Notes under the pieces: generated by a model
Seen by the model: only the letters and a program-made list of their open reading frames with translations
Databases searched by the model: none
What the model was told of the DNA's origin: nothing
Made by a program: the position numbers and the translations under genes
Part shown: in pieces, positions 1 through 37,052 of the stretch
How the letters are laid out: every line of letters starts with the position of its first letter
How positions within the stretch are numbered: the stretch's first letter is position 1
Source of the DNA: Candidatus Theseobacter exili
Lineage (GTDB): Bacteria; Auribacterota; JACPWU01; Theseobacterales; Theseobacteraceae
Assembly (NCBI GenBank): GCA_030765365.1
Contig: JAVCCS010000092.1
Span: forward strand, 1 to 37,052
Direction of reading: 5' to 3'
DNA length: 37,052 bases

Positions 1-501
1 ACCGTAACTGTATTTGACCATACAGCCACCGTAACCATTTCCGGAAACGCTGTTGATTTTCCGTATTTTGATCATTTAATTCTATCACCTGCACCCAAAG
101 TATATGGACGAATCAATATCAACACTGCATCTGTTAATGCTTTGCAAGGATTACCCGGAATAACCAGTACATTAGCAACAAATATTAAAGATTATATTGA
201 TGGTCCGGATAATATTTTGTGGACAGGTGACGATGAACTCATTGACACAAAGGGTAAATTATTGAAAGTAACAGGCATAGATGAAGATGAATTTAAAAAA
301 ATCTGCAATCTTGTTACCACTCGAAGCGACGTATTTAAGGTAATTGTAAAAGCCCAGGCAATAAAAGACAGGGGCTCTATAGGCGGAGATATACTTGCTA
401 GCGATGATAACATCACCGCACAATGCACACTGGAAGCTATTGTTGACCGTTCAGATTACCCAAACGTTAAAGTCCTGTATCTGCGTTACAGGGAAGAATA
501 A
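1..501 (+). CDS. Partial GspK-like / helix-hairpin-helix secretion protein (C-terminal end)
   Basis: The frame is open from base 1 to the TAA at 499-501, so the N-terminus lies outside the window and about 166 residues are visible. Near residue 40 there is a ComEA/GspK-type helix-hairpin-helix signature, GRININTASVNALQGLPGI, in which INTAS and LPGI are the diagnostic parts. Further on, VTTRSDVFKVIVKAQA resembles the conserved end of type II secretion minor pseudopilin GspK. GspK caps the pseudopilus tip at the inner membrane, so a role in type II secretion or type IV pilus-like assembly is the best guess. The gene converges on the minus-strand peptidase with only four bases between the stops. 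A DNA-binding ComEA-like protein is the alternative; without the N-terminal prepilin signal this cannot be settled. Confidence 0.6.
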   Translation, partial: TVTVFDHTATVTISGNAVDFPYFDHLILSPAPKVYGRININTASVNALQGLPGITSTLATNIKDYIDGPDNILWTGDDELIDTKGKLLKVTGIDEDEFKKICNLVTTRSDVFKVIVKAQAIKDRGSIGGDILASDDNITAQCTLEAIVDRSDYPNVKVLYLRYREE

Positions 502-505
502 AAAA

Positions 506-1405
506 TCACATATTCTTTGCTCTTTTTTTGACGAAACGGTCAAAACCCTCTTCCAGATTTTGAATATTTGATCCGTAATACTTGTACAGCATCTTATTGG
601 TATCGCCGGATTCCATACAATCTTTAATAAAAACTGAAAAGGTTGATTCAGGCCAGTTCATCCTTAAAAAAGCTACAAACCATTTCGCGTTTTCGTAGAA
701 CGATTTTACAGCGGTTGTGCTTAAACCGTAAATTTTTGCGTTTATGAGGCTTTTTACTGAATAACCGTAATATTTTTCACTAAACACTGCTCTTTTGCTT
801 TTTTTCGTCCCTTTGAACGCAGCATATGCAAACTTCTCGTACCATTCTGCAAGGCCTTCGTTTAACCATAAAGCAGGCTTTTTTCGAAAAAATCTATTGA
901 ATACAATATGCGTCATTTCGTGTGAAAAAATAGCGGCACTTCCCGAATTATCCGGCTTTTGCTGCAGGAACATAACGGTACTCCTGACAAAAGAATCAGC
1001 CCACTTATAGGTAACAGGCACACTTGATTTAAAATAATCCCAGCTCTCTTTGTCCTTAAAAATAAATATGTGCGAACGCCCTTTTACACGGTCTTTAATA
1101 TCACCGCCCAAATCATCAGGAATATACGCATAAAAAAACTCCGCCATCCTGGCTACCTTACGTGCATATATTGTCTTTTGGTAATGAATAACAAAATGAT
1201 CTGTCCGAGCATGTTTCCACTTAATTTCAGGCAGGTTTAAAGCTGACTTGCCAAATAAAGTAAGGGTATCTTTCTCATAATCACCATCGTTAACAACCTG
1301 CCAGGAAAGCTTTCGTTTACCTTTATCAATTGCAGAAAAAGCAGGCAAAGCCAAAAACACAATCAAAACAAACACCAAACTCTTTTTGGGGTCAGGTCTT
1401 AACAT
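506..1405 (-). CDS. Secreted zinc metallopeptidase, peptidase MA-like family
   Basis: This 299-residue protein has a signal peptide (KKSLVFVLIVFLALPAFSA) and a gluzincin-type motif, HEMTHIVFNRFF, followed by ALWLNEGLAEWYEK. HExxH followed about 20 residues later by NEGLAEW is the pattern of the peptidase MA-like family (PF13485 type). It is probably a periplasmic or surface zinc peptidase; its substrate is unknown. The ATG lies inside the left inverted repeat of the neighbouring transposase element, so the first residues (MLRPDP) are encoded by the element and the native start appears to have been replaced. A GGAG about ten bases upstream sits in the transposase 3' end, and the two genes overlap by 14 bases, so expression probably depends on read-through from upstream. 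Confidence 0.7.
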   Translation of the reverse strand: MLRPDPKKSLVFVLIVFLALPAFSAIDKGKRKLSWQVVNDGDYEKDTLTLFGKSALNLPEIKWKHARTDHFVIHYQKTIYARKVARMAEFFYAYIPDDLGGDIKDRVKGRSHIFIFKDKESWDYFKSSVPVTYKWADSFVRSTVMFLQQKPDNSGSAAIFSHEMTHIVFNRFFRKKPALWLNEGLAEWYEKFAYAAFKGTKKSKRAVFSEKYYGYSVKSLINAKIYGLSTTAVKSFYENAKWFVAFLRMNWPESTFSVFIKDCMESGDTNKMLYKYYGSNIQNLEEGFDRFVKKRAKNM

Positions 1406-1411
1406 TTAACA
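1387..1411. repeat. Left terminal inverted repeat of Y1 element
   Basis: On the plus strand the repeat begins TGGGGTCAGGTCTTAACATT and continues five more bases to 1411. It matches the reverse complement of 2385-2409 with no mismatch. It holds the transposase stop codon (TGA) and the ATG of the downstream peptidase gene. Confidence 0.9.
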
Positions 1412-2333
1412 GTTTCTCCAATTTTTCAACACTTTTTGCCAACTGGCCATGTGTAAAAAACTTTTGTCTAAATCTCTTAATTTGCATACAAACTGCAGCA
1501 TATTTAAGACCACCTTCATTTTCACCAATTTGAGCTAAGGTATATCCTGTATGCTCTTTAGCCAGGTACATTCTTAAGTTTCTTTTTAAATTATTATTCA
1601 CATGCAAATCCCTTACAATATTTCTAATCATATCGTAATCAATATGATTTTTTCTAAGAGCTTTCAATTCCGGTAAATTCTCGTCATCAAGATCAGTCAA
1701 ATACTCATTTTTCACATATTCAACAAAATCTGAGTCACCAACTATTGGACCACATGTATTATTTTTAATTTTTTGATCCACATAATCCTTAACCTCATTC
1801 ACAAACACGGTATAGCTCTTTCTTGCGTTACTTTCCGTTTCACCAAACAAACTCAATATAAAATTTACTTCCAACCATTTCGGTGTTTCCCTCTTGTTTA
1901 CAAAATATTTGAAGCTTGATGATTCATAATCGAATGGCGTTTTTGCAATTAATGCCTTGACTGGATTTAAGTGAATATATGCCGATAAATAATGCAAATA
2001 TGACTCTATATCTATAACAACAGCTTTATAACGCCCCCTGAATAATGGACCTTTACGCTGCCTTTTTCTATTGTAATATACGCTGTACCCAACATTTATT
2101 GTATGCATTACCCGATTTAAATTAGCATTAGGTGTTTCAACAATGAGGTGATAGTGGTTATCCATAAGGCAGTAACTATGAATTTTTGCACAATATTTTT
2201 TGTTAACCAGTTCAAGATATTCAAAAAATTTATCATTGTCCCTGGAATTGTCAAATATTTTTATCTGCCCAAGTCCATGCTGAAAAACATGGTAAAAAGC
2301 CCCCGGATATTCTATTCGTAAAGGTCTGGCCAT
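1392..2333 (-). CDS. REP-associated tyrosine transposase (Y1_Tnp, IS200-like)
   Basis: The protein is 313 residues from the ATG at 2331-2333, which follows GGGAG six bases upstream and gives the family-typical start MARPLRIEYPGAFYHV. A further ATG-like start 45 bases upstream is less likely. The HUH-type metal-binding motif appears as DNHYHLIVETP. The catalytic tyrosine is expected in the following helix region, INVGYSVYYNRKRQRKG, before PLFRGRYKA. The C-terminal part (GYTLAQIGENEGG, then YAAVCMQIKRF) looks like the helix-turn-helix often attached to this family. The protein should nick and join single-stranded DNA at the element ends. It reads intact and stops inside the left inverted repeat. 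Confidence 0.9.
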   Translation of the reverse strand: MARPLRIEYPGAFYHVFQHGLGQIKIFDNSRDNDKFFEYLELVNKKYCAKIHSYCLMDNHYHLIVETPNANLNRVMHTINVGYSVYYNRKRQRKGPLFRGRYKAVVIDIESYLHYLSAYIHLNPVKALIAKTPFDYESSSFKYFVNKRETPKWLEVNFILSLFGETESNARKSYTVFVNEVKDYVDQKIKNNTCGPIVGDSDFVEYVKNEYLTDLDDENLPELKALRKNHIDYDMIRNIVRDLHVNNNLKRNLRMYLAKEHTGYTLAQIGENEGGLKYAAVCMQIKRFRQKFFTHGQLAKSVEKLEKLLNVKT

Positions 2334-2384
2334 TATTAAACTCCCTAAATTTATATATTCAATATGTAAATTATACATACATAT

Positions 2385-2409
2385 TGTTAAATGTTAAGAC
2401 CTGACCCCA
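2385..2409. repeat. Right terminal inverted repeat of Y1 element
   Basis: This is a perfect 25-bp inverted copy of 1387-1411. It supplies the TAA stop of the upstream glycosyltransferase, whose last residues (GSGLNI) are encoded by the repeat. Confidence 0.9.
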
Positions 2410-3433
2410 TTATTTTTGAATATACTTCATCAACAGTAAGAGCATTAAGGCATTCATAGTTTTTGGGACAATCATGAGGTAAACATTCTTCACACCCAAC
2501 ATCTTTCTGCAGAGCTATATCATTCTTTCCAACCGGGCCCCAGACATTTGGGCCAAGATCTTTATGTTTACGCCCAAAAATAGCTATTACTGGAGTTCCT
2601 ACTGCGGTTGCAAGATGGACAGGACCTGAATCGTTTGAAACTACAATGGCAGCATTTTTTAATACTGCGGCTGTTTCTTTTATTGTAAGTTTTCCCGTTA
2701 AATCACATATATTATCTTTGTTACTTCTTTTTATCCTCTTCCCTAAGTCTTCTGAACCGGGACCGCCGATTATTACACATTTTAATTTGTTCTCTTTAAT
2801 TGTTTTTGCACACAAGGCTTCAAATCTATCGAGTGGCCACTTCTTTGATCTGCAGCTGGCATCAGGATGAACAGCAATATATTTGTCCGTTTCTTTAATG
2901 CCCTCTTCTTCTAATAGTTTTCTCACTTTTTCTTCAATTTCTTCAGGCACATATACAACCGGCTCCCGAGACACTACAGGAATGTTCAAATATTCAAGCA
3001 TTTCAAAGTTGTAGTCCATCTCATGCTTTAATGCTTTCCGCTTAAGATATGGAAGTTTATCTGTTAGCAAAAATCCCATTTTTCTACTCCAACCAACTCT
3101 TCTTTTTATCCTTGCCAGCCAGCTGATTAGATTTACACGATTCGTACTGTGTAATATGAGTACAAGATCAAACTGCTTTCTTTTTAACCAGTAGGCAAAG
3201 CGTATTGAAGAAAGCCAACTTTTGTGAATTCTTTTTTTATCACATATGATCACTTCGTTTAAATCAGGATTCCCGGCGACAATATCCACTGTGTAAGGAC
3301 GCACCATCATTGCTATATATGCATTCGGATATGCTTGCCTTAATGATTTTATAACCGGAGTTGATAAAACGACATCTCCCAGCCTGTCAGTTCTTGAAAT
3401 CAGTATTTTCTTATATTCATCCATGTTTACCAT
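2387..3433 (-). CDS. GT9-family glycosyltransferase (ADP-heptose:LPS heptosyltransferase-like)
   Basis: The protein is about 348 residues from the ATG at 3431-3433, which has AAGGG four bases upstream. The reading frame extends to an ATG at 3493, but no homology-like sequence is visible before MVNMDEYKK. The N-terminal Rossmann half starts with ILISRTDRLGDVVLSTPV. The C-terminal half has the GT9 hallmark VVSNDSGPVHLATAVGTP, with the Asp-Ser-Gly-Pro nucleotide-sugar loop, then a Cys-rich stretch (CEECLPHDCPKNYEC) typical of RfaF-like enzymes. It probably adds heptose or a related sugar to LPS core in the cytoplasm. The stop codon comes from the inverted repeat of the Y1 element, so a few native C-terminal residues have probably been replaced; the catalytic core is intact. 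Confidence 0.85.
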   Translation of the reverse strand: MVNMDEYKKILISRTDRLGDVVLSTPVIKSLRQAYPNAYIAMMVRPYTVDIVAGNPDLNEVIICDKKRIHKSWLSSIRFAYWLKRKQFDLVLILHSTNRVNLISWLARIKRRVGWSRKMGFLLTDKLPYLKRKALKHEMDYNFEMLEYLNIPVVSREPVVYVPEEIEEKVRKLLEEEGIKETDKYIAVHPDASCRSKKWPLDRFEALCAKTIKENKLKCVIIGGPGSEDLGKRIKRSNKDNICDLTGKLTIKETAAVLKNAAIVVSNDSGPVHLATAVGTPVIAIFGRKHKDLGPNVWGPVGKNDIALQKDVGCEECLPHDCPKNYECLNALTVDEVYSKIMGSGLNI

Positions 3434-3573
3434 ATATCCCTTTTTATGAAGATAACCATAGTTTTTACACCAGAGCATACTTTTATTCAACATGAGATTT
3501 TATAATAGGGAGGTTAGATTAGTGTAAATGCAAACAGGAATTACAGAATCAATTACGCATTCCCATATAGAAC

Positions 3574-3607
3574 AAAAGGCTCACAGAAGATTGTCCTGTG
3601 AGCCTTT
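3574..3607 (-). terminator. Hairpin terminator after tRNA-Glu
   Basis: A perfect 12-bp stem (AAAGGCTCACAG paired with CTGTGAGCCTTT) encloses a nine-base loop and starts three bases after the tRNA-Glu CCA end. On the minus strand it is followed by TTTTGTT. It probably ends the rpsB-tsf-pyrH-frr-tRNA transcript. The stem is symmetrical enough to work on the other strand too. Confidence 0.75.
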
Positions 3608-3610
3608 ATT

Positions 3611-3688
3611 TGGCGACCCCGACGGGATTCGAACCCGTGTTCCAGGCTTGAAAGGCCTGTGTCCTAGACCAGGCTGGACGACGGGGTC
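3611..3688 (-). tRNA. tRNA-Glu (UUC)
   Basis: The acceptor strands GACCCCG and CGGGGTC pair fully. The anticodon stem CAGGC/GCCTG holds the loop CTTTCAA, which gives anticodon UUC. The T arm contains TTCGAAT and the 3' CCA is encoded. It lies 17 bases after tRNA-Lys and directly before a hairpin terminator, so the two tRNAs are probably co-transcribed with frr. Confidence 0.95.
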
Positions 3689-3705
3689 ATCAAGTAATAT
3701 TTTTC

Positions 3706-3781
3706 TGGTGGGTCGCCCGAGACTCGAACTCGGCACCCACGGCTTAAAAGGCCGTTGCTCTACCGGATGAGCTAGCAACCC
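3706..3781 (-). tRNA. tRNA-Lys (UUU)
   Basis: The acceptor GGGTTGC pairs with GCGACCC (one G-U). The anticodon stem ACGGC/GCCGT holds the loop CTTTTAA, anticodon UUU. The T arm CCGAG/CTCGG has loop TTCGAGT and the CCA is encoded. It starts 14 bases after the frr stop, pointing to processing from the frr transcript. Confidence 0.95.
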
Positions 3782-3795
3782 ACCGAAAACATTTT

Positions 3796-5699
<1,904 letters not shown>

Positions 5700-5727
5700 C
5701 TTGCTTTACTTCCTTCCTTCTTATTAT

Positions 5728-6948
5728 CTATTTATCCGGCTGATCCGCTTTCTTTTTTGTTTCTTTAGAAGGAGTTTTTTCTTTTTCTTCTTTTTTCTTT
5801 GCGGTTGTTGCTTTTGGCTTTTTAACTGCCGAGTCAGCCTTTACAGCAGTTTTTTTGTCGTTTTTTTCACTAACATTCTTTTCAACCTTCTTTTTTACTT
5901 CTGCTTTGGATTCATCAGTTACTTTTTTGTCGACAACTTTTGTTGCTTTCTTTTCATCTTTCACTTCCGGTTTCACTTCCGGCACGGCTTTTTCTTCCGC
6001 TTTTTTATCGGGTTTTACATCTGTTTTCTTGGTTACCGTCTCAGCTTCTTTAACAACGGCAGGAGTAGGTGCTGGTGTTCTTGAAACATCTTGTACCGGC
6101 TTGGCTTCTTTAACAACGGTAGGAGTAGGTGCTGGTGTTCTTGAAACATGCTTTTCATGCACCGGCTTGGCTTCTTTAACAACGGCAGGAGTAGGTGCTG
6201 GTGTTCTTGAAACATGCTTTTCATGCACCGGCTTGGCTTCTTTAACTACTTGTTCAACCGGTTTTCTATGCGCATTTCCTTCCTTAACTGCCATTTTTAA
6301 TTTTTCAAGGATCAATCTTATGTTCCGCATTGCATCATCATTACCTGCAATCGGGTAAGTGATGTTGTCAGGATTTGTATTAGTATCAATAATTGCAACT
6401 ATAGGTATACCTACTTTTAAAGCTTCCAGAACGGCTATTTTTTCCTTGTCAACGTCTACAACAATCATAGCGCCGGGCAAACGTTCCATGTCTTTAACAC
6501 CATCCAGGTTTCTATGAAGCTTTGTCGCTTGTCGTCTAAGTGCAGATGCCTCTTTCTTGGAAAGTTTTTTAAGGATTCCATCCTTTTCCATCTTATCCAA
6601 TTCATTGAGACGCTTTACACTTTTTCGAATTGTTGTAAAATTCGTAAGTGTTCCTCCAAGCCATCTTTCAGAAATCCACGGCATTTCAGAGTCTTTTGCA
6701 ATTTCGGCAACAATTTTGCGCGATTGTTTTTTTGTTCCCACAAAAATTATCTCATTGCCTTCAGCTACACAATCTCTTACAAACTGCCAAGCAATTTCCA
6801 CCTGGCGCAATGTCTGCTTGAGATCAATGATATAAATACCGTTGCGCTCCTCAAAAATATAACGTTTCATCTTCGGGTTCCAACGATTTGTCCTGTGCCC
6901 TAGATGGGCCCCTGCTTCTAATAATTCTTTAATTGTAATAACAGCCAA
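5728..6948 (-). CDS. rpsB: Ribosomal protein S2 with about 180-residue Lys/Glu/Pro-rich C-terminal tail
   Basis: S2 is a small-subunit protein on the back of the 30S, next to S1. The first 225 residues or so are ordinary S2: LLEAGAHLGHRTNRWNPKM, YIIDLKQTLRQ, FVGTKKQSRKIV, RWLGGTLTNFTTIRKSVKR, and VDVDKEKIAVLEA before IVAIIDTNTNPD. I chose the TTG at 6946-6948 (AVITIKELLEAG), seven bases after AAGGAGA; the open frame continues up to 6975 without S2 sequence. After residue 225 comes a tail of about 180 residues, first with repeats of VVKEAKPVHEKHVSRTPAPT type, then a K/E/V-rich stretch. Family proteins are about 230-260 residues, so the tail is an addition. A clear promoter lies upstream. Confidence 0.95.
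   Translation of the reverse strand: MAVITIKELLEAGAHLGHRTNRWNPKMKRYIFEERNGIYIIDLKQTLRQVEIAWQFVRDCVAEGNEIIFVGTKKQSRKIVAEIAKDSEMPWISERWLGGTLTNFTTIRKSVKRLNELDKMEKDGILKKLSKKEASALRRQATKLHRNLDGVKDMERLPGAMIVVDVDKEKIAVLEALKVGIPIVAIIDTNTNPDNITYPIAGNDDAMRNIRLILEKLKMAVKEGNAHRKPVEQVVKEAKPVHEKHVSRTPAPTPAVVKEAKPVHEKHVSRTPAPTPTVVKEAKPVQDVSRTPAPTPAVVKEAETVTKKTDVKPDKKAEEKAVPEVKPEVKDEKKATKVVDKKVTDESKAEVKKKVEKNVSEKNDKKTAVKADSAVKKPKATTAKKKEEKEKTPSKETKKKADQPDK
6043..6246. repeat. Tandem in-frame repeats in rpsB tail (60-66 bp units)
   Basis: Three units share the plus-strand core CTTCTTTAACAACGG, AGGAGTAGGTGCTGGTGTTC and TTGAAACAT. The unit starting near 6043 is 60 bp and the next two are 66 bp, followed by a partial copy. 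All lengths are multiples of three, so the repeats keep the reading frame and encode VVKEAKPV, EKHVSRTPAPTP blocks. The near identity implies recent duplication. Confidence 0.9.
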
Positions 6949-7006
6949 GTAATGTCTCCTTCCATTTCTACACAAAAAGATTCATCTCAAAGAAAAATCT
7001 TGCCAT

Positions 7007-7034
7007 ACTATAGCACAAGTTTTTTTGATTTCAA
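7007..7034 (-). promoter_or_regulatory. Sigma70-type promoter of the rpsB operon
   Basis: On the minus strand, TTGAAA (7029-7034) and TATAGT (7007-7012) are separated by 16 bases. Transcription would begin near 7000, leaving about 50 bases of leader before the rpsB TTG. It lies just after the last gene of the lipid A run, separating that run from the translation operon. Confidence 0.65.
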
Positions 7035-7070
7035 GGTAAAAATCCAATAATATTTGTCTATTTTCACATT

Positions 7071-7730
7071 TCATTGCATTTTAGCTCGAACATGAACCAT
7101 ATTCAAGCGACTTTTTAGCTCAGATCTGCATTTTATTATACTTTCTTCATCGGCATCATCTGAAACGTAATACGGATCTCCAAGAACAAAACGGCCCTTT
7201 GAAAAAGGGAAAGGAACCCGAAATTCATCCCATGTTTTAAGTATTTTTTTGTTTTTTACATCGTAAGCAATAGGAATTATAGGTGCTCCAGTCCTTGCAG
7301 CCAAAGCGACAGCCCCAGGATGCACCTCGTATTTAGGACCTCTCGGGCCATCAGGTGTAATTCCAATATCGCAACCTTCCTCAATCTTCTGAGCCAAATC
7401 TATAAATGCATGTCCTCCTCTTCTTGAAGAAGAACCTCTCACTACACCAATACCCTGCCTGTACATTGTCCTGCTAATTAATTCTCCGTCCTTACTTAAA
7501 CTTATCAATGACGCAATTTTCAAGCCCTTAAGTATGTTTCTATAATAATAGGATTGAAGCAAAATCTGGTTATGCCAGAATGCAAAAATCACCGGTTGAT
7601 TCATTTCTTTCAGTTTCAATAAAGGCTCTTGTCCCAACACCTCCCACTTAGTTGTTTTCCCACAAAAATCAATATATCCCGATGCTAAAGCAGGTATGCT
7701 AATTAAGCCTAATAGTTCTAATATTTTCAT
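7071..7730 (-). CDS. DUF374 lysophospholipid acyltransferase-like protein
   Basis: This 219-residue protein belongs to the DUF374/LPLAT group found beside lipid A genes. Visible are FAFWHNQILL (an HxxxxQ version of the acyltransferase HX4D-type box), SKDGELISR, GVVRGSSSRRGGHAF, and ITPDGPRGPKYEVHPGAVALA, which holds the conserved PDGPRGP block. It probably acylates a lipid A or phospholipid precursor at the inner membrane. Its ATG overlaps the msbA stop as ATGA. In many genomes this gene precedes the Kdo transferase waaA; none is seen here, because the rpsB promoter follows. Confidence 0.85.
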   Translation of the reverse strand: MKILELLGLISIPALASGYIDFCGKTTKWEVLGQEPLLKLKEMNQPVIFAFWHNQILLQSYYYRNILKGLKIASLISLSKDGELISRTMYRQGIGVVRGSSSRRGGHAFIDLAQKIEEGCDIGITPDGPRGPKYEVHPGAVALAARTGAPIIPIAYDVKNKKILKTWDEFRVPFPFSKGRFVLGDPYYVSDDADEESIIKCRSELKSRLNMVHVRAKMQ

Positions 7731-9436
7731 AAGTTAAATTGTAATTTGTATATTTTTCGATATGACGGACAGGAATCCATTAATTCATCATGTGTACCAT
7801 GTCCAATAATTTTTCCATTACTTAAAACAATAATTGCGTCAGCACTTTGAACTGTTGATAAGCGGTGTGCAATAACAAGACACGTTCTCTGTTCCATAAG
7901 ATGTTCTATTGCCTCCTGAACAAGCCGTTCCGATTCGGTATCCAAAGCAGATGTTGCTTCGTCAAGAATCAGCACAGGAGGATCTTTCAAAATGGCACGG
8001 GCAATAGCAAGACGTTGTCTTTGCCCGCCTGACAGTTTCACTCCTTTTTCACCAACTACAGTATTATAACCATCCGGAGTCTCTTGTATAAATGAATGAG
8101 CGTTTGCAGCTTGGGCCGCTTTGAAGATCTCCTCGTCCAGACATTCCAGATTGCCGTACGAAATGTTATGTTTTATTGTATCATTAAATAGTATTGTTTC
8201 CTGAGTTACAATTCCTATCTGTTTTCTAAGAGACGCTAAACTAACATCTCTAATATCTAAGCCATCAACTAATATCCGGCCATTTGTTGGATCATAAAAT
8301 CTCGGGATAAGATTAGCAATGGTTGTTTTCCCTACCCCGCTTGGCCCTACAAGTGCGGTAACCTGACCTCGTTTCATTTGAAAATTTACTTTTTCAATTA
8401 CGGGAACAGTCGAATCTTCATAGCTAAAAGAAACGTCTTTAAAATCTATTGTTTTACTAAAAGCTGGTAAAATCTGTGCAGATTCGGTTTCCGGTACTGA
8501 CGTTTTTTCATCAATAATCTCAAATATCCTTCCACCAGCTGCTAAAGCCTGCTGAATAGTATTGTTTACTCGACTCAATTTTTTTACAGGTTCATAAAGA
8601 AGGAATAGCGCTCCCATAAAAGCAAGAAAAGTGGCCTTATCAAAATGTTTTGCACCATACCAAATAGCAAATGCAACTCCAACAGATGAAATCGCTTCGA
8701 TTATTGGCCTAACTGCTACAGAAGATTTTACAATTTCCATAGCATGCTTGAAAAGTTGTTTGTTTTCTACTTTGAATTTATCAATTTCATATTCCTCCAT
8801 GGCAAATGCTTTTACAATGCGTGCTCCTGTAAAAGTTTCATGCAGGATACTGGTAAGATCCGCCATTTTCGCCTGGGAAGAGAAACTTGCTTTACGAAGA
8901 CGCTTCCCGTACTTAATAATAGGCAAAAGAGTTACCGGAAAAACAAGCATGGATAATAAAGCCAGAACAGGATCCCAAATGAATACTGTCACAGCCAATC
9001 CTATAATGCATAGTGGCTGTTGAATTAAGTCTGTAACAATATTCGAAATTGAACTTTGAACAATTGCAACATCATTTGTAATCCTGCTAATTAGTTGTCC
9101 GGTTCTGCGATCTGCAAAAAAATCTACCGATAGTGTTTGTATATGTGAGTAAAGATCATTTCTAATATCCATTATTGCACGTTGTCCTACCCAATTCATT
9201 AAGTATGCCCTTCCATAATCAAACAACCCGCGAAAAAGAAATGTAAATACTATCAGTAGAGAAATCGGGTTTAAAAATGTACTGTATTTATAATCAAAGC
9301 CTGTTTTTAGTACATATCTAAGAATCCATGCCACCGCTGTGTTAAGCGCAGAAAAAAGCACCATAAAGACCATGGCCCAAATAATACGAGATCGATATGG
9401 TTTTATCTTCATAAGAAGCCTGTGGTAAGTATTCAT
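7727..9436 (-). CDS. msbA: Lipid A export ABC transporter MsbA-like
   Basis: This is a 569-residue ABC half-transporter with one membrane domain (about residues 1-310) and one nucleotide-binding domain. Walker A is GPSGVGKTT near residue 364, the signature LSGGQRQRLAIARAIL near 466, Walker B PVLILDEATSALD near 488, and the switch histidine is in IAHRLSTVQSADA. Such exporters flip lipid A-core from the inner to the outer leaflet of the inner membrane. Context supports MsbA: lpxB lies directly upstream (TAATG overlap) and the DUF374 acyltransferase directly downstream (ATGA overlap). A more general multidrug exporter is possible from sequence alone but unlikely here. Confidence 0.88.
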   Translation of the reverse strand: MNTYHRLLMKIKPYRSRIIWAMVFMVLFSALNTAVAWILRYVLKTGFDYKYSTFLNPISLLIVFTFLFRGLFDYGRAYLMNWVGQRAIMDIRNDLYSHIQTLSVDFFADRRTGQLISRITNDVAIVQSSISNIVTDLIQQPLCIIGLAVTVFIWDPVLALLSMLVFPVTLLPIIKYGKRLRKASFSSQAKMADLTSILHETFTGARIVKAFAMEEYEIDKFKVENKQLFKHAMEIVKSSVAVRPIIEAISSVGVAFAIWYGAKHFDKATFLAFMGALFLLYEPVKKLSRVNNTIQQALAAGGRIFEIIDEKTSVPETESAQILPAFSKTIDFKDVSFSYEDSTVPVIEKVNFQMKRGQVTALVGPSGVGKTTIANLIPRFYDPTNGRILVDGLDIRDVSLASLRKQIGIVTQETILFNDTIKHNISYGNLECLDEEIFKAAQAANAHSFIQETPDGYNTVVGEKGVKLSGGQRQRLAIARAILKDPPVLILDEATSALDTESERLVQEAIEHLMEQRTCLVIAHRLSTVQSADAIIVLSNGKIIGHGTHDELMDSCPSYRKIYKLQFNL

Positions 9437-10593
9437 TATGAGATAGTCTCTCCTTGTCTTAAAAATTTATGCAATGATTCTGCAGCACACACAGCAGCGC
9501 CTTTTCCACCAAGTTTTTTTCTAATTTCTGATAACTCCAATATCACTTTTTCTCTGCGCTTCCGATTTTCAATCAAATCTATAGCTTCTTCAGCAATCTT
9601 TTCAGGACAAGCTTTTCCCTGAAGAAACTCAGGATATACAGATTTTCCTGCAATGATATTTGCCATTGCAATAAATGGTACTTTCACAAGAAACCTCGCA
9701 ATAATCCATGTAAAAGGATTCACCTTGTATACGACCACTGACGGAACCCTTGATAAAGCCGCCTGAACTGTTACAGTCCCTGATGCTAAAAGAGCTATCG
9801 TTGAATTTGCAAGTGTTTCTTCAACTTTACCAGATACAACTTTAGCTCTGAAGCAACGTTTTTTAATTATATCCATTATTATCGGGCGTACTTCATCCGA
9901 AGCACAAGGTATTAAAAATTGCATCTCAGGATTATGACTCATCATTATTTCAGCAGTTTTCACGATCACCGGCAGATTTCTTCTTACTTCACCTTTACGG
10001 CTTCCGGGCAACAAAGAAACTGTAAGTCTATTTTCACTATCCGATGGTCTTTTGTCACATTTCCCTTCTCTCTCTCCTTCATTGCTTTCATCCAAAAGAG
10101 GATGGCCGACAAAGACCGAATCAACTCCATGTTCTTTATAGAAATCAGCTTCAAAAGGGAATATGACCATCATGAGATCAATATCACGTGCAATAGCCTT
10201 AATACGATGCCTCCCCCAGGCCCATACCTGCGGGCTTATATAATACACAACAGGAATCCCCAATTTCTTTGCAACTTTTGCTATTCGCAAATTAAAACCG
10301 GGAAAATCGACCAACATAAGTACATCAGGCCTGTTCTGTTTAAGCATAGCTACCAAACGATTAAAAACACGCTTAAACTTAGGATATTTCTTAAGTACTT
10401 CAAAAAATCCTACAACAGCAATTCCAGTTATATCTTCGTCAATAACAGCGCCTGCCTGAAGCATTTGCTCGCCGCCTATGCCTCTAAAAGAAACGTCGGG
10501 ATCAATCCTTTTCATCGCCATGATCAAACCAGATGCATGGAGATCTCCGGATTTTTCACCGGCAACAACCATAACAGATTTTATTAAGCCCAT
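9436..10593 (-). CDS. lpxB: Lipid-A-disaccharide synthase
   Basis: LpxB joins UDP-2,3-diacylglucosamine and lipid X to form the lipid A disaccharide. The 385-residue protein has the GT19 features: VVAGEKSGDLHASGLI at the N-terminus (GExSGD motif), FRGIGGEQMLQAG, LVDFPGFNLRIAK, YYISPQVWAWGRHRI, VFVGHPLLDE, LLPGSRKGEVRRNLPV, and ALLASGTVTVQAAL near the C-terminus. A small polar insert (about 20 residues, EGEREGKCDKRPSDSENR) precedes LLPGSR. Its ATG overlaps the end of the oxidoreductase gene by 10 bases. Confidence 0.96.
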   Translation of the reverse strand: MGLIKSVMVVAGEKSGDLHASGLIMAMKRIDPDVSFRGIGGEQMLQAGAVIDEDITGIAVVGFFEVLKKYPKFKRVFNRLVAMLKQNRPDVLMLVDFPGFNLRIAKVAKKLGIPVVYYISPQVWAWGRHRIKAIARDIDLMMVIFPFEADFYKEHGVDSVFVGHPLLDESNEGEREGKCDKRPSDSENRLTVSLLPGSRKGEVRRNLPVIVKTAEIMMSHNPEMQFLIPCASDEVRPIIMDIIKKRCFRAKVVSGKVEETLANSTIALLASGTVTVQAALSRVPSVVVYKVNPFTWIIARFLVKVPFIAMANIIAGKSVYPEFLQGKACPEKIAEEAIDLIENRKRREKVILELSEIRKKLGGKGAAVCAAESLHKFLRQGETIS

Positions 10594-11510
10594 AGCCTGT
10601 TCCTGCTTTGTTCTATAATTTGCATAGCTACTTCGAGGGCCCTGGTACCATGTGTAGCAGTAACAAGCGGCTCTTTTTCGTTAACGACACACTCTATGAA
10701 ATGCTGAATTTCGAGAACTATTGGTTCTCCGGGAGCAGAGGGAATTTCTTTATGAAGTATCTTTTCATCTTCTTTCCAATAAATCAATCCGTGACGTTTC
10801 ATATAATCAAGAGATATATACACATCGTCTTTGAAAACCCTGATCTTACGCATATTTTCCGGTGACACCCTGCTGGCAGTTATGTTCGCAACACAACCAT
10901 TGGCAAATTCCAACCTGGCATTTGCAATATCCTCGGTTTTACTTAGCACATTAACTCCAACAGCACGTATCTCCTGAACCTCGGATTTGACTAATTCCAA
11001 GATTATATCGATATCGTGTATCATTAAATCCATTACAACATCGACATCTGTCCCTCTTGGGTTATACATACAAAGCCTGTGACATTCAATAAACTTGGGA
11101 TTTCGCAAATGTTTGTCCAGAGTTTTAAAAGCTGGATTAAACCGCTCAATATGACCTACCTGAAGTATCAAACCCCGTTTCCTGGACGTGCTGGAAATTT
11201 CCTGTGCCTGTTCAAGGGTTTCCATAAAAGGTTTCTCCACAAGAAGATGAACATCCCTTTGAATCAAAGCCCTGGCCACATCATAATGTAATGTTGTAGG
11301 AACGGAAATGCTTGCAACATCAATGGGGCCCGGAACAGCCGCAAGATCTGTGTAAGCTACAGTTCCAAGACGCTCAGCAATCTCGCGAGCCCTCGAAGCA
11401 TCAGTGTCAACTACTCCTGCCAAATGTACTCCTTTAAGCTGACTGTAAACTCTTGCATGCTCTTTACCGAGATGTCCTACACCAACAACAATAGCATTAA
11501 TTTTTTTCAT
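10584..11510 (-). CDS. Gfo/Idh/MocA family NAD(P)-dependent oxidoreductase in the lipid A operon
   Basis: The protein has 308 residues from the ATG at 11508-11510 (MKKINAIVVGVGHLGKEH), with AAAGGTAACGG just upstream; the open frame extends further but without family sequence. A Rossmann nucleotide-binding loop (GVGHLGKEHARVY) is followed by the family EKP motif (LLVEKPFMETLEQA) and a C-terminal substrate domain with VMDLMIHDIDIILEL. It lies between lpxI and lpxB with overlaps on both sides, so it very likely acts on a UDP-sugar lipid A precursor. GnnA, which oxidises UDP-GlcNAc before amination by GnnB, belongs to this family, but no gnnB-like gene is present. The actual reaction is unknown. 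Confidence 0.85.
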   Translation of the reverse strand: MKKINAIVVGVGHLGKEHARVYSQLKGVHLAGVVDTDASRAREIAERLGTVAYTDLAAVPGPIDVASISVPTTLHYDVARALIQRDVHLLVEKPFMETLEQAQEISSTSRKRGLILQVGHIERFNPAFKTLDKHLRNPKFIECHRLCMYNPRGTDVDVVMDLMIHDIDIILELVKSEVQEIRAVGVNVLSKTEDIANARLEFANGCVANITASRVSPENMRKIRVFKDDVYISLDYMKRHGLIYWKEDEKILHKEIPSAPGEPIVLEIQHFIECVVNEKEPLVTATHGTRALEVAMQIIEQSRNRLWA

Positions 11511-12336
11511 TTCCGTTACCTTTATATGTCTGAGCAACAATACAAAGCCCTTCCTGATTAGCACGATCTAAAACTTCATTTTTATCAAGAAAAAGGGTCA
11601 TATCGGCTTCAACAGCTAGTACTGCTGCTTTTGTTGACTTAAGAATATCAATAGTATCGATTCCGATAATCGGCACATCAAAACGCATATTCTGATCAGG
11701 TTTTGCTACTTTAACGACAACTATCCGTTCTCTACCTATCTTTGCAGCTCTTCTGATGGCTTCATCAGTTCCCTCTACAGCTTCAACTGCAAGAACAACA
11801 CCGTTTTTTACAATAACTGTCTGACCAATATCCATTCCAGCAATACCCTTGGCCATTTCCAAACCAAACAAAATATCATTTTTTTGCTGTTTATTTGGTT
11901 TTTTACGGGTTAAAACGCCTGATTGTGGCATTGAATTTTTCATGTATTTTGTAGAATCAACCAGGCTAATGCCTTCCTTTTGCAGTTCTTCGGCAATTGC
12001 TCCTAGAACCGTATCGGCATTTCTGTTTTTTAATCGTCCAAGCAGTTTTACACTACGCCAATCCAGCTTCAGATTCTTCAACATCAGAGTAGGCGGAATC
12101 TGACCAGCCATCACCACTTCATTTATACCTTCTGATTTAAAAAAACGTATCAGTCGATTCAATTGGCCAATACTAAACCATTCGATACGATCTACCAGTT
12201 TAGCAAGTTCCGAATCGGTAATATCATGAAATGCGGCGGCTGCTATGTAGTCAACCCCTTCCTCCTTTGCAGCTTTAGCAAAATAAAGCGGAAAAGTTCG
12301 GTTTCCTGAAATCAAACCGACTTTCAAAAGACTCAT
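11497..12336 (-). CDS. lpxI: UDP-2,3-diacylglucosamine pyrophosphatase LpxI
   Basis: This 279-residue protein matches the LpxI (formerly DUF1009) family, which hydrolyses UDP-2,3-diacylglucosamine to lipid X and UMP, replacing LpxH. Visible features are KVGLISGNRTFPLYFAKAAK at the N-terminus, DRIEWFSIGQLNRLIRFFK, GINEVVMAGQIPPT, ADTVLGAIAEELQKEGI, and the C-terminal domain with GMDIGQTVIVKNGVVLAVEA, EGTDEAI, VVKVAKPDQNMRFDVPIIG. Position between lpxA and lpxB agrees. It overlaps lpxA by four bases and the next gene by 14. Confidence 0.95.
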   Translation of the reverse strand: MSLLKVGLISGNRTFPLYFAKAAKEEGVDYIAAAAFHDITDSELAKLVDRIEWFSIGQLNRLIRFFKSEGINEVVMAGQIPPTLMLKNLKLDWRSVKLLGRLKNRNADTVLGAIAEELQKEGISLVDSTKYMKNSMPQSGVLTRKKPNKQQKNDILFGLEMAKGIAGMDIGQTVIVKNGVVLAVEAVEGTDEAIRRAAKIGRERIVVVKVAKPDQNMRFDVPIIGIDTIDILKSTKAAVLAVEADMTLFLDKNEVLDRANQEGLCIVAQTYKGNGNEKN

Positions 12337-13118
12337 CGAGAGATTCCCCTTTGGGATCCAAGAATAAAGTTTAATAAATGCTCGATTTCAGCACTGGAGG
12401 GAATCTCTTTGCGTACAATTTCAATTGCGTTGGAGATTGCATGCTTCGAATGGAATAATATCTTGAAAGCTTTCTTAATATCTTTACGTATTTCCATGGG
12501 AATGCCATTACGCTTCATGCCAATAGCGTTGATCGATTTCACCTTTACAGGATGTCCGTCAACCATAGAAAAGGGCGGAACGTCCTGCACTACTTTTGAA
12601 CAACCACCAATTATCGAAAAAGTTCCTACTCTGCAAAACTGATGAACTGCGCTTAATCCACCTAAAACAGCCCTGTCTTCGATTACAACATGTCCGGCCA
12701 ATGTCGCAGCATTAGCCATTATCACATAATCTCCAACCTCACAATTATGAGCGACATGGCAGTAAGCCATTAATAAACAATTTTCTCCAACACAAGTTTC
12801 AGTTCCTTCAGAAGTACCACGATTTATTGTTACGCATTCCCGGACAACAGTATTACTGCCAATACTTACTAAGCTCTTCTCCCCCTTATATTTGAGGTCT
12901 TGAGAATCCGTTCCAATTGAGGCGCCTGAATAGATTTTTGTATTTTTCCCCAACTCAACATCTTTGCATATATATACATGGGGTCCCAGATATGAACCTT
13001 TACCAATAGTCACACCTGGACCAATAACGGTATATGGCCCAATATGAACATTATCTTCTATCCTGGCACTAGCATCGATAACTGCAGTTGGATGTATCAT
13101 TTTTTCGCTAAAACTCAT
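12333..13118 (-). CDS. lpxA: Acyl-ACP--UDP-N-acetylglucosamine O-acyltransferase
   Basis: LpxA transfers a 3-hydroxyacyl chain from ACP to UDP-GlcNAc, the first lipid A step. The 261 residues show the left-handed beta-helix hexapeptide pattern from [13 protein letters not shown] on, the NRGT block ([13 protein letters not shown]), and the catalytic histidine in [18 protein letters not shown]. The C-terminal helical part contains [11 protein letters not shown]. It overlaps fabZ (upstream) and lpxI (downstream) by ATGA, suggesting tight translational coupling. Confidence 0.97.
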
Positions 13119-13567
13119 TTTTTTTCCTTCGATACCAGAGAAAACATCAGGTCTGCTTCTGTAACCAAAATACCATCTACGAAAGCCTGTCCTTTAACTG
13201 AACCTGTACGACCTCTAAGTTTTGTCACCTCAATTTCAAGTCTAAGCTGATCACCCGGCACTACAGGTTTTCTAAATTTTACGTTGTTAATAGACATGAA
13301 ATAAGCCAACTTTTCCGGTTGATCCTTAAGCATCATGACGCCGCCAACCTGTGCCATAGCTTCAAGGATTAAAACTCCGGGCATTATTGGATGCCCTGGG
13401 AAATGGCCATTAAAAAAGTCCTCGTTTGCAGTTACATTCTTGATTCCTACAGCTCGCTTTTCATCCTCCAGTTCAATAATGCGGTCAACCAAAAGGAATG
13501 GATAGCGGTGTGGCAAAACCTTTTGTATGTCAACTACGTCCATTAATACATTCTGCTTTTCAATCAT
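13115..13567 (-). CDS. fabZ: 3-hydroxyacyl-ACP dehydratase FabZ
   Basis: This 150-residue hot-dog-fold enzyme dehydrates 3-hydroxyacyl-ACP, competing with LpxA and LpxD for the same acyl-ACP pool. The active-site regions [13 protein letters not shown] and [23 protein letters not shown] are complete. It is a separate gene here, whereas in Bacteroidetes and some other groups it is fused to lpxC, the gene immediately upstream. Start at 13567; an internal ATG (MDVVDIQKV) eight codons later would also serve. Confidence 0.96.
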
Positions 13568-13582
13568 AGCATGTCTCCTTAA

Positions 13583-14422
13583 TTATCGGCAATATTGGGA
13601 CTCTATTTCTTTTGCAAGTTTTACATTCATATCATGTCCAGATTTTATTGCAATGATATGACATTTGACAAATGACCCTAAAAGAAACATGTCTCCCATA
13701 ATATCGAGAATTTTATGCCTTACACACTCATCATCAAAGCGAAGTCTTTCTTTACTGAGAATAGCCTCATCTAAAATTACTACAGCATTATCCAGGCTGC
13801 CTCCTTTGATAAGTTCGCGTTTCATCAAATCTTCTACTTCATCATAAAAGCCAAAAGTTCTTGATGGAGCAATCTCCTTTTCAAAAGTATCCTGTGTTAT
13901 TACAAAACTCTGATACTGATCTTTCAGGAAAGTGTTTTTATACGAGAGAACGAATGAAACCTGGAAAACATCACAGGGCAAAGCAACAAGACTTACAGAA
14001 TTTTCCTGAATCCACAGCGGACTTGTAAGTGTTACTATTTTCTTTGGACTCAAATACTCCTGAATACCAGCAGCTTTGATCATGTCAACAAAAGGCAAAG
14101 AACTTCCATCACCAACAGGAGGTTCACTTGCATTCATTTCAATAATCAGGTTATCAATTCCAAATCCTGTCAATGAAGCCAATACATGTTCAACTGTATG
14201 AACTTTTATTTTGTTTTCACTGATAGTTGTTCCCCTGGCAACACTCACTACGTTTTCCAGACAAGGCGTTACTGAAGGAGATCCTTCAATATCAATTCTA
14301 ACAAATTTTACACCTGAGTTTTCCGGAGCTGGACGAAATGTAATTTTCGCCTTGTCTCCAGTATGAAGGGCGAAACCCTCGTATGTAACCGCCTTTTTAA
14401 TCGTTCTCTGATTGTCTATCAT
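13583..14422 (-). CDS. lpxC: UDP-3-O-acyl-N-acetylglucosamine deacetylase
   Basis: LpxC is the zinc deacetylase that commits UDP-GlcNAc to lipid A. The start chosen is the ATG at 14420-14422 ([20 protein letters not shown]), with GGAG/GGAAG upstream and a 26-base overlap with lpxD; the frame also extends to a TTG at 14452. Length is 279 residues. Zinc-ligand and catalytic blocks are present: [61 protein letters not shown] with its His and Asp, and [10 protein letters not shown] with the catalytic-site His. Confidence 0.97.
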
Positions 14423-15458
14423 CTTCCAGGAGACTCCTGACTTTTTTTTCAAGTTCTTTTACACGCTTACTCAATTCGGGCATTCTCTGTAATTGAGCAT
14501 ATTGTCTTTTCCATTTTCTAATTGGGACCGCCGGATATCCAAACATAGTTTCACCCGATTTTATGTTCTTACTGACACCGCTTTTAGCTGCAACAATTGC
14601 CCCATCTCCAATTTCTATATGTCCAACAATACCAACTTGGCCTGCAAGTATTACATTCTTTCCAATTCTTGTACTTCCTGATATTCCAACCTGGGCAACA
14701 ATAATAGAATCGGCTCCAATCGTTACATTATGAGCAATTTGAACAAGGTTATCAATTTTTGAGCCCCTGCCTATGGTTGTTTTATTAAAACGAGCCCTGT
14801 CAATTGACACATTTGAGCCTATTTCAACATCATCCCCGATATCAACAATACCAACCTGTGGTATTTTCTTATGCTTACCTTTATTATCAGTCACATACCC
14901 GAATCCATCACTGCCTATTACGGTTCCACTATGAATGATGACATTGTTGCCAACTAAAGTATCGCAAAGAATTGTCACATTCGGATAAATAAGACAACCC
15001 TTGCCAATTTTAACATTATGTCCCAAATAGGATCCTGCACAAACTTTTGCACCTGAACCAATACTCACTCTCTCCTCAATTACCACGTTAGGACCTACAG
15101 CAACATCATCTGCCAGTTCTACTGTTTTATGAATAACTGAAGTAGGATGAATCCCTTCCAAAAGAAAAGCTTTCTGTAAGCTAAAAAGCTCCACAACCTT
15201 AGCAAATGCAATTGAAGGGTCCTCACAGTAAATCACAGATATTGCATCTGGCGGTTCTATTCCTTCCGGTAACAGAACCGCAGATGCATCTGTTTCACTA
15301 AGAAGAGATTCGTAACGGGTATTGGCAAGAAAAGTAATTTCGCCTTTTTGTGCCTCTCGGATCCCGGAAACACCCCTAATAGAAGTTTCTGCTTCACCAA
15401 CAAGCTGTCCACCAACTACCTGGGCAATTTCCGCAAGCGTTCTTTTCACGGAAAACAT
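14397..15458 (-). CDS. lpxD: UDP-3-O-acylglucosamine N-acyltransferase
   Basis: LpxD adds the second 3-hydroxyacyl chain to the deacetylated sugar nucleotide. The protein has 353 residues. The N-terminal uridine-binding domain ([33 protein letters not shown]) is followed by the beta-helix with [57 protein letters not shown] and the catalytic His in [12 protein letters not shown]. The start has GGGGAGAA immediately upstream. It follows ompH, the usual neighbour. Confidence 0.97.
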
Positions 15459-15474
15459 TTCTCCCCACCTGTTA

Positions 15475-16005
15475 CTATTTTTTATCTTTTTCAGAATACT
15501 GCTTGTTAAGCACCTTTATTATTTCATCAGTCAAATCGTAAGAATCGACTTTATAAAGCAATGCTTTTTCATTAAAAATGAATGTGTAGCCATTCTTCTT
15601 GCCGTATTCTTCAATGATAATCCTAATATTGTCAAATATTTCACGAAGCAATTTATCTCTTTCATTACGAAGTTCTGTACGAATTTGCTGATCAAAATCT
15701 TTAAGATCTTTTATCTTATCATCAATCACAAGCTGCTTTTCCTGACTTGCGGATTCACTTAAAAGCTCACCTTCCTCTTTAAGGCGCTTAATTTCAGAAA
15801 CCATTGTGTCTCTTTCTTGTGCCTTCTGGCGTCCTGATTCCTTCAGTTTTGAATCTTCAGATTTTGTATATTCGTATTCATTGAATACTTTTTCAACATC
15901 TACATAACCCATTTTAGTCTCAGCACCAATTACAGATTTTCCTGCAGCAAGACAAATAACACATGTAAAAACCACAACCAAAATACAACTAACCTTCTTA
16001 ACCAT
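15475..16005 (-). CDS. Periplasmic OmpH/Skp-like chaperone
   Basis: This 176-residue protein has a signal peptide ([20 protein letters not shown]) and then a start of Skp type, [19 protein letters not shown] long charged coiled coil (about residues 45-125, with [13 protein letters not shown] and [16 protein letters not shown]) leads to the C-terminal [18 protein letters not shown], typical of OmpH. Skp holds unfolded outer-membrane proteins in the periplasm for delivery to BamA, which is the gene just upstream. Confidence 0.92.
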
Positions 16006-16043
16006 TTCATTCCTCCTTGTTAATTACTGCTTTAATTAAAATA

Positions 16044-18344
16044 TTAAAATGAATAGCCTACATTAAAATGAAATCTTTCATTATAATCAACAAATTCGTC
16101 CTTTTTTATTGGATAACCCATATCTAAACGTATAGGACCAATTGGAAGATCTAACCTTACACCAAATCCAGCACCGCTTTTTAAGTCGTCTAAAGCAAAA
16201 TCATCAAACTCTCTCCATACATTTCCTGTATCATAAAATACAGCCCCACGTACTTTTGTGATAATTGGAAATGTAATTTCAGAACTTCCTACAACCATTA
16301 ACCTACCACCGATAGGTTCTCCAAATTCATCTTTAGGGCCAACATCCCTATATTTAAAACCACGCAATGTGTTGGCACCACCCAGAAAGTACCTTTCAAA
16401 TATAGGTACTCTATCAGAATCACCATAATTATTCACATAACCACCCTGTAAACTTAATCTTAGGATCAGGTTGAGAGGTAATCCAATATACAGACTGTTC
16501 TTTGAATATAATTTATAAAAATCCCTGTCAGCGCCAAAAATTCCGCCAGCAAGTTCAGCACTAACATTGTTCAACATTCCCCTTGAAGGAACGAAAATAT
16601 GGTTTCTTGTATCTCTAGTAAAGCCAATCGTCATACTGCTTACTGTGTTGCGTCCTTCTTCAATTTTAATCTCATCGGATGCATCTTCAGAAACGTTATA
16701 AATTTCGGTTTCTTCTAGTTTATACATCAAATCACCACGCAGGAACTCAGCGATTCTCCAACCCAAACGCACATCGCCGCCTGTTCTTTTTTCATTATAT
16801 ACATCACTCAAGTATTCACTTTGTCTTCTAAAGAGATCAAAACCAAATGAAAGAGGTTTTTCTAAAAACCAGGGTTCAGTCCATGACAAAATAAAATCCT
16901 GCCGTTCTTTACCAAACTGTGTACGAAAACGCAGTTTTTGTCCATCTCCTGTAAAAGTAGGGAAATTTTTCCAATCAAAATTCTTCTGCGTAATTTCAAC
17001 AAATCCAATCAATTTATCAATAGAACTAAACCCAACACCAAAACCGAGTTCCCCAGTTTTGCCTTCTTCAACCTCAATTACCAAATCTTTTTTATCAACC
17101 TCCTCGGTTGGTTCAATATCAATATACACTGACTGGAAAAAACCAAGATTTAACAGACGCTCCTGGCTTCTCTGAACTCTTACACCATCACAAATATCTC
17201 CAGGCTCCAATTTCAGCTCTCTACGAATCACCACGCTGCGTGTCTTTGTATTTCCTTCAACACGAATCTCATTAACATAGGAAATATCTCCTTCTGTTAT
17301 CTGAAACTTGATATTCATAGCTTCAGATGAAGTATCAAGATATGTCTCAACTCTTACTCTGACGTCAATATATCCTTTAGCGTAATAATATCTTTTTATA
17401 TACGATTGAGCCCTTCGCAAACTATCCGGTGTAAATATTTTTCCAGTCTGAAGCCCAACACCCTTCATTATATCAACTGAAGGAAAAGTCTCATTCCCGG
17501 AAATCGAGGTTTCTCCAACATAATACCTTTTGCCTTCATCAACTGTAATAGTAATGAATATTTTGCGTCCGTCATCAGACAGTTCTGTTTTAATATCCTC
17601 AACTTTCACATCAAGAAACCCATACATACGGAAATATTCTCGAACTCTGTCTGTGTCTTTATCAAATTCATATGGATTGAATTTTCCTGAAGAAAATAAA
17701 GTGGATTTTTTGGTTTTCATTATTTTAAGAAGCGATTTGGCTTTAATTGATTTGTTGCCAATAAAAGAAATCTTCTTAACTTTAGCACGCTGATTTTCTT
17801 TCACAGAAAATAGAACAATGGCATCTCCATGCGCCACATCCATACTTATTTTGTAATCTACTTCTGCTTTGTAATACCCTTTTTCTCTATAATATTGAAG
17901 AAGTGCTTCACGATCTTTCTGAACTTGAGATTCGCTAAGAATTTTACCAACCGCAGACTCAACTTTCTTCAGTAGTTTTTTATCTTTCAGCGCATGATTT
18001 CCTTCAACAAGGATCTCTTTTACAACCGGGTTCTCGGCAACTAATATTGTAAGAATTACTCCATCGTAAGTCTCTTCCATATCAATACTAATATTTGAGA
18101 AAAAGCCAAGCTTATACAACCGTTTGATATCTTCATTAAGATCTCGCGGTTTTAATGGACTTCCTACTTTAGTTTTGATTTTTGCAAGGATTACATTGCT
18201 GCTGACTGTTTGGTTACCTTGAATCTGAATATCTTTGACAACAGTTCCTTCCAAATCGGCAAATGAATATGAGATCGGGAATCCTGCTCCCATAACCAAG
18301 AATACTGCTAACAACCACAACACCGCTTTTTTACATATATCCAT
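16044..18344 (-). CDS. bamA: Outer membrane protein assembly factor BamA
   Basis: At 766 residues this has normal BamA length. A signal peptide (AVLWLLAVFLVMGAG) is followed by five POTRA repeats, each recognisable by an IxGN-like start such as DIQIQGNQTVSSNVI, VEGNHALKDKKL, FIGNKSIKAKSL, ISGNETFPSVDI and VEGNTKTRSVVI. The 16-strand barrel starts near GELGFGVGFSSID. The conserved lid motif is LRGFKYRDVGPKD, and the chain ends in aromatic Phe (FHFNVGYSF), the outer-membrane signal. BamA folds beta-barrel proteins into the outer membrane. GGGGAGGAATAATAGT precedes its ATG, 26 bases after dnaB ends. Confidence 0.97.
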   Translation of the reverse strand: MDICKKAVLWLLAVFLVMGAGFPISYSFADLEGTVVKDIQIQGNQTVSSNVILAKIKTKVGSPLKPRDLNEDIKRLYKLGFFSNISIDMEETYDGVILTILVAENPVVKEILVEGNHALKDKKLLKKVESAVGKILSESQVQKDREALLQYYREKGYYKAEVDYKISMDVAHGDAIVLFSVKENQRAKVKKISFIGNKSIKAKSLLKIMKTKKSTLFSSGKFNPYEFDKDTDRVREYFRMYGFLDVKVEDIKTELSDDGRKIFITITVDEGKRYYVGETSISGNETFPSVDIMKGVGLQTGKIFTPDSLRRAQSYIKRYYYAKGYIDVRVRVETYLDTSSEAMNIKFQITEGDISYVNEIRVEGNTKTRSVVIRRELKLEPGDICDGVRVQRSQERLLNLGFFQSVYIDIEPTEEVDKKDLVIEVEEGKTGELGFGVGFSSIDKLIGFVEITQKNFDWKNFPTFTGDGQKLRFRTQFGKERQDFILSWTEPWFLEKPLSFGFDLFRRQSEYLSDVYNEKRTGGDVRLGWRIAEFLRGDLMYKLEETEIYNVSEDASDEIKIEEGRNTVSSMTIGFTRDTRNHIFVPSRGMLNNVSAELAGGIFGADRDFYKLYSKNSLYIGLPLNLILRLSLQGGYVNNYGDSDRVPIFERYFLGGANTLRGFKYRDVGPKDEFGEPIGGRLMVVGSSEITFPIITKVRGAVFYDTGNVWREFDDFALDDLKSGAGFGVRLDLPIGPIRLDMGYPIKKDEFVDYNERFHFNVGYSF

Positions 18345-18370
18345 ACTATTATTCCTCCCCGTATATGCCG

Positions 18371-19762
18371 CTAATCTTCAATTTCCTCTTGATATGATAA
18401 ATCGTTAAAACGTGTATATTCCTTCTGAAACTGCAATTTAAAAGAACCGACAGGTCCGTTTCTCTGCTTTGCAATTATAATATCCGCTTCGCCTGGATCA
18501 GCATTTTCATCATAATATGCTTTTCTCAACATTAATACAACTACATCAGCATCTTGTTCAATTGCGCCTGATTCCCTTAAGTCTGACAATTGCGGTCGGT
18601 GTTCCGGACGCTGCTCTGGTCCCCGATTAAGCTGGGAAAGAACAATAATTGGCACCTTCAGCTCGCGCGCAAGGGCTTTTAACGACCTTGATATCTCGGA
18701 AATTTCCTGTTGTCTATTCTCGGTACGAGATGTACTCCGTCCTTCCAGGAGCTGAAGATAGTCAACTATAATCAATCCAATTTTATGGTGCTCTTTTAAA
18801 CGCCTGGCTTTTGCTCTAAGTTCCAAAGCTGACAAGCTTGGAGTGTCATCCACAAACAATGACGCTCCACTAAGAACATTTGCAGTACGTACAAGTTTTT
18901 TCCAATCGCTCTGGGAAAGAATGCCTCGACGAACACCCTGAAGATTAACCATTCCGTGTGCACACAAAAGGCGCTGGACTAATTGCTCTTTAGACATTTC
19001 TAAACTAAAAATCGCGACAGGAAGTTTTTCCTTAACTCCAGCATGAAGAGCAATATTTAAAGCAAGAGACGTTTTACCCATTGAAGGCCGGGCTGCAATT
19101 ACAATTAAATCTGAAGGTTGCAATCCTGAAGTTTTTTCATCAAAAATGGAAAAGCCTGTAGAAACACCCGTTAAAGCGCCTTTCTTCTGATGAACATTGT
19201 CTATAATTTCAATGCCCTCTTTTACAAGTTCCTTGAAAGGACGTATACCAGCTTTTTCAAGTTTCTTTTCCTGAATTCTAAAAACCTGCTGCTCAGAATA
19301 ATCAATAAGATCACTCACATTTTCAGTATCTGAATAACACCTATTAATTATTCCATCAGAAGCATGAATTAATTCTCTCAGAAGAGCCTTTTCACGAACA
19401 ACTTCAATGTAATAATCAATATTCGCAGCTGAAGGAACCGCATCGAACACTTCTGTAACGACCTGAACACCACCAACATCCTCCAACTGTTTTTCCTTGC
19501 GAAGACGTTCTGTTACCGAAAGAAGATCTATTGGTTTTTTTTCATCACACAATTCAACAATTGTTTTAAAAAGAATTCTGTATGGATCAAAATAAAAAGA
19601 ATCCTGGGACAAATGCTCTATCGCACTGCCTATAGCATCTTTATCCAAAAGCATTGAGCCTATTACATACCGCTCAGCATTTGGATTCTGTGGCAAAACC
19701 CTGCTTAAATTCGATTCTGCCGCAGTCCTTCTGCTATGTTCTATCACTCTTTGACTACCCAT
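18371..19762 (-). CDS. dnaB: Replicative DNA helicase DnaB
   Basis: DnaB is the hexameric helicase that unwinds DNA ahead of the replisome. The 463 residues show the N-terminal domain (VLPQNPNAERYVIGSMLLD), and the RecA-like domain with Walker A AARPSMGKTSLALNIA near residue 223, SLEMSKEQLVQRLLCA, LIIVDYLQLLEG (Walker B), and VVLSQLNRGPEQR with LSDLRESGAIEQDADVV. No intein is visible, although dnaB is a common intein site. Its ATG overlaps rplI by 19 bases, matching the common rpsF-ssb-rpsR-rplI-dnaB order. Confidence 0.97.
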   Translation of the reverse strand: MGSQRVIEHSRRTAAESNLSRVLPQNPNAERYVIGSMLLDKDAIGSAIEHLSQDSFYFDPYRILFKTIVELCDEKKPIDLLSVTERLRKEKQLEDVGGVQVVTEVFDAVPSAANIDYYIEVVREKALLRELIHASDGIINRCYSDTENVSDLIDYSEQQVFRIQEKKLEKAGIRPFKELVKEGIEIIDNVHQKKGALTGVSTGFSIFDEKTSGLQPSDLIVIAARPSMGKTSLALNIALHAGVKEKLPVAIFSLEMSKEQLVQRLLCAHGMVNLQGVRRGILSQSDWKKLVRTANVLSGASLFVDDTPSLSALELRAKARRLKEHHKIGLIIVDYLQLLEGRSTSRTENRQQEISEISRSLKALARELKVPIIVLSQLNRGPEQRPEHRPQLSDLRESGAIEQDADVVVLMLRKAYYDENADPGEADIIIAKQRNGPVGSFKLQFQKEYTRFNDLSYQEEIED

Positions 19763-20187
19763 ACTTTAACCTGTGTATTAACATCAGCATGCACATGAAT
19801 ATCTACAGAATAAACGCCAAGTTTTTTTAGAGGTTCATCCAGATGAATTTTACGTTTATCTATTTGTATTTCTTCCTTCAGCAAGGCATCAGCAATATCC
19901 TGAGATGTAACAGAGCCGAACAGTTTATCTTCTTCACCTGCTTTAACAGGTATTGTAACTGAAACCGCCCCCAATTTTTCTGCAAGAGATTTGGCTTCTT
20001 CCAGCTCCTGCTGAATCCTCGCGTCTCGACGTGAAAAAATTGATTGTACAACCTGCTTATTAGCTTCAGAGTTACGTAAAGCTAATTTTTTTGGAAGAAG
20101 AAAATTTCTTGCATAACCATTTGCTACATCAACCAAGTCACCTTCTTTTCCAAGCTTATCAATATCCGACAACAAAATCACTTCCAT
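19744..20187 (-). CDS. rplI: Ribosomal protein L9
   Basis: This 147-residue protein is of normal L9 length. It has the N-terminal signature VILLSDIDKLGKEGDLVDVA with NGYARNFLLPKKLAL, a long central helix (residues 40-75, RRDARIQQELEEAKSLAEKL), and a C-terminal domain with LFGSVTSQDIADAL. L9 sits at the base of the L1 stalk of the large subunit. The gene is 13 bases after rpsR. Confidence 0.97.
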   Translation of the reverse strand: MEVILLSDIDKLGKEGDLVDVANGYARNFLLPKKLALRNSEANKQVVQSIFSRRDARIQQELEEAKSLAEKLGAVSVTIPVKAGEEDKLFGSVTSQDIADALLKEEIQIDKRKIHLDEPLKKLGVYSVDIHVHADVNTQVKVWVVKE

Positions 20188-20200
20188 TATAAAATTCTCC

Positions 20201-20410
20201 CTATCGAATTGCTACAAAAGGCATTAGCGCTATAAACCTGGCGCGCTTTATTTGTCTTGTTAACTGCCTTTGATGAATAGTACACGTACCGGTAATCCGA
20301 CGAGGAATTATCTTGCCTCTGTCAGTCGTGAATCTAGTCAATCGCCCTGTATCCTTGTAATCAATATTCCGGATTTTATCTTCACAAAACCTGCATTTCT
20401 TTCTTGCCAT
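20201..20410 (-). CDS. rpsR: Ribosomal protein S18 (zinc-ribbon, C+ type)
   Basis: The protein is 69 residues from the ATG at 20408-20410 ([13 protein letters not shown]), with GAGGAG six bases upstream; an ATG six codons earlier is unlikely. It carries CRFC near the N-terminus and [19 protein letters not shown] near the C-terminus. The two Cys of CxxC plus the later Cys and His are the C+ pattern that binds zinc in some S18 paralogues. S18 pairs with S6, encoded two genes upstream. Confidence 0.96.
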
Positions 20411-20430
20411 GGTTTCTCCTCGTTTCATTA

Positions 20431-20895
20431 TTAAAAGGGGATATCATCCTCCCCAACTTCATTTGCTGAGTTTATTATATCCTCATTCGTTTTTTCAGCA
20501 ACATCACTACTCTTACTTTCACTTTGTACGCTTTCTGTAGATGCACTTTCTGTAGACGCGCTTCTAGGCCTTCCAAGAAACTGAACTCTCATTGCATGGA
20601 CTCTCATTCTACTGCGTTTTTCACCTTCTTTGGTTTCCCAGATATCCAAATGCAGACGGCCTTCAATCAGAATAGGAGACCCCTTGCTCAGGTATTCTCC
20701 AGATGTTTCAGCCTGACGTCCCCACACAACTATATCTACATAAGTTACTTCCTCCCTGCGCTCACCTGACTTTGTTACATAATTACGTCCAATTGCCAAA
20801 CCCAGGTCAGCTACTGCCTGACCTCCTGAAGTATATCTAAGTTCAGGATCACGAGTTAATCTCCCAGCCAGGAAAACCCGATTCAAATCTGCCAT
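20431..20895 (-). CDS. ssb: Single-stranded DNA-binding protein
   Basis: The 154-residue protein has the SSB OB-fold from [20 protein letters not shown] to RVQFLGRP (about residues 4-108), including [21 protein letters not shown] Ser/Glu-rich linker follows, then the acidic tip EVGEDDIPF, the signature that recruits replication and repair partners. It lies between rpsF and rpsR as in Firmicutes, 15 bases after rpsF, with CAGGAGATTTGTT before its ATG. Confidence 0.97.
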
Positions 20896-20910
20896 AACAA
20901 ATCTCCTGCT

Positions 20911-21534
20911 TTATTCGCTTGTAGTTTTCTTAATATCATCCGTATCTTGTATCTCAACCTCTAATGCAGGTTTCTCTAAAGATTCAGTGCTTTCAGGTTG
21001 TTTTTTATCTTCAGAAACTTCTTCATCCACAGATGTATCCTCTGCTTTTGGTTCTTCATCCACAGATGTATCCTCTGCTTTTGGTTCTTCATCTGCAGAT
21101 GTATCTTCTGCTTTTGGTTCTTCATCCACAGATGTATCTTCTGCTTTTGGTTCTTCATCTGCAACAGTTTCTTCATTTGAAGAATCCGCTACAACTGGTT
21201 TTTTAATATATTCTTCGGTATCAGATAATGATTCTTTTTCAAAATTTTCTCCCTCAAAACGAATCATTAGGAACCGAATAATATTCTGATTCATCATCAA
21301 CCTGCGCTCAAGTTTCTTCACATCTGTTGAATTCATCTCAAAATAATATAAGACATAAAGACCTTCCTTTTGGCGCTTAATCTCATAAGATAGAGTCTTT
21401 TTACCAAGGATCCTCTGATTGTAGATCTTTCCATTAAGCTTACTGATCTCCTGGTTGATCTGATTAAAGACCTGCTCTAATTCTTCATTCGATAGTGCCG
21501 GTTTGACGATAAACATCGTCTCATAACGATTCAA
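20911..21534 (-). CDS. rpsF: Ribosomal protein S6 with repetitive acidic C-terminal tail
   Basis: S6 binds S18 on the 30S platform. I chose the TTG at 21532-21534 (NRYETMFIVKPALS), eight bases after AAGGAGA, giving 207 residues; the open frame goes back to 21558. The S6 core (to about residue 98) includes KLNGKIYNQRILGKKTLSYE and YVLYYFEMNSTDVKKLERRL. After it comes an acidic tail of about 105 residues with four near-identical 11-residue units of DEEPKAEDTSV type. S6 is post-translationally glutamylated at its C-terminus in E. coli; here a long acidic tail is encoded directly, and any functional parallel is speculation. Confidence 0.95.
   Translation of the reverse strand: MNRYETMFIVKPALSNEELEQVFNQINQEISKLNGKIYNQRILGKKTLSYEIKRQKEGLYVLYYFEMNSTDVKKLERRLMMNQNIIRFLMIRFEGENFEKESLSDTEEYIKKPVVADSSNEETVADEEPKAEDTSVDEEPKAEDTSADEEPKAEDTSVDEEPKAEDTSVDEEVSEDKKQPESTESLEKPALEVEIQDTDDIKKTTSE
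21019..21150. repeat. Four 33-bp tandem repeats in rpsF tail
   Basis: The units are 21019-21051, 21052-21084, 21085-21117 and 21118-21150, followed by a partial fifth. The plus-strand unit begins TTCTTCATCCACAGATGTAT and ends CTCTGCTTTTGG, with only one to three changes between copies. The period is a multiple of three, so the frame is kept and each unit encodes 11 residues. Confidence 0.95.
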
Positions 21535-21570
21535 TTGACCATCTCCTTTCTTAATCAATTCAACTATTCA

Positions 21571-22146
21571 TTAATCGTTGAATTGATTCATTGCTTTTTC
21601 AAATCCGTTAATTACAACATATTGTAAAGATTTTATGGCTTTTTTCATAACTTCTTCCAATTGTTTATATTCATTTTCACCAAATTGACCGAGAACAAAG
21701 TCAGACAAATTTCCTTTTCTCAAAGGTGAATCTATTCCAATCCGCAAACGAGGGACTTCTTCAGTATTCAAGTACTGCAATACAGAAGCAAGACCATTAT
21801 GTCCACCGGCGCTTCCACGCCGTCTCAGTCTAATTCTGCCAAACTCCAAACTGACATCATCAATTACAATTAAAATTTCCTGCGGTTTATACCTGAATTT
21901 CCGTATAAGCTGATAAACAGCCCGCCCGCTGAGATTCATATATGTCAATGGCTTTGCAAGAATTATATTTGAATCTTCAAACCTTATTTCACTAAACTGA
22001 AACTGACAAAACCACTTTTTTCTAAATTTGCCACCTGTATTCTCGGCAATTCTATCAACAACCATCTGTCCTGCATTGTGTCTGGTTCCCGCATAAAAAT
22101 CTCCGGGATTCCCTAGTCCAACGATCATGCCAATGTGATCAGACAC
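21571..22146 (-). CDS. pth: Peptidyl-tRNA hydrolase
   Basis: Pth cleaves peptidyl-tRNA released from stalled ribosomes. The 191 residues include IVGLGNPGDFYAGTRHNAGQM with the catalytic His and Asn, LAKPLTYMNLSGRAV, ILIVIDDVSLEFGRIRLRRR with the conserved Asp, and GSAGGHNGLASVLQYL. It starts five bases after rplY stops and follows the common ctc-pth order. Confidence 0.97.
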   Translation of the reverse strand: MSDHIGMIVGLGNPGDFYAGTRHNAGQMVVDRIAENTGGKFRKKWFCQFQFSEIRFEDSNIILAKPLTYMNLSGRAVYQLIRKFRYKPQEILIVIDDVSLEFGRIRLRRRGSAGGHNGLASVLQYLNTEEVPRLRIGIDSPLRKGNLSDFVLGQFGENEYKQLEEVMKKAIKSLQYVVINGFEKAMNQFND

Positions 22147-22151
22147 GATAA

Positions 22152-22844
22152 TTATTCCTCTTTGCCTTCCCCCTCGTCAGCTTCCTTTTCTTTACCACGT
22201 CCTATAACTGCCGGTTCAGCAGCAGCTTCTTCTTCACCCTCTTCTTCCCCTTCTTCTTCTTCTTCTTCTTCTACTACCTTAGGTGCCACCAAAGCAAAAA
22301 CAGGAAGCTCAGGATCAATTAGAACTACTACGTCAGAAGGAACCTTTATTTCCTTAACAAGGATGTGTTCCCCAATATGCAAGCCCGATATATCAACTTC
22401 TATCGCTGCTGGCACAGCAGTAGGCAAACACTCCACTTCAAGTTCACGAAGCAAATGCTCCAGAATTCCTCCCTGTTGAGAAACACCTTCAGGATCCCCG
22501 TACTCTCTAATAGGAACATGCACATGAATTTTTTCCTTGAGTGAAATCTCCATAAAATCTACATGTTTAAAACTGTCATGAACCGGACACCTCTGAACTT
22601 CTTTTATAATAACCGTTTTCTTTGAAGTTTTCTTCCCATCCATAATTTCAAGACTTAAAACCATGGTTTCAATAGCGTAATGTGATATCAAATGTTCAAT
22701 TGCTGCATCATCAATCTTTATTGAAAGAGCTTCTTTCCCACCTGAATAAACCACACCGGGTATTTTACCAGCCTTTCTAAGTCTGCTAACACGCTTTTTC
22801 CCACACTCACTGCGCGTTTCCGCTTGCAATACTATTTCTGACAT
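22152..22844 (-). CDS. rplY: Ribosomal protein L25/general stress protein Ctc with acidic tail
   Basis: This 230-residue protein has the 5S rRNA-binding L25 domain (residues 1-95, RSECGKKRVSRLRKAGKIPG, GVVYSGGKEALSIKID) followed by the TL5/CTC beta domain (VHVPIREYGDPEGVSQQGG, HLLRELEVECLPTAVPAAI, LHIGEHILVKEIKVP). After about residue 186 there is a Glu-rich tail (EEEEEEGEEEGEEEAAAE) encoded by GAA/GAG runs. It is the ctc gene of the prs-ctc-pth cluster. Confidence 0.95.
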   Translation of the reverse strand: MSEIVLQAETRSECGKKRVSRLRKAGKIPGVVYSGGKEALSIKIDDAAIEHLISHYAIETMVLSLEIMDGKKTSKKTVIIKEVQRCPVHDSFKHVDFMEISLKEKIHVHVPIREYGDPEGVSQQGGILEHLLRELEVECLPTAVPAAIEVDISGLHIGEHILVKEIKVPSDVVVLIDPELPVFALVAPKVVEEEEEEEGEEEGEEEAAAEPAVIGRGKEKEADEGEGKEE

Positions 22845-22905
22845 GTATTCATCTCCTAATCACTTATATAAATTTTTTGCCAATATACTGTCTGAAAAAA
22901 ATCTG

Positions 22906-23847
22906 TCAATCAAAAAGGGAACTTACTGATTCATTTTCATGTATTCTGCGTATAGCTTCCCCAAAAAGACTTGCTACCGAAATAACTCTTAATTTTCCGT
23001 TACCCTGTTTTTCTTTTACCGGAATTGAATCGGAAATAAAAACACATTTTAAGCTGGAATTTTCAATCCTCTCAAGAGCAGGAGGAGAAAGAACCGGATG
23101 TGCTGAAGCGGCATAAATATCGTTAGCCCCATTTGCAGCAACCATATTAGCAGCCTCTGTCAAAGAACCTGCGGTTGCGATCAGGTCATCTACAATTACA
23201 ACATTAGTTCCCTCAACCTCACCTATAAGATGCACAACCTCAGCTTTATCCTTTTTGTAACGTCTTTTATCTACTATTGCAAGATTAGCATTTAATCTCT
23301 GTGCAAACAACCTGGCTCTTTTTATTCCGCCAACATCCGGAGCCACGACTGTTATATTATCAAGTTTTAATCTCTTCAATGCGTCAGTAAAAACCGGCAC
23401 CATTTGAAGGTTATCCAGCGGAATATCAAAAAACCCCTGAATCTGATCCGCATGAAGATCCATAGTAAGAACTCTATCGGCTCCAGCAGCAGTAATCAAA
23501 TTTGCTACAAGCTTTGCTGATATTGGAACACGCGGTTGGTCTTTTCTGTCCTGTCTTGCGTAACCGAAATAAGGAATCACTGCGGTAATTCTTGCTGCAG
23601 ATGCACGCCTCAAAGCATCAATAATAATGAGGAGTTCCATAAGATTTTCATTAACAGGCGGACAAGTAGACTGTATAAGAAAAACATCACGCCCACGAAC
23701 ATCTTGCAATAACTTTACAAATAATTCACCATCACTGAACCTTGAAATTTCAATCTCTCCCAGTTTCACCCCGAGATATTCCACAATTTTCGATGCAATA
23801 TCCGGATTTCCTGTACCAGAAAAAACCATCATCTCATGCTTCATCAT
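22906..23847 (-). CDS. prs: Ribose-phosphate pyrophosphokinase
   Basis: Prs makes PRPP from ribose 5-phosphate and ATP, feeding the purine, pyrimidine and histidine routes (purN and hisG are also in this window). Motifs are FSGTGNPDIASKIVEYLG, ISRFSDGELFVKLLQDVRGRDVF, PYFGYARQDRKDQPRVPI, LTMDLHADQIQGFFDIP, and the PRPP loop VIVDDLIATAGSLTEAA. I chose the ATG at 23845-23847 (AAGGAAAC upstream), 313 residues; a GTG two codons earlier is equally plausible. Confidence 0.95.
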   Translation of the reverse strand: MMKHEMMVFSGTGNPDIASKIVEYLGVKLGEIEISRFSDGELFVKLLQDVRGRDVFLIQSTCPPVNENLMELLIIIDALRRASAARITAVIPYFGYARQDRKDQPRVPISAKLVANLITAAGADRVLTMDLHADQIQGFFDIPLDNLQMVPVFTDALKRLKLDNITVVAPDVGGIKRARLFAQRLNANLAIVDKRRYKKDKAEVVHLIGEVEGTNVVIVDDLIATAGSLTEAANMVAANGANDIYAASAHPVLSPPALERIENSSLKCVFISDSIPVKEKQGNGKLRVISVASLFGEAIRRIHENESVSSLFD

Positions 23848-23879
23848 AAACACGTTTCCTTACCTTTCTGGAACTACAG

Positions 23880-25145
23880 TTATTTGACCTCTTTTTTTCT
23901 AATTCTTGCAGGCATACCTAAAGCCAATGAACCATCAGGAACATCGTGATGTTTTGTAATAACTGCGCCTGCCGCAGTAACCGCATCTTGACCAATCTTG
24001 ACTGGAGCAATCATAATTGTTCCACTTCCTATAAAAGCTCCGTCTTCAATAGTTGTTTTATGTTTATTTTTCCCATCATAATTTGCAGTAATTGTACCTG
24101 CACCTATATTGACTTTTGCGCCAATACATGCATCGCCAAGATATGTCAAATGCTTAGCTTTACTGCCTTTTTTTATTCTTGTATTCTTTACCTCAACAAA
24201 GTTACCTACTTCTGAACCATTTTCCAAGACTGTACCGTTTCTCAAATGAGAAAATGGACCGACATGACAGTTCCTGCCGATTTCAACTTTACCTTCAATC
24301 ACTGTAAAAGGATAAATAATTGTATCCTGCCCAATCACAACATCATGATCTATAAAAGTCGTTCTAGGATCAACAATGGTAACTCCGGCATCCATGTGAG
24401 CATTTTTTATACGTGAAAAAACAACCTCGCCAACATTAGCCAAATCTCTTTTTGAGTTGATTCCCCGAACTTCATCACCATCTTCCAGGACAACAGAACC
24501 TATACGTTTTCCTGACCGAAACATCCTCTCAACAACATCCGTCAGGTAATATTCTCCTTTGTCTTTCCTTATTTCAATTGTTTCTAAAACCTCATTAAGA
24601 AATTCCCACCGAAAACAATAGGTTCCTGAATTAACTTCTTCATTAGCCTTTTCAAATAAACTTGCATTTTTTTCTTCAACTATTTTGCTTATTTCTCCAT
24701 GCGATTTTCTAACAATCCGTCCATATCCTTCCGGATTCTTTAAAATACCCGTTAAAAGAGTGCAATCAAGGTTTTCCTGCCTATGAACATCCAAAAGCCG
24801 GGCAATAGATTCCCCATTAAGTAAAGGAGCATCACCGCAAAGAACCATAACCTCTCCAGAAAAATCCTCAAGGAACGGCTTTGCCTGCATTACTGCGTGT
24901 CCTGTTCCCAAAAGTTCCTTCTGGTGAACATATGAAAAATCAGAACCAAGATACTCTTTTATATCATCAGCCTGATGCCCGACAACAACCAGCTTTCTGC
25001 AATCGCTATCCAGCGACATAACCAAATCAGCAATATATCTAATAATTGGTTTCCCAGCAACCTTATGCAAAACCTTAGAACAGGCTGACTTCATCCTAGT
25101 CCCTTCCCCAGCAGCCAGAATAACTATCGCAAGGTTTTCGGACAT
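23880..25145 (-). CDS. glmU: Bifunctional UDP-GlcNAc pyrophosphorylase / GlcN-1-P acetyltransferase
   Basis: GlmU makes UDP-GlcNAc, the precursor of both peptidoglycan and lipid A, which ties it to the lpx genes in the same run. The uridyltransferase half has VILAAGEGTRMKSACSKVLH, LLGTGHAVMQA and LCGDAPLL. The acetyltransferase half is a beta-helix with GPFSHLRNGTVLENGSEVGN, VEVKNTRIKKGSKAKHLTYL (catalytic His) and GAGTITANYDGKNKHKT. At 421 residues it is roughly 30 shorter than E. coli GlmU, the loss being in the C-terminal arm; all active-site residues I can place remain. AAAGGAG lies six bases before the ATG. Confidence 0.94.
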   Translation of the reverse strand: MSENLAIVILAAGEGTRMKSACSKVLHKVAGKPIIRYIADLVMSLDSDCRKLVVVGHQADDIKEYLGSDFSYVHQKELLGTGHAVMQAKPFLEDFSGEVMVLCGDAPLLNGESIARLLDVHRQENLDCTLLTGILKNPEGYGRIVRKSHGEISKIVEEKNASLFEKANEEVNSGTYCFRWEFLNEVLETIEIRKDKGEYYLTDVVERMFRSGKRIGSVVLEDGDEVRGINSKRDLANVGEVVFSRIKNAHMDAGVTIVDPRTTFIDHDVVIGQDTIIYPFTVIEGKVEIGRNCHVGPFSHLRNGTVLENGSEVGNFVEVKNTRIKKGSKAKHLTYLGDACIGAKVNIGAGTITANYDGKNKHKTTIEDGAFIGSGTIMIAPVKIGQDAVTAAGAVITKHHDVPDGSLALGMPARIRKKEVK

Positions 25146-25287
25146 CTATCACTCCTTTTTCTGTACCGCAATATATCGTAAAACCAACAGGCAAAAAAAT
25201 TCACTTACCAATATCTATACATACGGGGTATCAGTATATATCTACTATAATGAAAAAGCACACCCCTTTTTTATTAAAGAAACAAAA

Positions 25288-25316
25288 AAGATAAGATAGC
25301 GTATAAGGAAAGTCAA
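25288..25316 (-). promoter_or_regulatory. Sigma70-type promoter upstream of glmU
   Basis: On the minus strand, TTGACT (25311-25316) and TATCTT (25288-25293) are 17 bases apart. It lies 15 bases beyond the tRNA-Gln 3' end and would start transcription near 25281, giving a leader of about 135 bases before the glmU ATG. This is the most likely start of the long glmU-to-acyltransferase run. Confidence 0.6.
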
Positions 25317-25331
25317 TACAAATATTTTCTA

Positions 25332-25405
25332 TGGCTGCCCGGCAAGGATTCGAACCTTGAAAGTCGGCACCAAAAACCGATGTGTTACCATTACACCACC
25401 GGGCA
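25332..25405 (-). tRNA. tRNA-Gln (UUG)
   Basis: Acceptor TGCCCGG pairs with CCGGGCA. The anticodon stem TCGGT/GCCGA holds the loop TTTTGGT, anticodon UUG. T arm CAAGG/CCTTG has loop TTCGAAT and the CCA is encoded. It separates spoVG from glmU in an otherwise Firmicutes-like gene order. Confidence 0.95.
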
Positions 25406-25725
25406 GATGTAGAATTTATTTGAAGTCGTTACGAAGAATCAAACAACTCACTAATGAAACCTTGTTATACTTCATTACAACAATTGGATCAAACCGAAAA
25501 GTTAAAAAATTCTTCAAGCGCTAACTTAAACCCATAATTTCAACAGAAGAATGAAATTCGTCAAAACCTACTGGCCTATCTTGAAATAGAAAAAGGCTCA
25601 ATACAAACTATTTCTGTTATACCTGCATTTTTTCCATTTCAATCTAAACCAATATTTTTCAACTGGTCTAATAGCTATCGTAAAATCCGGGTTAAACTGC
25701 TAATTCAACCGGCGAACCTCAAGTC
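25406..25725. other. 320-base gap between spoVG and tRNA-Gln
   Basis: No convincing gene is present; the longest ATG frames noticed are of 19 and 27 codons without good ribosome-binding sites. It contains the likely tRNA-Gln promoter at 25464-25492. No clear terminator hairpin was found after spoVG. Confidence 0.5.
25464..25492 (-). promoter_or_regulatory. Candidate promoter of tRNA-Gln
   Basis: On the minus strand, TTGATC (25487-25492) and TATAAC (25464-25469) are 17 bases apart, about 58 bases before the tRNA 5' end. A weaker TTGATT-18-TAAATT pair lies closer to the tRNA. Confidence 0.45.
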
Positions 25726-26253
25726 TCAAAGGGCTTCTTCCTCCGACGTTTCCTGTATTTCTTCCAGCGGCTGTTCCTGTATTTCTTCCAGCGGTTCGGT
25801 TAATTCATTAGCATCATCGCCAGAAGCAGGTTCAACAACCTTTTCCACATTAGAACTTGTATCAGTTAAAGAGTCTCCACTTTCCTGCATACCTTTCTGT
25901 TCTCTATATGATTCAAGTATCATTCCTTCAATATATTCCCGAGCTTCTGCAGTAATTGGATGAGCAATATCTTTATGCTCTTCTCTTCTTTGATCTTCAT
26001 CATAACGCCTTTTTTCGGGAATTTTCATCCCGCATTCAGAACAAAAACGGCTTCGAATAGGATTTTTGTTCTGACAACGCGGGCATTTTTCTCTAACCCT
26101 TGTACTCGGCATTGCTACAAAAAGGCCTCTTTCACCCTCGATAATTTTCAAATCCCTCACCACAAACATATCATCGAATGTGATAGTGGCAAATGCCTTA
26201 AGTTTACTTCCTCCAGAATGTTTTAAATGGATGTTAACCTGGGTGATCTTCAT
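25726..26253 (-). CDS. spoVG: SpoVG-family regulator with inserted zinc ribbon
   Basis: SpoVG proteins are small nucleic-acid-binding regulators; in Bacillus the family is about 97 residues. Here the protein has 175. The N-terminal fold is ordinary (ITQVNIHLKHSGGSKLKAFA, FDDMFVVRDLKIIEGERGLF, VAMPSTR), and HKDIAHPITAEAREYIEGMI completes it. Between MPSTR and HKDIAHPI is an insert of about 35 residues with CPRC at 57-60 and CSEC at 71-74, a four-Cys zinc ribbon. After residue 115 comes a Ser/Glu-rich tail with two copies of LEEIQE. The ATG overlaps the ispE stop as ATGA. From memory, planctomycete SpoVG proteins share the ribbon. Confidence 0.93.
   Translation of the reverse strand: MKITQVNIHLKHSGGSKLKAFATITFDDMFVVRDLKIIEGERGLFVAMPSTRVREKCPRCQNKNPIRSRFCSECGMKIPEKRRYDEDQRREEHKDIAHPITAEAREYIEGMILESYREQKGMQESGDSLTDTSSNVEKVVEPASGDDANELTEPLEEIQEQPLEEIQETSEEEAL
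25750..25794. repeat. Two 21-bp direct repeats in spoVG tail
   Basis: TTCCTGTATTTCTTCCAGCG plus one G occurs at 25750-25770 and again at 25774-25794, a 24-base period. It encodes a duplicated LEEIQEQP unit. Confidence 0.9.
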
Positions 26254-27149
26254 AGCTCTGATCCTTCTCGATGTGTCTGCCCTTTATGGGTAGAACAAAT
26301 GATTGAAAACACCTCTTTACAAAAACACTTCTCAAATTCTATTTTAAGCTGCTTCGCTTTTTCTTTACTTTCAACAACACCAAACACGGTTGGACCGCTA
26401 CCCGAAAGAACTGTGCCCAACGCTCCACAACGATGAATAGTTCCCTTAATTCCAAGAAGTTCTTCTTTTTTTTCAAAAGCAGGTTCTTCAAGCCGGTTAA
26501 AAAGAGCACATGCAATCTCTGCTGCATCTTTGTGCAACAAAGCCCTGATCATGACTTTAGGATCCCTCCGTTTTGTTGTCAAGGGCAATTTCACCCCGGA
26601 ATAAATTTCCGCTGTCAAAGATTGAAAACGAGGGTTAATTAAAAGATAATGTAAAGTCCCATCAAAGATAAGCGGTTCTATTTGTTCTCCAATTCCACGA
26701 CAGCAAGAAGTTCCCCCTTTCAACAAAAACGGGACATCCGCGCCAATATTAGCTCCTATATCCTGTAATTCATCATAAGACAAACCAAGATCCCATAACA
26801 CATTTGCCCCTCTAAGAGCTGCAGCCGCATTTGAGCTACCGCCACCAAGCCCGGCCCCAACGGGTATTCTCTTTTGAATATGTATATGAACTCCGTCACG
26901 AATTGAAAATTTTTTTCTAATAAGATCCAGTGCACGACAAACAAGATTTTCCGGGCCGGTTGGGATAGTAAATCCTTCTGATGAAATGCTTGTATTTCCA
27001 GATCCAGAAGAATGTTCAAAAGATAATGTGTCACAGAGATCTATTGTCTGCATAACAGTGCATATTTCGTGATAACCGTCTGTTCGCTTCTGCAGAATTT
27101 CAAGGAAGAGATTTACTTTTGCCGGAGAAGTCAGAACCAATCGTTTCAC
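26250..27149 (-). CDS. ispE: 4-(cytidine 5'-diphospho)-2-C-methyl-D-erythritol kinase
   Basis: IspE is the GHMP kinase of the MEP isoprenoid route. The 299 residues show LTSPAKVNLFLEILQKRTDGYHE at the N-terminus, the phosphate-binding loop IPVGAGLGGGSSNAAAALRG, GADVPFLLKGGTSCCRGIGE, and the GHMP C-terminal motif GALGTVLSGSGPTVFGVV. It is translationally coupled to spoVG through ATGA and starts five bases after the TPR gene stops. Confidence 0.97.
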   Translation of the reverse strand: MKRLVLTSPAKVNLFLEILQKRTDGYHEICTVMQTIDLCDTLSFEHSSGSGNTSISSEGFTIPTGPENLVCRALDLIRKKFSIRDGVHIHIQKRIPVGAGLGGGSSNAAAALRGANVLWDLGLSYDELQDIGANIGADVPFLLKGGTSCCRGIGEQIEPLIFDGTLHYLLINPRFQSLTAEIYSGVKLPLTTKRRDPKVMIRALLHKDAAEIACALFNRLEEPAFEKKEELLGIKGTIHRCGALGTVLSGSGPTVFGVVESKEKAKQLKIEFEKCFCKEVFSIICSTHKGQTHREGSEL

Positions 27150-27154
27150 TTTTT

Positions 27155-28672
27155 TTACCGTTGTTCTATGTTGTCAATTTTGCGAATTATATTTCGACCA
27201 TGCGGATCAAGTTTATGAGCTTTCTTATACATCTGGAGTGCTTTCTTTTTATTACCAATAGCATCTAAAGCATCTGCATAATGTTCATAAACCAGAGGAT
27301 CATCGTTTTCCTTTTCAACTGCAAGCTGAAGGATTTTCACTGCCTCTTCAAATAAGCCTTTTTTATAATAGGCCCATCCTAAACTATCCAGATATGCACC
27401 GTTTCCAGGTTCCAACTCTAAAGCTCTTTTAATATACACAATAGCAATATCCAGATCTTCGCCTCCCTCAACAAGAATATAGCCGAGATAATTTAAAGCA
27501 TCAGAATTTCTCGGGTTCATGCTAATTGTTATTTCAAACTCCTTTTTTGCCTCTTCAATATTCTGTAAACGCTCGTTACAAAGTCCCATATGAAAGTGAA
27601 ACAGGTCGGAGGCAGGCTCCTTCTTAAGCGCTTCTGCAAATGTCTTCAAAGCCTTTTCATACTGCTTTCTTAATTCATAAGCAAAACCAAGAAGAAAATA
27701 CATTTCAACTGTTGCAAGATTTCTCCCTTTTGCCAGTTTCAAAATCTTTATAGTTTGTTTGCTTTTTCCGATTTTGAGATAAAGATATCCCAAAGCCAAA
27801 TAACTCGCTGAATCTTTTGGAAGAAGATCAATTAGAAGAGTATATATACGAATAGCTTTATCATATTTTCTTTGATCATAATAAAGAATTGCCATACGGT
27901 GGTAGATATTAACATTCAGAGGAGCAATTTTCAAAGCTTCCTGATACTCCTGAATCGCGGAATTCACATCGTTTACTAACTCGTAAATATAAGCAAGACT
28001 TAAGTGAGCCTGAAACCATTCATCTTTATATTTTATAGCATTTTTAAGGCTGTCTATTGCCTTATTGAACTTCTTTTCTCTTCCATTAAGGAGGCCAAGC
28101 TTAAACCATAAAAGAGCCATTTGAGGCTTTATTTGAACAGCTTTTTCATAAACCTCAAGAGCTTTGCTATACTCTTTTTGCTGAGAATACAAATCACCGA
28201 TTGCTACATAAGCAGCAATCCTGTCACCATCGACATCCATTGCCTTCTTAAATTGCATAATAGCTTCATCATGTTCTCGAAGACTGTGATGTGCCAACCC
28301 TAGAAAAAGGTGAACTGAATATTGATCACTGTACCTTTTTTCAATAGCAGTCTGGTATTCTTTTATGGCTTTTTTGAATTCATGTTTTTTAAGATGAATT
28401 GCTCCTAGCCTAACGTGAGCCGCTCCACTATTTTTATCAAAATCAAGACACTGCATGAACTCTTCTTTTGCCTTAATATTCTTACTCAGTCGCTCATAAA
28501 TAATTCCCATACAAAAATGAGCATAGGCTTTATCCTGACTTGAAATATCTGAAGACTCTAAAACAGACCGATCCTGTGCGCAAAAGGATGTTTGAGAAAA
28601 TAACAACCCTGTGAAGGACAACAATACAACAAGGCCACTTACGAATTGCGAACGCCAGTTTATAAGACGCAC
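27155..28672 (-). CDS. Exported TPR-repeat protein
   Basis: This 505-residue protein starts with GTG behind AGGGAGGGGTT. A hydrophobic N-terminus (FVSGLVVLLSFTGLLFSQTSFCA) looks like a signal peptide; LLFSQTSFC could also be read as a poor lipobox. The rest consists of about a dozen tetratricopeptide repeats, such as AHVRLGAIHLKKHEFKKAIK, IAAYVAIGDLYSQQKEYSKA and YLDSLGWAYYKKGLFEEAVK. TPR proteins are scaffolds, so a periplasmic or membrane assembly role is likely, but the partner is unknown. DSLGWAYYKxG is common in tetratricopeptide proteins linked to outer-membrane or exopolysaccharide systems. Confidence 0.85.
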   Translation of the reverse strand: MRLINWRSQFVSGLVVLLSFTGLLFSQTSFCAQDRSVLESSDISSQDKAYAHFCMGIIYERLSKNIKAKEEFMQCLDFDKNSGAAHVRLGAIHLKKHEFKKAIKEYQTAIEKRYSDQYSVHLFLGLAHHSLREHDEAIMQFKKAMDVDGDRIAAYVAIGDLYSQQKEYSKALEVYEKAVQIKPQMALLWFKLGLLNGREKKFNKAIDSLKNAIKYKDEWFQAHLSLAYIYELVNDVNSAIQEYQEALKIAPLNVNIYHRMAILYYDQRKYDKAIRIYTLLIDLLPKDSASYLALGYLYLKIGKSKQTIKILKLAKGRNLATVEMYFLLGFAYELRKQYEKALKTFAEALKKEPASDLFHFHMGLCNERLQNIEEAKKEFEITISMNPRNSDALNYLGYILVEGGEDLDIAIVYIKRALELEPGNGAYLDSLGWAYYKKGLFEEAVKILQLAVEKENDDPLVYEHYADALDAIGNKKKALQMYKKAHKLDPHGRNIIRKIDNIEQR

Positions 28673-28684
28673 AACCCCTCCCTG

Positions 28685-28774
28685 CTATTTGTTCTTATGA
28701 CGACTTGCGCGACGTTTTTTCTTTCGCTTATGAGTAGCAATCTTTTTCTTACGTTTTTTTCTGCCGCAAGGCAT
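28685..28774 (-). CDS. 29-residue AURKAIP1/COX24-like basic protein
   Basis: The frame ATG (28772-28774) to TAG encodes 29 residues starting MPCGRKKRKKKIATHKRK and ending ASRHKNK, with about 60% Lys/Arg/His. TGGAG lies seven bases before the ATG. The MPCGRK start, the ATHKRKK core and the RHKxK end match the small bacterial AURKAIP1/COX24-domain proteins that I recall as ribosome-associated; this is from memory, not a search. It lies 20 bases after the hisG C-terminal fragment and 12 bases before the TPR gene, in the same transcript. Confidence 0.75.
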   Translation of the reverse strand: MPCGRKKRKKKIATHKRKKKRRASRHKNK

Positions 28775-28794
28775 AAACACACTCCATTGTAAAA

Positions 28795-28908
28795 CTATTC
28801 AATTACTTTATTAAGAGGATATTCGATAATTCCTTCTGCACCACAAGATTTTAGCTCTGGAATTATATCCCTTACAACAAATTCATCAACTACAACCTCT
28901 ATTGCCAA
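28795..28908 (-). pseudogene. hisG: C-terminal part of HisG behind an in-frame TAG
   Basis: Directly after the hisG TAG (28909-28911), the same frame continues for 37 codons to another TAG. It reads [20 protein letters not shown] followed by [17 protein letters not shown]. This is the expected last third of the PII-like regulatory domain of long-form HisG. The first codon is TTG, five bases after AGGAGG within the hisG end, so separate translation is possible. With one residue at the TAG, the two parts total 293 residues, a normal long-form HisG. Confidence 0.75.
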
Positions 28909-29676
28909 CTAACCCTCCTGAGTCAACTGTAAAACGGTAGGATTTCTAAGGGCAGGCAATTCAGCAACAATCTTGTCCAACGATGTTTCAGGAAGATTCA
29001 TTTTTAGACCCACTTTCCTGGCCGCCCTGAGAGCTCCCTTTAACAGTAACGCGATATTTTCGATCTTATTGCGTTTCCATTTATCCTGCCACGAACCTTT
29101 ATTCGCAATTAACCTGGTGGTTGATTCCAGCAACGTTTCAACTATTCTTAAATTATGAGCCCTTAGTGAAGAACCCGTTTCTGTCAATTCAACTATTGCA
29201 TCAACAAGATCAGGAACTTTAACCTCGGTAGCGCCCCAGGAGAACTCTACTTCTGCCTTTACCCCTTTAGCTTCCAGGTAGTTCTGGGTAAGCTTTACGG
29301 CTTCCGTTGCAATCCGTTTTCCATTTAGTTCCTTAACGGATTTTACAGATGAATTTTCCGGAACAGCAAGAACCCATCTTACCGGTCGGAACCCTTGCTT
29401 TGCATATATAAGTTCAGCTACTTCCTCAACATCCGATTCGTTCTCGAGAATCCAATCCTTGCCGGTAATACCAACGTCCAGGATGCCCTCTTCAACGTAA
29501 CGTGAAATTTCCTGTGCCCTGATCAGAACACATTCCATCTGTTCGTCATCGATCGTTGGAAGATATGATCTTTTCCCAACCTGAATACTATAACCTGCCT
29601 TCTGGAAAAGAGCAAATGTTGATTCCTGAAGGCTGCCCTTGGGAAGACCTATTTTAAGTTTTTTTTCCTGGCTCAC
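28909..29676 (-). CDS. hisG: ATP phosphoribosyltransferase (long form), interrupted by TAG
   Basis: HisG condenses ATP and PRPP in the first histidine step. The 255 residues before the stop hold the catalytic domains: [57 protein letters not shown] and the PRPP loop [19 protein letters not shown]. The regulatory domain starts near residue 215 ([36 protein letters not shown]) and is cut by TAG at a place where many homologues have EGW or DSGW; the rest follows in frame. The start is GTG, with AGGT five bases upstream. The catalytic part is complete, so activity without normal histidine feedback is possible. Confidence 0.92.
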
Positions 29677-29716
29677 TTTTTACCTGATTTCATATATCTT
29701 AGAAAACGAAAACGAG

Positions 29717-29745
29717 AATCTACCATAAGCTTTAATTAAAAACAA
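29717..29745 (-). promoter_or_regulatory. Candidate promoter of the hisG operon
   Basis: On the minus strand, TTGTTT (29740-29745) and TAGATT (29717-29722) are 17 bases apart, about 40 bases before the hisG GTG. The boxes are only moderate matches in an AT-rich region. Confidence 0.3.
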
Positions 29746-29786
29746 AACTTTTTTTTGAAAACCATGCAAAAAGAAAAATTTTCATG

Positions 29787-30398
29787 TCATTCTTTTACAC
29801 GAACAACTCTGTCTTCAACAATAATAGCATTATTTGAAATTAAGCACACTGCTTCAGGGTATGCAATGTGCTCCTGGACCTGAATCCTCTCATGTAGCCT
29901 TTCCGGAGTATCATCCGGTTTGACCATAACTTCACGCTGTATAATAATTGGACCGCAATCCACTCCTTCATCAACAAAATGAACGGTACAACCAGCCACT
30001 TTAACACCATATTCGAGAGCCTGCTTCCATGCTTCAAGACCTTTAAAAGAAGGTAATAATGAAGGATGAATATTAATGATTCTTTTGGGATATTCTCTGA
30101 GAAAAGTGTTTTTGATAATACGCATAAAACCTGCTAAAACGACCAGATCAACATTATGCTTTTTCAGAACATTCACATATGCCTGTTCTACCTCGGGTTC
30201 CAATTTTGTTTTGAACTTTCCAGGAGGGATATACAAAGATTCTATTCCTCTTTCCTTAGCCCTATCAAGGATAAAGGCATTTTCAACATCGGAAATAACA
30301 ACTGAAATTTCAATATCCAGTTGCCCTCTGTTCACAGCATCAGCCAAAGCAACAAAGTTACTGCCTTTACCGGAGCCAATCACTCCTATTTTAAACAC
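29787..30398 (-). CDS. purN: Phosphoribosylglycinamide formyltransferase
   Basis: PurN formylates GAR with 10-formyl-THF in purine synthesis. The 203 residues show FKIGVIGSGKGSNFVALADA, DLVVLAGFMRII, the active site NIHPSLLPSFKGLEAWKQAL (Asn and His), and CTVHFVDEGVDCGPIIIQ with the catalytic Asp. The start is GTG six bases after GGAGG. It stands alone, with about 110 bases before hisG and 160 bases of AT-rich spacer upstream. Confidence 0.96.
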   Translation of the reverse strand: MFKIGVIGSGKGSNFVALADAVNRGQLDIEISVVISDVENAFILDRAKERGIESLYIPPGKFKTKLEPEVEQAYVNVLKKHNVDLVVLAGFMRIIKNTFLREYPKRIINIHPSLLPSFKGLEAWKQALEYGVKVAGCTVHFVDEGVDCGPIIIQREVMVKPDDTPERLHERIQVQEHIAYPEAVCLISNNAIIVEDRVVRVKE

Positions 30399-30562
30399 TT
30401 ACAGCCTCCAATTCTAAAAAAGCTAGCAAAAACTTTTAATTATTAGGTTAGCAAATATTAGATAATATTAATATTAAAATATCTCTGTTCGGAAAGAAAG
30501 ATTAGCTTAATTTTATACCTTTTACCTCTCCACCTTTCTTTCATCAAAATATAAAGGGGGGC

Positions 30563-31132
30563 TTATAAAGGTCTAGATGAAAGAACCTTTTCTACTCTCT
30601 TATCTCTTTTCCACATACCAAGTTTATTTTTTTTAGCCTCGTTTTCCAGCCTTTTAAATTCTGCAGAATATTTGAGATTAGGCTTAATTGTAAGAACGCT
30701 TGCAAATCCCCTTTTAACAAGTTCCCTGTTAACGAATACGTCAGCTACGAACACATGCGCTAAAAGTCTTCCGTATTTGTCTCTTTTCTTAACATCAAAT
30801 TCCAGTCTTACTTTTTTTCCTTTTACCATCCGCATATTTTCATAAAAGGCCTCTTCAGCATAAGGCTCAGGATCTTTAATCCATTGATTTCCATGCCGGC
30901 GACGCTTTTCCGGTGTATCTATACCCAGATACCGGACTCTTTCTCCGCCTTGTATTTTAATTGTATCTCCGTCAACAACCCAGGTCACAAAGTATTCGCC
31001 AGGTTTTGTTTTAACAGGTTTACTTTCTTGCGGAATAGCTATTGTTAATATTCGTCCAGTAGCAAAGACCAAACACAACAATGCTGCAGAACCAACAGCA
31101 AAATATTTCAAACCACGCTTTACTTTTTCCAT
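30563..31132 (-). CDS. Membrane-anchored or secreted thermonuclease (SNase family)
   Basis: This 189-residue protein has a hydrophobic N-terminal segment (FAVGSAALLCLVFATG) as signal or anchor, then a staphylococcal nuclease-like domain. VDGDTIKIQ, VRYLGIDTPEKRRR (catalytic Arg and Glu), KRDKYGRLLAHVFVAD (second catalytic Arg), VNRELVKRGFASV and KNKLGMWK are all present, so a calcium-dependent nuclease active outside the cytoplasm is expected. GGAG lies ten bases before the ATG. Confidence 0.92.
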   Translation of the reverse strand: MEKVKRGLKYFAVGSAALLCLVFATGRILTIAIPQESKPVKTKPGEYFVTWVVDGDTIKIQGGERVRYLGIDTPEKRRRHGNQWIKDPEPYAEEAFYENMRMVKGKKVRLEFDVKKRDKYGRLLAHVFVADVFVNRELVKRGFASVLTIKPNLKYSAEFKRLENEAKKNKLGMWKRDKRVEKVLSSRPL

Positions 31133-31178
31133 TTCGTCTTCTCCAATATGTTCTTGTATGTTTTTCCGCTAATTCTCG

Positions 31179-31206
31179 ATTATGTTTGCACCTGTAAAGA
31201 AATCAA
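31179..31206 (-). promoter_or_regulatory. Promoter of the thermonuclease gene
   Basis: On the minus strand, TTGATT (31201-31206) and CATAAT (31179-31184) are 16 bases apart. It overlaps the opposing ppx promoter almost completely. Confidence 0.5.
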
Positions 31207-31213
31207 ATATAAT
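31186..31213 (+). promoter_or_regulatory. Promoter of the ppx/gppA-like gene
   Basis: TTGCAC (31186-31191) and a consensus TATAAT (31208-31213) are 16 bases apart. Transcription would start near 31220, about 16 bases before the ATG. Confidence 0.65.
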
Positions 31214-31235
31214 TGTACATTCAAAGGATGAATAA

Positions 31236-32159
31236 ATGACTAAAAAAAACTGCTCAATTGATATTGGAACAAATTCTGTAAGATTTCTCGTAACTGAACT
31301 GAAAAATGATCGCCTAATAATTTTGGACAAAGGCGGGCGCATAACACGCTTGGGAGAAGGCGTCAGCGGTACGGGAAACTTAATTCCCGACGCATCAAAA
31401 AGAACTCTGGAATATCTGCGCAGCTTGCGCAACCATATACTGAAATTTGGGGAAATACATATTACCGTTGCCGCAACTGAAGCAGTCAGAATTGCGAAAA
31501 ATGCTTCCCCTTTCCTTGATGAAACCGGAAAGATACTGGAAACCACACCAAAAATCCTATCAGCAGCTGAAGAAGCATATTTATCATTTCTCGGAGCTTC
31601 TGATTGCATGGAAAAATCCGATAAAACGCTTTTTTTTGATCTTGGAGGAGGAAGCACGGAACTGATAGGAGTTTCTGCGGGGACTGTAAAATGGAATAAA
31701 AGTTTAAAAATTGGTTCAGTTACTGCTTTTGAAGATTTTCTAAAGTCTGACCCTCCATCGCCAAATGAGATGAACGCATTAAAGAAACACTCAATTAAAG
31801 TGTTCAAATCAAGTCTGCTTAAAAGCTGGCAGCCGGATTCAGTTATAGGCATTGCCGGAACAGTAACAACACTGGCGGCAATCAGTCTTGGACTTAAACA
31901 ATACAATTCTGACAAGGTTCATAAACATGTCATAACCATAACTGAACTTAAAAGCATTTTTGAAAGGTTATCCGGAATTACCGCAAACGAACGACGGAAT
32001 ATTCCCGGTGTACCTCCCGGCCGTGAAGATATAATTGTGACGGGATGCTTAATCACACTTGAATTACTTAAATTATCAAATGCTAAAAAATTCATTGTTA
32101 GTGACAGAGGGCTGCTTTACGGCCTTGCAAAAGAAGCTTTTAGTTCCAATTCATTCTAA
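31236..32159 (+). CDS. Ppx/GppA-family phosphatase (short form)
   Basis: This 307-residue protein has the ASKHA fold of exopolyphosphatases and pppGpp phosphatases. Phosphate loop 1 is SIDIGTNSVRFLVTEL, followed by RLGEGVSGTGNLIPDA, ATEAVRIAKNASPFL, the second loop LFFDLGGGSTELIGVS, and GIAGTVTTLAAISLG. It lacks the C-terminal HD domain of long Ppx proteins. Substrates could be polyphosphate, pppGpp or both. AAAGGATG precedes the ATG. A 248-residue frame on the other strand is a shadow. Confidence 0.92.
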   Translation: MTKKNCSIDIGTNSVRFLVTELKNDRLIILDKGGRITRLGEGVSGTGNLIPDASKRTLEYLRSLRNHILKFGEIHITVAATEAVRIAKNASPFLDETGKILETTPKILSAAEEAYLSFLGASDCMEKSDKTLFFDLGGGSTELIGVSAGTVKWNKSLKIGSVTAFEDFLKSDPPSPNEMNALKKHSIKVFKSSLLKSWQPDSVIGIAGTVTTLAAISLGLKQYNSDKVHKHVITITELKSIFERLSGITANERRNIPGVPPGREDIIVTGCLITLELLKLSNAKKFIVSDRGLLYGLAKEAFSSNSF

Positions 32160-32274
32160 AACTCTACTTTTTTTTAGATTTTTTACTTTTCACCCCTTAT
32201 TGTGCTCCACTGCTCTTGCGCTTTTTTGAAATATATGGTATAAGTATTATTGCTAATGCGACAGATAGAACTAT

Positions 32275-32290
32275 TAATGTTATAACATTA
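32275..32290. promoter_or_regulatory. 16-bp perfect palindrome before the giant gene
   Basis: TAATGTTATAACATTA is a perfect inverted repeat centred about 41 bases before the ATG at 32324. It could be an operator for a dimeric regulator, but the AT-rich setting raises the chance of coincidence. No convincing promoter was identified in the 164-base spacer after ppx. Confidence 0.35.
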
Positions 32291-32323
32291 TATTATGTAT
32301 GACCTAAAAAAGATGGATAAACC

Positions 32324-35300
32324 ATGTCTATACATTTTTTTGCTCAAAAAAGGCGAGGCTATATTAATAGTACAGCTTTGCTTATTACTGCAGCCATGGT
32401 ATTCACTCAATGCATAATCCCCTATAAAAGTTTATCGGCATTAACAGGTACTCCCCATGCAAATTCAGCTAAAATTCCAGCGTTTGATCCAGCCTCTATT
32501 CCCGCTGCTTTCTGTCACATCGGTGAACAGTTCGGCAATGACCCTGTCCCATCCTTTTTTCTCATAAAAGACCTTCACTGTCATTTTGAAGCCCAAATGA
32601 ATATTTCCAGGATAATTGATGTAATATCAGGCAAGTACTCCGTTAACCTGGTCTTGGTCGAGGGCGCAACAGGGTTGATAGACACCTCACTGTTTGCCGC
32701 ATTTCCCGACAATAAGGTCAAGCGCCAGGTTGCAAGTGAGTTTGTAAAAAAAGGCCAGGTAACCGGTCCGGAGTTTCTGTCTATTACCCGTGAGAAAGAG
32801 CCTCCGCTTCAACTCTACGGTCTGGAAGACGAATCTGTTTACCTTGATAATCTCAAAGCGTTCAGGAACACGCTAAAAGAACGTGAATCAACGGACCTCA
32901 TTATTGGCCTGATGATGGAAGCGCTTGATAGAATAAAATCAAATTGTTACCCTAAACCACTGCTTAAACTGGACCAGATGATAACTGACCAGGAACTCGG
33001 TCAAATTTCCTTCATCGAGCTATCAAGACATATTATTACCGATGTCGAAAAACTGCTTGGCAGTTCTGCAATAGACACATATCCCAACACAAAAATCCTG
33101 GCTCAATCACTTGAAGAACAGGACCATTTCAATATTGACATGCTGAAAAAGGAACGTACTGCGCTTCTAGAAGAACTCGAACAGTCTCTCGTTAAGGAAG
33201 ACCTTGCAAAGCTTGTTAAACAAAGTCTTGCTTTCCGACTTGGAAGAATAACTGCTGCGGATTTTTTTACAAGTCTTGAGGAAATGATTCCTGATGAAAT
33301 GAAAGACAAGGCAAAAAGAAACAATCCAAATTTATTCAGATATATACTCGTTCTCAGGCTCCAGTCAGAAATAGATAACACATCCCTCATGGATGAAATA
33401 GAAGAGCTGGGTACAAAGCTGAAAAAAGAATTATTCACTTCACCCCTGGAGCACCAGGTTGATGACACTTCTAAAATCATACACGTGCTCAGGAAGCTTT
33501 TTCACCTGGAAGTTAACCGTGATGAATTGTCATTTTTCCAACAAAATGAGTCCAAATTCCAATACCCGGCTCTTAAAGCCATTTTAGATCTACTGGCCAA
33601 AGAAACCGATGCTGAAATCCCTGCCCTTATGAAAGAAAAAGATTTCGCACAAATCGCAGACCGTTCAATAAATTCTGCAACAGGTTTTTACAGCGCAGCC
33701 ATCAGACGTGACAATGTTTTAATTGAAAACGCACTTAGCAAAATGAAAGAAGAAAAGGCTTCTTCTTCAATAATGCTGTCCGGAGGATTTCACACACTTG
33801 GCATTACCCGTATCCTTAGAGAAAAGCAGAAATCCTATGTCGTAATTACTCCTATGATTACTACTGTTTCAGAAAACACTCCTTACCAGGCAATTATGCT
33901 GGACGACCGCCTTGACGCATATATTTCAGGTCAAAACAATGCTCTGGCTTCAATGTCTAACTTCAGCAACTTTTTTTTTAATCAGCTTGTTGCCTTAGAG
34001 ATTCGTGCTGAAATGGCCGACGAAATGGTAAGTGAATATCTTTCCACGCAGGACGATGACGTAGAGGTGCTGTTTAAAAAATGGCAGGCGGACGCTGCTA
34101 AAAAGAAAGTCAGCATGGAAACTCTTGAAGCAATAGACAAACTTCGCCGTGCTGTCACAAAAGCAATTACAGTCCGGGGACCGCCTGCTCTTTCTAACGA
34201 TGTCATTGAAAAACTTGTTGCACCAGGCGGCCTGACAGCAGAAATGACTCTTGCCTACCTTGAGGAAAGTGTTAAGACAAATCCCTCAAAGGAAAACACT
34301 GCTGCTTTACAATTCGCAAAAAGTCTTGTTCCTGAATCTGAGGGAGCAGATCCGGAAGAGGGAAACATTTCAATAGGCACTGTTGAAAATTTTGAAGCAA
34401 ACGTAAACATTGAATCGCATCTAGACCTATTCGATAAGGTGGTTGGTCAATATCACAATAATCCAGAAAATAATCCAACTAATATTGTAGAAATCAAAGA
34501 CGCAGACGGACGTGTACTTCTGCAGGAAAACAACGGAGCAATTGCACTGTACGGAAAGGCAATCATTGGCTCTGCTAAAGGACAAAGCAAAAATTATAAA
34601 GCTTTTCATGATCGCAATATTAAATTCATAAGAGCTAACCTATCACCTGAAGCTCAAAATTTCCTGCGTGAACTTGCGGCCATGGAAACTGAATTAGAAG
34701 CTGACGCCAGGAAAAAAACCGGTGCAAAATTGACTTATTTAGAACGAGACCGATTGTTTAGAGCACTAAACAGTGCCCGTTTTGTTATTCTTAAGGCCCC
34801 ATCAACTATATTAACTACCGAAGTGTCAGAAGATAATCCAATTTGCCAAGCTTATCTTCATTCAGGCAAAGGAACTCCTGCTTCAAAAAACACTCCAAGC
34901 ATTTATTCCACAGGAATGGTTATCGGCGCCCTTTCCCGGGAACGGTCTGCCTTTACAAATGCAATGGTTCATGAGCTTTGGCACCTGGCAGACCTGTCTG
35001 AAGGAAAGCCTTTAACTGCCGAAAAAGAAAAGGAAGCCAGAGCTGTCGCAAGAAAATTCACACCGGGTGATTCTTCAAAAAACATACAAGCTGGAGAGCC
35101 TCTGCTAGACCATATTTTATCAGACATAATGCTTGAAACCCTCGCCGCAAGCCTCCCTTTCGACTCTCGCAAGGCTTTTGGCGACAGAGTTAAATCTCTG
35201 CGCAGAATGGGGAAAGCATATACACTGGATACAATAAGGAACTTAAGTGCTGAAAATCCTGAAGAACTTGTTGCATTTGCAGAAATGATTCGTGATGTAC

Positions 35301-37052
35301 CAGATACTTTACCGGTACCGGCTATTTTTGAACTTCCTGATGTGGATAATAAAATCTACTTTCCCGAATTTGTCGGTGAGTTTGGTGAGTTTATCGCAAC
35401 CTTTCTTGAAGAACATAAATTTGTTGTTGACGGTCAACCTCTACAGCCGGAAGATTCAAAAATTTTGAAAACTATTATCATAGATATAATAAAGGCAGGA
35501 GGAAGAAATTTCGGGTGGAACAGGCTTTCAATAGTACGGCTTGTTCAGCTAATGTACGATCCAAGAATAAATCCTGTTGTTGTAGACCTCATCAAGCTAT
35601 ACAAAGGTGTAGGCGGTGTTGGTTTTGTAGTTGAGGGAATAGATACAACAAAAAAGGCTACCCGTGCAGAATATGCAAAACACCTAAAAGAAACACGGGG
35701 ACGCCTTGCTGAACTTTTTCATGCCTTGTCTCTTCAGGTCGGACATTCGACACCGCTGGAGATTGCTTCTTTAAGCCTCACTGTCCGTGAGGTAGACAAA
35801 TCCAGCGCTGAACATAGAAAGGCGCGTGCTGAAATAGACGCTCTTTTTGAATCAATTCCTGAGGATTCACCCGCAAAACCATTATTAAGCGAATTTAAGG
35901 ACTGGTACAGTTATCAGAATGTTGATAGAGAAGGCGGCATAGTTGCATGGATGAAAAAAGAAGCCAAAAAGAAACTGGTGCAACTTGCAAACAGCAGATG
36001 GCGAGGACGCTGGCCGTCGGCACTCAGCGCAGTTCCCAGCGGAACATTCAGCCAGATGTGGGATAAAGACTTAACTTTCGCCTTTACAATTCCGCATCAG
36101 CTCATGGAAGCATGGGTACAGCACATGCATCAACAGGAACTTGGGGATGTCAGGAGAGAAGCAGGAAGGCAGGCCAAGACCAAAGTATCAGACATTAAAA
36201 GGGCGGTTAGCAGGGAAGCCCAGCTGGAAGCCAGGCGCAGAATAAATAAGGAAGGCCTTACCACCCCGTTCCAGAATTTAAAAGAACAAATATTTCAAGA
36301 GAAAATGAAAGAAAAAGCTCTAGATATCGTTACAGAAGAAAATGCGGAAAGAAAGATAATCAGCGGCACTTCAACCCCTGAAGCAGAACTTGTCCTGCAT
36401 TATTTTGATGAAATAAACATGGGCCTTTACCAGAATTTCTTCAATAAGCAGGTAGAGTATTATGAATCAAGAATTAGAAGGGCTCTTGAAGCTGACCAGG
36501 ACCTGGCAGGTCTTTCCCTGGAAAAATTTAAGATTTTTTTAGTTGATTTTGGCGAAGAACGACTTGTTCTTGATCATGACGCCCGATTCTCTGACCCTAA
36601 TAGAGAATGGACACGCAGAACACTTGCTGCAAATCCGTTTAACCGCAGCAATTTACCTGAAAATATTAAAGAAGCACTGCCGCAAACCACTGAATCGGAT
36701 GCGGCTTTAGTCAATCTTCGCAGTCTTGTATCGGGCGATGATACTTTACAGAATGCAATGGCAAAAGTTGAAGATGATATGGAAACAGCAAAAGATGAAT
36801 TTCAGAAAAGCATCCTGGATTACCTTGGATTAACCATTGATGACTCTGAACTTATGACCAGAACAAAAGATGGCGAAAGTGTTGGATGCGGTTTTTCATT
36901 GCGCGACCTGTTTTTCCTCAGGTTTAAAAATCAGCGCTCTATAATACTTGAAGAGGCAAGAAAATCTGGAACAGCTGTTTTGCAGGAAGCAATAAACAAG
37001 TCCGCCAGTCGTATAATAACCAGGATTGCTTCACAGCAGGACAACCCGGATC
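32324..37052 (+). CDS. Giant exported protein, partial: TraB/ChaN-like N-terminal region plus HELWH metalloprotease motif
   Basis: I translated this frame from the ATG at 32324 (in-frame TAA nine bases upstream) to the window end: 1,576 codons, no stop, so the C-terminus is missing. A hydrophobic segment at residues 16-34 (STALLITAAMVFTQCIIPY) suggests export. Residues about 75-500 contain KDLHCHFEAQMNISRIID (83-), LVLVEGATGLID (109-) and MLSGGFHTLGITRILREK (484-), an arrangement resembling TraB/ChaN/TIKI-like proteins, where a late GxxH is conserved. At 883-887 HELWH in NAMVHELWHLADLSEG is a zinc-protease motif; a third ligand may lie in DIMLETLAASLPF. Beyond about residue 1200 the sequence is mostly charged helix. 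Overall function is unknown; from memory, similar giant proteins occur in Omnitrophota and related phyla. Confidence 0.85.
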   Translation, partial: MSIHFFAQKRRGYINSTALLITAAMVFTQCIIPYKSLSALTGTPHANSAKIPAFDPASIPAAFCHIGEQFGNDPVPSFFLIKDLHCHFEAQMNISRIIDVISGKYSVNLVLVEGATGLIDTSLFAAFPDNKVKRQVASEFVKKGQVTGPEFLSITREKEPPLQLYGLEDESVYLDNLKAFRNTLKERESTDLIIGLMMEALDRIKSNCYPKPLLKLDQMITDQELGQISFIELSRHIITDVEKLLGSSAIDTYPNTKILAQSLEEQDHFNIDMLKKERTALLEELEQSLVKEDLAKLVKQSLAFRLGRITAADFFTSLEEMIPDEMKDKAKRNNPNLFRYILVLRLQSEIDNTSLMDEIEELGTKLKKELFTSPLEHQVDDTSKIIHVLRKLFHLEVNRDELSFFQQNESKFQYPALKAILDLLAKETDAEIPALMKEKDFAQIADRSINSATGFYSAAIRRDNVLIENALSKMKEEKASSSIMLSGGFHTLGITRILREKQKSYVVITPMITTVSENTPYQAIMLDDRLDAYISGQNNALASMSNFSNFFFNQLVALEIRAEMADEMVSEYLSTQDDDVEVLFKKWQADAAKKKVSMETLEAIDKLRRAVTKAITVRGPPALSNDVIEKLVAPGGLTAEMTLAYLEESVKTNPSKENTAALQFAKSLVPESEGADPEEGNISIGTVENFEANVNIESHLDLFDKVVGQYHNNPENNPTNIVEIKDADGRVLLQENNGAIALYGKAIIGSAKGQSKNYKAFHDRNIKFIRANLSPEAQNFLRELAAMETELEADARKKTGAKLTYLERDRLFRALNSARFVILKAPSTILTTEVSEDNPICQAYLHSGKGTPASKNTPSIYSTGMVIGALSRERSAFTNAMVHELWHLADLSEGKPLTAEKEKEARAVARKFTPGDSSKNIQAGEPLLDHILSDIMLETLAASLPFDSRKAFGDRVKSLRRMGKAYTLDTIRNLSAENPEELVAFAEMIRDVPDTLPVPAIFELPDVDNKIYFPEFVGEFGEFIATFLEEHKFVVDGQPLQPEDSKILKTIIIDIIKAGGRNFGWNRLSIVRLVQLMYDPRINPVVVDLIKLYKGVGGVGFVVEGIDTTKKATRAEYAKHLKETRGRLAELFHALSLQVGHSTPLEIASLSLTVREVDKSSAEHRKARAEIDALFESIPEDSPAKPLLSEFKDWYSYQNVDREGGIVAWMKKEAKKKLVQLANSRWRGRWPSALSAVPSGTFSQMWDKDLTFAFTIPHQLMEAWVQHMHQQELGDVRREAGRQAKTKVSDIKRAVSREAQLEARRRINKEGLTTPFQNLKEQIFQEKMKEKALDIVTEENAERKIISGTSTPEAELVLHYFDEINMGLYQNFFNKQVEYYESRIRRALEADQDLAGLSLEKFKIFLVDFGEERLVLDHDARFSDPNREWTRRTLAANPFNRSNLPENIKEALPQTTESDAALVNLRSLVSGDDTLQNAMAKVEDDMETAKDEFQKSILDYLGLTIDDSELMTRTKDGESVGCGFSLRDLFFLRFKNQRSIILEEARKSGTAVLQEAINKSASRIITRIASQQDNPD

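What the first reader, a model, noticed from the sequence alone, without database searches (positions are those of the whole stretch)
32324..37052. Giant open frame combining a TraB/ChaN-like region with an HELWH protease motif
The frame runs 1,576 codons without a stop and is still open at the edge. It has an export signal, a DLHCH...VEGA...GGFHT region, then a separate HExxH motif at residues 883-887, then long charged helices. The combination in one exported protein is unusual and could be a self-processing surface protein, a toxin-like effector or a predation/adhesion factor. The sequence shows the motifs; the role is inference.
Basis: partly seen in the sequence, partly recalled or inferred. 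Interest (0 to 1): 0.75.

Follow-up and report, generated by a model that had tools for sequence, protein, structure and literature searches.

The report
Exported giant protein with enzyme leader
The open frame is the start of an exported giant protein whose front part is a probable hydrolase, and that same front part begins a large, undescribed family of giant proteins, with very different tails, in a group of uncultured bacteria.

Summary
The ORF (32324-37051, 1,576 codons, still open) runs into the end of its contig, and no other contig in the genome continues it. Residues about 52-537 are a well-folding domain (AlphaFold pLDDT 89.7). It carries the Asp/Glu-x-His ... Glu ... Gly-x-His signature of the TIKI superfamily (ChaN, Ere, RRSP), kept in at least 98% of 135 relatives. 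The domain is a fixed N-terminal module right after a signal-peptide-like segment. It begins about 19 genes in this Auribacterota MAG, has up to 48 matches in a related genome, and occurs at 416 or more loci in Omnitrophota, Auribacterota and Elusimicrobiota, on frames up to 24,620 aa. Tails differ completely: some are probable metalloproteases, others homologues of cytoplasmic enzymes (six tandem glutamine synthetases, MurA, PGK, phosphoglucomutase). In one Omnitrophota clade the domain is a separate gene, usually followed by another signal-bearing gene; one such partner carries PFK, GAPDH and PGK. HELWH is real and HExxH recurs in tails at twice the local background, but this copy has no detectable relative and its model failed (pLDDT 40): a zinc site is plausible, not shown. 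Best reading: a TIKI-type hydrolase acting outside the cytoplasm with a variable second module; target unknown.

The parts
32324..37051 (+). Open reading frame of the giant protein, residues 1-1576, no stop before the contig ends
32324..32419 (+). Signal-peptide-like N-terminus: basic n-region then hydrophobic segment (residues 1-32)
   Evidence: hydropathy only; no dedicated signal-peptide predictor was available; same arrangement in 116 of 126 relatives
32477..33934 (+). TIKI-superfamily-type leader domain (residues 52-537), shared by 19 places in this genome and at least 416 loci elsewhere
32570..32578 (+). Asp83-x-His85, first catalytic pair, directly after strand 29-34 of the model (model residue 34 = residue 83)
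   Evidence: D in 125 of 127, H in 126 of 127 relatives
32660..32662 (+). Glu113 (VEGA), 28 residues after His85, as between His3902 and Glu3930 of RRSP and His85 and Glu113 of Bcr135
   Evidence: 128 of 128 relatives; spacing in the published enzymes from PMC6254334
32825..32827 (+). Glu168 (LYGLE), invariant acidic residue after the third core strand
   Evidence: E 121, D 7 of 128
33707..33709 (+). Arg462 (AxxRD), invariant
   Evidence: 129 of 129
33785..33799 (+). GGFHT (residues 487-491) with His490, the second catalytic His
   Evidence: His in 128 of 129; aligns with GxGH of ChaN
33929..34333 (+). Linker region (about residues 536-670) still shared with paralogue C138, the last part with any homologue found
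34970..34984 (+). HELWH motif (residues 883-887)
   Evidence: no homologue of the surrounding region; in a helix of a low-confidence model
35021..35035 (+). Glu900/902/904, candidate third zinc ligand 13-17 residues after His887
   Evidence: inference from the sequence only
35474..37051 (+). Rest of the tail (residues 1051-1576), no detectable homologue, continues past the contig end

Best explanation
The ORF is the first 1,576 residues of a Sec-exported giant protein. Its residues 52-537 are a hydrolase of the TIKI superfamily (nearest family tested: ChaN) with a complete His/His/Asp/Glu active site and a long helical insertion before the last catalytic strand. This domain is the constant leader of a large paralogous family in Auribacterota, Omnitrophota and Elusimicrobiota. 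Shown by computation: family, N-terminal position, conservation of the active site, variable tails. Inferred: after export the leader hydrolyses a bond (most likely a peptide bond, as in Tiki and RRSP) outside the cytoplasm; the tail supplies a second, gene-specific activity or binding site, here probably a HExxH metalloprotease; the repertoire of tails serves interaction with other cells, prey or host or competitor, where the giant proteins of these lineages have been implicated.
For: Own-genome search: 19 places, best paralogue C138 50% identical to residue 670 and unrelated after it. In about 120 domain-bearing ORFs from the loci fetched the domain is N-terminal (start mostly at residue 28-168 where the N-terminus is present) with tails of 0 to more than 3,300 aa before the locus ends. 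Frames up to 24,620 aa. Catalytic residues kept in 125/127, 126/127, 128/128 and 128/129 relatives although members are only about 20-57% identical to the window copy. AlphaFold pLDDT 89.7 with D83/H85, E113 and H490 at strand ends. hhalign to ChaN P 9.9e-6, probability 82; positive control ChaN to Ere P 1.8e-5, probability 78; negative control P 0.18. ChaN (PF04187) also matches 10 of 50 members weakly, best E 6e-4. Signal-like segment in 123 of 126; Cys 0.30% in tails against 0.93% in ordinary neighbouring ORFs. HExxH 26 times in tails, 15.7 per 100,000 aa against 8.0 in neighbouring ORFs. Giant ORFs in this group are linked to predation or symbiosis in PMC10066038.
Against: Foldseek against the PDB gave no significant match; EreC and Bcr135-type entries appear only at E about 1, below helical-bundle noise. 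The similarity to Ere itself is not significant, and PAH_ZNF598 matched more members than ChaN in the same Pfam scan (17, best E 3e-6), probably through helices. First catalytic residue is Asp where RRSP has Glu. No substrate evidence. Export rests on hydropathy and Cys content. Nothing in the window itself points to predation.
Confidence: 0.6

Rival explanations
1. Processing protease: the leader's job is to cut exported giant proteins, its own tail in cis or the neighbouring exported protein in trans, releasing or maturing the tail modules.
For: In one Omnitrophota clade (L086, L088, L109, L131, L140; support 100/100) the domain is a separate gene followed within about 250 bp by a second large ORF; in L086, L088, L109 and L131 that ORF has its own signal-like segment, so leader and tail stay linked in cis or trans. 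TIKI enzymes can be proteases (PMC6254334).
Against: No common cleavage motif was found or sought systematically at the leader-tail border; other stand-alone copies (L032, L089) have no large ORF directly downstream in the stretch read; tails share no common sequence that one protease would recognise.
Confidence: 0.18
2. The HELWH is a chance HExxH in an unrelated helix and the tail is a structural or adhesive scaffold without zinc.
For: No homologue of residues 680-1576 in 98 genomes or in all fetched tails; single-sequence model pLDDT 39.9; no Pfam, NCBIfam or PDB match. By composition about 3 HExxH are expected in 178,000 aa of tails.
Against: 26 HExxH are seen against 3 HDxxH, 0 HKxxH and 1 HQxxH in the same tails, several in clusters of related sequence, so most HExxH in this family are not chance.
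Confidence: 0.4
3. Giant adhesin or coat protein: the leader is only a conserved targeting or anchoring domain and its enzyme residues are relics.
For: Giant ORFs of Omnitrophota have been proposed as adhesins or coat (PMC10066038); about a third of tails hold membrane-like segments.
Against: Near-perfect retention of the active-site residues across 135 divergent copies is not expected of a relic; stand-alone copies without tails exist.
Confidence: 0.15
4. Assembly or frame artefact.
For: MAG of 334 contigs; the ORF ends at the contig edge.
Against: Continuous coding signature, 10^-43 chance of an open frame, homologous leaders on giant frames in many independent genomes.
Confidence: 0.03

Closest known systems
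ChaN / Cofac_haem_bdg (PF04187), TIKI superfamily
   Same: G/D-E/D-x-H after the first core strand, E about 28-30 residues later after the second strand, G-x-G/F-H after the last strand; significant profile match over the GGFHT region
   Different: Window family is about 490 aa with a helical insertion of some 300 aa between the third and the last core strand, has D instead of E at the first position, invariant FYxxAxxRD and GGFHTxG, and carries giant tails
Erythromycin esterase family (PF05139) and Bcr135
   Same: His-Glu pair with the same 28-residue spacing as Bcr135 His85/Glu113 (PMC6254334), long helical insertion
   Different: No significant profile similarity; no Ere-family match anywhere in this genome
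RRSP domain and Tiki proteases
   Same: 2His/2Glu-type active site as described in PMC6254334
   Different: Only compared through published residue positions; no sequence comparison was made; none of the appended domains are shared
Giant ORFs of Omnitrophota (Seymour et al. 2023, PMC10066038)
   Same: Same kind of organism and of gene: exported or surface giant ORFs, few annotated domains, poorly conserved tails
   Different: That paper reports no common leader and calls them poorly conserved; here a single leader domain unites hundreds of them, and part of the tails are recognisable cytoplasmic-type enzymes
Polymorphic toxin systems
   Same: Constant exported N-terminal part, variable C-terminal part, many paralogues per genome
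   Different: No small immunity-like gene consistently downstream, tails of thousands of residues, no recognised toxin domain in the scans made

Membership tests
TIKI superfamily (TIKI/TraB/ChaN/Ere) | Active-site set: acidic-x-His after core strand 1, Glu after strand 2, His after the last core strand | tested here: met
   D83/H85/E113/H490 present, conserved in at least 98% of 135 copies; positions at strand ends in the model
TIKI superfamily (TIKI/TraB/ChaN/Ere) | Detectable profile similarity to an accepted member | tested here: met
   ChaN P 9.9e-6, as strong as ChaN versus Ere; negative control P 0.18. Ere alone not significant
TIKI superfamily (TIKI/TraB/ChaN/Ere) | Parallel beta-sheet core with flanking helices | tested here: inconclusive
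   Confident model with beta-alpha core strands and long helical insertion, but Foldseek versus PDB gave no significant match
TIKI superfamily (TIKI/TraB/ChaN/Ere) | Peptide or ester hydrolysis | not testable with these tools
   needs protein
ChaN family (PF04187) | Score above Pfam's gathering cut-off | tested here: not met
   no match for the full ORF; 10 of 50 relatives match weakly, best E 6e-4; no ChaN-family match over the cut-off anywhere in this genome
Zincin (HExxH) metalloproteases | HExxH in an active-site helix | tested here: inconclusive
   motif present in a predicted helix, model confidence 40
Zincin (HExxH) metalloproteases | Third zinc ligand and zincin fold | tested here: inconclusive
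   Glu900-904 only candidates by spacing; no fold, no relatives
Polymorphic toxin system | Immunity gene directly downstream of the variable C-terminus | tested here: not met
   no consistent small downstream gene at 36 complete members; the window copy itself runs off the contig
Giant ORFs of Omnitrophota and relatives | Very long ORF, export signal, few annotated domains, in an Omnitrophota-related lineage | tested here: met
   same GTDB phylum set as Candidatus Auribacter fodinae by 100% DNA identity of G020 loci; relatives on frames up to 24,620 aa

The most novel reading that the evidence does not exclude
A whole class of exported giant proteins unified by a TIKI-type hydrolase leader, fused in cis or paired in trans with extracytoplasmic copies of central-metabolism enzymes (six glutamine synthetases in one chain; PFK, GAPDH and PGK in one chain; MurA, PGK, phosphoglucomutase), used to interfere with or feed on other cells. 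Secreted GAPDH and PGK of the predator Myxococcus xanthus inhibit E. coli growth (PMC10141889), which gives this reading one experimental parallel.
Probability: 0.25. Interest if true: 0.92.

Novelty: new variant of a known kind. Interest (0 to 1): 0.72.

Why it matters
Giant ORFs of Omnitrophota and their relatives have been described as poorly conserved and of unknown role (PMC10066038). A constant leader domain with a complete active site gives them a common handle: it defines a family, makes the giant proteins countable across genomes, and names a small soluble piece (about 490 aa, also found as a stand-alone gene) whose enzyme activity can be tested directly. The tails, which carry apparently intact glutamine synthetase or GAPDH active sites behind an export signal, raise the specific and unexpected question of what such enzymes do outside the cytoplasm.

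Tried and rejected
Frame artefact: rejected by codon-position composition and by homologues on giant frames. Finding the stop: no overlapping contig end in the assembly. Pfam, NCBIfam and PDB sequence searches of the ORF: nothing meaningful; uS8 and TAFII55 hits are noise. Foldseek of the leader model: not significant, dominated by helical bundles. Structure of the HELWH region: single-sequence AlphaFold failed, no relatives to build an alignment. Membership in Ere: not significant. Classical polymorphic toxin: no immunity gene. Tail of the window as a PGK- or GAPDH-type enzyme: no match. Extra PGK in giant frames as a general trait of Auribacterota: not so, only this genome (C105) has one among 44 searched; the others have only the housekeeping copy; likewise PGM in giant tails is seen in Omnitrophota loci, not in the Auribacterota set. 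A shared LRPxS-like motif after the signal segment of partner proteins: only 6 of 157 signal-like ORFs, not pursued. Literature search found no description of the leader; the library is open-access only, and a preprint on giant genes cited in PMC12057145 (West-Roberts et al. 2023) could not be read, so prior description there cannot be excluded.

Full report
Observation. The frame is real: ATG at 32324, 1,576 codons, open at the window's end. The window is the complete contig C142 of a 2.76-Mb, 334-contig MAG, so the missing stop is an assembly limit, and no other contig shares the last 200 bases. The chance of such a frame is about 10^-43, and the position-specific GC pattern of ordinary genes in the window persists to its end.

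The leader domain. A search of the genome with the protein gave 19 places: the window itself and 18 others, which match only the N-terminal part (residues 36-532, to 670 in C138), on frames of 654 to 5,100 aa, several of them cut by contig ends. After the domain the paralogues do not match each other, apart from two pairs of tails (C136/C105 repeats, C136/C202) and small pieces. In the 44 genomes of the phylum set, 9 have the domain, with up to 48 matches in one genome (large copies can give more than one match) and frames up to 24,620 aa. A scan of one genome per bacterial and archaeal species found 416 confirmed loci; the 80 best listed are from Omnitrophota, Auribacterota and Elusimicrobia, with a few unnamed bins and one labelled Clostridia. 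The MAG belongs to the same GTDB phylum set as Candidatus Auribacter fodinae, because genome G020 is identical in DNA to its records; G006 is bacterium R3-B46.

Position. In about 120 domain-bearing ORFs taken from the loci fetched the domain always lies at the N-terminus, with nothing before it but a signal-like segment, and is followed by tails of zero to several thousand residues. Of 126 copies with an N-terminus, 123 have a hydrophobic segment and 116 also a net positive n-region. Tails contain 0.30% Cys against 0.93% in ordinary neighbouring ORFs under 1,000 aa, as expected for proteins outside the cytoplasm. About two thirds of the tails have no membrane-like segment.

What the domain is. 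AlphaFold with the 14 own-genome copies gave a confident model, pLDDT 89.7. Asp83-x-His85 follows the second predicted strand, Glu113 the next one, Glu168 a later one, and His490 the last long helix and strand. These residues are kept in at least 98% of 135 copies that are mostly 20-32% identical to the window copy, with an invariant Arg462. The order and the 28-residue His-to-Glu spacing are those of the 2His/2Glu site of TIKI enzymes (PMC6254334). Profile comparison with a ChaN alignment made here gave P 1e-5, as good as ChaN against Ere; an unrelated alignment gave P 0.18. Foldseek was not significant. I therefore call it a probable new family of the TIKI superfamily with an intact active site; it is not a member of the ChaN or Ere Pfam families.

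The HELWH part. Residues 680-1576 have no homologue in 98 genomes or in any tail fetched, no Pfam, NCBIfam or PDB match, and a failed single-sequence model. Indirect support: HExxH occurs 26 times in 166,000 aa of tails, twice the rate in neighbouring ORFs, while HDxxH occurs 3 times and HKxxH never, and some of these fall in clusters of related sequence typical of zincin helices. So a metalloprotease is plausible, about 0.55-0.6; the candidate third ligand (Glu900-904) is a guess.

What the tails are. Pfam scans of the own-genome tails found phosphoesterase, GNAT and HAD domains (C138), glycogen phosphorylase and histidine-kinase ATPase (C257), PGK and FBPase (C105), an enolpyruvyl transferase (C202), PPDK and kinases (C274), AAA (C82). 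Tails from other genomes added phosphoglucomutase (5 of 25), NTP transferase, iPGM, UDPGP, PGK, enolase, aldolase, PGI, glutamine synthetase, SecA-like and M23 domains. Active sites vary. The C105 PGK is degenerate: it has NMNVS for DFNVP, NGRW for LGRP and no RAHAS. The C202 enzyme is MurA-like with the catalytic Cys in GGC. The R3-B46 frame of 4,427 aa holds six glutamine synthetase copies, all with the NGSGMH and HHEVAP motifs. The housekeeping PGK of this genome is only 29-39% identical to the C105 copy, so the capture is old. In the Auribacterota set only C105 carries PGK in a giant frame, so such tails are not universal.

Split arrangement. In one Omnitrophota clade (100/100 support) the domain stands alone and is followed within about 250 bp by a second large ORF; in four of the five cases that ORF begins with a signal-like segment of its own (the fifth, L140, does not in the frame read). 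The L088 partner of 2,500 aa contains PFK, a weak GatZ-like aldolase match, GAPDH with intact SCTTN and HAYTTDQ, and PGK with DFNVP and HLGRP. The link of leader and tail, fused or adjacent, suggests that they work together.

Mechanism. Shown by computation: family, position, conserved active site, variable tails. Inferred: export, hydrolysis by the leader, a second function in the tail, use against or together with other cells. The last step rests on published links of giant ORFs in these lineages to predation or symbiosis (PMC10066038) and on the finding that GAPDH and PGK of Myxococcus inhibit E. coli growth (PMC10141889). The processing-protease rival is kept at 0.18.

Novelty. Giant ORFs in these bacteria are known; the unifying leader and the exported enzyme-type tails were not found in the literature that could be searched. 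I score it a new variant of a known kind, interest 0.72.

Noticed in passing
L161 (G006:C19:127500-145500), 4,427-aa frame; also L134: Signal-like segment, leader domain, then six tandem glutamine synthetase copies (NGSGMH at 1301, 1852, 2409, 2962, 3513, 4071) with conserved active-site motifs in one chain; type-I glutamine synthetase normally forms six-membered rings.
   Followed up: partly
L088:11424-18923: 2,500-aa protein with signal-like segment directly after a stand-alone leader gene; contains PFK, weak GatZ-like, GAPDH (catalytic Cys and His kept) and PGK domains; a PGK C-terminal-like STGGGA stretch lies before the PGK N-terminal part, perhaps a circular permutation.
   Followed up: partly
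L086:11416-13794, L131:11514-15443, L140:2202-5768: ORFs downstream of stand-alone leader genes carry PGK or FBPase plus GatZ-like domains.
   Followed up: partly
L021:11168-12520 (C202): Tail domain best matches MurA rather than EPSP synthase and keeps the PGGC Cys.
   Followed up: yes
L029 and L013 (C105, C136): Tails of two paralogues share an internally repeated region (offsets of about 93 aa, 35-45% identity).
   Followed up: no
L096: Tail with three HExxH sites, two of them in a 45%-identical duplicated domain that also occurs in L120 and in the own-genome tails C136 and C157.
   Followed up: partly
A3 members (partial tails): SecA-like DEAD and preprotein cross-linking domains in 4 of 14 tails of exported giant proteins; not located or checked.
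   Followed up: no
window 31236-32159 and 30563-31132: The genes upstream are ordinary: Ppx/GppA phosphatase on the same strand, then an SNase-type nuclease, PurN-type formyltransferase and HisG on the other strand.
   Followed up: yes
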